Below are positions 1 to 64,000 of a DNA stretch of 64,000 nt, piece by piece. The stretch covers positions 558,001-622,000 of the forward strand of contig NZ_LJWX01000001.1 in NCBI RefSeq assembly GCF_001431705.1, given 5' to 3'. Source of the stretch: Ferrovum sp. JA12 (lineage in GTDB: Bacteria; Pseudomonadota; Gammaproteobacteria; Burkholderiales; Ferrovaceae). A program made the translations under genes and the position numbers. Numbering within the stretch: position 1 is the first letter of the stretch; every line of letters begins with the position of its first letter. The notes under the pieces are model-generated. The model was not told the origin of the DNA, searched no databases, and worked only from the letters and a program-made list of their open reading frames with translations.

Positions 1-575
1 AGAATTAACAAGTCATGCCATACACCATGTAATAATCGACGGAAGCGATCACTTAAGCCATTATCCAGCTCTTCCAACCAATAAGGGATTGCCGAACGTA
101 AGTGACATATTTCTCTAGGCGCAACCAAACCATATTCTGAAACCAAGCCGCGTATTTGGTTGGATTTAGCTTTACGTTGATCCATCAACTCTGCACGAAT
201 ACGATGTGTGGCCTGAATGTCTTGTTGTTCGGTGTTCTTGATATTGACAAAACGCATATGAGGTCGGCTCATGGCTTCGCAAATCGCCTCTGCGTCATTC
301 ATATCATTCTTGTTACTTTTTACATAAGGTTTAACAAACTGCGGTGCTATTAATCTAACAACAAATCCCTTGGATTGAAGCAGCCGCGCCCAATGATGCG
401 CTCCACCACAAGCTTCCATTCCAATCACGCATCCTGGCTCGACTTTTTCCAATAGCACCTTGATCCATTCATTACGATTCAGCTTACGTTGCCAAACAGT
501 TTTGTCGTCTCGATCAACACCGTGAAGCTGAAAAACATCCTTTGCCAAATCTACGCCAACTCGTACAATTCTCAT
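1..575 (-). CDS. IS110-family transposase, N-terminal part (cut by window edge)
   Basis: The ORF opens at an ATG ending at 575 with an AAGGGAG ribosome site upstream and runs off the left edge, so about 191 residues are visible. The DEDD-type catalytic residues of IS110 transposases can be placed: D9 in VGVDLAKD, E54 in GMEACGGAHHWAR, and D91 and D94 in NKNDMNDAEAIC, followed by the RAELMDQRKAKSNQIRGL helical stretch. IS110 enzymes act with a structured RNA from the noncoding end of the element and make no ordinary terminal inverted repeats. No frameshift is seen in the visible part, so the copy may be intact. It borders the conjugation genes and may have truncated the transfer region. Confidence 0.9.
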   Translation of the reverse strand, partial: MRIVRVGVDLAKDVFQLHGVDRDDKTVWQRKLNRNEWIKVLLEKVEPGCVIGMEACGGAHHWARLLQSKGFVVRLIAPQFVKPYVKSNKNDMNDAEAICEAMSRPHMRFVNIKNTEQQDIQATHRIRAELMDQRKAKSNQIRGLVSEYGLVAPREICHLRSAIPYWLEELDNGLSDRFRRLLHGVWHDLLI

Positions 576-720
576 GATGAACTCCCTTTCTCTAACTGGT
601 TGTGTGGAAACTCCAGTTTGACACTTCGGTGCCCTTTCGGGGAGGGGGAGTCCATCCCATTGCTTTGGGCAGTTTTTTGCCCTTTGACCTACTAAATAGC
701 TTGCCGTAAAGCAGACAGTC
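576..720 (-). ncRNA. Possible IS110 noncoding end / bridge-RNA region
   Basis: This is the untranslated stretch directly upstream of the IS110 transposase. Read on the transposase strand it contains GGGCAAAAAACTGCCC, able to form a hairpin, and AACTGG...CCAGTT, a second stem near the start codon. IS110-group elements encode their guide (bridge) RNA in the end upstream of the transposase, while IS1111-group elements encode it downstream. The subgroup cannot be decided here, so this is only a candidate. From 721 to 813 nothing is recognised. Confidence 0.22.
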
Positions 721-813
721 AAAAAGTAGAATCAACATTATTTTACGAAGTTTAATTAGCTTGTAGCATTACCTAATAATTAGCGAATACACAAAACTTT
801 ACGAATACCCGAA

Positions 814-1512
814 TTACTCAGGTAGTTTTCCAGTGCCAACATACTTAAATAGCTCGTAGTTCATCTTTACAAAATTAGCTCCTGTTTCAGTTTCTATTCT
901 TGATATAGGTTTTACCCACTTAATTCTGAATATTCTATCCTTTACTGATTCAAGGTAAGCTTCCCCATTATGATCCACGACTTCTAATTGTTTCCCATAC
1001 AATCGCTCGTCCTTTGATAGCATAAGCCCTGGAATGGCTGGATGCTCCAATTGTCCATCCATATAGACTTCTTCAGGCACGCCATCCCGTCGCTCTAGCG
1101 GCTTGACTGGCAGTAACGCTAAGCAGTGCAAACCTTCATTCGGTGAGGAGGTCGTTGTGTGGCGCATGCCAGCTGAAGTCACAGGTACGACTTTTTCCGT
1201 ATCATTCTTGTCTTGGTTGGCTTCAGTAAATTGTCGTATGATTTCGGTCATCTCATCTATCAGTTGCGCATTCTTATTTCTTTTCTCCATCAGTTGATCT
1301 TCAAAGTATTGCTCTACCATCGAACAGTCCAGACTGAGATCGCATTGTTCAAGCAGATCGGCGATCTGCTTGAACGAATAACCAGCATTTCTTAGTTTGA
1401 GTATATGGGGAAAGTACACTTCAAATGTCGATCGTAGCAATTGATCGTCGCCAACAGTGTGCTGGCTGGTATCAACAAATATTTGTTTGGATTTATTAAT
1501 GTCAAAATTCAT
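814..1512 (-). CDS. Hypothetical plasmid/ICE protein, 232 aa
   Basis: No family is recognised. The first 75 residues read like a helix-turn-helix or helical recognition segment (FPHILKLRNAGYSFKQIADL), in the style of small regulators found next to conjugation genes. A charged, probably helical segment (residues 75-110) and a more globular C-terminal half follow. It has no signal peptide or membrane segment. It lies at the downstream end of the leftward trb block. The function is unknown; a DNA-binding role is inference from the N-terminus only. Confidence 0.6.
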   Translation of the reverse strand: MNFDINKSKQIFVDTSQHTVGDDQLLRSTFEVYFPHILKLRNAGYSFKQIADLLEQCDLSLDCSMVEQYFEDQLMEKRNKNAQLIDEMTEIIRQFTEANQDKNDTEKVVPVTSAGMRHTTTSSPNEGLHCLALLPVKPLERRDGVPEEVYMDGQLEHPAIPGLMLSKDERLYGKQLEVVDHNGEAYLESVKDRIFRIKWVKPISRIETETGANFVKMNYELFKYVGTGKLPE

Positions 1513-1526
1513 GGCAGCCTATAAAA

Positions 1527-1646
1527 CTATAAATGTTTCTTGATTAATATAAGCGGCGGGCGAGCCACTGCAGATTGTTCTTTTATTAGCTCATGTGCTG
1601 CGCGCAATTCCATATCCTCTTCAGTATTTTTTACAAATTGATTCAT
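1527..1646 (-). CDS. Possible small ORF, 39 aa
   Basis: A short reading frame fills the gap between the 232-residue protein and the small membrane protein downstream of trbL. It starts at an ATG ending at 1646 and encodes a charged N-terminal half and a basic end. No strong ribosome site is visible and no family is recognised. It is listed only because the gap is otherwise empty and the spacing suits a leftward operon. Confidence 0.22.
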   Translation of the reverse strand: MNQFVKNTEEDMELRAAHELIKEQSAVARPPLILIKKHL

Positions 1647-1666
1647 GATTTATATCTAAAATATAT

Positions 1667-1894
1667 TTAAAAAATTCCACTAATTCTTTGCCATGCCGCA
1701 TACAAACTTAGAATAAACAGCGCTGGCAGAGCAATAAATAGAAAGAAATATATAAAAGCTTTGTCAATTCCATATGCTAAAAGCTGCATGAAACTCTTTA
1801 CCTTACTGTCTGGCCAGCCTTGCAATCTATCTTCAGCTGGTAGCGTTTTGAATAAAAAGTCGAAAGTTCTATCCCTAAAATCTGTGTATTTCAT
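1667..1894 (-). CDS. Small membrane protein downstream of trbL, 75 aa
   Basis: The protein has a soluble N-terminal half of about 42 residues, a single strongly hydrophobic segment (about residues 45-66, FIYFFLFIALPALFILSLYAAW) and a short basic tail. It begins 9 bases after the trbL stop and is read in the same direction, so it is probably co-transcribed. No known family is recognised. Its place at the end of a trb operon suggests an accessory role in the mating apparatus, which is inference from context alone. Confidence 0.5.
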   Translation of the reverse strand: MKYTDFRDRTFDFLFKTLPAEDRLQGWPDSKVKSFMQLLAYGIDKAFIYFFLFIALPALFILSLYAAWQRISGIF

Positions 1895-1903
1895 TTTTAA
1901 TCC

Positions 1904-3322
1904 TTAGTCAGAATGGTGTGTGTTAATGCTCACATGCGTTGTTGCTTGCTCTTTCGCAACGTGGTCGTTCAGTTTAGAAAGGTGATCTCTGAATGTTGGT
2001 TTATTCGATTGCCCCATATTTTGATCGGTAGAGCTCGGCGCACCACCAATTCCAGCAGCTTGACCAGATCCACTAGGTGAAGCCGATTGACCAGGTAAAG
2101 GTCTGACATTAGACGATCCAGTAGTTATGGGGGACGCAGACGATTGCGTAACTCCTGTTAAAGGTGATGACTCTGGTTTTGGATTGTTTCCTATAGATGA
2201 AGGGTGATTTCGCATCTCTTGTAAAGACATTTGTGGGGATTTTTTTGGGGAAATTGGGGCGTCTCCTACCACTGGAGAATCAAAGCCACGAGTTCCAGAT
2301 GAAGAAGCATCTGATACAGATCCGGAATTTCCCAAACTTTTCATGAAGTCACTCATTGTCTGACCGGCTTTTGTCGCCGAGTCAGCCACTGCACCAGCAC
2401 CAGATCCTGCAGCAGCACCTAAAGCCGCTCCTGCCGCAGCCGCAGAAGCCACATCAGCTGTACCCATATTTGTACTACCGCCAGCCAGAGAGGCAGCAAT
2501 TGAGTCCGATTTCCACACAAGATATACGATGACAGGGAACGAACATAACATCGCAAAAATAACCTTTATTATTGAGCCCCAATCAAATGGATTGCCCCAT
2601 GAAAAACTATCTAGCTGTACGCCAGCGACATCAATGATCTTGCCGAAAGCAGAATAAACAATTCCAAGTAAAATTATTCGATACACCAAAGAGATTAAAG
2701 ATTTGAATGGTGCAATGCCCTGATCTTTTAAAGCATTCAATCCAAGGAAAGAAAAACTCAGTGGTGACATCATTACAATTAAACCTAATTCTAATTGCAG
2801 CATAATGAGTTTTATTGCCATAAACATTCCTGCTCCGAAGACAGTAAATAAGATCACTACCAGCACACTACCGATAGAGCTATTTCCAACCCCTGCTATT
2901 GATGTGCCAGTCGCGGCTATTCCAATTAAAATAGAAGAGCATAGGCTAAGTGTGGCAGTAATGACTGAACCTGGGCTAGGTAAATTAGGCGCAAATTTAG
3001 TCAATACACCATTACCTACAGAGTCAATGTATTCAGGTCCATTTTTTAAAACATAGATACAAAAACTGAACCACATCAAACTGCCTAAAAATTTTGCCCA
3101 AAAAGAGGTCAAATCACCCTCACTTTTTAGTACGTGGAGGTTTGTCACTACAAATTGTATGGACATGAGTGATCCGAGCCAGATCAGCGCCTGCGGCATG
3201 ATGGATGCACTTGCGAGTTTAATCGCCTCATTAACAGTATTAACTATTGAAATATCTGGTGTATCGGCAGCATGTGCGACTTTGAAAGAAAATAACAAAA
3301 TTAAAAATATGAGAGTTTTCAT
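1904..3322 (-). CDS. trbL: TrbL/VirB6-type conjugal transfer membrane protein
   Basis: The protein has 472 residues with a cleavable signal peptide (cleavage near AHAAD, residue 19). Several hydrophobic segments follow between about residues 40 and 270, with the central pattern FMAIKLIMLQLELGLIVMMSPLSFSF expected of TrbL proteins. The Ala/Gly-rich stretch (about 290-320) and the long Ser/Pro/Gly-rich C-terminal tail are also typical. TrbL is the polytopic inner-membrane channel component of P-type type IV secretion. The start ATG overlaps the stop of the preceding lipoprotein gene, which implies translational coupling. The gene order trbJ - small lipoprotein - trbL matches the RP4 trb operon and supports the call. 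Confidence 0.88.
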   Translation of the reverse strand: MKTLIFLILLFSFKVAHAADTPDISIVNTVNEAIKLASASIMPQALIWLGSLMSIQFVVTNLHVLKSEGDLTSFWAKFLGSLMWFSFCIYVLKNGPEYIDSVGNGVLTKFAPNLPSPGSVITATLSLCSSILIGIAATGTSIAGVGNSSIGSVLVVILFTVFGAGMFMAIKLIMLQLELGLIVMMSPLSFSFLGLNALKDQGIAPFKSLISLVYRIILLGIVYSAFGKIIDVAGVQLDSFSWGNPFDWGSIIKVIFAMLCSFPVIVYLVWKSDSIAASLAGGSTNMGTADVASAAAAGAALGAAAGSGAGAVADSATKAGQTMSDFMKSLGNSGSVSDASSSGTRGFDSPVVGDAPISPKKSPQMSLQEMRNHPSSIGNNPKPESSPLTGVTQSSASPITTGSSNVRPLPGQSASPSGSGQAAGIGGAPSSTDQNMGQSNKPTFRDHLSKLNDHVAKEQATTHVSINTHHSD

Positions 3323-3606
3323 TTTTTCACCAATCTTCCAAACGCAGATCCACCATTTAAATCTTCAGTTCCATCTTTAAATAAGGTGAATGGAAATCCA
3401 TGAATTTTTATAGCATCACCGTCGATAAGGTATGGACTCTCATCCAGTTTCATACCGTTTCTGCTCTCAATAACTGTGCCATTTTTGAAGGTGTAACTTG
3501 ATTTAGTAAAATCACTAACGTATGTACCGTCTAGCTTAGAGCTATCGAGCTTAGATCCGCATGCGGACAGTGAAAGTAGAATGGATAACAAAAATATCTT
3601 TTTCAT
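3319..3606 (-). CDS. Small lipoprotein in trbK position (possible entry exclusion)
   Basis: The ATG ending at 3606 is chosen because AAAGG lies just upstream and it gives a clean lipoprotein signal: MKKIFLLSILLSLSAC with the lipobox cysteine at residue 16. An upstream ATG would add 16 residues ahead of that signal and is less likely. The mature part is about 80 residues with a beta-rich pattern (TYVSDFTKSSYTFKNGTVI). In RP4 the gene between trbJ and trbL is trbK, an entry-exclusion lipoprotein. Position, size and lipidation fit that role, but sequence similarity to TrbK is not evident, so the function is inferred from synteny. Confidence 0.6.
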   Translation of the reverse strand: MKKIFLLSILLSLSACGSKLDSSKLDGTYVSDFTKSSYTFKNGTVIESRNGMKLDESPYLIDGDAIKIHGFPFTLFKDGTEDLNGGSAFGRLVKK

Positions 3607-3635
3607 AATAAAAAACCTTTCAGATAAATAACTGT

Positions 3636-4388
3636 TTATTGGAACAAATCCCATTTTTTGTAAGTTTTTTGGGATGTATCAAGTTTTGGCAGTTCCTTTG
3701 GTTTAATTGCCAAAAATCCCTTTTGAATGGCAGAATCACCATCTACAGCGGCTTGAGCCTTGGCATTTTGCCCAGCCATATAGTTGCTAGTAGCAATATT
3801 TTGGGTAGCAATCAGATCCTGGAGCTTCTGCATCTGTTGGACTTGCATTACATTGATCTCACTCATAGTTTGAACGGCAGCAACTGTGCCTTGGCTAGTT
3901 TGTGTCTTGTTAAACAAAGCAGTTAAAGCCTCAGTATCTGATGCGAAAGAATCTCGGTGCATACCAGCAGAACGCATTGCTGCACCCAGTGTGTCTTGGC
4001 TTGCTGTTGTCCAAGTTTTGAATTTTTCTGAAAAATTCCCATCCAGCGGATTTTTAAATTCTTTAGTAAAGTTCTCATCAATCTTAGCCATAGAACCACC
4101 AATGGATTGCCCTGACTGCATGATGCTGCCAATACCATTCATTAGCCGTGAAACGTCCGAGCTCATGATGCTGGTGGGATTCAATTCCAAATTCCGCAAC
4201 TGAGCTTGGTATTCCTGCAACTGGGTTGTATATTGATCCACTTGCTTAGCGTACTGGGCAGCAAGCTGAATCCTGTTTAATACCTGAGTCCATTCAGTAG
4301 CACAATTTGCGCAGAAAACTGCATAAGCAGGATTATTAGCATTAGTCATTACTGCCAGCAGTGCGAGTGTTAAAAGACGCTTTTTCAT
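3636..4388 (-). CDS. trbJ: TrbJ/VirB5-type conjugal transfer periplasmic protein
   Basis: The protein has 250 residues with a signal peptide ending near PAYA (residue 23). The FCANCATEWTQVLN segment that follows carries the paired cysteines common in TrbJ proteins. The remainder is long and helical (QYAKQVDQYTTQLQEYQAQL and NVMQVQQMQKLQDLIATQN), the usual TrbJ/VirB5 layout. TrbJ is exported and works at the tip or base of the mating pilus. Its ATG overlaps the stop of the upstream 68-residue gene by four bases, and a trbK-position lipoprotein and trbL follow. Confidence 0.88.
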   Translation of the reverse strand: MKKRLLTLALLAVMTNANNPAYAVFCANCATEWTQVLNRIQLAAQYAKQVDQYTTQLQEYQAQLRNLELNPTSIMSSDVSRLMNGIGSIMQSGQSIGGSMAKIDENFTKEFKNPLDGNFSEKFKTWTTASQDTLGAAMRSAGMHRDSFASDTEALTALFNKTQTSQGTVAAVQTMSEINVMQVQQMQKLQDLIATQNIATSNYMAGQNAKAQAAVDGDSAIQKGFLAIKPKELPKLDTSQKTYKKWDLFQ

Positions 4389-4591
4389 TTAGCTTTCCTT
4401 TCCTTATATTTAAAAATTCCATATAGCGCTAATGGTGACAAAAATACTGACAGGCCCGCTCTTGTAATAAGTTCTAAGTGATTTTTGAGTGGAGAAAGAG
4501 CAATGAAAATTACAAACATAATTCCAATTATTCTTAACTTGCCCTTAATTTCTTCAAGTTCTTTATCTACAACTTTCACTTCATCTTTCAT
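4385..4591 (-). CDS. Small membrane protein upstream of trbJ, 68 aa
   Basis: A charged N-terminus (MKDEVKVVDKELEEIKGK) is followed by two hydrophobic segments (about 21-36 and 44-59) and a basic tail. Its stop codon overlaps the trbJ start, so the two are probably translationally coupled. A GGAG-like ribosome site precedes the start. No family is recognised. The context suggests an accessory component of the type IV secretion system. Confidence 0.55.
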   Translation of the reverse strand: MKDEVKVVDKELEEIKGKLRIIGIMFVIFIALSPLKNHLELITRAGLSVFLSPLALYGIFKYKERKAK

Positions 4592-4609
4592 TTGAATCTC
4601 CTTAGTAAA

Positions 4610-4876
4610 TTAGCCGAAAATATTGCCGTATTTTTTAACGAAAACAGCTTTTTGATACTCGACTTCTGTGGTCATGATTTGAATCATTTCAGTTTTAGAA
4701 ATATTGGTTTGTCCCTGAAGCGCTGGGAAGTATTCCGAACTTTGCTGCAGCACTGAATCAGGAACAATTCCATGTGGATATTGGATTTCGCATGGCATGC
4801 TTGCGAGAAGTTTTTGCTTATCCGTTTTTGGCAGTCTGTATTGCAATTGCGTTGGTGTTAAAATATTTGTAGCCAT
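4610..4876 (-). CDS. Hypothetical plasmid protein, 88 aa
   Basis: The start is placed at the ATG ending at 4876, preceded by CCAGGAGATC. The reading frame stays open further upstream, but that part overlaps the stb-like gene and has no ribosome site. The 88-residue product has a polar N-terminus with a TPTQLQYRLPKTDKQKLL segment and a helical C-terminus (EMIQIMTTEVEYQKAVFVKKY). No signal peptide, membrane segment or known domain is seen. It sits between the stb-like block and the trb block, read with both. Confidence 0.55.
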   Translation of the reverse strand: MATNILTPTQLQYRLPKTDKQKLLASMPCEIQYPHGIVPDSVLQQSSEYFPALQGQTNISKTEMIQIMTTEVEYQKAVFVKKYGNIFG

Positions 4877-4952
4877 GTGTGATCTCCTGGTTAGATTGCC
4901 TTGGTCAGCTGTGCCTGGTCGTTGTCGCGATTGGGTACAGCGCTTTTGACTC

Positions 4953-5552
4953 TTAAATTCTGGATAACATCTCGCGTTCACGAAGTTCAGGTAAAGCTTT
5001 ATAGATTTGACCTGGTAAGATTTGATGTGTGATCGCGGCTGCGCCAATGGATGCATTGTCAACAAGCACATCACGACATGCAGCTACCGTTCTAATCGAT
5101 ATTTTTGTATTGACTATTGCTCGTTGGAAATCAGCTTCCGTCCATGAGGTTGAGGCTTTTTTGGGCTTTACGAGTTTCAGTCGATTTTCTTGGTTTTTCT
5201 GAAAATACAAAGTAGCCTGACTGACGATAACGCCAACGGTTATTCCCACTGTGGCAGCACCAAACGCTGAAAGATGTATAGCTTGTGCGCCAAATCCGAA
5301 ACCAAAGGATAGTCCTGCAATAAGCACTGTTTGCAAGGATGAAATTGGGTTTGATGGCAAATAGGTTGATTGCATTGAGTATGTTTTAACGTCAACGCGC
5401 TGTTTAGATAAATCATTTAACAATCTTATGGTGGGTAATAAAGCCTCATCCATTGCTTTTGGTAATTGTTGTATTTTTTGGTGGAGTTGCCCGACTTCAC
5501 CAATCCATTCAGCGACAAGCCCATCAAAATGATCTGGTTTTTTATCAAGCAT
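4953..5552 (-). CDS. StbC-like plasmid stability membrane protein
   Basis: This 199-residue protein has a helical soluble N-terminus (about 1-65) and two adjacent hydrophobic segments (about 72-115, rich in Gly and Ala). A basic linker (QKNQENRLKLVKPKK) and a soluble C-terminus follow. It starts 8 bases inside the end of the stbB-like ATPase gene. In IncW plasmid R388 the stbA-stbB-stbC operon links plasmid stability with conjugation, and StbC is the third, membrane-linked member. The identification rests on gene order and topology rather than a clear sequence motif. Confidence 0.5.
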   Translation of the reverse strand: MLDKKPDHFDGLVAEWIGEVGQLHQKIQQLPKAMDEALLPTIRLLNDLSKQRVDVKTYSMQSTYLPSNPISSLQTVLIAGLSFGFGFGAQAIHLSAFGAATVGITVGVIVSQATLYFQKNQENRLKLVKPKKASTSWTEADFQRAIVNTKISIRTVAACRDVLVDNASIGAAAITHQILPGQIYKALPELREREMLSRI

Positions 5553-6330
5553 GGCTACTCACCTTTTTGGTAGCTTCTGCCTGTAAAGGTTTTCCCATAA
5601 CTGCTTTGAATGCACGATCAAAATCTGCTACTAGAGAGGTAGCCATCATTTTGTTGGTTTTCATCCATGAGTAATATGCGATAGCTTCTTTTACCTTGGG
5701 ATCATCCTTTTTAGGATGCGCATCAATTATTTGTTGTGTCCAATTTGTTTTGTCTAAATTGATACTCTCAACAGTGTTGTCCGTGTTTTTAATGCGCTCA
5801 AACAACCCCGTTTTGTAGATAACTGCTGAAGTATTTATTACAAAATTTTTATGTTCTTCATGGTATGCAAATAAGTCGGCAAATATCTTTTCCAATTTTG
5901 CACCGACAGGAACCATGTTAAATATCATTTTTATTTTTTCTGCTGGGACACCCATGTTTTGCAAGAAATCAATTGTCAGGGCAGTATCCTCAGACTTACC
6001 ATCAGGGCTGTGTGGCACAATAAACAAATCAAATTCATCCACAGAACCATGAAACTCAGTGAATAATGCTTTGATTTTTTTTGAGTCGGTGCTGCCAATG
6101 TCAACAATAATGTCATGCCCCACAATGTTGGTAGCTAGGTATTCAATCAGCCAAGCCCACTCTTCAGACGTAGCCTCAATTTCTTTACTGCCTGCAATTT
6201 TTCCAGGGATTGAGTTGTCCGACTCTACATAAATTACTTCAGTGCCTTTTGGCAATCGTGGGTAAACCACTTCGTTACAAGCTGTAGATTTACCCACATT
6301 CCCATTCAAATTCAATACGACAGATCTCAT
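5545..6330 (-). CDS. stbB: StbB-like ParA-type ATPase (plasmid stability)
   Basis: The protein has 261 residues. A deviant Walker A, NLNGNVGKST (about residues 7-16), is followed by HDIIVDIGSTDSKK (about 93-106) in the Walker B position, and FIVPHSPDGKSEDTAL fits a ParA/MinD-like fold. The GNVGKS/T form, in place of KGGxGKT, is the StbB style of P-loop. StbB-type ATPases affect plasmid positioning and conjugation. A good AAGGAT ribosome site lies upstream, and the gene follows the stbA-like gene by 14 bases. It is not a canonical ParA because no ParB partner is seen nearby. Confidence 0.72.
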   Translation of the reverse strand: MRSVVLNLNGNVGKSTACNEVVYPRLPKGTEVIYVESDNSIPGKIAGSKEIEATSEEWAWLIEYLATNIVGHDIIVDIGSTDSKKIKALFTEFHGSVDEFDLFIVPHSPDGKSEDTALTIDFLQNMGVPAEKIKMIFNMVPVGAKLEKIFADLFAYHEEHKNFVINTSAVIYKTGLFERIKNTDNTVESINLDKTNWTQQIIDAHPKKDDPKVKEAIAYYSWMKTNKMMATSLVADFDRAFKAVMGKPLQAEATKKVSSHA

Positions 6331-6344
6331 TTTATTATCCTTAA

Positions 6345-6779
6345 TTAATTTGGTGCTTTTGGTTTAGTTTTCCCAAATCCTGGGAGGCTTGTTTTATTGA
6401 TTAAATCTACATCTTCAATTCTGTTAATTGCCGCGTCTTTATTGGGTTTTTCTGAGTTCAGAGTTGGATAACTAACATTTTTGTGCTCAATTTTTTTTGA
6501 TTTTTCTACTACTGGTATTACTTCTGCAGCTGACTTAATGATTAAGGCATCGATGACTCGCTCTTTTTTGATTCTGTGAAGTGCATGTTTGAAAGTATCA
6601 ATATCAAAAATAAGTCCATTTTTTGCTAAAGCATTTACCAAAACTTTATTACTCGCACCTGCGGCTTTTGCTTCCATCACCCAATCGTAATAATCACGTA
6701 ATCGGGCGGTCTTATTTCGTCGGCTCCCACCTGTAACTTCTATCAATGCAGCTTTGACGTTATCTCGTTCCGTATTCAT
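6345..6779 (-). CDS. StbA-like DNA-binding protein
   Basis: The 144-residue product has a basic helical N-terminal domain (about residues 1-75; GSRRNKTARLRDYYDWVMEA and FDIDTFKHALHRIKKER). This looks like a DNA-binding domain of the kind that starts plasmid stability operons. The lysine-rich, poorly structured C-terminal half ends in PGFGKTKPKAPN. It is first in the leftward operon ahead of the stbB-like ATPase, the place of StbA in R388. The inverted repeat upstream (6837-6897) could be its operator. The StbA name is a synteny-based inference. Confidence 0.5.
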   Translation of the reverse strand: MNTERDNVKAALIEVTGGSRRNKTARLRDYYDWVMEAKAAGASNKVLVNALAKNGLIFDIDTFKHALHRIKKERVIDALIIKSAAEVIPVVEKSKKIEHKNVSYPTLNSEKPNKDAAINRIEDVDLINKTSLPGFGKTKPKAPN

Positions 6780-6836
6780 TTTTTAATTAGTTTGCTTTCG
6801 TTGTATATCGATTTATTCCTGAAATATGACTATATA

Positions 6837-6897
6837 AGTTACGTTGTAACTACTGTATTATCTATATATAATATAAATATGTATTTAGAAGTTACAA
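6837..6897. promoter_or_regulatory. Inverted-repeat operator region between divergent genes
   Basis: AGTTACGTTGTAACT at 6837-6851 is a perfect 6-bp palindrome with a 3-base centre. An outward copy of its right half, AGTTACAA, lies at 6890-6897, inverted with respect to TTGTAACT at 6844-6851. Between them lies an AT-rich stretch with a TATAAT-like box, directly upstream of the rightward gene at 6917. The stb-like operon is read away on the other side. The layout suggests repression of one or both promoters by the StbA-like protein or by the 347-residue regulator. Confidence 0.5.
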
Positions 6898-6916
6898 TAT
6901 GAGAGGTTAAATTATT

Positions 6917-7960
6917 ATGCTTTTTGATGGGTTGTCGATTTCATTCAAGGTTTTTGCTGAAAGCTTAAAAACAACATGGATGGAAAGTGTTCCTTATATA
7001 AGCTGCTTCAAAACAGATATTGTTTATTCGATTTATTTATCTGGAAAACTCGCAAATGAATTACCAAAAAAGGTAATTAAACAAAGCTTCAATGAGAGTT
7101 ATTTGAAGCCAATTGCTACAGAGTTGAATATAAGTTTAAGAAAAGCAGCGAAACTAATGGCATTACGCAATGCTTGGGTTGCCAATTTCCAAGAGCGAGA
7201 GTTACCAAAAATTTCATTTACTCAACTTAGGTCGCAACTGAATAGCGAAATTGCAATTGATTATGTGGTTTTAACATCCAATAATTGGGTCCAACATCCG
7301 TGGATTGAGGATCAAATTGAGCAAGAAGATTCTGAAGATTTACTTTGCGTAAAACCTTATACGCCTGAAGAACTAGCGACACACAATGAATTCTCGAAGA
7401 TGGAATTTGAGAGGAAAATACAGAATATAGAGTTCTGTACTAATTTATTTAGGTCACAAAATGGCTCTTATAAATCAATGCTTGAGGCAGATGCAGATGC
7501 TGCGAAACATGATGTTAAGCGTGCCGAAAAAAGGATATTAGAGCTACAGGACGAGTTGGCCGGACAAGAAAATATTATCAGAGCAGCAAAAAAAGTAATT
7601 CGAAAGTTCAGGGATACCGACAGGCTATTAAATAATAGGCTACCTGGACGTCAAGAAAAAACAGAAGAGGAATTAAAGCGCATTGAAATTGCGAAACGAT
7701 TCGTTTCACAATGGGTTATTTCTTTAAAAAATGTTTTAGAGGTGAATAATTGTAGTGAGCTTGCCAATGCGATTGGTAGCCAAAGAATGATATTAGGGCG
7801 GTGGGAAAATAAGAAAGCACTTCCAACAATCAGCTCTCTAAGAACAATCTCTAATAACAAAATTCAGTTTGGAAAATATGCAGGTACAGGTACCAAACTT
7901 TATGAAGTACAAACAACACCTTCTCTAAGCAATTTAGTGAATCTGATCGAATTTGTATAA
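6917..7960 (+). CDS. Putative helix-turn-helix regulator with coiled coil, 347 aa
   Basis: No family is recognised as a whole. A predicted coiled coil covers about residues 195-235 (AAKHDVKRAEKRILELQDEL). A Cro/CI-like helix-turn-helix is visible near the C-terminus (about 280-308, CSELANAIGSQRMILGRWEN). The N-terminal half has a helical recognition-like segment (LNISLRKAAKLMALRNAW, about 70-87). The start ATG has GAGAGG upstream. The gene is divergent from the stb-like operon and shares its promoter region, so a regulator of the maintenance/transfer genes is the most economical reading. Confidence 0.55.
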   Translation: MLFDGLSISFKVFAESLKTTWMESVPYISCFKTDIVYSIYLSGKLANELPKKVIKQSFNESYLKPIATELNISLRKAAKLMALRNAWVANFQERELPKISFTQLRSQLNSEIAIDYVVLTSNNWVQHPWIEDQIEQEDSEDLLCVKPYTPEELATHNEFSKMEFERKIQNIEFCTNLFRSQNGSYKSMLEADADAAKHDVKRAEKRILELQDELAGQENIIRAAKKVIRKFRDTDRLLNNRLPGRQEKTEEELKRIEIAKRFVSQWVISLKNVLEVNNCSELANAIGSQRMILGRWENKKALPTISSLRTISNNKIQFGKYAGTGTKLYEVQTTPSLSNLVNLIEFV

Positions 7961-7973
7961 ATAGTTTGAAAAC

Positions 7974-8214
7974 CACGGAATCCATATTCCGTGATACTCC
8001 TATGTATTCCGTGTTCTTCTCCTTTTATAACAATGTCTTCCTGACTTTATAAATACAATTCCTACATTGCAAACAGAGGCACGACAGTCAATGTTTACAA
8101 AAATCTACGATTTTTGAAACTTTGACCTGTGCTAAGGGGATATTCCCCTTAACCCCTTACGCTCCACACCACCTTTAGGGTGTGTTTCGCTAGGTACCAT
8201 CCTTGTGCGGATGG
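7974..8214. other. Candidate origin of transfer (oriT) with nested inverted repeats
   Basis: The 288-base gap before mobC is rich in repeats. CACGGAA/TTCCGTG is an inverted pair at 7974-7993, with a second ATTCCGTG 20 bases on at 8006-8013. TAAGGGGA/TCCCCTTA at 8133-8151 is an 8-bp stem, CACACC/GGTGTG lies around 8164-8183, and CCATCC/GGATGG is at 8197-8214. This density, immediately upstream of the mobC and relaxase genes, is what oriT regions look like. The nick site cannot be assigned from sequence alone. Confidence 0.5.
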
Positions 8215-8248
8215 ACGTGGGCAAGCCTACTAAAAGGAGAAAATTATC

Positions 8249-8608
8249 ATGGCAAGGCCAGAAAAGTTGGATGCAGAGAAGTTCACAAAATCAGTTGCCT
8301 TTCGGATGACTGAAGGCACGTTCAAGATGTACGAAAGAAAATTTATGGCTGCCGGTTTAAAGCAGTCTGAATTTTTCCGACTCCATGTTGTTAACAATAC
8401 AACTCTAGTTGTCGCTAAATCACCTACTGCCTCGCGAGCTGTTTTGCTTCTGTCCAAAGCATCCAATAATTTAAATCAGCTTGCACACCGAGCAAATGCT
8501 GCGAATCTTTCAAGAACAATTTCCGATGATACGTTCAAGGTAATCTCAACCCAATTACAACTTCTCAATGACTTCATGTTGTCTCAGGTGCAAGAGGCCA
8601 GTCAATGA
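8249..8608 (+). CDS. mobC: MobC-like relaxosome accessory protein
   Basis: The protein has 119 residues. The N-terminus KSVAFRMTEGTFKMYERK has the strand-helix pattern of a ribbon-helix-helix DNA-binding domain. The C-terminal part contains LLLSKASNNLNQLAHRANAA, close to the NLNQLARxxN segment conserved in MobC proteins. MobC binds oriT and helps the relaxase open the nick region. A strong AAAAGGAGA ribosome site precedes the start. Its stop overlaps the relaxase start as ATGA, so the two are coupled, and the repeat-rich oriT candidate lies just upstream. Confidence 0.8.
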   Translation: MARPEKLDAEKFTKSVAFRMTEGTFKMYERKFMAAGLKQSEFFRLHVVNNTTLVVAKSPTASRAVLLLSKASNNLNQLAHRANAANLSRTISDDTFKVISTQLQLLNDFMLSQVQEASQ

Positions 8609-11451
8609 TTGTTGAAGTTGGCGGAGCTGATGGCGGGTTCAAAGAGTATTTGGAAACTGGCCGCAAGAAAGGGCGTGAGCTTCATCGCGACCAGCTCGAT
8701 CAACGGATTCCATTGTTCGGGGACTTAGACGTGTTTGAAATTTCCACTTCGGCACATGAAGGTAAGGGTCATCGCTATGATCACGTTACCTTGTCTTTTT
8801 CAGAAAATCACGTCACAGATGAAATGCTCCAACGTGCCGTTGATGAGTTCCGTAACCATACGTTTGCAGCATGGCCAGAATCAGAGCGACACAGAATCGC
8901 GTTCTATGCAGAAGCTCATCGTCCAAAGATGCTTAGTTACACCAACTCACTTACAGGTGAAAATGTAGAACGCCTGACGCATATTCATATCGGCATTGGC
9001 AAGCGTGATTTACTCACAGGTAAATCTATTGAGCCACTTGGATTCCTCGGGCAAGCCTCAGACAACCTTAAATACATTGATGCATTCCAAGAATCATTTA
9101 ATGCGAGGCATGGCTTTGCTAGTCCTAAAGATAATCCAAAAATCACGCCAGAGAATGCTGTCGATATTTTAGCGCGCTACACCGGCGCAAAGCCCAATGC
9201 ACTCGGAACTTTTAACGAAAAAAAAGCCAGTCTTGAAATTACTCTGCAGAAGGAAATACTAGCGAAAAATATTACCACTTGGGATGACTTTGGCAAGTTG
9301 CTTGAAGTTCATGGGGTCGTTTCCAAGATGCATGAAGGCCAGTTCAATGAGAGTTTCAGGATAAAGCCACACGGATCAGATCGAGCTATGCGATTAAAAG
9401 GTGTGTTTTTTCAGCGTCAATTCATCGAGCGTTCAACCGATGAAAAACTTGCTGTTATTTCCGACAAAGCAAAAATTGCATACTTTGAACAAATGCAGCC
9501 CAGAAAAGAACCTAAATATGTTGCGTCAATTTTGGAGGAGTGGCACCAAACCAAGGCGCGCGAAATTCGCTATATCCATCAAAGCAGCAAATTCTACAAA
9601 GAAGTATACAAACCTGCTGATGCCGAAACGCGTCAGCAACTTTTAGACGAAATCGAAAGGAAACATCATGGCCTCACCAGTTCTGTCTCAAATCATGGAC
9701 GAAAAGAAAATACCCCCACCAGAAATCGCCTGCCAGGATTGCAGCCACGCGACATGGATGGAATTCAAAGCCGGAGTGAAATGTTACTGCGCGATAACGA
9801 TGGCGTGGATGTACGAACCGAGCCATCACGAGAGCAAGATCGTTTGGGCTTGCGACAAGCAGATGAGCGTGGAGGAGGCGATGGAGCCAATGCCAGCGGT
9901 GCCACCGATTCGACAAGCAGAGAGTCAGACGGCAGTAGTGACAGAGGAGATCATACAAACTCAGGAAGCACCAGTAAGCCTGTTCGAGGATATGGACATC
10001 AAATCTCCAGCAGAGCCAGCCGGACCGAACAGCTTCATGAACTTCAACCATCCAGCATAATCGGGCGTGTTACTGCCGAACAGCGCGAGCGCTACGAGTT
10101 GGCGGCAGATAAAGAGCGATATGCAGAGATTCGCAAGAATCTGGATTGCGCACAGCTACTAAGTCTACTTTCACACAGTCATGGCCTCAACCTTGAGAAG
10201 TACCAAGTAGCGACCGCAACAGATGGCAGTCCACGTATCCAAGCTGGAAGCCGTGCTCTCACACCAAGTGATTTTTTGATGAAGGAATTGGGCTTGCCAT
10301 GGAAAGAGGCTGCGCCGATTTTGCGCCAAGTTTATGAACATCAAATTAATAGTCAGGTAACAAAGCCACGTAACGTAAAGGCAGCACCATCGATTCTTTG
10401 GATGGACTTCAAAGCCATGCGCAAAGTAACTGACGCAGAGCTATCTCAGCGTCTTAAGGTGTTTGATGGTGTAGCTAAAGCACACCGCACGGCCCTTGCT
10501 GAAAAGCTTAAAGCAGAGCAGGCGGCCACCCTTGCCGGACTTTCAGGCACGGCTAGAAAAGCTGCACATTCACTAGGAAAACTCAAAGCTGCTACTGCAA
10601 AAGCAGAACTTAATGTCGCACTTAGTGAAGAGCGCCAGATCTTACGTGATTCTATCCAACCAAATCAGGCGAATGCCTGGCGCCTTTTCTTGCAGGACCG
10701 CGCTCAAGATGGCAACGAAGAGGCGCTTGTGGCCTTTCGAGAGCTAGACGATACCGCGCGCGCCGTACAGCTTACTACACCATCAATTGGCACCATTATT
10801 CTAGTGGATGATGAGGATGAGCAAAAGCGCAGGCGTCTTGCTAGAAGAGATTATGCGGCAAAGGTGTTATCAAACCTTGTGCAGACTGTAGATAAAAACA
10901 GCGACATTACCTACCGACTGCGTGGTCATGCGGTCCTTAGAGATGAAGGTAGACACCTTGCAGTTTTGGATGAAAACAGTGATGAAGCCATTGTTGCAGG
11001 CTTGTTGCTGGCACGTGAAAAGTTTGGTAGCAATTTAACACTTACTGGTTCTGCTGCCTTCCAGAAGCGCGTGATTGAGGTTGCCGTAGCCCAAGGCATT
11101 GCCATCAAGTTTGTAGATCCTCAGCTAGAAGCAATGCGCGTGCAGCTCACAAGTGAAAAACGTCAGTTATCTCGCACACCACCAACCATAGAGAAGCGAG
11201 TGCAAGAATCTGATCCATATCTCGGTATGACCAACACTGAGAGAATTTTGGCTGAGCGTAAAGTTGCGAAAACACAAGCGAGGGCGGCAGACGAGCTAGC
11301 ACGTCAAGCGCGGATCAAAGAGTCTGCACTTGAGACCGTCCTACCACAGGTAGAGGTTGTAGAGATGCGCGTTGCCGAAGATGTTGTCGTTAAGTTGCCA
11401 CCAGAGCCCACAAAGGTTAATAAACACAAGGGTGTAGACAAGGGACGTTGA
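8605..11451 (+). CDS. Conjugative relaxase (HUH type) with C-terminal LPD7-like domain
   Basis: The protein has 948 residues. The N-terminal nuclease domain spans about 1-270. Y15 in GGFKEYLETG is the likely nucleophile, H126-I-H128 in LTHIHIGIG is the HUH metal motif, and histidines in GHRYDH and EAHRPK may complete the site. A long Arg/Ser/Asp/Gly-rich, probably disordered linker (about 355-485) overlaps a second gene in another frame. The C-terminal part contains the pattern LRDEGRHLAVLDEN ... GLLLAREKFG (about 778-810), which matches the LPD7 domain found on relaxases. The MOB family is not assigned with confidence. It nicks oriT and pilots the strand. Confidence 0.82.
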   Translation: MIVEVGGADGGFKEYLETGRKKGRELHRDQLDQRIPLFGDLDVFEISTSAHEGKGHRYDHVTLSFSENHVTDEMLQRAVDEFRNHTFAAWPESERHRIAFYAEAHRPKMLSYTNSLTGENVERLTHIHIGIGKRDLLTGKSIEPLGFLGQASDNLKYIDAFQESFNARHGFASPKDNPKITPENAVDILARYTGAKPNALGTFNEKKASLEITLQKEILAKNITTWDDFGKLLEVHGVVSKMHEGQFNESFRIKPHGSDRAMRLKGVFFQRQFIERSTDEKLAVISDKAKIAYFEQMQPRKEPKYVASILEEWHQTKAREIRYIHQSSKFYKEVYKPADAETRQQLLDEIERKHHGLTSSVSNHGRKENTPTRNRLPGLQPRDMDGIQSRSEMLLRDNDGVDVRTEPSREQDRLGLRQADERGGGDGANASGATDSTSRESDGSSDRGDHTNSGSTSKPVRGYGHQISSRASRTEQLHELQPSSIIGRVTAEQRERYELAADKERYAEIRKNLDCAQLLSLLSHSHGLNLEKYQVATATDGSPRIQAGSRALTPSDFLMKELGLPWKEAAPILRQVYEHQINSQVTKPRNVKAAPSILWMDFKAMRKVTDAELSQRLKVFDGVAKAHRTALAEKLKAEQAATLAGLSGTARKAAHSLGKLKAATAKAELNVALSEERQILRDSIQPNQANAWRLFLQDRAQDGNEEALVAFRELDDTARAVQLTTPSIGTIILVDDEDEQKRRRLARRDYAAKVLSNLVQTVDKNSDITYRLRGHAVLRDEGRHLAVLDENSDEAIVAGLLLAREKFGSNLTLTGSAAFQKRVIEVAVAQGIAIKFVDPQLEAMRVQLTSEKRQLSRTPPTIEKRVQESDPYLGMTNTERILAERKVAKTQARAADELARQARIKESALETVLPQVEVVEMRVAEDVVVKLPPEPTKVNKHKGVDKGR
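9668..10060 (+). CDS. Nested out-of-frame gene inside the relaxase gene, cysteine-rich, 130 aa
   Basis: This frame lies wholly within the relaxase gene, shifted by one frame. Its ATG has AAAGGA six bases upstream. The product has a compact N-terminal domain with cysteines and histidines spaced like a metal site (ACQDCSH, KCYCAI, HHES, WACDK; residues about 21-65) and an acidic, proline-rich tail. The relaxase frame here is a low-complexity linker, as expected where a second gene overprints a permissive segment. RP4 traH inside traI is a precedent for this arrangement, though no sequence similarity is claimed. The reading frame could still be chance, but the ribosome site and motif argue against it. 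Confidence 0.6.
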   Translation: MASPVLSQIMDEKKIPPPEIACQDCSHATWMEFKAGVKCYCAITMAWMYEPSHHESKIVWACDKQMSVEEAMEPMPAVPPIRQAESQTAVVTEEIIQTQEAPVSLFEDMDIKSPAEPAGPNSFMNFNHPA

Positions 11452-11491
11452 TTCCACTCTCATTACATGAAGCAAAGCAAAGGAGTTGGCA

Positions 11492-11647
11492 ATGAAGAAA
11501 AATGAATACCAAAAAGAGCGAAGTACGCGTGACCTTGTTCTATGTATTCCACCACTTTTAGGCATTTATCGCCTAACAAGTGAGGGGTTAAAACAAGTTC
11601 GCATGTTACATGGAGTTGAGTATGCGCCCCAAGGGAAGAGAAAATGA
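11492..11647 (+). CDS. Small hypothetical protein, 51 aa
   Basis: The short gene starts at an ATG 7 bases after the AAGGAG sequence at 11480-11484, 40 bases after the relaxase stop. It encodes 51 residues with a basic N-terminus (MKKNEYQKERSTRD), a middle LCIPPLLGIYRLT segment and a basic end. Its stop overlaps the start of the metallophosphoesterase gene as ATGA, so it belongs to the operon. No family is recognised. Confidence 0.6.
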   Translation: MKKNEYQKERSTRDLVLCIPPLLGIYRLTSEGLKQVRMLHGVEYAPQGKRK

Positions 11648-12411
11648 TTTTAATGTTTGGTGATGTACACAGTGACTTTCGCCATGTGCTCCCAGTGGTG
11701 CAAGCAGAGAAGCCTGCAGCTATTATTTTCTTAGGCGACATCCAAGCGCAGCGTCCACTTGAACAAGAACTTGCAGAGGTTATAGAACTTACCGAGGTCT
11801 ATTTCATTCCTGGCAACCATGATACAGATAGCAAAGCTGATTATGACAACCTGTTTGGATCCGCATTGGCTGACAGGAACCTGCATGGCCGCGTAGTTGA
11901 AATTGATGGACTACGTGTAGCAGGGCTAGGCGGTATTTTCCGTGAGTCAGTTTGGTATCCACAAGCAAGCGCCGAAATTGAGCCTATTTATCCAGATTAC
12001 GAAACCTATACCAGAAAGATGTTGGATGCTGAGCGCTGGAAACTTTACCGTCAAATGAGCAAGGAAGGCAATCAACCAGACAGATTGCCTGCACCACCCT
12101 TGGTGGGCAAAGCACTGCTGCACAAGAGTACTATTTTCTGGAATGACTGGATACAGTTGTACGGCCAACAAGCTGATATTTTAGTTACGCACGAAGCCCC
12201 TACTTGTCACCCTCACGGATTCCGAGGTATTGATGTATTGGCACAGAGCATGAAAGTTAAATTCACTTTTCATGGTCACCACCATGATCGATTTAATTAT
12301 TCAGCTTATGAGGAAGCATTAGGCTTTAGCGCACATGGTGTGGGCTTGCGAAGCGTGACAGATATGTATGGCGGTATGATCTTAATTGGTAACTTGGATG
12401 AGAAAAAATGA
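11644..12411 (+). CDS. Calcineurin-like metallophosphoesterase
   Basis: The protein has 255 residues with all the metal-binding motifs of the family in order. GDVHSD (D7, H9) comes first, then FLGDI (about 29-33), PGNHD (about 57-61), a lone histidine in VTHEAP (about 183), and GHHHD (about 216-220). The enzymes hydrolyse phosphodiesters or phosphomonoesters, but the substrate cannot be told from sequence. It is translationally coupled to both neighbours (ATGA overlaps) in the relaxase operon. This suggests a job in transfer or establishment, such as DNA end or nucleotide processing, which is inference. Confidence 0.82.
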   Translation: MILMFGDVHSDFRHVLPVVQAEKPAAIIFLGDIQAQRPLEQELAEVIELTEVYFIPGNHDTDSKADYDNLFGSALADRNLHGRVVEIDGLRVAGLGGIFRESVWYPQASAEIEPIYPDYETYTRKMLDAERWKLYRQMSKEGNQPDRLPAPPLVGKALLHKSTIFWNDWIQLYGQQADILVTHEAPTCHPHGFRGIDVLAQSMKVKFTFHGHHHDRFNYSAYEEALGFSAHGVGLRSVTDMYGGMILIGNLDEKK

Positions 12412-12860
12412 ACAATGAAAATAATGGAAATAAAGACCCGATGCAAGAAGTATTGGCAGCAATTGGCGCATGGACGATGCACAATTGCCAGGGCAATGCC
12501 GAAATGGCTGATGAAATTTTTAATTGCCTTATCCCGAAATTTCAAGACCGTTTCCCGCACCACAAGCTGCTTACTCACTTACGCCGAGAAGCCAGAGACC
12601 CTTTGTTAGTGTATCCAGATTCTCCATTACTCAGAGTTTATCAAGTGGCTAATCAATTGTCTGTTAAGCTTCCTTCTGGAGAAGTTCTGTTCAATGAAGA
12701 TCCAAGATTGTTGGCCGATATGTTGAGTGAGCGTGGGTTTGGTCCAGACGATATTGCCTTCGCCGATAGGCAAGAAGGCGATAGAGCCCCTGGTGATGGG
12801 GAAGCTATTGCTTTGAAATTCCGTATGCGAGAAACATTTATGAAGGGTTCTCATGAGTAA
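12408..12860 (+). CDS. Hypothetical protein at end of mobilization operon, 150 aa
   Basis: The 150-residue soluble protein has helical segments in its N-terminal half (MQEVLAAIGAWTMHN). The C-terminal half, LSVKLPSGEVLFNEDPRL and onward, may be beta-rich. Its ATG overlaps the stop of the phosphoesterase gene, so it is part of the same operon. No motif or family is recognised. The operon ends here: the following 660 bases hold no well-supported gene, only decayed or very short leftward frames between 13000 and 13437. Confidence 0.6.
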   Translation: MNNENNGNKDPMQEVLAAIGAWTMHNCQGNAEMADEIFNCLIPKFQDRFPHHKLLTHLRREARDPLLVYPDSPLLRVYQVANQLSVKLPSGEVLFNEDPRLLADMLSERGFGPDDIAFADRQEGDRAPGDGEAIALKFRMRETFMKGSHE

Positions 12861-12999
12861 TGGGGGCTAACGAGCCCAGAAAACGCAGGCAAGTTTAAAA
12901 CTCAACAGTCCTGTGGCGAATTTTGAGTGATTTTGCAATATCGGAATGAATAAAAAACATGGATTCTTGTGTGCGGGCACCACTCTGCACCAACGCCCA

Positions 13000-13158
13000 T
13001 TAACGATCTTGCTGCTCACGTTTGGCGGCATCTAACTGCTCATCTTTTAGAAAAGTGCAGGGCGCGTCTTGAATTCCGCGCCGTTTTTCCTCAGCAATTG
13101 CCTGATTCACTTCATCGACTGTAAACGCCGTTTCAACAAATTCGCCATTAATCATCAT
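13000..13158 (-). CDS. Possible small leftward ORF, 52 aa
   Basis: A leftward reading frame starts at an ATG ending at 13158 and encodes a very charged, helical product (VDEVNQAIAEEKRRGIQ; LDAAKREQQD). It lies 16 bases downstream of a broken leftward frame and could be the second gene of an old pair. No ribosome site is obvious and no family is recognised. It may be the remnant of a larger gene. Confidence 0.3.
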   Translation of the reverse strand: MMINGEFVETAFTVDEVNQAIAEEKRRGIQDAPCTFLKDEQLDAAKREQQDR

Positions 13159-13173
13159 AAGTCATAGTTTACG

Positions 13174-13437
13174 CTATGCCATCACAGCGTCAAGCTTCGT
13201 GCAATACGGCGGATATGTAGTTACAGCATTACCCTTATGGTTTACGCCACTTATCTGGATTCCCAGAATTTGTATTTCGAACTCATTAATATTAACAGCC
13301 GCTTTTGGATTTAATTTTTTTGCACGTTCAATTGCTACCGCTTGTGTGCGCTTTCAGAATTTGGTTTTCGGACGGTGCAATCGCCTTCTGGCCGACACTC
13401 TACAAAGAAGATCAGCTTCTGTAACAATCTTAATCAC
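13174..13437 (-). pseudogene. Broken small gene with an in-frame TGA
   Basis: A leftward frame from a GTG ending at 13437 reads 27 codons, meets a TGA at 13354-13356, and then continues in the same frame for 59 further codons to a TAG. Both parts look coding: IKIVTEADLLCRVSARRRL before, and AVAIERAKKLNPKAAVNINE after. The simplest view is a gene inactivated by one nonsense change, lying in the gap between the mobilization operon and the large helicase gene. No family is recognised, and the GTG start is uncertain. Confidence 0.4.
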
Positions 13438-13520
13438 ATAAAAGGCGGTTATTACATTATTTATACTTCAAACAAGTAAATTCATAATACAATTTAGAAA
13501 TAATTTATGTAGGGTGATGT

Positions 13521-16500
13521 ATGGCAATAGAACAAGAAAGACTGCTAGCCTTAATCGATTACGCTCAAAAAAGCGCTGCAATGAACAGCAAGCATGCTAC
13601 GAATGTTGCCTCTCATCTTTTTTGTAGACATGAAAATGGAATTGCAAAATTACCAGGCGTTCACCTTAACATTTCAACCGAAGATAGTGGGGATGAAGTA
13701 TGGTTAATCCTTAACCGACTTCATGAACAAAAACCACCTGATATTCTCAGCCATATACTCCAAGCTTGGATAGATCTCACCAATAACCCTACAAAGGAGC
13801 CTTCCCTTAAGAAATATATCGAAGCCCAGCAGCTCATCGAGTTGGGACTAGAAATGACATTTAAAAATGTTGAATATAAGCCTTTAGATCCTAAGCAACT
13901 TGTATTTCTTGATAGTTATGAACAGAAAAAAGAAGTAGAAACGCAACTGGAAATCTATATTAAAAATCGGTGGACTCCTTGGTCAATTGAAGAAAAAATT
14001 CGCCGCGAATCAATTAGTCTTTATAAGGCTCTCTTTACACTAAAGCAACAATTAGAGGGTTCAATAATTGAGTCACAATTAGAGCTGGTTTGGGGCACTG
14101 GTATAGCAGTTTGGAAGATGGGGGATACTTTAGTTTCATACCCATTAATTACTAGGCTGGTTGAAATTTCATTTAATGAATTGACTATGGATATAGAGGT
14201 CAGGCCAAGAGATGTAGATGCTAGGCTAGAGCTTGAAATATTTTCCGCGGCAGATAATCAGGGAGTTGCAGATTTAGAGCATATCAGCAAAGAGCACTTC
14301 TTAAATGCTAAACAAACTTTCTCTCCCTTTGATCACACAACTTTTGAGTTTTTGCTTACTTCAGCAGTTACATATCTTGATTCGCAGGGCGTTTATTGGC
14401 CAAACGAAACTGCCTCAGATGACAGGATGCTTCCTAAAGCCGAATTAGGCTTGAAGGTTACCGATACTTGGGTATTGTTTGCGAGGCCGCGCAGTACTAG
14501 TGTGTATATTCAAGACTTAGAGAGATTCAAACAACATCTTTCTGAAGGTGCGGTTATATTACCTGAAGCTATTGCATGTGTTGTGACAGAACCATCAAAC
14601 GTAAATGTTGAAATAGAGCTGCCGAGTTTTAGGGGGCTTTCTAATGTGTATGGTTCAGATGGCGGTGGATTGACCCAAACCTCTTCAGTGGCCGACTTGT
14701 TTTTCCCTAAAGCCTATAACGAAGAACAGGTTCGCATTATTCAGTTGCTGGAGCAATCACCTGGCGTGATTGTCCAAGGGCCCCCAGGTACAGGTAAAAC
14801 ACATACCATTTCAAATATCATTTGCCACAATCTGGCATTGGGGAAGCGAGTTTTAGTAACGTCCATGCGAGATCCCGCACTGAGTGTGTTGCGAGAATAT
14901 CTCCCAGAAGATATTCGTCCTTTAGCAATCAGCTTGTTGAGTAGCGAGCAGGAAGGAATGAAACAGTTTGAGTTTGCGGTTAGCAAAATAGCATCAGAAG
15001 TGCAACGTATTGACCGAGTATCCTTAGGACGTGAAATATCTCAACTTGAAACACATATCGATGGACTCCATGGGCGGATATCTAGTCTTGATCGTGCAAT
15101 AACAAAATTGGCTGTGGCAAACCTAAGCAAGTTATTGATTGATGGAGAGGCTATAGATCCGCAAGAAGCGGCTAAAGAACTTGTTACTGAGCAAGGCAGC
15201 TTCGAATGGATCGAAGATGATCTCACTATTGGTGACGAGCATAAGCCTCAATTTAATGAGAATAATATCGCCGCTTTGAGAGAGGCGAGAAGACATTTAG
15301 GTTTAGACCTTGACTATTTAGATAAGAAATTACCTGTAGTATCTTCTTTCCCAGATTCTAGAGATCTCTTGCGTGTACATCAAGATTTAGGGCAGTTGAG
15401 CAAACTTAAATCTGCTATTGAAGATGGGACAGTCCCACCATTGGCGAACTCATCAAAAGAAACGTTTCAATTAGCGTCGTCACTTGCAGAGCAAATTTCT
15501 AATATAAAGCTACTTAAAACACAACTTCATCAATCTGGACATGATTGGTTTAAAACTCTCCGAGTGAAATTAAAAAATGGTCACTCAAAAGACATTTTCC
15601 AGATGTTTGAAACATTATTAGAAGAAATAGATTCGGCAAATCAAGATAGGCGGCGTTTCCTTGAAAAACCTGTTGAAGCACCTCATGACATTGATCAAGA
15701 TCATGAGCTAATTCAAGCCGTTAATAATTTAGCTCTTGGTAAGTCTCCATTTGGAATTACAGGGATTATCGGAAAAGCTGATAAGAAAAAGACTTTACAA
15801 ACGATACGGGTTTTAAGTGCACCACCAAACGGAAATTTAGATTGGGCGCATATACTTGATTATATAAGCCATATTAAATGCCTTAGAACGCTAGTCACAA
15901 GATGGAATGTATTGGCTTCTGAAGTGTATGTTAAAAATCTACCAGCTAATGACCCCTCACATTTTCATTTGGCTGTTGACGCATTAGGCGTGTTTAGGTC
16001 TACAAAAAACCTCATCGCAGTAGAAAGAGTATTAGATGAAAAAGCTAAGGTAATAATACCTTCTTGGACTCATGGGGATGAAACTACTAATAACGAAGAA
16101 AACTTGCAAAGATTTGAGTCTTTCCTGATTCATCATCTCACACGTAATAGATTAGCGGATACATGGGCTCTCAAAGAACGATTTCAAGAAATTACTGCCG
16201 GTTGTAATGGCCGGATTATTGAAGAAATTAATTCATTTTGCACGGAAACACTTGGTAATCCACAAATACCTGATGCTCAAATGCAAGCGGAATGGACAGC
16301 TTTAATGGAAGAGTTAAGGCGTTTGCATGGGCTATCTTCACATCTTAAAGTCGTGTCTGAAAATTGTATTTTCATTCGCGAGTCTGGCGCACCTGATTGG
16401 GCTTCAAAACTTGAATCTATTCCCGTGACTCAGACAGTAGATGATTTTCTGCCTGGCTCTTGGGCACAGGCTTGGCGCCTAAGACGTTTATCCAATTATC

Positions 16501-18473
16501 TTGAGAGCATAGATGTACGTAAGGACCTTAAACAACTAAGTGTTCAAAGATCCGAAGCCGAAGCAGATTTAGCGAGAGCTTATCAAGATGTTGTTTCTAA
16601 ACGCACTTGGCATAAACTAGCATGCAATGCCACACCTAACATTCGCCAAGCACTTGCTGCTTTCTCGAATGCAATTAGCAAAATTGGTAAAGGCACTGGA
16701 AAACGTGCAGTTCGATACCGTCAGGACGCTCGTCATGCAGCAGCACAAGCAAATCCTGCTATTCCATGCTGGATAATGCCGCATTATAGAGTGTCTGAGT
16801 CTCTCCCACCTGAATTAGGAGTGTTTGATCTTGTTATCATTGATGAGGCTTCCCAGTCGGATCTAACAGCTCTACCCGCGATTCTGCGCGCCAAGAAAAT
16901 ATTAATTGTTGGAGATGATAAGCAAGTTTCTCCTGAGGGCGTGGGTATTGAAGAGGAGAAAATTCGAAGTCTTATGGCACGGTTTCTAACTAATCAAGTA
17001 GCAAATTTCCGCGCGCAAATGACTCCGGAGCGTTCTATTTACGACCTTTGTAAAGTGGTTTTTGCTCAACACTCTGTGATGCTTAAAGAGCATTTCCGTT
17101 GTGTAAGTCCAATTATCGAATATTCTAAAAGAGAGTTTTACAATAACGAACTTAAACCCTTGCGCTTACCCAAGGTTTCAGAGCGACTTGATCCCCCACT
17201 GATTGATGTGTTTGTGGAGGATGGATTCGTCAATAAGACCGATAATACCAACCTTGCTGAAGCGCATTTTATTGTTGATGAAATTGCAGCAATATGTGCT
17301 GACCCTAAAATGGTTAACCGTAGCATAGGTGTTGTATCTTTGCTGGGGGAAAAACAGGCTTTGAAAATTTGGCAGATGTTAGAAGATGAGTTGGGTCCAG
17401 AGGTCATTGAAAAGTTCAAGATAGCCTGTGGTGATGCCAGAACATTTCAGGGTAAAGAGCGAGACATTATGTTTCTCTCAATGGTAGTAGCTCCAAATTC
17501 ATCAATTACAGCATTAGGTCGTGATACGTTTTCTCAAAGATTTAATGTTGCTGCATCTCGTGCTAGAGATCGAATGTATTTGGTAAGAAGCGCTGAACTG
17601 AATGATTTAAGTGAAAAAGACCATTTACGCAGAGGTTTGGTTTCTCACTTTGTTTACCCATTTGCACAAGACGAACAACGAGTAGATGACTTACGAGAAC
17701 TTTGTGAGTCACCTTTTGAACGGGATGTTTATGATGAGCTTGTTGAACGGGGCTATCGTGTAATCCCTCAAATTAAGGTGGGAGACTTTAGAATCGATAT
17801 GGTCGTTGAGGGGAACCATGATGCAAGGCTCGCCGTCGAGTGTGATGGGGATCGCTATCATGGACCAGACAAGTGGGACGCAGACATGAATCGCCAACGT
17901 ATTTTAGAGCGTGCCGGCTGGAGGTTTTGGCGTTGTTTTGCTTCAACTTATGTAATGCACAAAGGCGAGGTCCTTCAGGATCTTGTTAAAACTTTATCTG
18001 AACGTGGAATTGAACCAATTGGAGCTGAAAATGCACCGAGAAGTGTTTATACGGAATTTCGCACTTATTCCTCGATCAAAGCTTCAGAGCAACAATCAAA
18101 AACTGATAACGAAATCTTTAATCTGGATCAACAAGATAAGGAAATCGGCGTAAATCCACTCGAAAATTCAGTGGATGATAACTTGGTTGTTTTGGTAGGG
18201 CGCAATGGTTTGCCGGTTCATGATTTTGAATCATTAGTTGTGCAATCGGGAGATCATGTCACTTACATTGATATAGCTGTGCCTGATGTAAATATCCAAG
18301 TACAGATTGTTTCTGGACCAGATAATTTAGATGCAGGCATTATTAATGAGAACAGACCACTTGCTCAAACACTTCTTGAGATGGCAGAGGGTGATGAGGT
18401 TGAACTAAGTGTACCTGGTAGACCTGTTCATACACTTAAAGTTATGCAAATTAAAAGGCACTATAGAACATAG
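13521..18473 (+). CDS. Giant SF1 helicase - Vsr-like nuclease - GreA/GreB C-terminal-domain fusion
   Basis: The protein has 1650 residues with three recognisable parts. The first is a Superfamily 1 helicase of the AAA_11/AAA_12 (Upf1-like) kind: Walker A GPPGTGKT at 420-427, Walker B DEAS at 1108-1111, GDDKQ at 1131-1135, TFQGKERD at 1308-1315 and motif VI from R1340 (NVAASRARDR). A helical insert of almost 700 residues separates Walker A from Walker B. The second is a PD-(D/E)XK/Vsr-like nuclease (MTES_1575/DUF559 style), with E1400 in SPFER, D1426 in FRIDMVV, and E1440-C-D1442 in VECDGDRYH. The third (about 1560-1645), NRPLAQTLLEMAEGDEVEL, matches the GreA/GreB C-terminal domain. The N-terminal 400 residues are unassigned. 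It stands alone, with no methylase or other partner. Defence or transcription-linked DNA cleavage is inferred. Confidence 0.85.
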   Translation: MAIEQERLLALIDYAQKSAAMNSKHATNVASHLFCRHENGIAKLPGVHLNISTEDSGDEVWLILNRLHEQKPPDILSHILQAWIDLTNNPTKEPSLKKYIEAQQLIELGLEMTFKNVEYKPLDPKQLVFLDSYEQKKEVETQLEIYIKNRWTPWSIEEKIRRESISLYKALFTLKQQLEGSIIESQLELVWGTGIAVWKMGDTLVSYPLITRLVEISFNELTMDIEVRPRDVDARLELEIFSAADNQGVADLEHISKEHFLNAKQTFSPFDHTTFEFLLTSAVTYLDSQGVYWPNETASDDRMLPKAELGLKVTDTWVLFARPRSTSVYIQDLERFKQHLSEGAVILPEAIACVVTEPSNVNVEIELPSFRGLSNVYGSDGGGLTQTSSVADLFFPKAYNEEQVRIIQLLEQSPGVIVQGPPGTGKTHTISNIICHNLALGKRVLVTSMRDPALSVLREYLPEDIRPLAISLLSSEQEGMKQFEFAVSKIASEVQRIDRVSLGREISQLETHIDGLHGRISSLDRAITKLAVANLSKLLIDGEAIDPQEAAKELVTEQGSFEWIEDDLTIGDEHKPQFNENNIAALREARRHLGLDLDYLDKKLPVVSSFPDSRDLLRVHQDLGQLSKLKSAIEDGTVPPLANSSKETFQLASSLAEQISNIKLLKTQLHQSGHDWFKTLRVKLKNGHSKDIFQMFETLLEEIDSANQDRRRFLEKPVEAPHDIDQDHELIQAVNNLALGKSPFGITGIIGKADKKKTLQTIRVLSAPPNGNLDWAHILDYISHIKCLRTLVTRWNVLASEVYVKNLPANDPSHFHLAVDALGVFRSTKNLIAVERVLDEKAKVIIPSWTHGDETTNNEENLQRFESFLIHHLTRNRLADTWALKERFQEITAGCNGRIIEEINSFCTETLGNPQIPDAQMQAEWTALMEELRRLHGLSSHLKVVSENCIFIRESGAPDWASKLESIPVTQTVDDFLPGSWAQAWRLRRLSNYLESIDVRKDLKQLSVQRSEAEADLARAYQDVVSKRTWHKLACNATPNIRQALAAFSNAISKIGKGTGKRAVRYRQDARHAAAQANPAIPCWIMPHYRVSESLPPELGVFDLVIIDEASQSDLTALPAILRAKKILIVGDDKQVSPEGVGIEEEKIRSLMARFLTNQVANFRAQMTPERSIYDLCKVVFAQHSVMLKEHFRCVSPIIEYSKREFYNNELKPLRLPKVSERLDPPLIDVFVEDGFVNKTDNTNLAEAHFIVDEIAAICADPKMVNRSIGVVSLLGEKQALKIWQMLEDELGPEVIEKFKIACGDARTFQGKERDIMFLSMVVAPNSSITALGRDTFSQRFNVAASRARDRMYLVRSAELNDLSEKDHLRRGLVSHFVYPFAQDEQRVDDLRELCESPFERDVYDELVERGYRVIPQIKVGDFRIDMVVEGNHDARLAVECDGDRYHGPDKWDADMNRQRILERAGWRFWRCFASTYVMHKGEVLQDLVKTLSERGIEPIGAENAPRSVYTEFRTYSSIKASEQQSKTDNEIFNLDQQDKEIGVNPLENSVDDNLVVLVGRNGLPVHDFESLVVQSGDHVTYIDIAVPDVNIQVQIVSGPDNLDAGIINENRPLAQTLLEMAEGDEVELSVPGRPVHTLKVMQIKRHYRT

Positions 18474-18634
18474 TTTCTAATTTAAAATTATGTATTAATG
18501 CCTATTGTTAATCTGGATAGATGCTGAAAAATAGCGTAGAATTCGGCACATTGTGTACGTCTGTGGGAAAGTTGTTAAATGTGGCGAGAAGGCCGTTGTT
18601 CATTAATATAATTTAAAAATTGAACAACGTTAGT

Positions 18635-18730
18635 TGTTGGTATTTATGTTGGTATTTTAAATTAGTAATTATTTTAATTCCATTGTATAAAGGCTTTCAG
18701 GCTTATCTTCGACTCCCTCCGTCGCACCAC
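18635..18730. other. Candidate attachment-site end of the mobile element
   Basis: The 12-mers TGTTGGTATTTA and TGTTGGTATTTT lie in tandem at 18635-18658. Arrays of TGTTGGTAT type are common arm-site repeats near the ends of tyrosine-integrase islands. About 45 bases on, TTCGACTCCCTCC followed by GTCGCACCA resembles the 3' end of a tRNA or tmRNA (T-loop, acceptor strand, CCA), the usual core of such att sites. No complete tRNA is present and the spacing is one base off a normal T-arm. This is therefore a candidate boundary, not a gene. The rest of 18474-18764 shows nothing else. Confidence 0.38.
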
Positions 18731-18764
18731 TCTTAATGGCCTGGAACCCATCAGTGCGTTCTTT

Positions 18765-19500
18765 GGCTCTTTCTCATTTAGGGGGGCAGTTTTAATCATC
18801 CACAGAGCCCCTTAACACGCACTCTGACATTCTCAAAGTTTCTGAATCAATCAGCTCTTCTTTGAATCAGTTTCATCTTACGGTGGCATCCTTCTGTAAT
18901 GCCATTAGATTTACTAAACCGCCACATTCTGGCACTCTCCTCTTTCCATGAGCTGAGTGTTTTACCTAAAGCAGCCACTGGTTTAAAGGCACTTTGTTTT
19001 AACTCAGTTAACATCGTTAGGAATACAGGAATCACTTCACCACATGCCCGTTGCGTTAAAGCTCTTTTCATCAATAGCGTATGAAGTGGTTGTTGGAAGG
19101 GATAAATGGCTGCAATAGCTGGATACCTGTCTAAGAACAGATCTCTGTTAGTCTGTTTATCTTGAGTGAGATTGTCTGGCCTGATTCTCAATAACGCCAA
19201 GATCCCTCTATTGTTTTTTATCTCACCACTGGGTTCTCTATAAGTCATCATGCACTGATGTTGAATTATAGGATATGCTTTTTTACGAACCTGTTTGCTG
19301 TGGCAGTGGCTACAACGGGCTAAGCGGTTGTATTTCACTTCTCATCATAGAGGTTGATAACCACTGACTTTTACTGTAGAAAAACCTGGTCAATTTAGGA
19401 TAATATTGTTCTTGGGGGTTTTAATCCCTTTTTTATCGCAAAATCAAGGATTTAGTTTGGGCTAAATTGATTAAAGTGCCCCCTTATTTGGTGGAGAGCC
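18765..19500. mobile_element. Internally deleted ISL3-family element
   Basis: The two ends form an imperfect inverted repeat. The left end reads GGCTCTTTCTCATTTAGG from 18765, and the right end read inward reads GGCTCTCCACCAAATAAG. Each continues GGGGGCA and then TTTAATC. A GGCTCT terminus fits the ISL3 family. At 736 bp the element is about half the usual 1.3-1.5 kb, in line with its truncated transposase. The eight bases flanking each end do not match, so no target duplication survives. It sits between the element end and the arsenic genes. Confidence 0.6.
18796..19338 (-). pseudogene. ISL3-family transposase remnant
   Basis: The open part (18847-19338, 163 residues) begins with a CxxCH zinc-finger-like N-terminus (ARCSHCHSKQ) and jumps to the C-terminal region of ISL3 transposases. 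That region includes SNGITEGCHRKMKLIQRRA, the end of the catalytic domain. The central domain with the first acidic catalytic residues is missing. An in-frame TGA at 18847-18849 interrupts the conserved RRAYGFRNF-type motif, and the frame continues FRNFENVRVRVKGLCG to a second stop at 18796. Full-length family members have about 400 residues. It is not functional. Confidence 0.75.
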
Positions 19501-19531
19501 AAAATTTTTATTAATTTAAGGTAATTTTTTA

Positions 19532-19960
19532 ATGGTCACTATTTATCACAATCCAGCATGTGGAACGTCTCGTAATACCTTGGCTATGATCCGTAACAGC
19601 GGAGAGGAGCCGATCATCATTGAATATCTGAACACTCCCCCAACCCGTGAGCTACTCATTCAGTTGATTCAGGGTGCAGGGTTAGATGTGCGCGGAGCAA
19701 TACGTCAAAAGGGGACACCCTATGAAGAATTAGGGCTTGGGAACCCCACCCTATCAGATGATGAATTATTAGAGGCTATGTTGGCTAATCCCATTCTAAT
19801 CAATAGACCCTTTGTTGTCACAAATAAAGGAACACGATTATGCCGGCCTTCAGAACTGGTATTAGATATTCTCCCTAATCCACAAAAAAATACTTTTGTT
19901 AAAGAAGATGGTGAAATAGTCATTAATATAGGGAGTGAAAGTGCTAAATCAAATGATTAA
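19532..19960 (+). CDS. arsC: Arsenate reductase, glutaredoxin-dependent
   Basis: The 142-residue protein matches R773-type ArsC along its whole length. The catalytic C10 sits in [12 protein letters not shown], and three arginines corresponding to the arsenate-binding residues can be placed (R58, R92 in NRPFVV, R105 in LCRPSE). It reduces arsenate to arsenite with glutathione and glutaredoxin. Its end overlaps arsH, so the pair is coupled. No arsR repressor or arsB/acr3 efflux gene is adjacent, so arsenite export must be encoded elsewhere. It begins just after the ISL3 remnant. Confidence 0.95.
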
Positions 19961-20663
19961 TCTTCCTAATGTTGATAAAGCATTATTTGAGTTACCAGGG
20001 ATTGAGAATTTTGCAAAGATTGGTATATCCTCTCACCGTCCACGCTTTCTTCTATTATATGGTTCTTTGCGGGAGCGATCCTACAGTCGACTGTTAATTA
20101 TGGAGGCAGCAAGACTTCTAGAGGCACTAGGGGGCGAAGTTAAAGTTTTTGATCCCAGTGGTCTCCCTTTGCCTGATGATCAGCCTGACACTCACCCCAA
20201 AGTGATTGAGTTACGAAGTCTTGCAAATTGGTCCGAGGGTATGGTTTGGTGCTCGCCCGAGCGTCACGGTGCTATGACAGGAATCATGAAAGCTCAAATA
20301 GATTGGATCCCACTCTCTCAAGGAGCGCTTCGCCCAACTCAGGGTAAAACTTTAGCCTTAATGCAGGTGTCAGGTGGTTCGCAATCTTTTAACGCTGTGA
20401 ATCAGATGCGAATTTTAGGTAGATGGATGAGGATGATTACCATTCCTAATCAATCTTCGGTGGCAAAGGCTTTTCAAGAGTTTGATGAGATGGGTAGGAT
20501 GAAAGATTCCTCTTACTATGAACGAGTCGTTGATGTGATGGAGGAGCTCTTTAAGTTCACGTTATTGACACGCGATATTTCAATCTATCTAACAGATCGA
20601 TATAGTGAACGCCGAGAGAGAGCAGAAGAACTGTCTCTAAGAGTGAATCAAAATAGCCTTTAG
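19941..20663 (+). CDS. arsH: ArsH, NADPH-dependent FMN reductase / organoarsenical oxidase
   Basis: The protein has about 240 residues with the flavodoxin-like FMN-binding motif [11 protein letters not shown] and the ArsH signatures [15 protein letters not shown] and [14 protein letters not shown]. ArsH proteins reduce FMN or quinones and oxidise trivalent organoarsenicals. The start is uncertain. A GTG at 19941 has GGGAG at a good distance; a GTG at 19935 is too close to it, and an ATG at 19953 is too far. All three overlap arsC, so the two genes are translationally coupled. Confidence 0.92.
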
Positions 20664-20706
20664 CAACAGATATTTCAATTATGATCTTTAAAAAGAGTTA
20701 TATCAC

Positions 20707-21198
20707 ATGAAAATCCCCTCACATCAGCTGACCATGACAGTACTTATGACGCCAGATAAAACCAATTTCTTTGGTAATGTGCATGGTGGTGATGTTCTAA
20801 AATTACTGGATCAAGTAGCCTACGCTTGCGCTAGTCGGTATGCGGGTCGACATGTGGTGACATTGAGTGTTGACCAAGTAACTTTTAAACAGCCCATTCA
20901 TGTGGGGGAGCTATTAACATTCTTGGCTTCAGTGAATTACACTGGTACCTCATCCATTGAGGTGGGGGTGAAGGTCATTGCGGAAAATATTTTGACGAAA
21001 GTAGTGCGTCACGTAAACAGTTGTTTTTTAACTATGGTGGCCATGGATGAGAATCGCCAACCCACAGCGGTCCCTAAGTTTATTCCAGTAACTAGCGATG
21101 AAGTGAGAAGGTATGAGGCAGCTCTCATCAGAAGAGAGATGAGGAAAGAATTAGAAAAAAAATTTAGTGATATTAGGCGGTTAAATAATAAAAGTTGA
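20707..21198 (+). CDS. Acyl-CoA thioesterase, hotdog fold (YciA/BACH type)
   Basis: The protein has 163 residues. The hotdog-fold signature GNVHGGDVLKLLDQVAYACA (about residues 23-42) includes the HGG turn and the catalytic aspartate, and VTFKQPIHVGELL follows. It hydrolyses acyl-CoA to free acid and CoA. The C-terminal 30 residues are strongly charged (RREMRKELEKKF), a common extension. The gene lies 43 bases after arsH and could be read with it, but no functional link is known. Substrate range cannot be given from sequence. Confidence 0.88.
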   Translation: MKIPSHQLTMTVLMTPDKTNFFGNVHGGDVLKLLDQVAYACASRYAGRHVVTLSVDQVTFKQPIHVGELLTFLASVNYTGTSSIEVGVKVIAENILTKVVRHVNSCFLTMVAMDENRQPTAVPKFIPVTSDEVRRYEAALIRREMRKELEKKFSDIRRLNNKS

Positions 21199-21203
21199 TA
21201 ACT

Positions 21204-23096
21204 TTATTTGATTAATTGAATTAACTTTTCTCCAATTAATGCTGAGCCGTGGTAACTATAATGATGATCATCTCTTAATATGAGTAAGTCGCTAGAGTCA
21301 TAAATATAATTTATATTTAATTTTTCTAAATACTGTGCTTGGTTGAAAGTAATCACTTGATTTTCAAGTTTACGTTGTAAAGAATTAAAAAGATTATCTT
21401 CGTAGATTAAATAAAACTTATTCTTACAAAAAGATGTTTCTGACATGGTAGGTCTCATGCATATTATTATGTCTGCATTTGTATAAGGACTACCAAATGT
21501 AACAACTGTTTTTATATTATGGCGATGAAACAGATTGGCTTCATTGATAATTAAAGTGCTTAAACGCGCTACTCCTACCTCGTCTTTGTTGACGCCCCAA
21601 AAGTCCATTTCATGAAGCCAGAATCCTAGTATAACGGTTTTAATTTGTAATGTAGATAACAAATAATTAATAATCAGCGATGTGTCTTGTACACAATTTT
21701 TTCCCTCTTTTGAGCGGGGTCCTCCCCAGCCACTATTTTCTTTTAATCCCAAAATTATTGGGCAAGTACCATCTCCTAAGTTAATTAATCCTTCTTTATT
21801 TAAGTCCATATATTTGGCTATTCCAGGACCTAGATGATTGGCTGTACTATCTCCAATAATAGCTACAGTTATATTGTTTTTATTGCCATAAATTTTACAA
21901 AAAGTAGTATTCAGAGAAGTGAATTTTTTACATAAATCGTCACTGGTATCATTCCATGTAATTTGTTGAATATTTTTTTCTTCGATCAAAGAAACAGGCT
22001 TATTAAAGATTTGACCGTGATTCATATAAGAGAATCCAGCTAATAAACCTAATGCAATGTTAGCAAAGATGAGTAATGGTGCTAGCGGTTTGTACGTGCT
22101 ATACCTTAGTGGGTTTTCAATAAAATAATGAATTAAGGACGCAAGAAGATACGATAATACTAGTAGAGGAAATCTAAGATGTTTTATTACTTCTGCGTTA
22201 AATAAAAAAAAGAAAACTATGATCGGCCAATGGACTAAGTATAAATTAAAACTGATTTTTCCAGTCCAAACTAGAAACCTATTTGAGTAGAGATAAGTAC
22301 TAATAATCGAATAATCATCAGCCAAAATAATCAAAGAAGTAGCGAATACTGGTATCAATGCGATATAACCAGGGTATTGCGAAGAATCTTTAATTATAAA
22401 TAGGGAGAGAATGAGCAGTAATGTACCAAAATATGAGAGAGAGATTTTTAATGGTTTGATATTTACAAGTGTAATGACAGCGCCAATACCTAATTCCCAA
22501 AAACGTGTAAAAGGTAAGTAAAAATCAATATTATAATTTCCAGACAAGAAATAAAATAGATTAAGAGAAAAAGAGAAAGTGATTATGATTATCAAAAAAT
22601 AAAGGCGATTCACCTTATTTTTAAAGATCCAAATTAATAATAATGGCCAGATGAAATAGAATTGTTCTTCAATTCCTAAACTCCAAAAATGAAGGAGAGG
22701 TTTATAAAGACTATGTTGATCAAAGTACCCTGCTTCCTTTAAGAAGAGAATGTTTGAATAGAAAAAAAGACTTCCTAGGGATTCTTTGGATAGTTCTGTA
22801 AATGCATGGGAACCTAGAAAAAAGTAGCCTACCAAAAAGGTTAATGTCACAACTGTTAATATTGACGGAATTAATCTTTTTATTCTTCTATGGTAAAAAT
22901 TAACCAACTGAAAGTCATGCTGATCTAAATCTGTAAAAATAATTTTCGTCATAAAGAACCCTGAGATGACGAAGAATATGTCTACTCCAATAAAGCCAGC
23001 GGGAAATTTTTCTGGAAAAAAATGAAATATTAGTACGAATAAAATGGCTACACCCCTTAAGCCATCTATTTTTAATTTATGCTGAATTGAACTCAC
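21204..23096 (-). CDS. OafA/YrhL-type membrane acyltransferase with SGNH domain
   Basis: The protein has 630 residues. The N-terminal acyltransferase-3 domain (about 1-345) has about ten membrane segments, beginning with KIDGLRGVAILFVLIFHF, which carries the conserved histidine. GFIGVDIFFVISGFF and HFWSLGIEEQFYFIWPL are further signatures. The C-terminal periplasmic part (about 395-630) is an SGNH hydrolase-like domain with the serine in IIGDSTANH and the Asp/His pair in LRDDHHYSYHG. Such two-domain proteins add acetyl or other acyl groups to O-antigen or other surface sugars. The neighbouring gtrB- and gtrA-like genes fit this role. Confidence 0.9.
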   Translation of the reverse strand: MSSIQHKLKIDGLRGVAILFVLIFHFFPEKFPAGFIGVDIFFVISGFFMTKIIFTDLDQHDFQLVNFYHRRIKRLIPSILTVVTLTFLVGYFFLGSHAFTELSKESLGSLFFYSNILFLKEAGYFDQHSLYKPLLHFWSLGIEEQFYFIWPLLLIWIFKNKVNRLYFLIIIITFSFSLNLFYFLSGNYNIDFYLPFTRFWELGIGAVITLVNIKPLKISLSYFGTLLLILSLFIIKDSSQYPGYIALIPVFATSLIILADDYSIISTYLYSNRFLVWTGKISFNLYLVHWPIIVFFFLFNAEVIKHLRFPLLVLSYLLASLIHYFIENPLRYSTYKPLAPLLIFANIALGLLAGFSYMNHGQIFNKPVSLIEEKNIQQITWNDTSDDLCKKFTSLNTTFCKIYGNKNNITVAIIGDSTANHLGPGIAKYMDLNKEGLINLGDGTCPIILGLKENSGWGGPRSKEGKNCVQDTSLIINYLLSTLQIKTVILGFWLHEMDFWGVNKDEVGVARLSTLIINEANLFHRHNIKTVVTFGSPYTNADIIICMRPTMSETSFCKNKFYLIYEDNLFNSLQRKLENQVITFNQAQYLEKLNINYIYDSSDLLILRDDHHYSYHGSALIGEKLIQLIK

Positions 23097-23163
23097 GCTT
23101 AGGATCCCTGGTGATTACTTAAATTTATTATTTGTACTAAACAATTAGATTTATTGTGTAAAT

Positions 23164-24111
23164 TTAAGTATTGTCATGATTGTTTGTTTGCCAAATATTA
23201 CGTACTAAGTAGATTGGTCTTTGTTTGCTTTCCGAGTAGATTCTTCCAAGATATTCCCCAATAACCCCAAGAGCAATAAGCTGTACGCCAGAAAAAAATA
23301 AAATAGCAACAATGAGTGAAGGGTAGCCTTTTACTGGATTGCCGTATAACAAAGTATCAGCGACTATTTTGATGGCATAGAGAAAAGATAGTAAGGAAAC
23401 GAGTATTCCAAAATATGAAGCGATTTTAAGGGGAGCATCACTAAACGAGGTGATCCCTTCTAAAGCAAAATTCCACAGTTTCCAATAATTGAACTTAGTT
23501 TGACCAGTATGCCGCTCAGGTCTCTCATATTCTATTTCAGCAGTTTTAAATCCAACCCACGCAAAGAGTCCTTTCATAAACCGTCTACGTTCTGGAAGTT
23601 GTTTTAATGCATTGAGAACTGGACGAGAAATGAGCCTAAAATCCCCGGTATCTTGGGGTATATCTACCTCACTGAGTTGATTAATTATTGTATAAAACCA
23701 GTGAGCGGTATTTCGTTTAACAAATGAATCTCCATCCCGTGTTTTTCTTTTTGCAAGCACTACATCAAAACCCTTGTGCCACAGATCAATCATTTGTGGA
23801 ATGATTTCAGGGGGGTCTTGTAGATCAGCATCGATAGGAATAGCCGCCTCGCCTTTTGCAAAGTCAATCCCTGCCGACAGTGCCGCTTCTTTGCCAAAGT
23901 TTCTGGTTAAATCAATCACAATGATTTGTGAATGATGGAGTTGTGCTTTAAGTAGCTCGTCAAGAGTATTATCAGTACTCCCGTCATTAATACATAACAT
24001 TTCCCAAGTAATTTGCATTGGAGATAACACACGATGAAGTCTCTCATAAAGAAGTTCAATATTACCGGCTTCGTTGTGCATGGGAACAATGAGAGAAAGA
24101 GTCGGGTTCAT
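23164..24111 (-). CDS. gtrB: GtrB-type polyprenyl-phosphate glycosyltransferase
   Basis: The protein has 315 residues with a GT-A, family 2 domain at the N-terminus. SLIVPMHNEAGN starts the nucleotide-binding fold, CINDGSTDNT holds the first aspartate, and PIDADLQDPPE holds the DxD motif (about 92-102). QDTGDFRLI is also conserved. Two membrane segments close the protein (about 230-255 and 265-290), as in GtrB and DPM1-like enzymes. It transfers a hexose to undecaprenyl phosphate on the cytoplasmic face. The divergent gtrA-like flippase gene is the usual partner. Confidence 0.9.
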   Translation of the reverse strand: MNPTLSLIVPMHNEAGNIELLYERLHRVLSPMQITWEMLCINDGSTDNTLDELLKAQLHHSQIIVIDLTRNFGKEAALSAGIDFAKGEAAIPIDADLQDPPEIIPQMIDLWHKGFDVVLAKRKTRDGDSFVKRNTAHWFYTIINQLSEVDIPQDTGDFRLISRPVLNALKQLPERRRFMKGLFAWVGFKTAEIEYERPERHTGQTKFNYWKLWNFALEGITSFSDAPLKIASYFGILVSLLSFLYAIKIVADTLLYGNPVKGYPSLIVAILFFSGVQLIALGVIGEYLGRIYSESKQRPIYLVRNIWQTNNHDNT

Positions 24112-24200
24112 TCAAGTCGCTTGTTTTATAATGAATAATAGATTATACCCTGTGATAAAAGATGAAACATGATGAATAAAAAACAAATAAGGTGGTTGCA

Positions 24201-24602
24201 ATGCGTGTCCAGCAGTTAGCGAACCGTCATTACCTCTTTTTTATTTTAGCGGGCTCCTGTGGTTTTGTCGTAGATGCTGGCGTTGTTACAGTGCTACACA
24301 AATGGTGTGGAGCGGGGTTAATTAGCGCTAAAGTAATTAGTTTTTTTCTCGCTGTAACAGTAACTTGGTGGATTAACCGCACCTATACTTTTAGAAAGAC
24401 GTTGGAAAAAAATCTTTTTTTGGAATGGATTCATTACTTTTCAGCTAATATAATAGGAGCTATTATAAATAATGGCTTATATGTTTTTCTCGTCATCCTG
24501 TTTGCTTTTCCAAAAGAATATCCAGTTGTAGCGGTGGCGGCTGGCTCTCTCGGAGGTATGGTATTCAATTATTTTGCTTCTAAAACTTGGGTATTTAAAT
24601 GA
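24201..24602 (+). CDS. gtrA: GtrA-family flippase-like membrane protein
   Basis: The protein has 133 residues from the ATG at 24201, which has AAGGTG at a suitable distance; a GTG at 24192 overlaps that ribosome site and is less likely. Four membrane segments are visible. The GtrA signatures are the first segment FILAGSCGFVVDAGVVTVLH, WWINRTYTF after the second, and NYFASKTWVFK at the C-terminus. GtrA proteins are thought to flip polyprenyl-linked sugars for surface glycan modification. It is divergent from gtrB, with 89 bases between them. Confidence 0.88.
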   Translation: MRVQQLANRHYLFFILAGSCGFVVDAGVVTVLHKWCGAGLISAKVISFFLAVTVTWWINRTYTFRKTLEKNLFLEWIHYFSANIIGAIINNGLYVFLVILFAFPKEYPVVAVAAGSLGGMVFNYFASKTWVFK

Positions 24603-24670
24603 TTTTATAGGCATAAATAAGAGTTTTACGCAGAATCTAACTATTATTTTAGAAATTTTCTTAACTTTCA

Positions 24671-24700
24671 TTGACAAGAGAGGGTAACGTAGTACACAAT
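24671..24700 (+). promoter_or_regulatory. Promoter of the tRNA-tuf transcript
   Basis: A perfect TTGACA at 24671-24676 is followed after 16-18 bases by TACACA/CACAAT. The -10 box is about 15 bases ahead of the tRNA-Tyr gene. This is the strongest sigma70-like match at the head of the supercluster. The stretch 24603-24670 after gtrA shows nothing else. Confidence 0.7.
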
Positions 24701-24714
24701 AATTGGTTCATTTT

Positions 24715-24799
24715 GGAGGGGTTCCCGAGCGGTCAAAGGGATCAGACTGTAAATCTGACGGCTCTGCCTTCGAAGGTTCGAATCCTTCTCCCTCCACCA
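24715..24799 (+). tRNA. tRNA-Tyr (anticodon GTA)
   Basis: The gene has 85 bases with an encoded CCA end. The acceptor GGAGGGG pairs with TCCCTCC. The long variable arm, GTA anticodon in GACTGTAAATCTG and T-loop TTCGAAT are clear. It is the first of three tRNAs ahead of tuf, the arrangement seen before tufB in many proteobacteria. Confidence 0.97.
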
Positions 24800-24840
24800 G
24801 TTTTTTTAAGATGGTGAACAAAATGTGTGCTGGATTTTAC

Positions 24841-24914
24841 GCGGGTGTAGCTCAATGGTAGAGCAGAAGCCTTCCAAGCTTACGACGAGGGTTCGATTCC
24901 CTTCACCCGCTCCA
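24841..24914 (+). tRNA. tRNA-Gly (anticodon TCC)
   Basis: The gene has 74 bases with an encoded CCA end. The acceptor GCGGGTG pairs with CACCCGC, the anticodon loop is CTTCCAA (TCC) and the T-loop is TTCGATT. It lies 41 bases after tRNA-Tyr in the same direction. Confidence 0.97.
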
Positions 24915-24931
24915 GATTTTGGGTAAACATG

Positions 24932-25006
<75 letters not shown>

Positions 25007-25071
25007 AGGTATTGGTAACTCTTTATTAACTTTTGATCGGCTTAAGGCTGAGTATTGTTAAGGAAATTGAT

Positions 25072-26262
25072 ATGGCGAAGGGCAAGTTTGAACGTACGAA
25101 GCCACACGTAAACGTGGGGACGATTGGTCACGTGGATCATGGTAAGACGACTTTGACGGCGGCATTAACGATTGTGTTGTCGAAGAAGTACGGGGGTGAG
25201 GCGAAGAGTTACGATCAGATTGATTCAGCGCCAGAAGAGAAGGCCCGAGGTATTACGATTAACACGGCACACGTGGAGTATGAGACGGACCATCGTCATT
25301 ATGCGCACGTAGACTGTCCTGGTCACGCGGATTATGTGAAGAACATGATTACTGGTGCGGCACAGATGGATGGAGCGATTTTAGTGGTGTCTGCTGCGGA
25401 CGGTCCTATGCCACAGACCCGTGAGCACATATTGTTGGCACGTCAAGTTGGGGTGCCATATATTGTGGTGTTCATGAACAAAGCTGACATGGTAGACGAT
25501 AAAGAGTTGCTTGAGTTGGTGGAGATGGAAGTTCGTGAACTGTTATCGAAATACAATTTTCCAGGTGATGATACGCCGATTGTGATTGGTAGTGCATTGA
25601 AGGCATTGGAAGGCGATCAGTCTGAGATTGGTGAACCGGCAATTTGGCGTTTAGCTGAGGCGTTGGATACATATATTCCTGAGCCTGAGCGTGCTATTGA
25701 CGGTGCGTTTTTGATGCCGGTTGAGGATGTATTTTCTATTTCAGGTCGTGGTACGGTGGTGACTGGTCGTGTTGAGCGTGGTGTAGTTAAGGTAGGTGAA
25801 GAGCTTGAGATTGTGGGCTTGAAGGCTACTCAGAAGACGGTATGTACAGGTGTTGAGATGTTCCGCAAGTTGCTTGATCAAGGTCAGGCAGGTGATAACG
25901 TTGGGGTATTGTTACGTGGTACCAAGCGTGAGGATGTGGAGCGTGGTCAAGTATTGGCTAAGCCAGGTTCTATTACGCCACACACTAAGTTTACGGCTGA
26001 GATTTATGTATTATCAAAAGATGAAGGGGGTCGTCATACGCCGTTCTTCCAAGGATATCGTCCACAGTTTTATTTCCGTACTACGGATGTGACGGGAGCC
26101 ATTGAGTTGCCAGAAGGAACCGAGATGGTGATGCCTGGTGATAACGTATCTGTAACGGTGACATTGATTGCGCCGATTGCGATGGAAGAAGGATTGCGTT
26201 TTGCGATTCGTGAAGGTGGCCGTACGGTTGGTGCCGGTGTGGTCGCTAAAGTGATTGAGTAA
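25072..26262 (+). CDS. tuf: Elongation factor Tu, first copy
   Basis: The protein has 396 residues from the ATG at 25072 with AAGGAA upstream; an in-frame upstream start would add 13 unrelated residues. GTPase motifs are in place: GHVDHGKT (19-26), DCPGH (about 81-85) and NKAD (about 136-139). Domains 2 and 3 are full length. It brings aminoacyl-tRNA to the ribosome. From codon 4 to the stop the DNA appears identical to the second copy at 41364, with differences only in the third positions of codons 2 and 3. That points to gene conversion between the copies. Confidence 0.98.
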
Positions 26263-26271
26263 GACTGTTTA

Positions 26272-26301
26272 GGTGGGTATTTAAGCGATCAAATACCCAC
26301 C
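26272..26301 (+). terminator. Strong hairpin after first tuf (possible terminator or processing site)
   Basis: GGTGGGTATTT and AAATACCCACC form a perfect 11-bp stem with an 8-base loop, 9 bases after the tuf stop. No run of T follows, only a T-rich tail (AGTGTTGTTGTGG). It may therefore be a weak or Rho-assisted terminator, or a processing site before tRNA-Trp. Confidence 0.5.
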
Positions 26302-26318
26302 AGTGTTGTTGTGGTAAC

Positions 26319-26394
26319 AGGCCAGTAGCTCAATTGGCAGAGTGACGGTCTCCAAAACCGTAGGTTGGGGGTTCGAGGCCCTCCTGGCCTGCCA
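26319..26394 (+). tRNA. tRNA-Trp (anticodon CCA)
   Basis: The gene has 76 bases with an encoded CCA end. The acceptor AGGCCAG pairs with CTGGCCT, the anticodon loop is CTCCAAA and the T-loop is TTCGAGG. It lies between tuf and secE, its usual place in Betaproteobacteria. Confidence 0.97.
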
Positions 26395-26430
26395 AAAGTG
26401 CGTAAGCATAGATAAGGATTAATAAATTTG

Positions 26431-26778
26431 ATGGCGGATAAGCTTAAGTTTGCTTTTGCCTTGGTATTGGTAGCAGCAGGGCTCATTGGATATTATCAAC
26501 TATCAGAACACGCCCTGTTGTTTCGGGTTCTTTCGGTGTTGGTGGGTCTTGGGCTTGGCGTACTGGTTGCTTGGTTTACAGCATCGGGTCAGGAATTCTT
26601 TCGTTTTTCTCAAGATGCAGTGGCTGAAACTAAACGTGTTGTGTGGCCCAGTAAAAAAGAAACGTATCAAACAACATTAGTAGTATTTGCTCTGGTGTTA
26701 GTTATGGGATTATTTCTTTGGCTAGTTGACTGGGGGTTACTTGCATTGGTGCAACGATTATTAGGACGGACTGAGTGA
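26431..26778 (+). CDS. secE: Preprotein translocase subunit SecE
   Basis: The protein has 115 residues from the ATG at 26431; a TTG one codon upstream is unnecessary. Three membrane segments are visible (about 5-22, 31-50 and 84-106), as in gammaproteobacterial SecE (127 residues). The conserved cytoplasmic amphipathic segment [18 protein letters not shown] (about 68-85) precedes the last one. SecE clamps SecY in the inner-membrane translocon. Its TGA overlaps the nusG start, so the two are coupled. Confidence 0.96.
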
Positions 26779-27311
26779 TGACAATGAGATGGTATGTGGT
26801 GCATGCCTATTCAGGATTTGAGAAGAGTGTTAAAAAAGCTCTTCTTGAGCGCGTTGCTCGATCCGGAATGCAAGAGCTGTTTGGAGAGATTTTAGTGCCA
26901 GTGGAAGAAGTTATTGAGATGAAAGGTGGTCAAAAAAGTATTAGTGAGCGTAAGTTTTTTCCAGGCTACATCTTAGTGCAAATGGATATGACCGATGAGT
27001 CTTGGCACTTAGTTAAAAGTACGCCTAAAGTCACAGGTTTTGTGGGTGGTAGGGCTAATAAGCCCTCTCCTATCACGGATAAAGAAGTGGACGTGATCAT
27101 GCATCAAGTTCAAGAAGGAGTGGAAAAACCACGTCCTAAGATTCTTTTTGAGGTGGGTGAGTCAGTTAGAGTGAAGGATGGTCCGTTTACAGACTTCCAT
27201 GGCAATGTTGAAGAAGTTAATTACGATAAAAACAAATTACGTGTTTCAGTTCTAATCTTTGGTCGTGCAACACCGGTTGAATTAGAGTTTGGGCAAGTAG
27301 AAAAGTCCTAA
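26778..27311 (+). CDS. nusG: Transcription termination/antitermination protein NusG
   Basis: The protein has 177 residues. The NGN domain begins [16 protein letters not shown], and the C-terminal KOW domain contains [18 protein letters not shown]. NusG binds the RNA polymerase clamp, suppresses pausing and links polymerase to Rho or ribosomal S10. The ATG at 26778 is preferred because it overlaps the secE stop as TGATG. A GTG at 26775 and an ATG at 26784 are also in frame. Confidence 0.97.
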
Positions 27312-27377
27312 GCAATTAGGGTTAACTAACGGGAAGGGTCTTTAGGGATCCGCTATTACCCATATTAAGGAGTTATT

Positions 27378-27812
27378 ATGGCAAAGAAAATTGTAGGCTA
27401 CATTAAGCTACAAATTCCTGCAGGAAAAGCAAATCCAAGCCCCCCTGTAGGTCCAGCGCTAGGTCAGCGTGGTCTCAATATTATGGAATTCTGTAAAGCT
27501 TTCAATGCACAAACACAAGGCATGGAACCTGGTTTACCGGTACCTGTCGTGATCACGGCTTTTGCTGACAAGAGCTTTACGTTTGTGATGAAAACACCAC
27601 CAGCGACTATTTTAATTAAGAAAGCTTCTGGTGTGACCAAAGGTAGTCCAAAACCCCATACCGATAAAGTAGGTAAATTAACTCGTGCTCAAGCAGAAGC
27701 TATTGCAACCACTAAAATGCCTGACCTGACCGCTGCAGATATGGATGCGGCGGTGCGCACTATTGCCGGTAGCGCACGCAGTATGGGGATTGAAGTTGAG
27801 GGAGTGAAATAA
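27378..27812 (+). CDS. rplK: Ribosomal protein L11
   Basis: The protein has 144 residues (142 in E. coli). The N-terminal [11 protein letters not shown] signature and the C-terminal rRNA-binding domain are complete. L11 forms the GTPase-associated centre with L10 and L12 and is needed for RelA activation. An AAGGAG ribosome site precedes the ATG. Its TAA overlaps the rplA start as TAATG. A 66-base gap separates it from nusG and holds a weak GGGAAGGG/CCC stem of unclear role. Confidence 0.98.
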
Positions 27813-28510
27813 TGGCACAGCAATCAAAACGACTAAAAGCCTTGTTGGCAGAGGTAGATCGGACAAAAGTTTACCCAATTGCTAACGCTCTTGAATTGGT
27901 TAAGAAAACAGCAACAGCAAAGTTTGATGAATCAGTGGATGTGGCGATTAATTTAGGTATTGACGCTAAGAAATCCGATCAGCAAGTACGAGGTTCAGTG
28001 GTATTGCCTAGAGGGACCGGTAAGACCATGAGGGTGGCTGTTTTTGCGCAGGGTGAAAATGCTGAAAAAGCCAAAGCGGCTGGCGCGGAACACGTTGGCT
28101 TTGAAGATCTCGCGGAAAAAATTAAAAATGGTTTCATGGATTTTGATGTAGTGATAGCGACCCCAGATGCCATGAGAATTGTCGGGCCATTAGGGCAAGT
28201 ATTAGGTCCTCGTGGGTTAATGCCTAACCCGAAAGTGGGGACGGTATCAGCAGATGTAGCAGGTGCCGTGGCTAACGCAAAAGCTGGTCAAGTTCAATAC
28301 CGTACAGACAAAGCCGGTTTGGTGCACTGCTCTATTGGACGCGCTTCATTTAGTGTTGAAGCCTTAGAAGAAAACTTTCAGGCATTGCTGGGTGCTCTCA
28401 ATCGTGCGCGTCCGGGTACAGCCAAAGGTGTTTATTTAAGAAAAATCTCAGTATCAAGTACCATGGGCGTTGGCATTCGTGTGGATGGCTCCTCTGTGGT
28501 GGCTGCTTGA
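27812..28510 (+). CDS. rplA: Ribosomal protein L1
   Basis: The protein has 232 residues (234 in E. coli) with the signature [15 protein letters not shown] and the preceding [13 protein letters not shown]1 forms the mobile stalk at the E site and in many bacteria represses its own L11-L1 mRNA. It starts at the ATG overlapping the rplK stop, so the pair is coupled. It is followed by a structured 235-base leader before rplJ. Confidence 0.98.
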
Positions 28511-28529
28511 TAAGAGTGTAAAGAACTTT

Positions 28530-28745
28530 GGGCGGTTGAGTCGGGAAGCTGATTCAACTGGACATCAAAGACCGTAGGGACTCAGTTGAGTTTAATCGTT
28601 GAAAAACAGCCTACGCAGATGGCGGTCCCTGATGGAAGGTCTGGTAGTAATGGTGGCTTGTTTAGCGCCGAAGCCCTGAAATGAAGGTCGCCGTGGTTGG
28701 AATCATAATTTTGTGATTCTGTAATTCTGGTAAGGAGGACGGACC
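28530..28745 (+). promoter_or_regulatory. Ribosomal L10 leader (autoregulatory mRNA structure)
   Basis: The untranslated stretch before rplJ contains AGACCGTAGGGACTCAG and its partner CAGCCTACGCAGATGGCGGT. This is the CCGTAGG/CCTACG core pairing of L10 leaders in proteobacteria. L10-(L12)4 binds this leader and represses rplJL translation. Further stems (GTTGAGTC/GATTCAAC) lie at its 5' end. The TTG start of rplJ fits a tuned, repressible initiation site. Confidence 0.8.
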
Positions 28746-29273
28746 TTGAGTCTTAATCTTGAAGAGAAAAAAGCGGTAGTTGCTGAAGTTGCAGGCCAAG
28801 TGGCCAATGCAAAATCCATCATTCTGGCAGAGTATCGTGGAATGGAAGTCAGTGACATGACTGTTTTAAGGGCCAAGGCCAGGGCTTCGGGAGTTTACTT
28901 CCGTGTTCTGAAAAATACCTTAGTTCGCCGTGCAGTAACTGATACACCTTTTTCAATGTTATCCGATCATATGATTGGACCATTAGTTTATGGTATTTCA
29001 GATGATCCTGTGGCGGCTGCTAAGGTGTTACATGAATTTTCCAAGCAAAATGATAAGTTGATTATCAAGGGTGGAGCCATGGCAAATTATGTCATGTCCG
29101 CCAAGGAAGTCGCTAATCTTGCTTCGATGCCAAGTCGTGATGAACTCATTGCTCAGTTAATGGGAACAATGCAAGCACCGGTGGCGAAATTCGTTCAGAC
29201 GCTTAACGAAGTTCCGGCTAAGTTCGTACGTGGTGTTGCCGCTGTACGAGATCAAAAACAAGCTACTGTTTAA
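28746..29273 (+). CDS. rplJ: Ribosomal protein L10
   Basis: The protein has 175 residues (165 in E. coli). It opens [17 protein letters not shown] and contains [18 protein letters not shown] and [12 protein letters not shown], the L10 core. The C-terminal helix, which carries L12 dimers, is present. L10 anchors the stalk and represses the operon through the upstream leader. The start codon is TTG with AAGGAGGACGG upstream. rplL follows after 16 bases. Confidence 0.97.
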
Positions 29274-29289
29274 TTTAGGAGTTTAGAAA

Positions 29290-29667
29290 ATGGCAATAAG
29301 TAAAGTTGAAATTTTAGATGCAATCGCAGGAATGACGGTTCTTGAATTGTCTGAGTTAATCAAAGACATGGAAGAGAAATTTGGTGTTTCCGCTGCTGCG
29401 GCTGTTGCAGTTGCTGCAGCTCCAGCTGCAGGTGCTGCTGCCGCTGTTGAAGAAAAAACAGAGTTTAACGTTATTCTTACCAGCGCAGGCGATAACAAAG
29501 TTAACGTAATTAAAGTTGTTCGTACCATTACAGGTCTTGGTTTGAAAGAAGCTAAAGACTTAGTAGATGGTGCACCAAAACCTGTTAAAGAAGGTGTGTC
29601 AAAAGCAGATGCAGATGCTATTGCTAAGCAATTAGCAGAAGCTGGCGCTACTTTCGAAATCAAGTAA
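29290..29667 (+). CDS. rplL: Ribosomal protein L7/L12
   Basis: The protein has 125 residues (121 in E. coli). An N-terminal dimerisation domain is followed by an Ala-rich hinge (about 36-55), and the C-terminal factor-binding domain contains [20 protein letters not shown]. The stalk dimers recruit EF-Tu, EF-G and IF2. A TTTAGGAG ribosome site precedes the ATG. A 124-base gap with a strong hairpin separates it from rpoB. Confidence 0.98.
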
Positions 29668-29735
29668 TTGATCTATGTGGGCAGGATGAATGGGGCGCCA
29701 TTCATCTGGCTTGAAGTATAAGCGGCCTGGTTAGT

Positions 29736-29759
29736 GGCGGTCCCTTTGGAGGGGTCGCC
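29736..29759 (+). promoter_or_regulatory. rplL-rpoB intergenic hairpin (attenuator or RNase III site candidate)
   Basis: GGCGGTCCC and GGGGTCGCC form a 9-bp stem with a 6-base loop between rplL and rpoB. No T run follows. In E. coli the same gap holds an attenuator and an RNase III site that set the ratio of ribosomal protein to polymerase subunit synthesis. The same role is likely here by position. Confidence 0.55.
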
Positions 29760-29791
29760 GTACGCATTTGTCTTAACGACATGGAGATAAC

Positions 29792-32700
29792 ATGAGTTAC
29801 TCATTCACCGAGAAAAAACGTATCCGCAAAAGTTTTGCTAAACGTCAAAGTATTCTCGAAGTTCCGTTTTTGCTTGCTACACAGCTTGATTCATACTCAG
29901 AATTTTTGCAAGCGGAAGTTGTCCCTAATAATAGAAAAAATCAAGGTCTTGAAGCGGCCTTTCGTTCTATTTTCCCGATTGTTAGCCATTCTGGTAATGC
30001 CAGCTTGGAGTACGTGAGTTATTTGTTAGGTGACCCTGCTTTTGATGTAATTGAATGTCAGCAGCGTGGCATGACCTATGCTTCACCCCTGCGCGCTCGC
30101 GTCCGTTTGAAAATTATGGATCGTGAAGCCTCTAAACCTACCGTTAAAGAGGTTAAAGAGCAGGAAGTATATATGGGTGAAATCCCTCTGATGACAAAGA
30201 ATGGATCCTTTGTGATCAATGGTACAGAGCGAGTGATTGTTTCCCAATTGCATCGTAGCCCTGGTGTGTTCTTTGAGCATGATCGCGGTAAGACACACTC
30301 CTCGGGTAAGTTGCTTTTTTCAGCAAGGATTATTCCTTATCGCGGTTCCTGGTTAGATTTTGAGTTCGATCCCAAGGATTATCTCTATTTCCGTGTGGAT
30401 AGACGCAGGAAGATGCCGGTGACTATATTATTGAAAGCACTGGGTTACACTCCCGAGCAGATTCTTGACTCATTCTTTGCATTTGATACGTTTCACATGG
30501 AAAAGAACTCTATTTCTATGGAACTTGTACCTGAGCGTCTGCGTGGTGACGTGGCGCGATTTGATATCGTATCGAAAGGTAAAGTAATTGTTCCTCGCGA
30601 TAAAAGAATTACTGTAAAACATATACGTGAAATGGAGCAGGCTGGACTAAAGAGTATTGAAGTGCCAGAGGATTTCTTATTAGGTCGTGCTATTGCCCAC
30701 AACATTATAGATACCGACACCGGTGAATTATTGGCTCAAGCGAACGATGAAATCACTGAGGCTACATTAACTAGGTTTAATGCGGCGGGTATAAAACAAT
30801 TTAAAACTATTTATACCAATGATTTAGATCAAGGCCCTTACATTTCACAAACCTTAAGAGTGGATGATACCGTTGATTTGATGGCTGCCAAGGTTGCTAT
30901 TTATAGAATGATGCGTCCCGGTGAGCCGCCCACTGAAGAGGCAGTAAAAGCTTTATTTCAAGGTCTTTTCTTCAATGAAGAGCGCTATGATTTATCCGCT
31001 GTGGGTCGCATGAAGTTTAATCGTCGTGTTGGTCGAAATGAACTGACGGGCTCGGCGGTGCTGTCAAATGAAGATATTGTTGATGTTATTAAAATCCTAG
31101 TTGAATTAAGAAACGGTCGCGGTGAAATTGATGATATTGATCATCTTGGTAATCGTCGAGTTCGGTCAGTGGGAGAACTAGCTGAGAACCAATTCAGATC
31201 AGGACTGGTAAGAGTTGAGCGTGCGGTCAAGGAGCGTCTGTCTCAGGCTGAGTCAGAAAACTTAATGCCCCATGACTTAATTAATGCAAAACCAATTTCA
31301 GCTGCTATTAAAGAGTTTTTTGGTTCAAGTCAGCTGTCGCAATTTATGGATCAAACAAATCCTTTGTCTGAAATTACCCACAAACGTCGTGTATCAGCAC
31401 TAGGGCCTGGTGGTCTTACGCGTGAACGTGCGGGATTTGAGGTCCGTGACGTTCATCCAACTCATTACGGACGAGTATGTCCTATTGAAACACCAGAGGG
31501 TCCTAACATTGGGTTGATCAACTCATTGGCGTTGTATGCTAGAACCAATGAGTATGGATTCTTAGAAACCCCCTACAGAAAAGTCGATAACGGTCGCATA
31601 TCTGATGAAATTGAAATGCTCTCTGCTATTGAAGAGGGACGATATGTTATTGCTCAGGCCAATGCTGAGGTTGATAGTAAAGGGCGGTTTGTTGATGACT
31701 TGGTATCTTGCCGTCATCATAACGAATTTACTTTAGCGACTTCCGATCGGGTTACACATATTGATATTGCGCCAGCGCAGATTGTATCTGTGGCAGCTTC
31801 GCTGATTCCGTTCCTAGAGCATGATGATGCTAACCGAGCGCTCATGGGTTCTAACATGCAGCGTCAGGCAGTACCATGTCTACGAGCTGAGAAACCTTTA
31901 GTGGGGACCGGTATTGAGAGAACTGTAGCAGTTGACTCTGGTACCACTGTTCAAGCAAGTCGTGGTGGAATCGTGGATTATGTGGATGCCTCTCGAATTG
32001 TGGTGCGGGTTAATGATAATGAAACACAAGCAGGGGAAGTAGGCGTAGATATTTATAACTTAATTAAATATCGTCGTTCCAACCAAAACACTAATATTAA
32101 CCAACGTCCAATCGTAAGAGTGGGAGACCGAATTGCACGTGATGACGTGATAGCCGATGGTGCCTCCACTGACATGGGTGAGTTGGCTCTGGGCCAAAAT
32201 TTATTAGTAGCCTTTATGCCATGGAATGGATTTAACTTTGAAGATTCAATCCTGATTTCTGAACGTATTGTGGCGGAGGATCGCTTTACTTCAATTCATA
32301 TTGAAGAGCTCTCTGTTGTGGCGCGAGATACTAAGCTTGGTCCTGAAGAGATTACCCGTGATATTTCAAACCTATCGGAGAGAATGTTAGGGCGCTTGGA
32401 TGACTCAGGTATTATTTATATTGGTGCTGAAGTTGAAGCAGGAGATGTGTTAGTTGGTAAGGTGACTCCGAAGGGAGAAACACAGCTTACTCCTGAAGAA
32501 AAACTGTTACGTGCTATCTTTGGTGAGAAAAGCTCGGATGTGAAAGATACTAGTTTACGTGTTCCATCCGGTATGTCAGGGACGGTGATTGGAGTACAGG
32601 TCTTTACCCGTGAGGGAATTGATCGTGACGCCCGTGCTCAGCAAATCATTGATGATGAGTTATCTCAGTATAAAAAAGACCTAGGCGATCAGTTGCGTAT

Positions 32701-33862
32701 TGTTGAAAATGATACATTTGGCCGTATTGAACGCTTGTTAACAGGTAAAACAGCTAAAGGTGGACCAAAGAAATTAGCTAAGGGTACCAAGATTACTAAG
32801 ACGTATTTGACGGAAGTGGGTCGTTACGATTGGTTTGATATTCGTCTTGCTGAAGATGATGCGCAATTGCAACTCGAACAACTCAAAGAGAGTCTTGATC
32901 AAAAAAGAAAAGAATTTGATGCTTTCTTTGATGAGAAAAAAAGAAAATTGACCCAAGGCGATGAATTGCCGCCTGGTGTCCAAAAAATGGTAAAAGTTTA
33001 CTTGGCTGTTAAACGTCGTTTACAGCCCGGGGACAAAATGGCAGGTCGTCACGGAAATAAAGGGGTTATTTCAAAAATTGTTCCGGTAGAAGATATGCCC
33101 TTTACTGCCAATGGCACGCCGGTTGATATTGTGCTAAACCCATTGGGCGTTCCTTCTCGAATGAATGTGGGACAAATTCTTGAAACTCATTTGGGTTGGG
33201 CTGCCAAAGGATTGGGTCATGTTATTGGTCAATTAATTGACCAACAAACTGATGCTATCAAAATGCGTCAATTCCTTGAGCGTGTCTATAACGGTACCGG
33301 TAAACAAGAAGCGTTAGCTGATCTTGAGGGTGAAGAGCTGATGGAACTAGCTAAAAACTTGAGAAAAGGCGTTCCCTTTGCGACCCCCGTATTCGATGGA
33401 GCCACAGAGGCTGAGATTAAGGACATGCTTGAGCTCGCTGGTTTGCCAAGAAATGGACAAATGCGTTTATTTGATGGGCGTACAGGAGAAGGTTTTGATC
33501 GTCCGGTAACCTTGGGTTACATGCACATTCTCAAGCTGCATCACTTGGTTGATGACAAGATGCATGCTCGTTCTACGGGACCATATAGTCTCGTCACGCA
33601 GCAGCCTCTTGGTGGTAAGGCTCAGTTTGGTGGACAGCGCTTTGGTGAGATGGAGGTATGGGCACTTGAGGCTTATGGTGCTTCTTACACGTTACAGGAA
33701 ATGTTAACCGTTAAGTCTGACGATGTAGCAGGACGTACTAAGGTCTATGAAAACATTGTTAAAGGCGAACATAAGATTTCTGCAGGAATGCCTGAGTCGT
33801 TTAATGTGTTAGTGAAAGAAATCCGTTCACTGGGTATTGATATTGATTTAGAAAGAAATTAA
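29792..33862 (+). CDS. rpoB: RNA polymerase subunit beta
   Basis: The protein has 1356 residues (1342 in E. coli) and is full length. The rifampicin pocket reads [20 protein letters not shown] and then [10 protein letters not shown], with wild-type residues at the usual resistance positions. The C-terminal [15 protein letters not shown] and the final [20 protein letters not shown] switch regions are intact. It forms one pincer of the polymerase and much of the active site. rpoC follows after 64 bases. Confidence 0.99.
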
Positions 33863-33926
33863 TGGGTTACATATTTGACGATAACATCATTGTAAGCCTC
33901 GTGGCATAACCGTTGGAGGTAAAAAA

Positions 33927-36900
33927 GTGAAAGCACTTTTAGATTTATTTAAACAAGTAACGCAAGAAGAAGAGTTTGATGCAATTCGTATTGGACTCGC
34001 TTCTCCAGAAAAGATACGTTCATGGTCCTATGGTGAGGTTAAAAAACCTGAGACCATCAATTACCGCACCTTCAAACCAGAAAGAGATGGTTTATTTTGC
34101 GCTAAGATTTTTGGTCCAGTGAAGGACTATGAGTGTTTGTGTGGCAAATACAAGCGTCTTAAACATCGTGGCGTTATTTGTGAAAAATGTAATGTTGAAG
34201 TCACGCTATCCAAAGTGCGTCGTGAGCGCATGGGTCATATTGAGCTCGCGAGTCCCGTAGCACATATTTGGTTTCTAAAATCACTTCCCTCCCGTCTCGG
34301 TATGGTACTTGATATGACCTTGAGGGATATTGAGCGTGTTCTTTACTTTGAAGCGTTCGTGGTCACAGATCCAGGAATGACCCCTTTGCAGCGTTGCCAA
34401 CTTCTTACGGAAGAAGATTATTTAGCAAAAGTTGAAGAGTATGGTGATGAGTTCCAAGCAAGTATGGGTGCTGAGGGCGTTCGCGAGTTATTGCGTCAAA
34501 TTAATTTAGATTCTGAGATTGAGCGTTTACGACAAGAACTCTCAGGTACCGCTTCGGATACTAAGATTAAAAAATATGCAAAGCGTGTCAAAATTCTTGA
34601 GGCCTTCCAAAAGTCCGGCATTAAGCCAGACTGGATGGTGATGGAAGTATTGCCAGTATTGCCGCCCGAGTTGCGTCCTTTAGTGCCGTTAGATGGTGGT
34701 CGCTTTGCTACCAGTGACTTAAATGATTTGTATCGTCGCGTGATTAACCGTAACAATCGTTTAAAACGTTTATTGGAGTTGAAAGCCCCTGAAATTATTG
34801 TCCGTAACGAGAAACGTATGTTACAAGAGGCAGTGGATTCATTGCTGGATAACGGACGTCGCGGTAAAGCCATGACAGGCGCTAATAAACGTGCGCTTAA
34901 ATCATTGGCTGATATGATCAAAGGGAAGAGCGGTCGATTCCGTCAGAATCTGTTGGGTAAACGTGTGGATTACTCAGGTCGTTCTGTGATTGTCGTGGGG
35001 CCACAGTTAAAACTTCACCAATGTGGTTTGCCAAAGAAAATGGCGCTGGAGTTATTTAAACCGTTCATTTTCCATCGCTTAGAGGTGATGGGTTTAGCTA
35101 CCACTATCAAAGCTGCTAAGCGCATGGTGGAGCAAGAGATACCAGAGGTATGGGATATCCTTGAGGATGTTATTCGTGAACACCCCGTACTGTTGAATCG
35201 TGCCCCTACTCTTCACCGATTAGGTATCCAAGCATTTGAGCCAGTATTAATTGAAGGCAAGGCTATACAACTGCATCCATTAGTTTGCGCAGCCTTTAAC
35301 GCTGACTTTGATGGTGACCAAATGGCGGTACACGTACCCTTGTCCCTTGAAGCGCAAATGGAAGCCAGAACACTGATGCTCTCCTCTAATAACGTCTTGT
35401 CTCCTGCTAACGGTGACCCGATCATCGTGCCTTCCCAGGATATCGTGCTAGGTCTTTATTACATTACTCGTGAGCGTGTCAATGCACAGGGTGAGGGCAT
35501 GGTTTTTGCGGATGTATCAGAGGTGGTTCGTGCCTTTGAAACGCGCATGGCAGATGTTACGGCGAAGGTTATGGTCAGAATTAAAGAAGCTTTCCGTAAT
35601 GAATCTGGTGAGCGCGTGGAAAAAATCACACGATATGAAACCACGGTTGGCCGTGCCATGTTGTCTGAGATTTTGCCAGAGGGGCTACCTTTTGAGTTTA
35701 TTAATAAAACACTGAAGAAAAAAGAAATTTCACGCTTAATTAATGCTGCTTTCAGGCGTTGCGGTATCCGTGAGGCAGTAATTTTTGCTGATAAACTCAT
35801 GTATACAGGCTTCAGCATGGCTACCCGTGCTGGGATCTCAATTTGTATTGATGATATGTTAGTACCTAAAGAGAAAGAAAGTATTATTGCTTCAGCAGAA
35901 ATAGAAGTGAAAGAAATCGAATCTCAATACACCTCGGGTTTAGTAACTCAAGGTGAGCGCTATAATAAGGTTGTTGATATTTGGGGGCGCGCAGGCGATC
36001 AAGTAGCTAAGGCCATGATGGATCAACTGGGTCGTGAACCAGTGGTTGATCGCAGCGGTAAAACCACCACTCAGGAGTCATTTAACGCCATTTATATGAT
36101 GGCAGACTCAGGCGCCCGTGGTTCGGCAGCTCAGATTCGTCAATTGGCGGGGATGCGCGGTCTGATGGCTAAGCCTGACGGCTCAATCATTGAAACACCT
36201 ATTACGGCGAATTTCCGTGAAGGTCTTAACGTATTGCAGTACTTTATTTCTACTCACGGTGCTCGTAAAGGACTGGCAGATACTGCACTAAAAACTGCTA
36301 ATTCAGGTTATCTGACAAGACGTTTGGTGGATGTAACCCAAGACTTGGTGGTTGTTGAGCTAGATTGCGGTACCGAAGAAGGGATGATTTTCAAAGCCCT
36401 GGTAGAAGGCGGTGAAGTTGTTGAGCCTTTAAAAGATAGAATTTTAGGTCGCGTAGCGGCCACTGACGTGATCAGTCTTGATACGCAAGAGGTATTGATT
36501 CCTGCTGGAACATTACTTGATGAGGATGCCGTGGATGCTATTGAAGCAGCGGGTATTGATGAGGTAAAAGTACGTGCCCCATTAACCTGTGAGACTCGTT
36601 ATGGCTTATGTGCACAGTGTTACGGCCGAGACTTAGGACGTGGTGGTTTGGTGAATGTGGGTGAGGCAGTGGGTGTGATTTCCGCTCAATCCATTGGTGA
36701 GCCAGGTACCCAGTTAACTATGCGTACCTTCCACATTGGGGGGGCTGCTTCACGTGCTGCTGTGGTGTCTCAAGTTGAAAGTAAGTCAAATGGTGTCATT
36801 CGCTTCTCTCCCGGAATGCGCTATGTGACCAATGCGCGCCAAGAGCAAATTGTTATCTCGCGAAGTGGGGAAGTGATTATCACTGAGGAGTCTGGTCGTG

Positions 36901-38132
36901 AACGTGAGCGTCATAAAGTACCTTATGGTGCGACACTGTTAATTCAAGATGGTCATAAAGTCAAGGCTGGGCAGGTGCTGGCTAACTGGGACCCTCATAC
37001 CAGACCAATTATCACCGAGTACGCCGGTGAAGTTCGTTTTGAAAACGTTGAAGAAGGCGTAACGGTTGCCAAACAAATCGATGATGTTACTGGACTCTCA
37101 ACCTTAGTAGTAATCGATCCTAAGCGTCGCGCAGGGACTCAATCTAAAGGGTTGAGACCTCAGGTTAAATTACTCGACGATAAAGGTAAGGAAGTGAAAT
37201 TAGCCCAGTCTGATCAAGCGGTTAATATCACCTTCCAAATCGGGGCTATTATCACAGTGAAGAATGGCCAGCAAGCGGGAGTCGGTGATGTGTTAGCACG
37301 GATCCCTCAAGAGTCTTCGAAAACTCGGGATATTACTGGTGGTCTGCCACGGGTAGCTGAGTTGTTTGAAGCGCGCTCACCCAAAGATGCTGGTCTGTTA
37401 GCAGAGATGACTGGTACCGTATCAACGGGTAAGGAAACGAAAGGTAAGCAGCGTCTCGTGATCACTGATATGGATGGTATTGCCCATGATTACCTGATAC
37501 CAAAAGATAAGCATGTGACAGTTCATGACGGACAGATTGTTAATAAGGGTGAGGTGATCGTTGATGGCCCCGCAGACCCCCATGACATCTTGCGCCTGCT
37601 GGGTGTAGAAGCGCTGACGAGATACATTACTGATGAAGTACAGGATGTGTATCGTCTGCAAGGGGTTAAGATTAACGACAAGCATATTGAAGTGATTGTG
37701 CGCCAGATGTTAAGACGCGTTCAAGTTCTGGATCCGGGTGAAACACACTTTATCACTGGAGAGCAGGTGGAGCGTGCAGAGTTGCTGGATGAGAATGATA
37801 AAATTATTGCTGAGAATAAGCGTCCTGCCACCTATGAAAATATTCTTTTAGGTATAACCAAGGCGTCACTCTCAACAGATTCCTTTATCTCGGCCGCTTC
37901 ATTCCAAGAGACCACTCGTGTTCTCACGGAGGCCGCAATTATGGGTAAACGTGATGAACTACGTGGCTTGAAAGAGAATGTGATTGTCGGTCGACTCATC
38001 CCTGCGGGAACAGGATTGGCATATCACAATGTACGTAAAAAACAACCTAAAAGTGCTAATAATGCTGGCTTAAACCTAGATATTGCAGATATTCCGCTAG
38101 GTGAAGCCACCAATAATGAGCAAGTGGCTTGA
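33927..38132 (+). CDS. rpoC: RNA polymerase subunit beta prime
   Basis: The protein has 1401 residues (1407 in E. coli). The N-terminal zinc ribbon is [19 protein letters not shown], the catalytic loop is [12 protein letters not shown], and the second zinc site is [19 protein letters not shown]. The bridge helix and trigger loop regions ([19 protein letters not shown]) are intact. The start codon is GTG with GGAGG upstream. It ends 95 bases before rpsL, a gap that holds a perfect 12-bp hairpin. Confidence 0.99.
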
Positions 38133-38168
38133 CAAGGGGGCCAATAGGCCATAAAATCAACAGTCTTT

Positions 38169-38195
38169 TTTGGGATAAATGCGATTTATCCCAAA
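38169..38195 (+). promoter_or_regulatory. Perfect hairpin between rpoC and rpsL
   Basis: TTTGGGATAAAT and ATTTATCCCAAA form a perfect 12-bp stem with a GCG loop. T residues precede the stem but none follow it, so it does not look like a rho-independent terminator in the direction of transcription. It may be an RNase III or other processing site that separates the rpoBC and str parts of the transcript. Confidence 0.55.
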
Positions 38196-38227
38196 TCGAC
38201 TATTAGTAGAGATAAAGTGGATTAACA

Positions 38228-38605
38228 ATGCCAACAATTAACCAATTAATTCGTAAGCCACGAGCTTTGAAGAAAGCCAAGAGTAAAGTGCCAGCGCTAG
38301 CAGGTTCTCCTCAAAAACGTGGCGTATGTACTCGTGTTTATACGACAACACCTAAAAAGCCTAACTCTGCGTTACGTAAAGTGGCTCGTGTTCGTCTAAC
38401 CAATGGCTTTGAAGTCAGTAGCTACATTGGTGGTGAAGGTCACAACCTTCAAGAGCACTCGGTGGTTCTTATACGGGGTGGTCGTGTGAAAGATTTGCCT
38501 GGTGTTCGCTATCACACTGTTCGTGGTAGTTTGGATACAGCGGGTGTTAAAGATCGTAAGCAGAGCCGTTCTAAGTACGGTGCTAAACGCCCTAAAGCAG
38601 CTTAA
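38228..38605 (+). CDS. rpsL: Ribosomal protein S12
   Basis: The protein has 125 residues (124 in E. coli). [19 protein letters not shown] and [13 protein letters not shown] carry the two lysines at the streptomycin positions in wild-type form. S12 sits at the decoding centre. It opens the str cluster (rpsL-rpsG-fusA-tuf), with rpsG 19 bases on. Confidence 0.98.
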
Positions 38606-38609
38606 TTAA

Positions 38610-39095
<486 letters not shown>

Positions 39096-39211
39096 GTTAG
39101 GAGTTGATCTGCTGCCAACTCTAAGGCGTCAAGCAGATATCGACAACACTAGTTGTATCCTAACTGTTAAGTAAAGGCGCCTTGGGCTCAGTATAAAGAC
39201 TGGGCCCAAGG
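39096..39211 (+). promoter_or_regulatory. Structured leader between rpsG and fusA
   Basis: Several stems can form. GAGTTG/CAACTC at 39101-39121, CTGCT/AGCAG at 39109-39135 and ACAAC/GTTGT at 39143-39156 are local. GTTAGGA/TCCTAAC (39096-39102 with 39158-39164) competes with the first. A strong CCTTGGGC...GCCCAAGG stem at 39180-39211 has a 6-base loop. No T run follows, so a regulatory or processing role is more likely than termination. Confidence 0.5.
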
Positions 39212-39244
39212 TGTATTAATTGAAACAATCGGAAGGTAAATAAA

Positions 39245-41338
39245 TTGGCTCGCAAAACTCCTATTGAGCGTTATCGTAATATTGGTATATCTGCCCACAT
39301 TGATGCGGGTAAAACAACCACCACTGAACGTATACTGTTTTACACTGGCGTCTCGCATAAAATAGGTGAGGTGCATGACGGTGCTGCTACCATGGATTGG
39401 ATGGAGCAAGAGCAGGAGCGTGGAATTACTATCACTTCAGCTGCTACCACCTGTTTTTGGCGTGGTATGGAAGGTAAGTTCCCGGAGCACCGAATCAATA
39501 TTATTGATACTCCTGGGCACGTAGATTTCACTATTGAAGTGGAGCGCTCCATGCGTGTATTAGATGGCGCCTGCATGGTATACGATTCTGTGGGTGGTGT
39601 TCAACCTCAGTCGGAGACAGTGTGGCGACAGGCTAACAAATACGGCGTTCCCCGCTTAGCCTTCGTTAATAAAATGGATCGTGTAGGGGCTGACTTTTTT
39701 AAAGTATACAACCAGATTCGTGAACGTTTGCGTGGTAACCCTGTACCTGTTCAGGTTCCCATTGGTGCAGAAGATAAATTTGCCGGAGTGGTAGATTTAG
39801 TTCGCATGAAAGCAATCTTGTGGGATGAAGCTTCGCAAGGCATGAAATTTGAATTTCTAGAAATTCCTGCTGATTTGCAAGAAGTGGCTCAAGAGTGGCG
39901 TGAAAAAATGGTGGAAGCAGCTGCTGAAGCCTCTGAAGAGCTAATGAACAAGTATCTTGAGTCGGGCGAACTCACTGAAGAAGAGATTCGCTTAGGTATT
40001 CGCACCCGTGCCATTGCAGGTGAAATCGTACCTATGCTTTGTGGTAGTGCGTTCAAAAATAAGGGCGTACAGGCCATGTTGGATGCGGTAGTAGAATACT
40101 TGCCTTCACCCATTGATATTCCTCCTGTGGATGGAGAATTGGAGAATGGTCAAATGGGCGAGCGTAAAGCCTCTGATGATGAGCCCTTCTCAGGTTTGGC
40201 CTTCAAAATTATGACGGATCCATTCGTAGGTCAGTTAATTTTCTTCCGTGTATACTCTGGGGTAATTAACTCAGGCGACACTATTTATAACCCTATTAAG
40301 GGTAGAAAAGAGCGTGTTGGACGTATTTTGCAGATGCATGCAAACCAACGTGAAGAGATCAAGGAAGTTCGTGCAGGGGATATCGCCGCTGCAGTAGGGC
40401 TAAAAGAAGCGACTACCGGAGACACATTATGTGATCCGCAGCACGTTATTACTCTTGAAAAGATGATATTTCCTGAGCCCGTTATCTCGCAAGCAGTTGA
40501 GCCTAAAACCAAGGCAGATCAAGAGAAGATGGGTATTGCGCTGAATCGCTTAGCACAAGAAGACCCCTCTTTCCGTGTACACACCGATGAAGAATCAGGT
40601 CAAACCATTATCTCTGGTATGGGTGAATTACATTTAGAGATTATTGTTGACCGTATGAGACGAGAGTTTGGTGTTGAAGCGGGGGTAGGTAAACCTCAGG
40701 TGGCTTACCGTGAAACGATTCGCAGTAAAGTGGATAATGCAGAAGGTAAATTTATCAAGCAGTCTGGAGGCCGGGGTCAGTATGGTCACGTAGTCTTGAA
40801 AGTTGAGCCCAATGAAGCAGGTAAAGGTTTTGAATTTGTGGATGCGATTAAGGGTGGCGTAGTACCGCGCGAATTTATTCCTGCTGTTGAGAAAGGTTTA
40901 GTTGACACATTACCTAATGGTGTTTTAGCAGGTTTTCCAGTGGTAGATGTAAAGGTAACTCTGCACTTTGGTTCATACCACGATGTGGATTCTAATGAGA
41001 ACGCTTTTAAAATGGCGGCTTCAATGGCCTTTAAAGATGGTATGAGGAAAGCGAGCCCCGTATTACTTGAGCCTATGATGGCGGTGGAGGTAGAAACTCC
41101 TCCCGAGTTCATGGGTAATGTGGTGGGTGATTTGTCCTCACGTCGCGGTATGGTGCAAGGAATGGAAGATGTGGCTGGAGTTAAAGTCATTAAGGCTGAG
41201 GTGCCACTGGCTGAGATGTTTGGTTACTCCACGACTCTTCGTTCTGCAACCCAAGGACGGGCTACTTATACGATGGAATTTAAACATTATGCTGAAGCTC
41301 CACGAAACGTGGCTGAGGCGATTATTAACAAGAAGTAA
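39245..41338 (+). CDS. fusA: Elongation factor G
   Basis: The protein has 697 residues (704 in E. coli). The GTPase motifs [18 protein letters not shown] and NKMD are present, and domains II-V are complete through the [20 protein letters not shown] end. EF-G drives translocation and ribosome recycling. The start codon is TTG, with GGAAGG seven bases upstream. tuf follows after 25 bases. Confidence 0.98.
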
Positions 41339-41363
41339 AGTCATTTTTTAAGGGACGACATTC

Positions 41364-42554
41364 ATGGCAAAAGGCAAGTTTGAACGTACGAAGCCACACG
41401 TAAACGTGGGGACGATTGGTCACGTGGATCATGGTAAGACGACTTTGACGGCGGCATTAACGATTGTGTTGTCGAAGAAGTACGGGGGTGAGGCGAAGAG
41501 TTACGATCAGATTGATTCAGCGCCAGAAGAGAAGGCCCGAGGTATTACGATTAACACGGCACACGTGGAGTATGAGACGGACCATCGTCATTATGCGCAC
41601 GTAGACTGTCCTGGTCACGCGGATTATGTGAAGAACATGATTACTGGTGCGGCACAGATGGATGGAGCGATTTTAGTGGTGTCTGCTGCGGACGGTCCTA
41701 TGCCACAGACCCGTGAGCACATATTGTTGGCACGTCAAGTTGGGGTGCCATATATTGTGGTGTTCATGAACAAAGCTGACATGGTAGACGATAAAGAGTT
41801 GCTTGAGTTGGTGGAGATGGAAGTTCGTGAACTGTTATCGAAATACAATTTTCCAGGTGATGATACGCCGATTGTGATTGGTAGTGCATTGAAGGCATTG
41901 GAAGGCGATCAGTCTGAGATTGGTGAACCGGCAATTTGGCGTTTAGCTGAGGCGTTGGATACATATATTCCTGAGCCTGAGCGTGCTATTGACGGTGCGT
42001 TTTTGATGCCGGTTGAGGATGTATTTTCTATTTCAGGTCGTGGTACGGTGGTGACTGGTCGTGTTGAGCGTGGTGTAGTTAAGGTAGGTGAAGAGCTTGA
42101 GATTGTGGGCTTGAAGGCTACTCAGAAGACGGTATGTACAGGTGTTGAGATGTTCCGCAAGTTGCTTGATCAAGGTCAGGCAGGTGATAACGTTGGGGTA
42201 TTGTTACGTGGTACCAAGCGTGAGGATGTGGAGCGTGGTCAAGTATTGGCTAAGCCAGGTTCTATTACGCCACACACTAAGTTTACGGCTGAGATTTATG
42301 TATTATCAAAAGATGAAGGGGGTCGTCATACGCCGTTCTTCCAAGGATATCGTCCACAGTTTTATTTCCGTACTACGGATGTGACGGGAGCCATTGAGTT
42401 GCCAGAAGGAACCGAGATGGTGATGCCTGGTGATAACGTATCTGTAACGGTGACATTGATTGCGCCGATTGCGATGGAAGAAGGATTGCGTTTTGCGATT
42501 CGTGAAGGTGGCCGTACGGTTGGTGCCGGTGTGGTCGCTAAAGTGATTGAGTAA
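41364..42554 (+). CDS. tuf: Elongation factor Tu, second copy
   Basis: The 396-residue protein is identical to the product of the copy at 25072. The DNA differs only in the third positions of codons 2 and 3 (GCA AAA here, GCG AAG there); the flanks are unrelated. It is the tufA-position gene at the end of the str cluster, followed by rpsJ after only 9 bases, so tuf and rpsJ are co-transcribed. Confidence 0.98.
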
Positions 42555-42563
42555 GGATAAATT

Positions 42564-42884
42564 ATGGTAACCGCAATAGCTCACCAAAAAATTCGCATTC
42601 GTTTAAAAGCCTTTGACTATCGTTTAATTGATCAGTCAGCTTTAGAGATTGTTGAAACCGCCAAAAGAACTGGTGCTGTAGTCAAGGGACCAGTGCCCTT
42701 GCCTACTCGCATTGAACGCTTTGATGTGTTGCGTTCACCTCATGTGAACAAGACCTCTCGTGATCAGTTTGAAATTCGTACCCATTTGCGTTTAATGGAT
42801 ATTTTGGACCCAACCGATAAAACGGTGGATGCCTTAATGAAATTAGATCTGCCTGCGGGCGTGGATGTTGAAATTAAGTTGTAA
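42564..42884 (+). CDS. rpsJ: Ribosomal protein S10 (NusE)
   Basis: The protein has 106 residues (103 in E. coli). [18 protein letters not shown] opens the fold, and [19 protein letters not shown] is the loop that contacts rRNA and NusB. Besides its role in the 30S head it pairs with NusB in antitermination and with NusG in transcription-translation coupling. It follows tuf directly, and the likely S10-operon promoter lies after it. Confidence 0.98.
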
Positions 42885-42907
42885 TTTTAGATTTATAGGG
42901 GTATAAT
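42879..42907 (+). promoter_or_regulatory. Promoter between rpsJ and rplC
   Basis: TTGTAA (42879-42884, overlapping the rpsJ stop) and a perfect TATAAT (42902-42907) are exactly 17 bases apart. Downstream are two small stems, ACCGAT/ATCGGT (42935-42954) and ACCC/GGGT (42955-42966), before rplC. This suggests that the S10-operon transcript starts after rpsJ here. Confidence 0.65.
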
Positions 42908-42989
42908 TCAGCCCCTTGGTTGTAGTAATTATTCACCGATCAATTGTAATCGGTACCCGCAAGGGTTAACAAACATAAAGGATAGTAGA

Positions 42990-43634
42990 ATGACTCTAGG
43001 ACTCGTCGGCCGTAAAATCGGCATGACGCGTGTCTTCAGCGACGACGGTGACTCTATTCCTGTTACCGTAGTTGAGGTGGGCAACAATCGCGTCACACAA
43101 ATCAAGACGCCTGTTAATGATGGCTACAGCGCCATTCAGGTAACCTTTGGTGATCGTCGTGCTAGCCGTATCAATAAAGCTATTGCAGGGCATCTCTCCA
43201 AAGCAGGGGTGACTGCAGGTACGATTATTAGCGAATTTCCAGTAACCCTAGAGGTGGCACAAGGTTTTTCAGCTGGTGCAACCCTAACTACCGATGTTTT
43301 TCAAGTGGGTCAGATGGTGGATGTCACCGGAACCTCCATAGGTAAAGGTTTCACTGGCGCAATTAAACGACACAACTTTAGTTCAAACCGTGCTAGTCAT
43401 GGTAACTCTGTATCCCATAATAGCCCAGGTTCGATCGGTATGGCGCAAGATCCAGGACGTGTGTTTCCAGGAAAGCGCATGGCAGGTCATATGGGTGATG
43501 TGAAGAGTACCACTCAAAATCTGGAGATAGTAAGGATTGACAACGAACGTCAATTGCTACTGATTAAAGGCTCAATCCCCGGTTCTAAGGGCGGGCATGT
43601 GATTGTCAAGCCTGCTGTAAAAGGGGGGGCGTAA
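42990..43634 (+). CDS. rplC: Ribosomal protein L3
   Basis: The protein has 214 residues (209 in E. coli). [18 protein letters not shown] opens it, and [20 protein letters not shown] is the long loop that reaches the peptidyl transferase centre. It is the first gene after the internal promoter, and rplD follows after one base. Confidence 0.98.
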
Positions 43635-43635
43635 T

Positions 43636-44256
43636 ATGGATCTCAAGTTAATTAATGATAATGGACAGGCTACCTCTACTGTAGCTGCCTCTGATGAATT
43701 ATTTGCTCGTGAGTATAATGAAGCTTTAGTGCATCAACTGGTGGTTGCTTTTCAAGCCAATGCAAGACAGGGTACGCGTGCTCAAAAAGGCCGTGCTGAA
43801 ATTGCAAAGTCAACTCGTAAGCCATGGCGTCAAAAGGGTACCGGTCGTGCTCGAGCCGGGATGGCATCAAGTCCATTATGGCGAGGTGGTGGTAAAATTT
43901 TCCCATCAAGTCCAGATGAAAACTTTACTCATAAAATCAACCGAAAAATGTATCGTGCAGGGATCTGTTCCATCTTGTCACAACTAGTACGTGAAGACAG
44001 GCTCTCCGTGATAGAAAATATTGAGTTAGAGTCACCAAAAACCAAACAATTAGCTGGCAAAATCAAGAACATGGGCTTTGATCGTGTTTTGATTATTACC
44101 GATAGCTTAGATGAAAACCTATATCTCTCTTCGCGCAACTTACCTAACACTTTAGTTTTGGAGGTTCAAGAGGCAGATCCCGTTAGTTTAATACGCTTTC
44201 CTAAAGTGATTTTAACCCGTGGGGCAGTGAAGAAATTCGAGGAGGTATTGTCATGA
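43636..44256 (+). CDS. rplD: Ribosomal protein L4
   Basis: The protein has 206 residues (201 in E. coli). The extended loop [20 protein letters not shown] lines the exit tunnel. In E. coli L4 represses the S10 operon by binding the mRNA leader ahead of rpsJ. That position is occupied by tuf here, so any control must act elsewhere. Its stop overlaps the rplW start by four bases. Confidence 0.98.
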
Positions 44257-44561
44257 GTCTAGCATTCAAAGAAGAGAGATTGCTTAACATCATCGAGGCT
44301 CCTTTAATTTCGGAAAAAAGCACTTTTGTGGCCGACAAAAACGAGCAGGTGATTTTTAAAGTCGTTCCAGATGCAACCAAGCCTGAAATTAAAGCGGCTG
44401 TAGAAATGCTTTTTAAAGTGCAAGTTGAAAGCGTTCAAGTTGTTAACGTTAAGGGTAAAGTGAAGCGCTCAGGACGTTTTAATGGCAAACGTAAAGATTG
44501 GAAAAAGGCTTATGTATGTCTCAAGCCAGGTCAAGAAATTAATTTGGTAGCGGGGGAATAA
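44253..44561 (+). CDS. rplW: Ribosomal protein L23
   Basis: The protein has 102 residues (100 in E. coli). [20 protein letters not shown] and [20 protein letters not shown] are the family signatures. L23 sits at the tunnel exit and is the docking site for trigger factor and SRP. The ATG overlaps the rplD stop, so the two are coupled. Confidence 0.98.
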
Positions 44562-44564
44562 GAA

Positions 44565-45392
44565 ATGGCTATTGTTAAAATGAAACCCACTTCTCCCGGT
44601 CGTCGGAGTGTGATTAGGGTAGTTAACCCAGATTTACACAAAGGCGAACCCGTTCACAGTTTGTTAGAAAAACAGCACAAACATGCTGGTCGTAACAATA
44701 ACGGACATATTACTACTCGTCATCAGGGTGGGGGGCATCGTCAACATTATCGTATAGTGGATTTTCGTCGCAATAAGGATGGTATTCCAGCAACGGTAGA
44801 ACGCTTAGAGTATGATCCAAACAGAACCGCTAACTTAGCTTTGTTGTGTTATGCCGATGGAGAAAGACGTTATATTATCGCTCCAAAAGGGGTGGCACAA
44901 GGTGCGCAATTAATGAGTGGTTCTGAGGCACCTATTAAACCAGGTAATTGCTTGCCCTTGAGAAATATTCCAGTGGGTAGCACAATTCATTGCATTGAAA
45001 TGCAACCAGGGAAAGGGGCTCAAATGGCCCGTTCAGCAGGAACTTCAGTGCAGTTATTGGCCCGTGAGGGGGCTTATGCTCAACTACGTTTACGTTCCGG
45101 TGAGATTCGCCGTGTACATGTAGAATGTCGCGCCACCATCGGTGAGGTGGGTAACGAAGAGCATAACCTCAGATCAATTGGTAAAGCGGGTGCACAACGT
45201 TGGCGTGGTATTCGCCCAACAGTTCGTGGTGTTGCCATGAACCCAGTTGATCACCCACACGGTGGTGGTGAAGGTAAAACGGCCGCAGGACGTCATCCTG
45301 TCAGCCCATGGGGAGTACAAACCAAAGGTTATCGTACTCGTAAGAATAAACGCACGAACAATATGATTGTTCGCCGCCGTCATTCTGCTTAA
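44565..45392 (+). CDS. rplB: Ribosomal protein L2
   Basis: The protein has 275 residues (273 in E. coli). The conserved [14 protein letters not shown] region contains the histidine near the peptidyl transferase centre, and [19 protein letters not shown] marks the N-terminal domain. It lies 3 bases after rplW and 11 before rpsS in the S10 operon. Confidence 0.98.
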
Positions 45393-45403
45393 GGATTTCG
45401 ACT

Positions 45404-45688
45404 ATGGCACGTTCAGTAAAAAAAGGACCCTTCGTTGACGGGCATTTAATTAAAAAAGTGGAAACCGCGATTGCTTCTAAAGATAAGCGGCCCATTAAAA
45501 CCTGGTCACGTCGATCAACCGTATTGCCTGATTTTGTAGGTTTAACCATTGCTGTTCATAACGGGAAAATACATATTCCTGTTTATGTTACAGAGAACAT
45601 GGTAGGTCACAAATTAGGTGAGTTTTCAATGACGCGCACTTTTAAAGGCCATGCGGCTGACAAGAAAGCGGCGCCTGGTAAGAAGTAG
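45404..45688 (+). CDS. rpsS: Ribosomal protein S19
   Basis: The protein has 94 residues (92 in E. coli). [19 protein letters not shown] and [20 protein letters not shown] are typical. S19 forms a complex with S13 in the 30S head. rplV follows after 13 bases with a TAGGAGG ribosome site. Confidence 0.98.
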
Positions 45689-45701
45689 GAGGCCGTAATT
45701 C

Positions 45702-46037
45702 ATGAATGCTCAAGCGATGTTAAAAGGTGTAAGACTGTCAGCACAAAAAGGTCGTTTAGTGGCTGATCAGGTACGTGGGATGAAAGTTGATCAAGCGTTA
45801 AATTTATTAACTTTTAGTCCTAAAAAAGGTGCCAAGATTATTAAGAAAGTATTGGAGTCAGCAATAGCTAACGCCGAACATAATCTTGGATTGGATGTGG
45901 ATGAATTAAAAGTATCCACCATCTATGTGGAAAAAGGACCAGTGATGAAACGTTTCACTGCCCGTGCAAAGGGTCGTGGCAATCGTATCGTTAAACCAAC
46001 CTGCCACATCTTCATCACTGTGGCTGATAAGGAATAG
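45702..46037 (+). CDS. rplV: Ribosomal protein L22
   Basis: The protein has 111 residues (110 in E. coli). The core [20 protein letters not shown] and the tunnel-lining hairpin [18 protein letters not shown] are intact, with no change at the usual macrolide-resistance loop that can be seen. It is followed by rpsC after 2 bases. Confidence 0.98.
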
Positions 46038-46039
46038 AT

Positions 46040-46765
46040 ATGGGACAGAAAATTCATCCAACGGGATTCCGTTTAAGTGTATTAAAAAATTGGTCTTCTA
46101 AATGGTTTGCGAATTCAAAAGCATTTCCAAAGATGTTGCAAGATGACATTAAGGTGCGCGATTTTTTAAAGAAAAAATTAGCTCATGCCTCCGTCGGGAA
46201 GATATTAATTGAACGCCCTGCTAAAAATGCCAAAATCACCATTTTTAGTGCCCGTCCAGGGGTGGTAATTGGTAAAAAAGGTGAAGACATTGAGGGGTTA
46301 CGTAGCAGTTTACAAAAGCTGATGGGTGTCCCTGTCCACGTCAATATTGAAGAAATTCGTAAACCAGAACTGGACGCACAAATTATTGCGGACAGTATTA
46401 CCAGTCAATTAGAAAAACGTGTCATGTTTCGTCGCGCTATGAAGCGCGCAATGCAAAATGCCATGAGATTAGGTGCCCAGGGTATTAAAATCACCAGTAG
46501 TGGACGACTTAATGGTATTGAGATTGCACGTACTGAATGGTATCGCGAAGGTCGTGTACCGTTGCATACATTACGTGCTGATATTGACTATGGTTTCTCC
46601 GAAGCCAAGACAACCTACGGCATTATTGGTGTAAAAGTACTGGTGTTTAAAGGTGAGATTATGGGTCGTGGTGAACAATCTTTAGTGGCAGCAGCTCCTG
46701 CGCCACAGGTTGAGCCCGAGAAAAAACCACGTAAGTCAGGAGCGCGAAATGCTGCAGCCAGCTAG
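46040..46765 (+). CDS. rpsC: Ribosomal protein S3
   Basis: The protein has 241 residues (233 in E. coli). The KH-domain motif [18 protein letters not shown] and the C-terminal domain ([20 protein letters not shown]) are complete. The tail is slightly extended and rich in Ala, Pro and Lys. It forms the mRNA entry site with S4 and S5. Its end overlaps the start of rplP by 17 bases. Confidence 0.98.
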
Positions 46766-47162
46766 AACAAAATATCGTAAACAGCAAAAAGGTAGAAACA
46801 CAGGTGTTGCTACCCGTGGTGCCAAAGTTTCTTTTGGTGATTTTGGTTTGAAAGCCACTGAACGTGGTCGTTTAACTGCACGTCAGATTGAAGCTGCTCG
46901 TAGAGCTATGACGCGTCATATTAAAAGAGGTGGTCGTATTTGGATTCGTATATTTCCAGATAAGCCTATTTCCCGCAAACCTGCTGAAGTACGTATGGGT
47001 AACGGTAAAGGTAGTCCGGAGTATTTCGTGGCTGAAATTGTACCAGGTAAAGTGCTGTATGAGATGGATGGTGTGGATGAAAAATTGGCTCGTGAGGCCT
47101 TTACGTTGGCTGCTGCGAAGTTGCCAATAGCAACCACCTTTGTAACCAGACAGTTAGGGTAA
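46749..47162 (+). CDS. rplP: Ribosomal protein L16
   Basis: The protein has 137 residues (136 in E. coli). The start is the ATG at 46749, with GTCAGGAG upstream inside the end of rpsC. In-frame upstream codons would add a non-conserved extension. [17 protein letters not shown] and [20 protein letters not shown] are typical. L16 contacts the A-site tRNA elbow. Confidence 0.97.
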
Positions 47163-47167
47163 GGGTT

Positions 47168-47362
47168 ATGAAAGCTAAAGAATTACGTAGTAAATCTGTT
47201 GAAGAACTAAACCAAGAGCTCGTTTCCTTAATGAAAGCTCGATTTGGTTTAAAGATTCAAATTGCAACCCAACAGAGTAATAAGACTAGTGATCTTTTGA
47301 AGTTAAGAAGAGATATCGCTAGAGTGAAAACTTTGATTCGTGAGAAGGCTATTCAATCATGA
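47168..47362 (+). CDS. rpmC: Ribosomal protein L29
   Basis: The protein has 64 residues (63 in E. coli), two long helices with [20 protein letters not shown] at the start and [15 protein letters not shown] at the end. It sits near L23 at the tunnel exit. Its stop overlaps rpsQ as ATGA. Confidence 0.97.
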
Positions 47363-47637
47363 CAGAAATGAAAAGCGAAAAAACCACTAATGCGCGTACC
47401 TTAACGGGAACCGTCGTTAGCGATAAGATGGATAAAACAGTGACGGTGCTGGTAGAAAGAACAGTCACGCACCCAGTTATAGGGAAAGTTATTCGTCGAT
47501 CAAAAAAATACCACGCTCACGCAGAGGCTAACGATTATCACAACGGTGACGTAGTGGTTATTGAAGAGTGCCGCCCCATATCTAAAACAAAAACATGGAA
47601 AGTAGCTCATTTAGTTTCTCGTGCAGAAACAGTTTAA
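47359..47637 (+). CDS. rpsQ: Ribosomal protein S17
   Basis: The protein has 92 residues (84 in E. coli), with an extra polar N-terminus ([14 protein letters not shown]) before the OB-fold core [20 protein letters not shown]. It is the last gene of the S10 group. A 176-base gap with promoter and stems follows before rplN. Confidence 0.97.
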
Positions 47638-47649
47638 GATAAAAGGGGC

Positions 47650-47813
47650 TTGCGTAAAGTAAGTTCTTAGGTTAGAATTGTCGATTCTTCGGAAGCAACG
47701 TTTTTTCAGTCCCTAACGGGATCCAAAACTAGCCGTCGCGCCGTGGGGTCAAAATAACCCCGTCGGCACTAAGACAATATGTCGGCGGAACAAGTTGGAG
47801 TGAGGCATAAGCC
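47650..47813 (+). promoter_or_regulatory. Promoter and structured leader before rplN
   Basis: TTGCGT (47650-47655) and TAGAAT (47673-47678) are 17 bases apart. The leader that follows contains GGGGT/ACCCC (47745-47761) flanked by GCCG (47732-47735) and CGGC (47764-47767), which can pair outside it, and an AACGGGATCC segment upstream. A GGAGTGAGG ribosome site precedes rplN. This marks the start of the spc operon as a separate transcript. Confidence 0.55.
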
Positions 47814-48182
47814 ATGATTCAAATGCAATCAATGTTAGATGTCGCCGACAACACCGGCGCTAAATCTGTTATGTGCATCAAAGTGTTGGGCGGTTCAAAA
47901 CGCCGTTACGCCAATATTGGTGATGTGATCAAGGTCAGCATTAAATCTGCTGCACCTCGTGGTCGTGTTAAAAAAGGTGAGGTGTACAACGCTGTTGTGG
48001 TGAGAACTGCTAAAGGTGTTCGTCGTTCAGACGGCTCTTTAATTAAGTTTGATGGCAACGCGGCAGTTTTGCTTAATGCAAAGCTGGAGCCCATTGGTAC
48101 ACGTATTTTTGGGCCAGTCACCCGTGAGTTGCGTACAGAACGATTTATGAAAATCGTTTCCCTGGCGCCGGAAGTTTTATAG
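47814..48182 (+). CDS. rplN: Ribosomal protein L14
   Basis: The protein has 122 residues (123 in E. coli). [20 protein letters not shown] and [20 protein letters not shown] are conserved. It contacts L19 and the small subunit. It is the first gene of the spc group, behind a structured leader. Confidence 0.98.
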
Positions 48183-48191
48183 GAGTGTCTC

Positions 48192-48506
48192 ATGCGTAAA
48201 ATCCGCAAAGGTGACGAAGTTATAGCTATCACAGGTAAAGATAAAGGTAAGCGCGGTACGGTTCGTAGCGTTGCTGAACTAAGTTTGGTGGTAGAGGGTA
48301 TTAACCGTGTTAAAAAACACCAGAAACCTAATCCTGTAAAGGGTGATCAAGGCGGCATTATTGAAAAAGAAATGCCGATTAATATTTCTAATGTGGCGTT
48401 GTACAACCCTGCCACACAGAAAGCAGATCGAGTAGGTATTCGAGTACTTGAAGATGGGCGACGTGTTCGTTTCTTTAAGTCTAATGGTGAAGTGGTGGAC
48501 GCGTAA
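48192..48506 (+). CDS. rplX: Ribosomal protein L24
   Basis: The protein has 104 residues, as in E. coli. The KOW motif [20 protein letters not shown] opens the protein, and [13 protein letters not shown] follows. L24 is an early assembly initiator of the 50S subunit. rplE follows after 10 bases. Confidence 0.98.
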
Positions 48507-48516
48507 GGATTAATAT

Positions 48517-49056
48517 ATGAGCCGTCTTAATAGTTTTTACAAAGAAACAGTGGTTCCAAACTTGATGAAAGAGTTTGGTTATGATTCAGTAATGGAAGTG
48601 CCCAAGATAACCAAAATTACTTTGAATATGGGTGTTGGTGAGGCGGTGGCTGATAAAAAAGTCATTGAGCATGCTGTGGGCGATATGCAAAAAATTGCTG
48701 GTCAAAAACCTGTGGTAACCAAATCACGGAAATCTATAGCAGGCTTTAAGATTCGTCAAGGTTATCCCATAGGTTGTATGGTCACCTTAAGACGCGAGAG
48801 AATGTATGAGTTTTTAGATCGTTTAATTTCGATTGCTATACCTCGTATTCGTGACTTTCGAGGCATTTCCGGTCGTTCTTTTGATGGTCGTGGGAACTAT
48901 AGTATGGGGGTAAAAGAGCAAACTATATTTCCAGAAATCGAGTATGACAAAATTGATGCAGTACGTGGTATGAATATCACAATTACCACTAGTGCTAAAA
49001 CAGATGCAGAAGCGAAAGCGCTTTTGCTTGCCTTTAAATTTCCTTTGAAAGTCTGA
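48517..49056 (+). CDS. rplE: Ribosomal protein L5
   Basis: The protein has 179 residues, as in E. coli. [13 protein letters not shown] and [20 protein letters not shown] are the signatures. L5 binds 5S rRNA. In E. coli the S8 repressor acts near the start of rplE. Here only 10 bases separate it from rplX, and no S8-like site was identified by eye. Confidence 0.98.
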
Positions 49057-49064
49057 GGTTTGAT

Positions 49065-49370
49065 GTGGCTAAACTCTCACTAATTAATAGAGAACAAAAG
49101 CGCCGTGATTTGGTTAAGAAGTTTGCTGAAAAACGTGCTCAATTGTTTAGTGTGATTAACGATAGCAAGGCAACTGACGATGCCCGCTATCAAGCTCGAG
49201 TTGCTTTGCAAAATTTGCCTCGTAACTCAAGCCCGACGAGACTGCGCAACCGTTGTGCATTAACGGGAAGGCCGCGTGGTGTGTATAGAAAATTTGGTTT
49301 GGGGCGTAATAAGCTCCGTGAGATCGCTATGCGTGGAGAAATTCCAGGCATGATCAAAGCCAGTTGGTAG
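49065..49370 (+). CDS. rpsN: Ribosomal protein S14
   Basis: The protein has 101 residues, the long zinc-free form, with no CxxC pairs. [20 protein letters not shown] is the conserved core. The start is GTG at 49065. It lies 8 bases after rplE and 17 before rpsH. Confidence 0.97.
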
Positions 49371-49387
49371 GACCAGGAGCGCATTCA

Positions 49388-49783
49388 ATGAGCATGACAG
49401 ATCCAATCGCCGATATGCTAACTCGTATCCGTAACGCCCAGCGTGCGGAAAAAACTAGTGTATCAATGCCTTCTTCTAAGGTAAAAATAGCTATTGCTAA
49501 GGTACTTAAAGAAGAGGGTTATATTGATGGTTATTCAGTCCATCAAAATGATAACAAACCAACTCTTGAGTTGGCTCTTAAATATTATGCAGGCCGTCCA
49601 GTCATTGAGTTGATTGAGAGAGTAAGCCGTCCTGGACTACGTATATATAAGAGTTGCCAAGATATTCCAAAGGTAATGAATGGGTTAGGAGTAGCTATTG
49701 TTTCTACTCCGGCTGGCGTAATCACTGATAGAGCAGCACGACACCAGAATGTGGGTGGCGAAGTGTTGTGTATCGTGGCGTAA
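49388..49783 (+). CDS. rpsH: Ribosomal protein S8
   Basis: The protein has 131 residues (130 in E. coli). The start ATG at 49388 has CCAGGAG upstream and gives the usual [19 protein letters not shown]-terminus. The C-terminal [20 protein letters not shown] is conserved. S8 organises the central domain of 16S rRNA and represses the spc operon in E. coli. Confidence 0.98.
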
Positions 49784-49793
49784 GGAGAAGACT

Positions 49794-50327
49794 ATGTCAC
49801 GTATTGCAAATAACCCAGTTGTCATTCCCGAAAAGGTTGAGATTACTTTTGCGGCAGGTGAGGTGGTGGTAAAGGGTCCTTTGGGCGCTCTAAGTCAGCA
49901 TATTGGTGACGCGGTGAGCGTTGAACAAAATGATAACGTCTTGTCGTTTAAACCGGCTAACAATAGTCAATTTGCCAATGCCATGTCAGGTACTGCTCGT
50001 GCCTTAGTGTTTAATATGGTCAATGGTGTGACTAAAGGTTGGGAAAAGAAATTAACTCTCGTAGGCGTGGGTTATCGTGCTCAGGCTCAGGGTGACAAAT
50101 TAAATTTAACTCTTGGTTTCTCCCATCCAGTGGTTCATCAAATGCCGGCAGGTATTAAAGTTGAGACACCTAGCCAAACTGAGATCATTATTAAAGGGAT
50201 TGATCGTCAGGTAGTCGGTCAAGTGGCTGCAGAAGTCCGCGCATATCGCAAACCTGAACCTTATAAAGGTAAAGGGATTCGTTATGTGGATGAGAAAATC
50301 ATTTTGAAAGAAACTAAGAAGAAATAA
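49794..50327 (+). CDS. rplF: Ribosomal protein L6
   Basis: The protein has 177 residues, as in E. coli. The ATG at 49794, after TAAGGAG, gives [17 protein letters not shown]; a longer frame into rpsH is not used. The C-terminal [20 protein letters not shown] is conserved. L6 lies near the factor-binding site. Confidence 0.98.
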
Positions 50328-50339
50328 GGCGACTAGATC

Positions 50340-50693
50340 ATGATGCATGACAACGGAAGAGTTCGGCGCGCACGTAAAACCCGTGCAAAAATCACTCAGT
50401 TGTGCGCGGTACGTTTAACTGTACATCGTACCAATCAGCATGTGTATGCGCAGATTATTGATGCAACAGGGGCTAAAGTATTAGCAAGTGCTTCTACTCT
50501 GGAACCTGAAGTAAGAAAAGAGATTGCCAACGGTGGCAATATCATGGCAGCAAGTGCTGTGGGTAAGCGCATTGCTGAAAAAGCGCTCAAGGCTGGAGTT
50601 GAAAGTGTGGCCTTTGATCGTTCAGGTTTCCGTTATCACGGTCGCATTAAAGCCTTGGCTGATGCTGCCCGTGAAGGCGGATTGAAGTTTTAA
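50340..50693 (+). CDS. rplR: Ribosomal protein L18
   Basis: The protein has 117 residues, as in E. coli. [20 protein letters not shown] and [20 protein letters not shown] are the 5S-rRNA-binding signatures. It starts at ATGATG, and either codon is possible. rpsE follows after 25 bases. Confidence 0.98.
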
Positions 50694-50718
50694 TTAGCGA
50701 AACCCAGCGGGATAGCAA

Positions 50719-51228
50719 ATGGCGAAAATTGAAAATACAGATGAGCGTGGCGACGGTCTGCGCGAAAAAATGGTGGCAGTTAACCGTGTAACCAAAGTGG
50801 TGAAAGGTGGTCGTATTTTAGGCTTTGCAGCATTGACTGTGGTGGGTGACGGCGATGGTGGAATTGGAATGGGTAAAGGTAAATCCCGTGAGGTTCCTGT
50901 GGCTGTTCAAAAAGCCATGGAGCAGGCTCGCCGTAAAATGGTTAAGGTGAATCTGAAAAATGGAACCTTATATCATCAAGTAATCGGTGAGCATGGCGCA
51001 GCTAAAGTATTTATGCAACCTGCTTCAGAGGGTACCGGTATTATTGCGGGTGGACCGATGAGGGCAGTGTTTGAGGTGATGGGAGTAACCGATGTGTTAG
51101 CAAAATGTATTGGTTCTACAAACCCTTACAATGTGATTCGTGCAACTTTAAACGGTCTGCTCGCTACTCGTCGCCCCTCGGAAATTGCTGCTAAGCGTGG
51201 TAAGACTGTAGAAGAAATTACGGAGTAA
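50719..51228 (+). CDS. rpsE: Ribosomal protein S5
   Basis: The protein has 169 residues (167 in E. coli). The N-terminal double-stranded RNA-binding fold contains [20 protein letters not shown] and [19 protein letters not shown]. The spectinomycin-site loop looks wild type. It is followed by rpmD after 6 bases. Confidence 0.98.
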
Positions 51229-51234
51229 TTAGCT

Positions 51235-51423
51235 ATGTCAGTAACGCAACACAAAACATTACGGGTGACTTTGTTCAAAAGTACCATCGGTGCTATTCAA
51301 TCTCATAAAGCCTGCGTGAAAGGTTTGGGATTAAAGCGTATGCATCATGTGGTAGAAGTCATCGATACTCCTGAGAACCGAGGCATGATTAACAAAGTTA
51401 GTCATTTGGTTCGTGTGGTGTAA
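51235..51423 (+). CDS. rpmD: Ribosomal protein L30
   Basis: The protein has 62 residues (59 in E. coli). [20 protein letters not shown] and the [12 protein letters not shown] end match the family. The start ATG lies 6 bases after rpsE, and rplO follows after 17 bases. Confidence 0.97.
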
Positions 51424-51440
51424 TCATTAAGGATAGAAAT

Positions 51441-51890
51441 ATGGAACTTAACACAATTAAACCTGCTGATGGCGCAAAAAAAGATCGTCGACGTGTTGGC
51501 CGTGGTATTGGTAGTGGTCTTGGTAAAACTGCTGGTCGCGGTCATAAAGGTCAGAAAAGCCGATCTGGTGGTTTTCACAAGGTTGGTTTTGAGGGGGGGC
51601 AAATGCCTCTGCAGCGCCGTTTACCAAAACGCGGCTTCCAACCAGTTAACCGTCATGAAACGGAGCAAGTTCGTCTAGTTGATTTGATGAAAGTCAATGC
51701 AGAAGTGATTGATTTATTATCCTTAAAGCAGGCTGGCTTAGTCTCAACTTCGGCGGGCGCTGCAAAAGTCTTTTTGAAAGGCGATATTACCAAAGCTCTT
51801 AAGTTAGAAGGTCTTTTAGTGACAAAAGGTGCTAAAGACGCTATTGAAAAAGCGGGTGGTAGCGTTACCGTGGATGCAGAGGCAAACTAA
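51441..51890 (+). CDS. rplO: Ribosomal protein L15
   Basis: The protein has 149 residues (144 in E. coli). The glycine-rich N-terminus [20 protein letters not shown] and [18 protein letters not shown] are the signatures. L15 is a late assembly protein of the 50S. Its TAA overlaps the secY ATG by one base. Confidence 0.98.
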
Positions 51891-53191
51891 TGGTTACCTC
51901 TTCCACCATGAATCAAGATAAATTTGGTGATTTAAAACGTCGACTATGGTTTGTTTTGGGCGCATTGGTGGTCTATCGTATTGGGGCGCATATTCCTGTG
52001 CCTGGTATTAATCCGGTAGAATTGGCTCGATTATTTAATAGTCAGCAAGGTGGCATATTAGGTATGTTCAATATGTTCTCAGGGGGAGCTTTATCACGTT
52101 TTACTGTGTTCGCCCTTGGGATTATGCCTTACATTTCTGCATCAATTATTATGCAGTTATTAGGTACGGTGGTGCCAAGCTTTGAGGCTTTAAAAAAAGA
52201 AGGTGAGGCAGGACGCAGAAAAATTACTCAATACACCCGTTATGGCACTGTGGTGTTAGCTTTTTTTCAGGCGGTGGGCATTGCGGTGGCTTTAGAAGCG
52301 CAGCCTGGTCTAGTGATTGACCCAGGTTTAGCCTTTCGTTTAACCACTGCGATTACTCTAGTCACTGGCACCATGTTTTTAATGTGGCTGGGTGAACAAA
52401 TTACTGAGCGTGGTATAGGCAACGGCATTTCAATGATTATTTTTGCTGGTATTGTGGCGGGCTTACCACGCGCGATAGGCAGTACCTTAGAGCTAGTGAG
52501 AACGGGTGCTTTTTCATGGTTTACGGCCCTTGTTCTGTTTGCAGCGGTGGCCATGGTGACTGCTTTAGTAGTCTTTGTGGAACGAGGTCAGCGAAAGATT
52601 ATTGTTAATTATGCAAAGCGCCAAGTGGGTAATAAAATCTATGGTGGTCAAAGTTCCCATTTACCCCTCAAGTTAAACATGGCTGGAGTTATCCCTCCAA
52701 TTTTTGCTAGTAGTATTATTTTATTTCCAGCGACCTTGGCTGGTTGGTTCGGTAGCCATGAAAAGTTTCACTGGTTAAAGGATATTAGTTCGGTGTTAAG
52801 CCCTGGACAGCCCGTATATGTGTTGTTATACACCGCAGCCATAGTTTTCTTTTGTTTCTTTTATACTGCATTAGTATTTAATAGTAAGGAAACAGCAGAT
52901 AATTTAAAGAAAAGTGGTGCTTTTGTGCCTGGTATTCGTCCCGGTGAACAAACAGCGCGTTACATAGACAAAATTATGACGCGATTAACCTTAACGGGGG
53001 CTATTTATATTTCTTTAGTCTGTTTGCTACCTGAGTTTTTAATTGTAAAGTTTAACGTTCCCTTTTATTTTGGGGGTACTTCATTATTGATTATTGTGGT
53101 GGTAACTATGGACTTTATGTCTCAGGTTCAATCCTATGCCATGGCCCAGCAATATGAAAGTATGTTAAAAAAAGCTAACTTTAAAGGATAA
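51890..53191 (+). CDS. secY: Preprotein translocase subunit SecY
   Basis: The protein has 433 residues (443 in E. coli) with ten membrane segments. It opens [20 protein letters not shown] and contains [13 protein letters not shown] (plug region) and the cytoplasmic loop [20 protein letters not shown]. SecY is the channel of the general secretion pathway. Either the ATG at 51890 or one at 51908 may be used; the first overlaps the rplO stop. Confidence 0.98.
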
Positions 53192-53202
53192 GACCAGAGT
53201 CG

Positions 53203-53421
53203 ATGGCTAAAGAAGATACGATCGAGATGCAGGGTGAAATTTTAGAGACGCTGCCTAACGCAACTTTTCGCGTCAAACTCGAAAACGATCATGTGGTGTT
53301 AGGGCACATTTCTGGAAAGATGCGTATGCACTATATACGTATTTTGCCAGGTGACAAGGTGACAGTTGAACTTACCCCTTATGATTTAACAAGGTGTCGG
53401 ATCACTTTCCGGGCCAAGTAA
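53203..53421 (+). CDS. infA: Translation initiation factor IF-1
   Basis: The protein has 72 residues, the standard length. [20 protein letters not shown] and [20 protein letters not shown] form the OB fold. It lies between secY and rpmJ, where betaproteobacteria often carry it. Confidence 0.98.
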
Positions 53422-53441
53422 TGAGAATGTAGGAGAAAAAC

Positions 53442-53555
53442 ATGAAAGTACAAGCATCAGTAAAAAAAGTATGTCGTAAATGCAAGTTAGTGCGACGCAA
53501 AGGGGTATTGCGAGTGATTTGTGAAGATCCTCGCCACAAACAGCGCCAGGGTTAA
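53442..53555 (+). CDS. rpmJ: Ribosomal protein L36
   Basis: The short gene encodes 37 residues. The zinc ligands are in [10 protein letters not shown] and ICEDPRHKQ (three Cys, one His), so it is the zinc-binding form. The ATG has TAGGAG upstream. It is 20 bases after infA and 36 before rpsM. Confidence 0.96.
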
Positions 53556-53591
53556 TCTGGTGATTTAACGTAACAAGATCGAGGTCGTTTT

Positions 53592-53954
53592 ATGGCACGT
53601 ATTGCTGGGGTTAATATCCCGAATCATCAACATGCAGAAATTGCTTTGACAGCAATTTATGGTATTGGACGTTCCACTGCACGCAATATTTGTGGGGCAG
53701 TAGGAGTTAATGCTAGCACTAAAATTAAAGATATTTCTGACGCCGATATGGAAAAATTGCGCGTGGAAGTCACCAAGTATGCCGTCGAGGGTGACTTACG
53801 CCGTGAGGTGTCATTAAATATTAAACGGTTAATGGATCTTGGTAGCTACCGTGGTAGCCGTCATCGTCGTGGTCTTCCTTGCCGTGGTCAGCGCACAAGA
53901 ACTAATGCGCGGACACGTAAGGGTCCACGTAAAGCAGTACGTTCAACGAAGTAA
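53592..53954 (+). CDS. rpsM: Ribosomal protein S13
   Basis: The protein has 120 residues (118 in E. coli). [20 protein letters not shown] at the N-terminus and [20 protein letters not shown] at the C-terminus are conserved. S13 bridges to the 50S subunit. It opens the alpha group, with rpsK after 16 bases. Confidence 0.98.
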
Positions 53955-53970
53955 TTGAAAGGATATTTGA

Positions 53971-54366
53971 ATGGTTAAGGCAAATACAGCAAACCGTGTT
54001 CGCAAAAAGGTTAAAAAGAATATAGCAGAAGGCATCGCTCATATTCATGCGTCCTTTAATAACACCATTGTGACCATTACAGACCGACAAGGTAATGCTC
54101 TATCATGGGCTACCTCAGGCAGTAATGGATTTAAAGGATCTCGTAAAAGTACTCCCTTTGCAGCGCAAATTGCTGCTGAGCATGCCGGTAAAGCTGCTCA
54201 AGAGTGTGGTGTGAAAAATCTTGAAGTCAGAATCAAAGGACCTGGACCTGGACGAGAGTCAGCGGTTCGTGCTTTGAATGCTGCTGGTTTTAAAATCACC
54301 AGTATTTCAGATGTGACGCCGGTACCTCATAACGGTTGCCGTCCCCCTAAAAAGCGTCGTATTTAA
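53971..54366 (+). CDS. rpsK: Ribosomal protein S11
   Basis: The protein has 131 residues (129 in E. coli). [20 protein letters not shown] and [18 protein letters not shown] are signatures. It forms the platform near the E site. rpsD follows after 21 bases. Confidence 0.98.
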
Positions 54367-54387
54367 CCCAGGATCAGGAGAACGATT

Positions 54388-55014
54388 GTGGCAAGAAACC
54401 TGGATGCAAAATGTCGTCAGTGTCGCCGTGAAGGTGAAAAACTTTTCTTAAAAGGTGAGAAGTGTTTCACTGATAAATGTGCAATTGAAAGACGTGCTTA
54501 TGCACCTGGCCAACATGGTCAGAAACAAAGCCGTTTATCTGACTATGGTGGTCAGTTAAGGGCAAAACAAAAAATCCGTCGTATTTACGGCGTGTTGGAG
54601 AGACAGTTTCGCAGTGTTTATCATGATGCAGAACGCTCACGTGGTATTACCGGTGAGGTGTTATTGCAAAATCTCGAGTCACGTCTTGATAATGTGGCTT
54701 ACCGAATGGGGTTTGGTGCATCACGTGCCGAAGCTCGCCAGGTGGTTCGTCACAATGGAGTTCTCGTCAATGGCCGCCGTGTGAATATTCCCTCCTTTAT
54801 TTTGCGTCCTGGAGATTCAGTGGAAATTGCTGAAAAATCAAGGGCTCAGTTACGGATTAAAGGTGCTGTTGAGGCTGCTGAAAACCGCGGTTTTCCAGAA
54901 TGGTTAGAGGTTGACGCCAAAGCCATGAAGGGAGTGTTTAAAGCACGTCCTCAGCGCAGTGAGTTGTCTTCTACTATGAATGAATCACTCGTAGTCGAAC
55001 TATATTCTAAATAA
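54388..55014 (+). CDS. rpsD: Ribosomal protein S4
   Basis: The protein has 208 residues (206 in E. coli). The N-terminal [18 protein letters not shown] carries four cysteines that could form a zinc site. The S4 RNA-binding domain [20 protein letters not shown] follows. S4 starts 30S assembly and represses the alpha operon in E. coli. The start codon is GTG. Confidence 0.98.
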
Positions 55015-55050
55015 TTGGGATGATTTCCTGTTAGAAGTTGACAAGGACAA

Positions 55051-56040
55051 ATGATGCAAAACCAAAACGCCTCTTTCTTAAAACCTCGCAGTATTGAGGT
55101 TCAAAACATTTCACCAACCTATGCTAAGGTTGTTATGGAGCCCTTTGAGCGTGGTTATGGGCATACGTTAGGTAACGCGCTACGTCGTATTCTTTTATCT
55201 TCCATGTCTGGTTTTGCCCCAACAGAAGTGAAGATTGCTGGGGTATTACATGAGTACTCTACTGTGGAAGGTGTTCAAGAGGATGTTGTAGATATCCTGT
55301 TGAACCTCAAGGGCATTGTATTGAAGTTACATAATCACACAGAATCTATTTTGAAACTGGTTAAAGTAGGTCCTGGGGTGGTAAGAGCGGGTGATATTGA
55401 AGCTCAACATGACGTTGAAATCATTAATCCTGATCATATCATTGCCCATTTAACTGCGGGTGGGAAGATTGATATGCAGATTAAAGTTGAACAAGGTCGT
55501 GGTTATCAGCCTTCTACTATGCGTGGTGTGGATCAAGAGTCGCGTACCGTGGGGGGGATTCAACTTGACGCCTCCTTTAGTCCAATTCATCGAGTGAGCT
55601 ACTCCGTAGAAAGCGCCCGTGTTGAGCAACGTACGGATCTCGATAAATTGGTGATGGATATTGAAACTAACGGTGCTATTGATCCTGAGGAAGCAGTGCG
55701 TTTTGCTGCTCGCATTCTGATGGAACAGTTGAATGTTTTCGCTGATTTGCAAGGCACCCCCATGACCACCGAGACAGCTAAAGTCCCGCAAGTGGATCCA
55801 ATTTTATTGCAGCCTGTGGATGATTTGGAGTTAACTGTGCGTTCTGCCAATTGCTTAAAAGCTGAAAATATTTATTATATTGGTGATTTGATTCAACGTA
55901 CAGAAACTGAATTACTTAAAACACCTAACCTAGGACGTAAGTCCCTTAATGAAATTAAAGAAGTTTTGGCGTCTAAAAGTTTGACGTTAGGAATGAAACT
56001 TGAGAACTGGCCACCAGCTAATTTGGCCGAACGTCGCTAA
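55051..56040 (+). CDS. rpoA: RNA polymerase subunit alpha
   Basis: The protein has 329 residues, as in E. coli. The N-terminal dimerisation domain contains [20 protein letters not shown], and the C-terminal DNA/activator-binding domain contains [20 protein letters not shown]. The second ATG at 55054 is a little better spaced from AAGGAC than the first. rplQ follows after 27 bases. Confidence 0.98.
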
Positions 56041-56067
56041 GACAGATTTGTTGAAAGGAATACAATT

Positions 56068-56463
56068 ATGCGTCACCGCTTAAGCAACCGTAAATTAAAT
56101 CGCACTTCAAGCCATCGTCTGGCCATGTTGCGTAATATGACCAACTCCTTACTACGCCATGAAGTCATTAAGACTACTTTGCCTAAGGCTAAGGAGCTGC
56201 GTCGCGTCGCAGAACCTTTAATTACTTTAGGAAAAGAGGCAACCTTAAATAATCGCCGTACGGCGTTTAATCGTTTACGTGATCGCGATATGGTCACTAA
56301 ATTATTTAATGAGTTAGGCCCACGCTATAAAACCCGTAATGGTGGTTATCTTCGTATTTTAAAATTTGGCTTCCGTCAGGGTGATAATGCTCCCATGGCT
56401 TTAGTTGAGTTACTTGATCGCCCCTTAGAAGGTGAAGTTCAGGCAGAGGCTCAAGAAGTTTAA
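56068..56463 (+). CDS. rplQ: Ribosomal protein L17
   Basis: The protein has 131 residues (127 in E. coli). [20 protein letters not shown] and [20 protein letters not shown] are conserved, and the acidic tail is short. It is the last gene of the alpha group and is followed by a terminator. Confidence 0.98.
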
Positions 56464-56490
56464 GGTTTATTTGTCTTATATACTCCATTC

Positions 56491-56522
56491 AAAACCTCAA
56501 TTATTTAATTGGGGTTTTTTTT
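56491..56522 (+). terminator. Rho-independent terminator after rplQ
   Basis: AAACCTCAATT and AATTGGGGTTT form a stem with a small loop, followed at once by a run of eight or more T. It closes the ribosomal protein supercluster. Confidence 0.85.
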
Positions 56523-56573
56523 GGTCTGTTTTTTCTTATGTTTTCCGTTGTTCATTGTTAAGAGGAGCTGTCC

Positions 56574-57017
56574 ATGGATCGTCATGAAGTCACGCAATTA
56601 ATTTTACAAAACAAGGTTAATAAAAATTTAACTTGGAAAGGCTTAGCAAACCAATTAGGATTATCAAAAGAATGGGTGACGGCAGGCTGTCTTGGACAAA
56701 TGACCTTTACTCCCAGTCAAGCGCAGATTGTGGTAGATTATTTTGAATTACCCACGGCGGCATTGGTCTGGTTAACCCAAGTGCCCTATAAAGGATCACT
56801 GCCCGAGGCGGTACCTACAGACCCCTTAATTTATCGCTTCTATGAGTTAGTGCAAGTATATGGCACTACCTTTAAGGAGCTTATTCATGAGGAGTTTGGC
56901 GATGGCATTATGTCTGCAATAGACTTTAAAATGGACCTTGAGCGTGAAAAGAATGAAGCAGGGGATCGAGTACACATTACGCTATCAGGCAAGTTTTTAC
57001 CCTATAAAACTTATTAA
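56574..57017 (+). CDS. cynS: Cyanate hydratase (cyanase)
   Basis: The protein has 147 residues (156 in E. coli). The catalytic residues are placed as R88 and E91 in YRFYELVQVYGTT and S114 in GIMSAIDFKMD, and the N-terminal helical DNA-binding-like domain is present. It converts cyanate and bicarbonate to ammonia and carbon dioxide, giving detoxification or a nitrogen source. AAGAGGAG precedes the ATG. No cynR, transporter or carbonic anhydrase gene is adjacent. Confidence 0.96.
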   Translation: MDRHEVTQLILQNKVNKNLTWKGLANQLGLSKEWVTAGCLGQMTFTPSQAQIVVDYFELPTAALVWLTQVPYKGSLPEAVPTDPLIYRFYELVQVYGTTFKELIHEEFGDGIMSAIDFKMDLEREKNEAGDRVHITLSGKFLPYKTY

Positions 57018-57585
57018 ATGGTTTCTGTATCTCGGTGCTGTAGGCTTTTTTTGCCTATGGCCTGCCTTGACTGATGCCGAGGAGACGACAACCTCTGTGA
57101 GGGTTCATGTGGATCACCAAGATGCGGTCTTTAAGGTGACTGCTCAGATACATGTTCCTGTAAAAGTGAGTGTTGCATGGGGAGTGTTAACAGATTTCAC
57201 CCATTTCCCACAGTTTTTACATAATGTGGAGAGCGTGACTATCCTAGATCACGAAGATAACTTGTATCGTATTCGCGAGGTGGGTGAGGCACAGTGGGGA
57301 ATTATTTCTATGGATTATCAAAATATCCGAGAAATCAAGGTCATTCCTGAATTCAGTATTATCAGTAAAACCCTCTCAGGAACCGTTAAAAGTATGCAAA
57401 CAACCATGCGAATCACTGCCTTGGATAATAGGCAAGAGGTTAATTTAGATTACCAGGCTATTATTGAGCCTGATTCGTGGCTTGCTGATATTTTTGGTAG
57501 TGACTTTATTGAAAGTGAAGTCACCACTCAGTTTCAATCTATGGCTCAAGAAATGATTAAGCGCAATCAACATACTACAAACTAG
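56953..57585 (+). CDS. Exported SRPBCC (START/COQ10-like) domain protein
   Basis: The protein has about 210 residues. A basic N-terminus, a hydrophobic segment (WFLYLGAVGFFCLWPAL) and a cleavage-like site near DAEE suggest export. The rest fits the helix-grip SRPBCC fold: VSVAWGVLTDFTHFPQFLHNV, then GEAQWGIISM, and a C-terminal helix FQSMAQEMIKRN. Its ligand is unknown. The start is uncertain; the ATG at 56953 lies 65 bases inside cynS, and no start codon exists closer to the signal sequence. Confidence 0.72.
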   Translation: MKQGIEYTLRYQASFYPIKLIKWFLYLGAVGFFCLWPALTDAEETTTSVRVHVDHQDAVFKVTAQIHVPVKVSVAWGVLTDFTHFPQFLHNVESVTILDHEDNLYRIREVGEAQWGIISMDYQNIREIKVIPEFSIISKTLSGTVKSMQTTMRITALDNRQEVNLDYQAIIEPDSWLADIFGSDFIESEVTTQFQSMAQEMIKRNQHTTN

Positions 57586-57629
57586 AGTAGTGAGAAAGAC
57601 CTTGACGCCCAAATACAAAGACACAATAT

Positions 57630-58979
57630 TCAAGGTTTACTATGATCTTCGGCAGGAAGAGTTGACGGGTTGACTTCATCATCCAACTTTGTCAGGGTGT
57701 TCATGTAAAAGTAATGTCCTAACTGTTGATATAACTCTCCTCCAAAGCGGGAGCTGACTCCCTTGGCCATGAGAGAGACCGCCATGAGACTGATCAATAA
57801 ACCATGGCCATCCACCATTTCCATCACAATAATGGCTGAGGTAATAGGAGCTTGAGTTACTGCTGCAAGAAAACCTGCCATGCACAGTGTCATAATAGGA
57901 ACCGCACTGTTAAACCCTCCCAGAACATGACTGAGGTTATAACCCAAGGCGGCCCCAACGGAGAGCGCTGGAGCAAAAATTCCGCCCGGCATCCCTGAGA
58001 AATAAGTGACTATAGTGGCTAAAAAACGGCAAATAGGTACGGCCCAATTGACACTTTGATGTCCTTCAATAATTGATTTAGTAATACCATAGCCGCTGCC
58101 AAAGGAGGCTCCCTTAACGACCACTCCCAAGATGGCAACAACTACACCACATACCCCGGCAAATAAAACTGGGTGAGCCTGACGCCACAGCCAGATAGGT
58201 AAATGGGCTGACTTTTGTGGCGAAAGTAATAAAAAATTAAAGAGCGCGCCCAGTAAACCACACACTCCTGCGCAAATGATCAAGGAGGGAATAATGGCAA
58301 AAGATTCTTGTTCGTGCATGCTCAGGCGACCAAAATACTGATAATCACCTAACAGGGCAATGGATACCAGCCCGGAGAGAATAATAGTACTAATTAATAC
58401 CCCGCTGGTACGGGTTTCTAAACGGCGACCTAATTCTTCCACAGCAAAAATAACTCCTGCTAAAGGCGTATTAAAGGCTGCTGCAATGCCAGCGGCACCG
58501 CCAGCTAAAATTAAATCAGCTTTTCTGATGGCTCTAGCGTGAGGTAAAAAACGATGAGCAAGGGCCATTATCGAGGAAGCCACTTGTACTGATGGGCCTT
58601 CGCGGCCAGCAGAAAAGCCACCAATTAGTGCGAAACAACCTAAAAAAACTTTACCAATTAGTATCCTTAAGGAGACTAAGCTGTTGACGGGTTTGTTTTT
58701 TCGAGCAAGCTCAGTGGCTGCGATTACTTGAGGAATGCCACTACCTTGACTGCCTGGAAAATAGCGTTGCGTTAAAAAGACTGTCAGCATGCCAACGCCG
58801 GGGGCTAAAATGAAAGGAGACCACCAATGGTGAGTATACAGGTTGAAAAATATATCTAAGGCTTTGTTGGCTAGTTGGGAAAAACCCACTACACACAGTC
58901 CCGCAAGGATGGCGGAACCCCATAACACAACGCGTATTCCCCAACGATGTCGGCGCCAAGGTGAACGTAAATTAATCAC
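57630..58979 (-). CDS. CLC-family chloride channel / H+-Cl- antiporter
   Basis: The protein has 449 residues with ten or more membrane segments. CLC anion-path motifs are GSGIPQ (79-84), GREGPSVQ (125-132, with gating glutamate E127) and [12 protein letters not shown]181-E182 after [12 protein letters not shown] match the internal proton glutamate of antiporters, so exchange rather than channel activity is likely. The GTG start overlaps the uvrA stop as GTGA, so it is probably translated with uvrA. Confidence 0.92.
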
Positions 58980-61828
58980 TGAATAACCTTATTTTTTAAA
59001 TAGGGGGCCAAGAAACGTCCCGTATAACTAGTTTCATTTTTAACAATATCCTGTGGCGCTCCAGCCACTAAAATATGGCCACCTAGTGCTCCACCCTCAG
59101 GCCCTAAATCAACGATCCAGTCTGCGGTTTTGATGACATCAAGATTGTGTTCAATGACTACTACCGTATTGCCATGGTCACGCAGCCTATGAAGAACCTT
59201 GAGAAGCAGGTCAATATCATGAAAGTGAAGGCCGGTGGTGGGTTCGTCAAGAATAAATAACGTACGCCCAGTATCGCGTTTAGAGAGTTCTAAAGATAAT
59301 TTAACTCGCTGCGCTTCTCCCCCTGAGAGGGTGGTGGCCGATTGCCCAAGGGTGATATAGCCCAAGCCCACATCCATCAAGGTCTGACATTTACGGGCAA
59401 TAATGGGGACCGCATTGAAAAATTCCAGGGCTTTTTCGACGGTTAAGGCCAATACCTCATCAATACTTTTCCCTTTATAATGAATCTCCAGGGTTTCACG
59501 GTTATAGCGTTTACCATGGCACACATCGCAGGGTACGTAAATATCAGGTAAAAAGTGCATTTCCACGCGCACCATGCCCTCCCCTTGGCAGGCCTCACAG
59601 CGCCCTCCTTTCACATTAAAAGAGAAACGACCTGGACCATAGCCGCGTTCACGGGATTGGGGAATGCCGGCAAAGAGTTCGCGGATGGGAGTAAATAATC
59701 CCGTATAAGTGGCAGGGTTAGAGCGCGGTGTTCGACCAATTGGACTTTGATCCACATTAATGATTTTATCAAAATGCTCTAAGCCTTGGATTCCCTCAAA
59801 GGGAGCTGGCTCTGTGCTGCTGTGATAGAGGTGACGGGACACGGCGTGATAGAGAGTGTCGTTAATTAAAGTGGATTTACCTGAACCCGAGACCCCTGTG
59901 ATGGCAATAAATAGCCCCACAGGGAGCTCAAGATTCACTTTCTTGAGGTTGTTGCCTTGGGCGCCGCGGATGATCAACCGGCGCTCATCGGGCTGATGAC
60001 GCTGCTCAGGTACTGCAATGGCTTTACTACCCTTTAAATATTCTCCCGTGAGGGAGTGAGGGCTGTTTTCAATATCCTGAGGGGTCCCCTTTGCCACCAC
60101 CTCACCGCCGTGTTCCCCTGCACCTGGTCCCATGTCCACCACAAAATCTGCCGCACGAATAGCATCCTCATCGTGTTCAACCACAATAACGGAATTACCG
60201 AGGTCGCGTAGACGGTTTAAGGTTTCAAGTAGTCGATGATTATCACGCTGATGTAGACCAATGGAGGGTTCATCTAACACATACATCACCCCCGTGAGCC
60301 CTGAACCAATTTGTGACGCAAGACGAATACGCTGAGCTTCGCCTCCTGAGAGGGTATCGGCGGAGCGCTCAAGCTGTAAATACTCTAAGCCGACGTTGTT
60401 TAAAAATTGTAAGCGGGCAATAATTTCCTTCAAGATTTTATCAGCGATGGCTTGTTTTTTACCCTTAAGAGTCAGTTGCTGAAATAAACTTAAGGTTTCG
60501 CGCAAGGGTAAGGCGCTGATTTGATGAAGCGTGTATTGATTAATCCTGACCTCCCGCGCCTCAATACGTAAGCGTGAGCCTTGGCAATCGGGGCATGGTT
60601 TGTCATTTAACAGTTTAGCGAGTTCCTCGCGTACAGCCATGGAATCTGTTTCTTTATAACGTCGATCAAGAATCGGAATAATTCCTTCAAAAGGGTGCTG
60701 TTGACTGCGCAGTCGTCCTTTGTCGCCTGGGTAATGAAAGGTGATTTTTTCTTTACCGGAGCCGAAAAGTAATAGATGTTGTATAGACTCCTCTAACTCT
60801 TCAAAGGGGGTATCGAGTTTGAAGTGATAGTGTTTAGAGAGATCGGTTAACCATTGAAAATAGAATTGATTACGCTTATCCCAACCTTTAATAGCACCGC
60901 CAGCTAAACTCAATTGTGGGAAAGCCACTACTCGTTTAGCATCAAAAAAGCTAATCTCGCCCAGTCCATCGCACTTGGGACAGGCCCCCATAGGGTTGTT
61001 AAAGGAGAAGAGGCGAGGCTCTAATTCTTGTATTGAAAAACTACAAATAGGGCAAGCAAAGGTGGAGGAGAAAAGATGCTCTGTGTTCTGATCTAAATCT
61101 ACCGCAATAGCTCGCCCATCACTGTGTCGCAGTGCGGTCTCGAAAGACTCAGCCAAACGCTGCTGCATATCAGGTTTAACCTTTAAGCGGTCCACCACAA
61201 TGTCCACTGAGTGTTTCTTGTTCTTATCAAGGGGGGGAATATTGTCAATGTCTTGCACTACGGAGTCCACTCGTAAGCGCACAAAACCCTGAGCCCGCAA
61301 CTCATTAATTAAGTCTACCTGTTGTCCCTTGCGTCCCACCACGAGTGGCGAGAGAATCATGATGCGCGTATTGTCAGGTAATGTTAATACATGATCCACC
61401 ATCTGTGACACGCTTTGCGCCTCCAGTTTTTGTTGATGAGTGGGGCAGTAAGGATCCCCTACCCGGGCAAAGAGTAAGCGTAAATAATCATGAATTTCAG
61501 TGACCGTACCCACTGTCGAACGGGGATTATGACTGGTAGCTTTTTGTTCGATGGAGATGGCAGGAGAGAGCCCTTCGATTAAGTCAACATCTGGCTTTTC
61601 CATGAGTTGTAAGAATTGACGGGCATAGGCAGAGAGAGACTCCACATAGCGCCTTTGTCCCTCGGCATAGAGAGTATCGAAGGCAAGAGAGGATTTACCG
61701 GATCCTGATAAACCGGTAATCACCACTAACTGATGGCGGGGAATATCAATATCAATATTTTTTAGGTTATGGGTTCTGGCCCCCCGTATTCGGATCACGG
61801 GACTTTCAACAATTTGTTTCTTTTTCAT
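58976..61828 (-). CDS. uvrA: UvrABC excinuclease subunit A
   Basis: The protein has 950 residues (940 in E. coli) from the ATG ending at 61828. The frame is open 54 codons further, but that part is not UvrA-like. Two ABC ATPase modules are seen, with Walker [16 protein letters not shown] and [15 protein letters not shown] and signatures [14 protein letters not shown] and [14 protein letters not shown]. Zinc-site cysteines are in CPICS...CPKCDG and CEACQGEG...CDVCHGK. UvrA scans DNA for bulky lesions. Confidence 0.98.
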
Positions 61829-61895
61829 GGTATAAAATGAAAGGCTTAACCTGTTAATATAAGATAAATATTTTACTTTTTTATCCTGTGGAAAA

Positions 61896-63089
61896 ATGAG
61901 AACTAAAGTTACTATGACACCTATTGAGCGCCGAGCCACTTTAAGTCTTGCTAGTGTGTTCGCCTTGCGTATGTTGGGAATGTTTATCATTCTACCTGTA
62001 TTTGCCTTGTATGCGGCACATCTTCCGGGTGGGGGGAATAAAACATTAATTGGTTTGGCTATGGGGGCCTATGGATTAACCCAGGCTCTATTACAAATTC
62101 CCTTTGGTTGGCTATCTGACCGCATTGGACGAAAGCCAGTCATTATGGGCGGGTTATTGATTTTTGCTGTGGGCAGTTTTGTGGCGGCCGGCGCTCACAG
62201 TATTGAAGGGATTATTATTGGGCGCATGATTCAAGGGGCCGGGGCAATTTCTTCGGCGATTATCGCCATGACCGCAGATTTAACTCGAATTGAGCAGCGT
62301 ACAAAAGCCATGGCTATGATAGGAGTCACCATTGGCCTCACTTTTAGCGGTTCAATGATTTTAGCGCCGGTATTAGAGCCACAAATTGGGGTTCCGGGAA
62401 TTTTTGCCATGACGGGAGTGTTGGCTTTATTTGCCATTGTCATGGTGCGTTGGGTGACCCCGAATCCACAACATCGCATCCCGGCTCGTGGCACTTGGGA
62501 GAGCATCAAAACAGTCTTAACTCACAGTGAGTTATTGCGCTTGGATTGGGGGATTTTTGTGTTACACGGCTCATTGATGGCCATGTTTGTAGTTCTTCCC
62601 CAAGCTCTTGTGCAAACCGGCTTTCAGGCTGTAGAGCACTGGAAGCTCTATTTGCCCGTAATGATTGGCTCTTTTGTTTTGATGATTCCAGGAGTGGCGC
62701 TGTCCCATGGTAAGCACCGTAAAACAGTCTTTTTGACAGCGATTGCGGTATTATTGATGGCTGAGGTGATATTGTGGGTGGGTATGCATAGCTTTTATGG
62801 CCTGGTGACAGCATTGTTTGTGTTTTTTACGGGTTTTAATATGTTAGAGGCAAGCTTACCTTCATTTATTACCACCATTGCTCCACCCGATATCAAGGGG
62901 GCAGCATCGGGGGTATACAGTTCAATTCAGTTTATGGGGACATTTGTTGGGGCCTCGGTGGCAGGTCTGCTGGCCAAAGAGTTTGGCCCCTCAAGCGTCC
63001 CTTTGTTTTGCGTTATATTAATGTTGACTTGGTTAATTGTGGCGTTGCCCATGAAAATTAAAGCCAGTCATGAATCAAGGGAGAAGTAG
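61896..63089 (+). CDS. Major facilitator superfamily transporter
   Basis: The protein has 397 residues with about twelve membrane segments. The motif A loop [18 protein letters not shown] (about 72-89) and the motif after segment 4, [14 protein letters not shown], are typical of drug:H+ antiporter-type MFS proteins. The substrate is unknown. It is divergent from uvrA with 67 bases between starts, and ssb follows after 3 bases, so it is likely co-transcribed with ssb. An ATG at 61914 is an alternative start. Confidence 0.9.
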
Positions 63090-63092
63090 AGT

Positions 63093-63548
63093 ATGGCATC
63101 GGTAAATAAAGTGATTTTAGTGGGTAATTTAGGCCGCGACCCTGAGGTGCGTTATTCCTCTGATGGCGCTGCCATTGCCAATATTAGTGTGGCCACTACG
63201 GATGTATGGAAAGATAAAAGCGGCGAAAAACAAGAAAAAACCGAGTGGCACCGGGTAGCATTCTTTGGGCGTTTAGCAGAAATTGCAGGAGAATATTTAA
63301 AAAAGGGTTCGCAAGTGTATTTAGAAGGACGTTTGCAAACCCGTAAGTGGCAAGATAAAGAAGGCCAGGAGCGCTATACCACTGAGGTGATTGCGGACCG
63401 TATGCAAATGTTGGGTGGGCGCTCTATGGCAGGGGGTAGCAGTGAGCCTCCGATGGATATGCAATCTGAGCATCCCAGCCCGGCCTCAGGGGGAACTACT
63501 AAAGCTGCCACTAAGTTTGATGATTTTGCGGACGATATCCCTTTCTGA
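63093..63548 (+). CDS. ssb: Single-stranded DNA-binding protein
   Basis: The protein has 151 residues. The OB fold opens [20 protein letters not shown] and contains [21 protein letters not shown] flexible Ser/Pro-rich linker leads to the acidic tip DDFADDIPF, which binds partner proteins. It sits beside uvrA, as in many proteobacteria. Confidence 0.98.
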
Positions 63549-63581
63549 CCCCCAACGTAATAGTTAAGTCATCTTATTTGA

Positions 63582-63618
63582 CCCCTTGTAAGACGGCGTT
63601 TTACAAGGGGTTTTTATT
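63582..63618 (+). terminator. Rho-independent terminator after ssb
   Basis: CCCCTTGTAA and TTACAAGGGG form a perfect 10-bp stem with a 9-base loop, followed by TTTTTATTTT. It ends the MFS-ssb transcript and lies 41 bases before the convergent exbD/tolR-type gene. Confidence 0.9.
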
Positions 63619-63659
63619 TTCAACGATCGCCGTGGAATACTGCATGAAAAACTCTTAAT

Positions 63660-64000
63660 TTAGGGTGTGTCATCAATACCTATTTTAGAAATTTTCAGGT
63701 TTTGTGCCAGGGCTAGGATATGCGCAAGGTTTGTAAAGGGCGAATCACCACTGGGTTTGATATGTATTTCTGGTGGGTTGGAGGATTTTGAAAGACTTAA
63801 TAATTGCTGATCTAAAGCATCTTGGGTAACCGGTCGTTGATTCACTTTGTACTGCCCTGATGCATTAATGGTGATGGTCATGATAGGGGCTGTTATGGTG
63901 CGACTACTGACCATGTTGTGTGGAGTACTCATATTAATCGAATGCAATTGGACTGGAATGGTAATAATTAACATAATCAGCAACACCAACATTACATCAA
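63660..64000 (-). CDS. ExbD/TolR-family protein (N-terminus beyond window)
   Basis: The visible 113 residues begin DVMLVLLIMLIITIPV, the end of the conserved membrane anchor in which the aspartate is the proton-pathway residue. A periplasmic domain follows with MTITINASGQYKVNQRPVTQ and the C-terminal LAHILALAQNLKISKIGI. It works with ExbB/TolQ and TonB/TolA in energising the outer membrane. An ATG inside the window would cut the anchor, so the true start lies past the right edge. Confidence 0.88.
   Translation of the reverse strand, partial: DVMLVLLIMLIITIPVQLHSINMSTPHNMVSSRTITAPIMTITINASGQYKVNQRPVTQDALDQQLLSLSKSSNPPEIHIKPSGDSPFTNLAHILALAQNLKISKIGIDDTP

What the first reader, a model, noticed from the sequence alone, without database searches (positions are those of the whole stretch)
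13521..18473. Helicase-nuclease-GreA fusion: candidate new defence or polymerase-linked cleavage protein
One 1650-residue protein carries a full set of SF1 helicase motifs with an insert of almost 700 residues between Walker A (420-427) and Walker B (1108-1111). A Vsr/MTES_1575-like nuclease (E1400, D1426, E1440/D1442) follows. A C-terminal segment, NRPLAQTLLEMAEGDEVEL, matches the GreA/GreB C-terminal domain, the part of Gre factors that docks on RNA polymerase. Helicase plus Vsr-like nuclease is a known single-gene defence style. A Gre-type docking module on it would suggest action on DNA being transcribed, for example phage DNA, or on stalled polymerase. It lies alone in a mobile element next to a decayed region, a typical cargo spot.
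Basis: partly seen in the sequence, partly recalled or inferred. Interest (0 to 1): 0.85.

Follow-up and report, generated by a model that had tools for sequence, protein, structure and literature searches.

The report
Helicase-nuclease with swappable polymerase-docking tail
A large bacterial protein of a kind often found among antivirus genes, a DNA motor joined to a DNA-cutting enzyme, ends in the piece with which the transcription factors GreA and GreB grip RNA polymerase, so it may be steered to DNA that is being transcribed, such as that of an invading virus.

Summary
The 1650-residue ORF (13521-18473) is an SF1 helicase with an intact Vsr/MTES_1575-type nuclease, a disordered linker of about 65 residues and a complete GreA/GreB C-terminal domain. 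The Gre call is firm: Pfam passes its cut-off when the tail is scanned alone, a profile of eight such tails retrieves Gre-sized proteins, and the AlphaFold model best matches GreA, Gfh1 and GreB. The '700-residue insert' is ordinary: relatives share it.

The core belongs to an unnamed family near the anti-phage proteins Hhe and ProA (PADLOC candidate PDC-S37). In 7 of 10 plasmid loci examined, relatives lie near BREX, restriction or Wadjet-like genes.

New here: the C-terminus is an exchangeable slot. Of 31 family members, 4 carry Gre-C, 5 DUF3320-type tails, 3 other long tails, and 19 have tails under 100 residues. Gre-C also ends four distant Hhe-type proteins; one pair is 59% identical in Gre-C but only 29% in the helicase. 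A formal tree test did not reject a single origin (p 0.08-0.13).

Docking on RNA polymerase is inferred, not shown; it was predicted for other GreA/B-C conflict proteins (PMC8195603). Verdict: real, a new variant of a known kind, testable.

The parts
13521..18473 (+). gene for the 1650-residue helicase-nuclease with Gre-C tail (whole ORF with stop)
   Evidence: relatives align over its whole core
14778..14801 (+). Walker A, residues 420-427
   Evidence: invariant in 14 aligned sequences
14988..16640 (+). helical insert inside the first helicase domain, about residues 490-1040
   Evidence: AlphaFold model, mostly helical, block pLDDT mostly 70-90; fold matches unspecific
16842..16853 (+). Walker B, residues 1108-1111
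   Evidence: invariant in 14 aligned sequences
17064..17588 (+). second helicase domain (AAA_12), residues 1182-1356
   Evidence: Pfam PF13087, E 1.2e-13
17715..17996 (+). Vsr/MTES_1575-type nuclease, residues 1399-1492 (E1400, D1426, E1440, D1442)
   Evidence: Pfam PF18741 E 1.7e-32; acids invariant in 16 of 16; fold match to Vsr 1cw0 Z 10.8
18030..18230 (+). disordered linker, about residues 1504-1570
   Evidence: pLDDT under 50
18240..18455 (+). GreA/GreB C-terminal domain, residues 1574-1645
   Evidence: Pfam PF01272; Foldseek and VIA matches to GreA, Gfh1, GreB
8249..11451 (+). MobC/NikA-like gene and relaxase-like gene of the surrounding mobile element
   Evidence: relaxase below the curated cut-off
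1904..3322 (-). TrbL-like conjugation gene of the surrounding element
   Evidence: NCBIfam TrbL_P 62.1 bits, below its cut-off
18847..19338 (-). truncated ISL3-family transposase downstream
   Evidence: covers only positions 235-354 of 370; PF01610

Best explanation
A stand-alone anti-invader effector. Shown: an SF1 helicase core with a helical insert, a Vsr-type nuclease with its active-site residues, and a flexibly tethered GreA/GreB C-terminal domain. Inferred: Gre-C docks on the rim helices of the beta-prime subunit at the secondary channel of RNA polymerase, as it does in GreA/GreB, and so places the helicase-nuclease on DNA that is being transcribed. The motor then loads at the transcription bubble or R-loop of an invading phage or plasmid, or at a stalled polymerase, and the nuclease cuts. 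The Gre coiled coil with its acidic tip is missing, so the tail should dock without stimulating transcript cleavage. In relatives the same C-terminal slot holds other modules (DUF3320-type, zinc-ribbon-like, none), so it works as an exchangeable targeting or trigger part, and Gre-C is the version that reads 'transcribed DNA'. My odds by step: Gre-C fold 0.97; exchangeable slot 0.9; defence role 0.8; docking on polymerase 0.5; cutting of transcribed invader DNA 0.4.
For: Gre-C fold. Intact motor and nuclease. Exchangeable slot. Gre-C on two helicase lineages, with 59% identity between modules whose helicases are 29% identical. Kinship to anti-phage proteins. Neighbours of relatives: BREX, restriction, Wadjet-like sets recognised from memory. 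Docking: the Gre globular domain binds the beta-prime rim helices (PMC7527559, passages); HelD combines UvrD-like helicase domains, a helical protrusion and a Gre-like part and enters polymerase channels (PMC7749165, passages); our domain aligns with HelD at Z 7.8; GreA/B-C domains in stand-alone conflict proteins were predicted to act on polymerase transcribing viral DNA (PMC8195603, passages). The proline-helix patch is the best-kept part of the tails (P1613 7 of 8, L1614 8 of 8).
Against: No binding, cutting or phage test. Several positions fixed in 27 of 27 free Gre sequences are lost in the tails (F at 1576: 0 of 8; G at 1597: 0 of 8; E at 1600: 2 of 8; the 27 include near-copies), so the surface may have changed its partner. 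Three of ten plasmid loci examined showed no clear defence neighbour, and of 8 neighbour ORFs scanned beside three Gre-bearing relatives PADLOC matched one. HelD's Z of 7.8 lies in the range that the tool calls common. AU tests do not reject a single origin of the family's Gre modules.
Confidence: 0.4

Rival explanations
1. A defence helicase-nuclease in which the Gre-like domain no longer binds polymerase but something else (a phage protein, nucleic acid, or the protein itself); the fold serves as an FKBP-like scaffold in a fast-changing sensor slot.
For: The slot varies; Gre-C modules within the family differ strongly (28% between L002 and L003 whose cores are 84% identical); positions fixed in free Gre factors are lost; the fold also resembles FKBP-type domains (Z up to 8.1).
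Against: Gre, Gfh1 and GreB score well above FKBPs (Z 10.5-13.4 against 8.1) and the proline-helix patch is kept.
Confidence: 0.25
2. A suicide trigger: Gre-C watches for abnormal or blocked polymerase (as when a phage shuts off host transcription), and the nuclease then cuts DNA of the cell as a whole, ending the infection with the cell.
For: A trigger domain on a long flexible linker fits; PMC8195603 (passages) proposes that GreA/B-C conflict proteins can unleash an apoptotic response through other domains.
Against: Nothing in the sequence separates this from direct restriction of the invader; the relatives looked at keep company mainly with DNA-restricting systems.
Confidence: 0.13
3. A repair or housekeeping factor that clears stalled polymerase or R-loops, with defence secondary or absent.
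For: UPF1-like helicases are the nearest solved relatives by sequence; HelD is a precedent for polymerase clearing (PMC7749165).
Against: Patchy occurrence (none of three other genomes of the genus; near full-length in 7 of 99 other relatives), mobile setting, kinship to Hhe and ProA.
Confidence: 0.1

Closest known systems
Hhe (NCBIfam NF042953; PADLOC Hhe) and ProA (NF058533), anti-phage proteins
   Same: SF1 helicase with long spacing between Walker motifs and a following nuclease region; matches over the second half of the core (Hhe 154 bits, ProA 220 bits).
   Different: Far below both cut-offs (2000 and 1500); no DUF4011 match in the Pfam scan at E up to 1; Gre-C tail.
PADLOC candidate PDC-S37
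   Same: Best PADLOC model, E 1.1e-63, stretch 917-1504.
   Different: No curated cut-off shown; the match covers 763-1350 of 1550 positions, so the ends are not covered by the best stretch; no Gre tail tested in that model.
MTES_1575 (PMC3710099, passages)
   Same: SF1 helicase, Vsr-type REase and a C-terminal region after it.
   Different: MTES_1575 has HEPN and transglutaminase domains and two C-terminal wHTH (DUF3320) where this protein has Gre-C.
TPR-GreA/B-C-PIN conflict proteins (PMC8195603, passages)
   Same: GreA/B-C in a stand-alone conflict protein, predicted to act on polymerase transcribing viral DNA.
   Different: Those have TPR, PIN and variable N-terminal effectors; here SF1 helicase and Vsr-type nuclease, no TPR or PIN match.
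HelD (PMC7749165, passages)
   Same: Helicase-like domains with a helical protrusion in D1 plus a Gre-like part; our domain aligns with it at Z 7.8.
   Different: Its Gre-like part is N-terminal with a long coiled coil, its helicase domains resemble UvrD, and no nuclease is named in the passages seen.

Membership tests
GreA/GreB C-terminal domain (PF01272) | Sequence match over the profile at or above the curated score | tested here: met
   29.7 bits for the tail alone and 30.8 in the genome search, cut-off 26.9; 24.9 in the whole-protein scan
GreA/GreB C-terminal domain (PF01272) | Same fold as Gre factors | tested here: met
   AlphaFold model; GreA 9a7t_B (an integrative model) Z 13.4, Gfh1 2eul 12.4, E. 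coli GreA 1grj 12.3, GreB 2p4v 10.5
Gre transcript-cleavage factor (whole GreA/GreB) | N-terminal coiled coil with acidic tip | tested here: not met
   The stretch before the domain is a disordered linker and the NCBIfam GreA models match only from their position 80 or later
Binder of the RNA polymerase secondary channel | Binds the beta-prime rim helices | not testable with these tools
   Needs a binding assay or co-folding
Hhe (NF042953) | Score at or above the curated cut-off of 2000 bits | tested here: not met
   154.1 bits
ProA (NF058533) | Score at or above the curated cut-off of 1500 bits | tested here: not met
   220.2 bits
PADLOC PDC-S37 | Match to the model | tested here: inconclusive
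   E 1.1e-63, best stretch 763-1350 of 1550; the call gives no cut-off
TPR-GreA/B-C-PIN conflict proteins (PMC8195603) | TPR repeats and PIN domain around GreA/B-C | tested here: not met
   No TPR or PIN family among 18 Pfam families at E up to 1
MTES_1575-type REase (PF18741) | Profile match with catalytic acids | tested here: met
   111.8 bits, cut-off 38.2; acids invariant in 16 of 16
Anti-phage defence protein | Reduces phage or plasmid success in a host | not testable with these tools
   Kinship and neighbourhood only

The most novel reading that the evidence does not exclude
A defence family with a plug-in targeting slot: one helicase-nuclease chassis whose C-terminal piece is exchanged between lineages to choose what it polices (DNA through winged helices, unpaired DNA through zinc ribbons, transcribed DNA through a Gre domain that grips RNA polymerase). 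In the Gre version the cell's own polymerase, hijacked to read an invader's genes, becomes the handle by which the invader's DNA is found and cut.
Probability: 0.3. Interest if true: 0.88.

Novelty: new variant of a known kind. Interest (0 to 1): 0.62.

Why it matters
Transcription-linked cutting of invader DNA by a single protein would be a new way to find a target, and the part that would do it is small, tethered and removable, so the idea can be tested by deleting or swapping one domain. The exchange of C-terminal modules on one helicase-nuclease core would also explain why close relatives carry such different tails, and gives a natural set of swaps with which to learn what each tail does.

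Tried and rejected
1. The 680-residue insert as a distinctive feature: rejected. Relatives share it and distant ones have as long or longer spacing (match coordinates). The AlphaFold model of residues 1-1200 has mean pLDDT 60; its helical insert is the confident part, and the best fold matches there are coiled coils with Z at most 8.2, in the range the tool calls common. The N-terminal 400 residues stayed without a Pfam match and without a usable model.

2. The Gre call as chance or as an FKBP look-alike: rejected by the reverse profile search and by the Z-scores.

3. Gre tails on plasmids and phages at large: the 120-residue tail had no match among the plasmids at E 0.01 although a Microvirga plasmid copy exists (found with the whole protein), so that search is insensitive. 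The whole protein matched four phage records over 16-32% of its length and one viral contig, whose tail is 43 residues.

4. A 1238-residue open frame with a Gre match in G541 turned out to be an ordinary GreA in frame with the end of the gene before it.

5. Tree test of module exchange: the Gre tree joins L003 (this family) with L029 (Hhe-type), support 94/98 but not starred, bootstrap not settled; AU tests did not reject holding the family's modules together (p 0.122, 0.076; L002 with L003 0.125). The case for exchange rests on the identity contrast, not on that test.

6. Ends of the mobile element: a stretch like the 3' end of a tRNA gene lies at 18708-18729, but no second copy was found in the genome (38 bases with up to 3 mismatches; 19 bases with up to 2). 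The tRNA-Thr beside the integrase shares no exact stretch longer than 12 bases with the rest of the 124 kb examined. In one other genome of the genus a tRNA-Leu lies about 800 bases before the arsC homologue, about as far as this stretch lies from arsC here. Not settled.

7. Rfam at E up to 1 over 11400-20000: no match.

8. Print: searches listed no paper that I recognised as describing a Gre domain on a helicase-nuclease. These are title, abstract and count listings of the best 4 to 25 papers each from a library of openly licensed papers, so this is weak evidence of absence. Passages only were read in PMC8195603, PMC7159879, PMC12839542, PMC3710099, PMC7749165, PMC7527559, PMC10250203 and PMC12458937; no paper was read whole.

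Full report
The gene. The ORF at 13521-18473 (+) encodes 1650 residues without a stop. Pfam gives two parts of an SF1 helicase (AAA_11 from 399, AAA_12 1182-1356), the MTES_1575 nuclease (1399-1492, E 1.7e-32) and the GreA/GreB C-terminal domain (1574-1645, positions 6-76 of 77). The nearest solved helicase by sequence is UPF1 (E 2.6e-8). Walker A (420-427) and Walker B (1108-1111) are invariant in 14 aligned sequences, and E1400, D1426, E1440 and D1442 in 16 of 16.

The Gre domain is real. In the full protein it scores 24.9 bits, just under Pfam's cut-off of 26.9; the last 155 residues alone score 29.7 and the genome search gives 30.8. The genome holds two free-standing Gre proteins elsewhere (92.5 and 77.3 bits). 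A profile of eight such tails (A3), searched in 369 genomes of the class and 398 of the phylum, retrieves short Gre-sized frames at 38-50 bits; their alignment shows ordinary Gre sequence, though I did not annotate each. AlphaFold folds residues 1380-1650 into the nuclease, a disordered linker and a compact C-terminal domain with block means of 75-87 pLDDT (overall mean 67.3, 16 sequences, of which 3 reach the tail). Foldseek's first 14 PDB matches are Gre factors, Gfh1, a GreA/Gfh1 chimera or an RNA-polymerase-interacting protein. In the VIA comparison the domain gives Z 13.4 with GreA (9a7t_B, an integrative model; 76 aligned, 2.5 A), 12.4 with Gfh1, 12.3 with E. coli GreA (1grj), 10.5 with GreB and 8.1 with the best FKBP; the nuclease gives 12.4 with I-Bth0305I and 10.8 with Vsr. 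The Gre coiled coil is absent: the stretch before the domain is disordered.

The family. 18 loci in genomes of named records match the core at 49-59% (best segment), some of them incomplete, with record titles that name several phyla, mostly metagenome bins. On plasmids, 24 records have one place that covers 80% or more of the protein, at 32-42% identity. Near full-length homologues occur in 7 of the 99 other genomes of the relatives search and in none of the three other genomes of the genus. PADLOC's best models are PDC-S37 (E 1.1e-63) and Hhe (E 1.2e-32). NCBIfam gives ProA 220 bits (cut-off 1500) and Hhe 154 (cut-off 2000): a relative, not a member. The long insert is shared, is helical and matches nothing specific.

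Neighbours of relatives. I looked at ten annotated plasmid loci of relatives (in one search the stretch has no annotation; searches are distant relatives at 32-34% over 50-59% of the length) and at one Hhe-type locus (no defence gene recognised). In two Acinetobacter plasmids the gene follows brxL of a BREX cluster on the same strand, 63 bases behind it. In two Sphingobium plasmids it follows a BPTD_3080-family restriction endonuclease, in one with a methyltransferase before it and AbiE-type genes after it. A Fusobacteria plasmid has type I restriction genes about 6.5 kb away. Variovorax VAI-C (AAA ATPase, DUF4194) and Streptomyces (TIGR02678, TIGR02679, TIGR02680) have gene sets that I recognise from memory as Wadjet. 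That makes 7 of 10. Without a clear sign: Microvirga, Variovorax WDL1 (a SAM methyltransferase and a GIY-YIG nuclease are near) and Tsukamurella (a DEAD-box helicase is next to it). The two Acinetobacter and the two Sphingobium loci are not independent, and no background rate was measured. Of 8 neighbour ORFs scanned beside three Gre-bearing relatives, PADLOC matched one, a RhuM-type gene behind L002 (PDC-S05); the others include an alpha-2-macroglobulin and a penicillin-binding protein (L003) and two transposases and a carbohydrate-binding protein (L042).

The C-terminus is an exchangeable slot. From I took the 30 relatives with core identity (residues 1001-1495) of 38% or more plus the window protein, 31 in all. 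Dropped before the count: five copies of the window itself (L001, L020, L040, L049, L051), L018 (broken before the slot) and all rows at 35% or less; L013, L015 and L019 do not reach the region. L009 lacks its N-terminus, L014 is frame-shifted upstream, L052 has an internal stop, and for L052-L055 only the C-terminal half was held. Nineteen of 31 end within 100 residues of the nuclease. Four carry Gre-C: the window, L002 (Geobacteraceae), L003 (Nitrosomonadales) and L042 (Microvirga plasmid) (L002 alone scores 19.2 bits, under the cut-off). Five carry DUF3320-type tails: L010 (24.8 bits, cut-off 25) and L044 (38.7) by Pfam, L004, L009 and L016 because their tails are 55-84% identical to one another and to L010. 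L008 has zinc-ribbon motifs (DZR 20.4 bits, under cut-off). L007 has a small domain without a Pfam match that resembles the end of the distant L028 by eye only (BLAST at E 1e-3 did not join them). L055 has an unassigned tail that I read as a winged helix by eye. Of 38 longer tails of near and distant relatives, 8 match GreA_GreB and 11 DUF3320 at E 0.01.

The module moves. Four distant Hhe-type proteins (cores 27-31% identical to this family's) end in Gre-C as well: L029, L031, L072 and L043, the last a Rhizobium protein with 1108 bits to Hhe, still under its cut-off. L002 and L003 are 84% identical in the core but 28% in Gre-C; L003 and L029 are 29% in the core but 59% in Gre-C (63.5% over 74 residues by BLAST); L002 and L072 are 28% and 43%. 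Fast change in place could explain the first pair but hardly the second. The Gre tree agrees (L003 with L029, 94/98; with the window protein 86/90), but AU tests on 74 columns do not reject keeping the family's modules together (p 0.122 for four, 0.076 for three, 0.125 for L002 with L003). In G342 a Gre-like frame with a stop lies just behind a helicase whose tail resembles the DUF3320-type ones. Helicase-linked Gre tails are rare: 2 of 369 class genomes including this one, and in the phylum draw this genome and the split case G342 of 398.

Mechanism. Shown: motor, intact nuclease, tethered Gre-C. [quoted passage not shown] HelD, with UvrD-like domains, a helical protrusion and a Gre-like part, enters polymerase channels (PMC7749165); GreA/B-C domains in other stand-alone conflict proteins were predicted to act on polymerase transcribing viral DNA (PMC8195603). 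Inferred: Gre-C holds this helicase-nuclease to transcribing polymerase, and motor and nuclease act on the DNA there. Against a simple copy of Gre docking, the tails have lost residues that are fixed in 27 of 27 free Gre sequences (F1576 and G1597 positions 0 of 8, E1600 position 2 of 8), while the proline-helix patch stays (P1613 7 of 8, L1614 8 of 8, A1615 7 of 8). That this patch holds the polymerase contacts (GreB S119, D121, P123) is my recollection and comes from no call. PMC7527559 reports that S124L in the globular helix of GreA cripples antipause activity yet keeps binding, so single positions are a poor guide.

The element. A tRNA-Thr at genome position 548258-548333 is followed by a tyrosine integrase (548507-549697) and, about 4 kb on, an OLD-family nuclease (best PADLOC model Old) and a DUF2130 gene. 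TrbL-like, MobC/NikA-like and relaxase-like genes follow inside the window, then a metallophosphoesterase gene, this gene, and a truncated ISL3 transposase. I read this as an integrated mobilisable element with two defence-type genes. Its right end is not settled.

Verdict. Real, well formed, of a known defence style with a new tail, and with good evidence that tails are exchanged. Docking on polymerase is a good hypothesis, not a result.

Noticed in passing
L113:15767-19071 (genome 553767-557071, 1-4 kb before the window): An OLD-family nuclease gene (AAA_15 plus OLD TOPRIM; best PADLOC model Old, then AriA and GajA) directly followed by a DUF2130 gene, in the same presumed element.
   Followed up: partly
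window 18708-18729: A 22-base stretch like the 3' end of a tRNA gene without a tRNA; single copy in the genome; a tRNA-Leu lies at about the same distance from the arsC homologue in another genome of the genus. Possible integration scar.
   Followed up: partly
L007:11955-12419 and L028:691-1512 (-): A small C-terminal domain with a motif like 'REKGGALW / RDNGGALW' on two helicases, no Pfam match; BLAST did not join the two tails, so the likeness is by eye.
   Followed up: no
L041 (G342:C77, around 51569-51853): A short Gre-like frame with a stop directly behind a DUF3320-type helicase: a split or separate version of the same pairing.
   Followed up: partly
window 11644-12860: A metallophosphoesterase gene (PF00149) overlapping a 150-residue ORF without a Pfam match over cut-off, between relaxase and helicase-nuclease; role in the element unknown.
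   Followed up: no
L046:676-7509 and L121:5676-12509: On two Acinetobacter plasmids a relative without Gre-C lies 63 bases behind brxL on the same strand, as a likely extra gene of a BREX type 1 cluster.
   Followed up: partly
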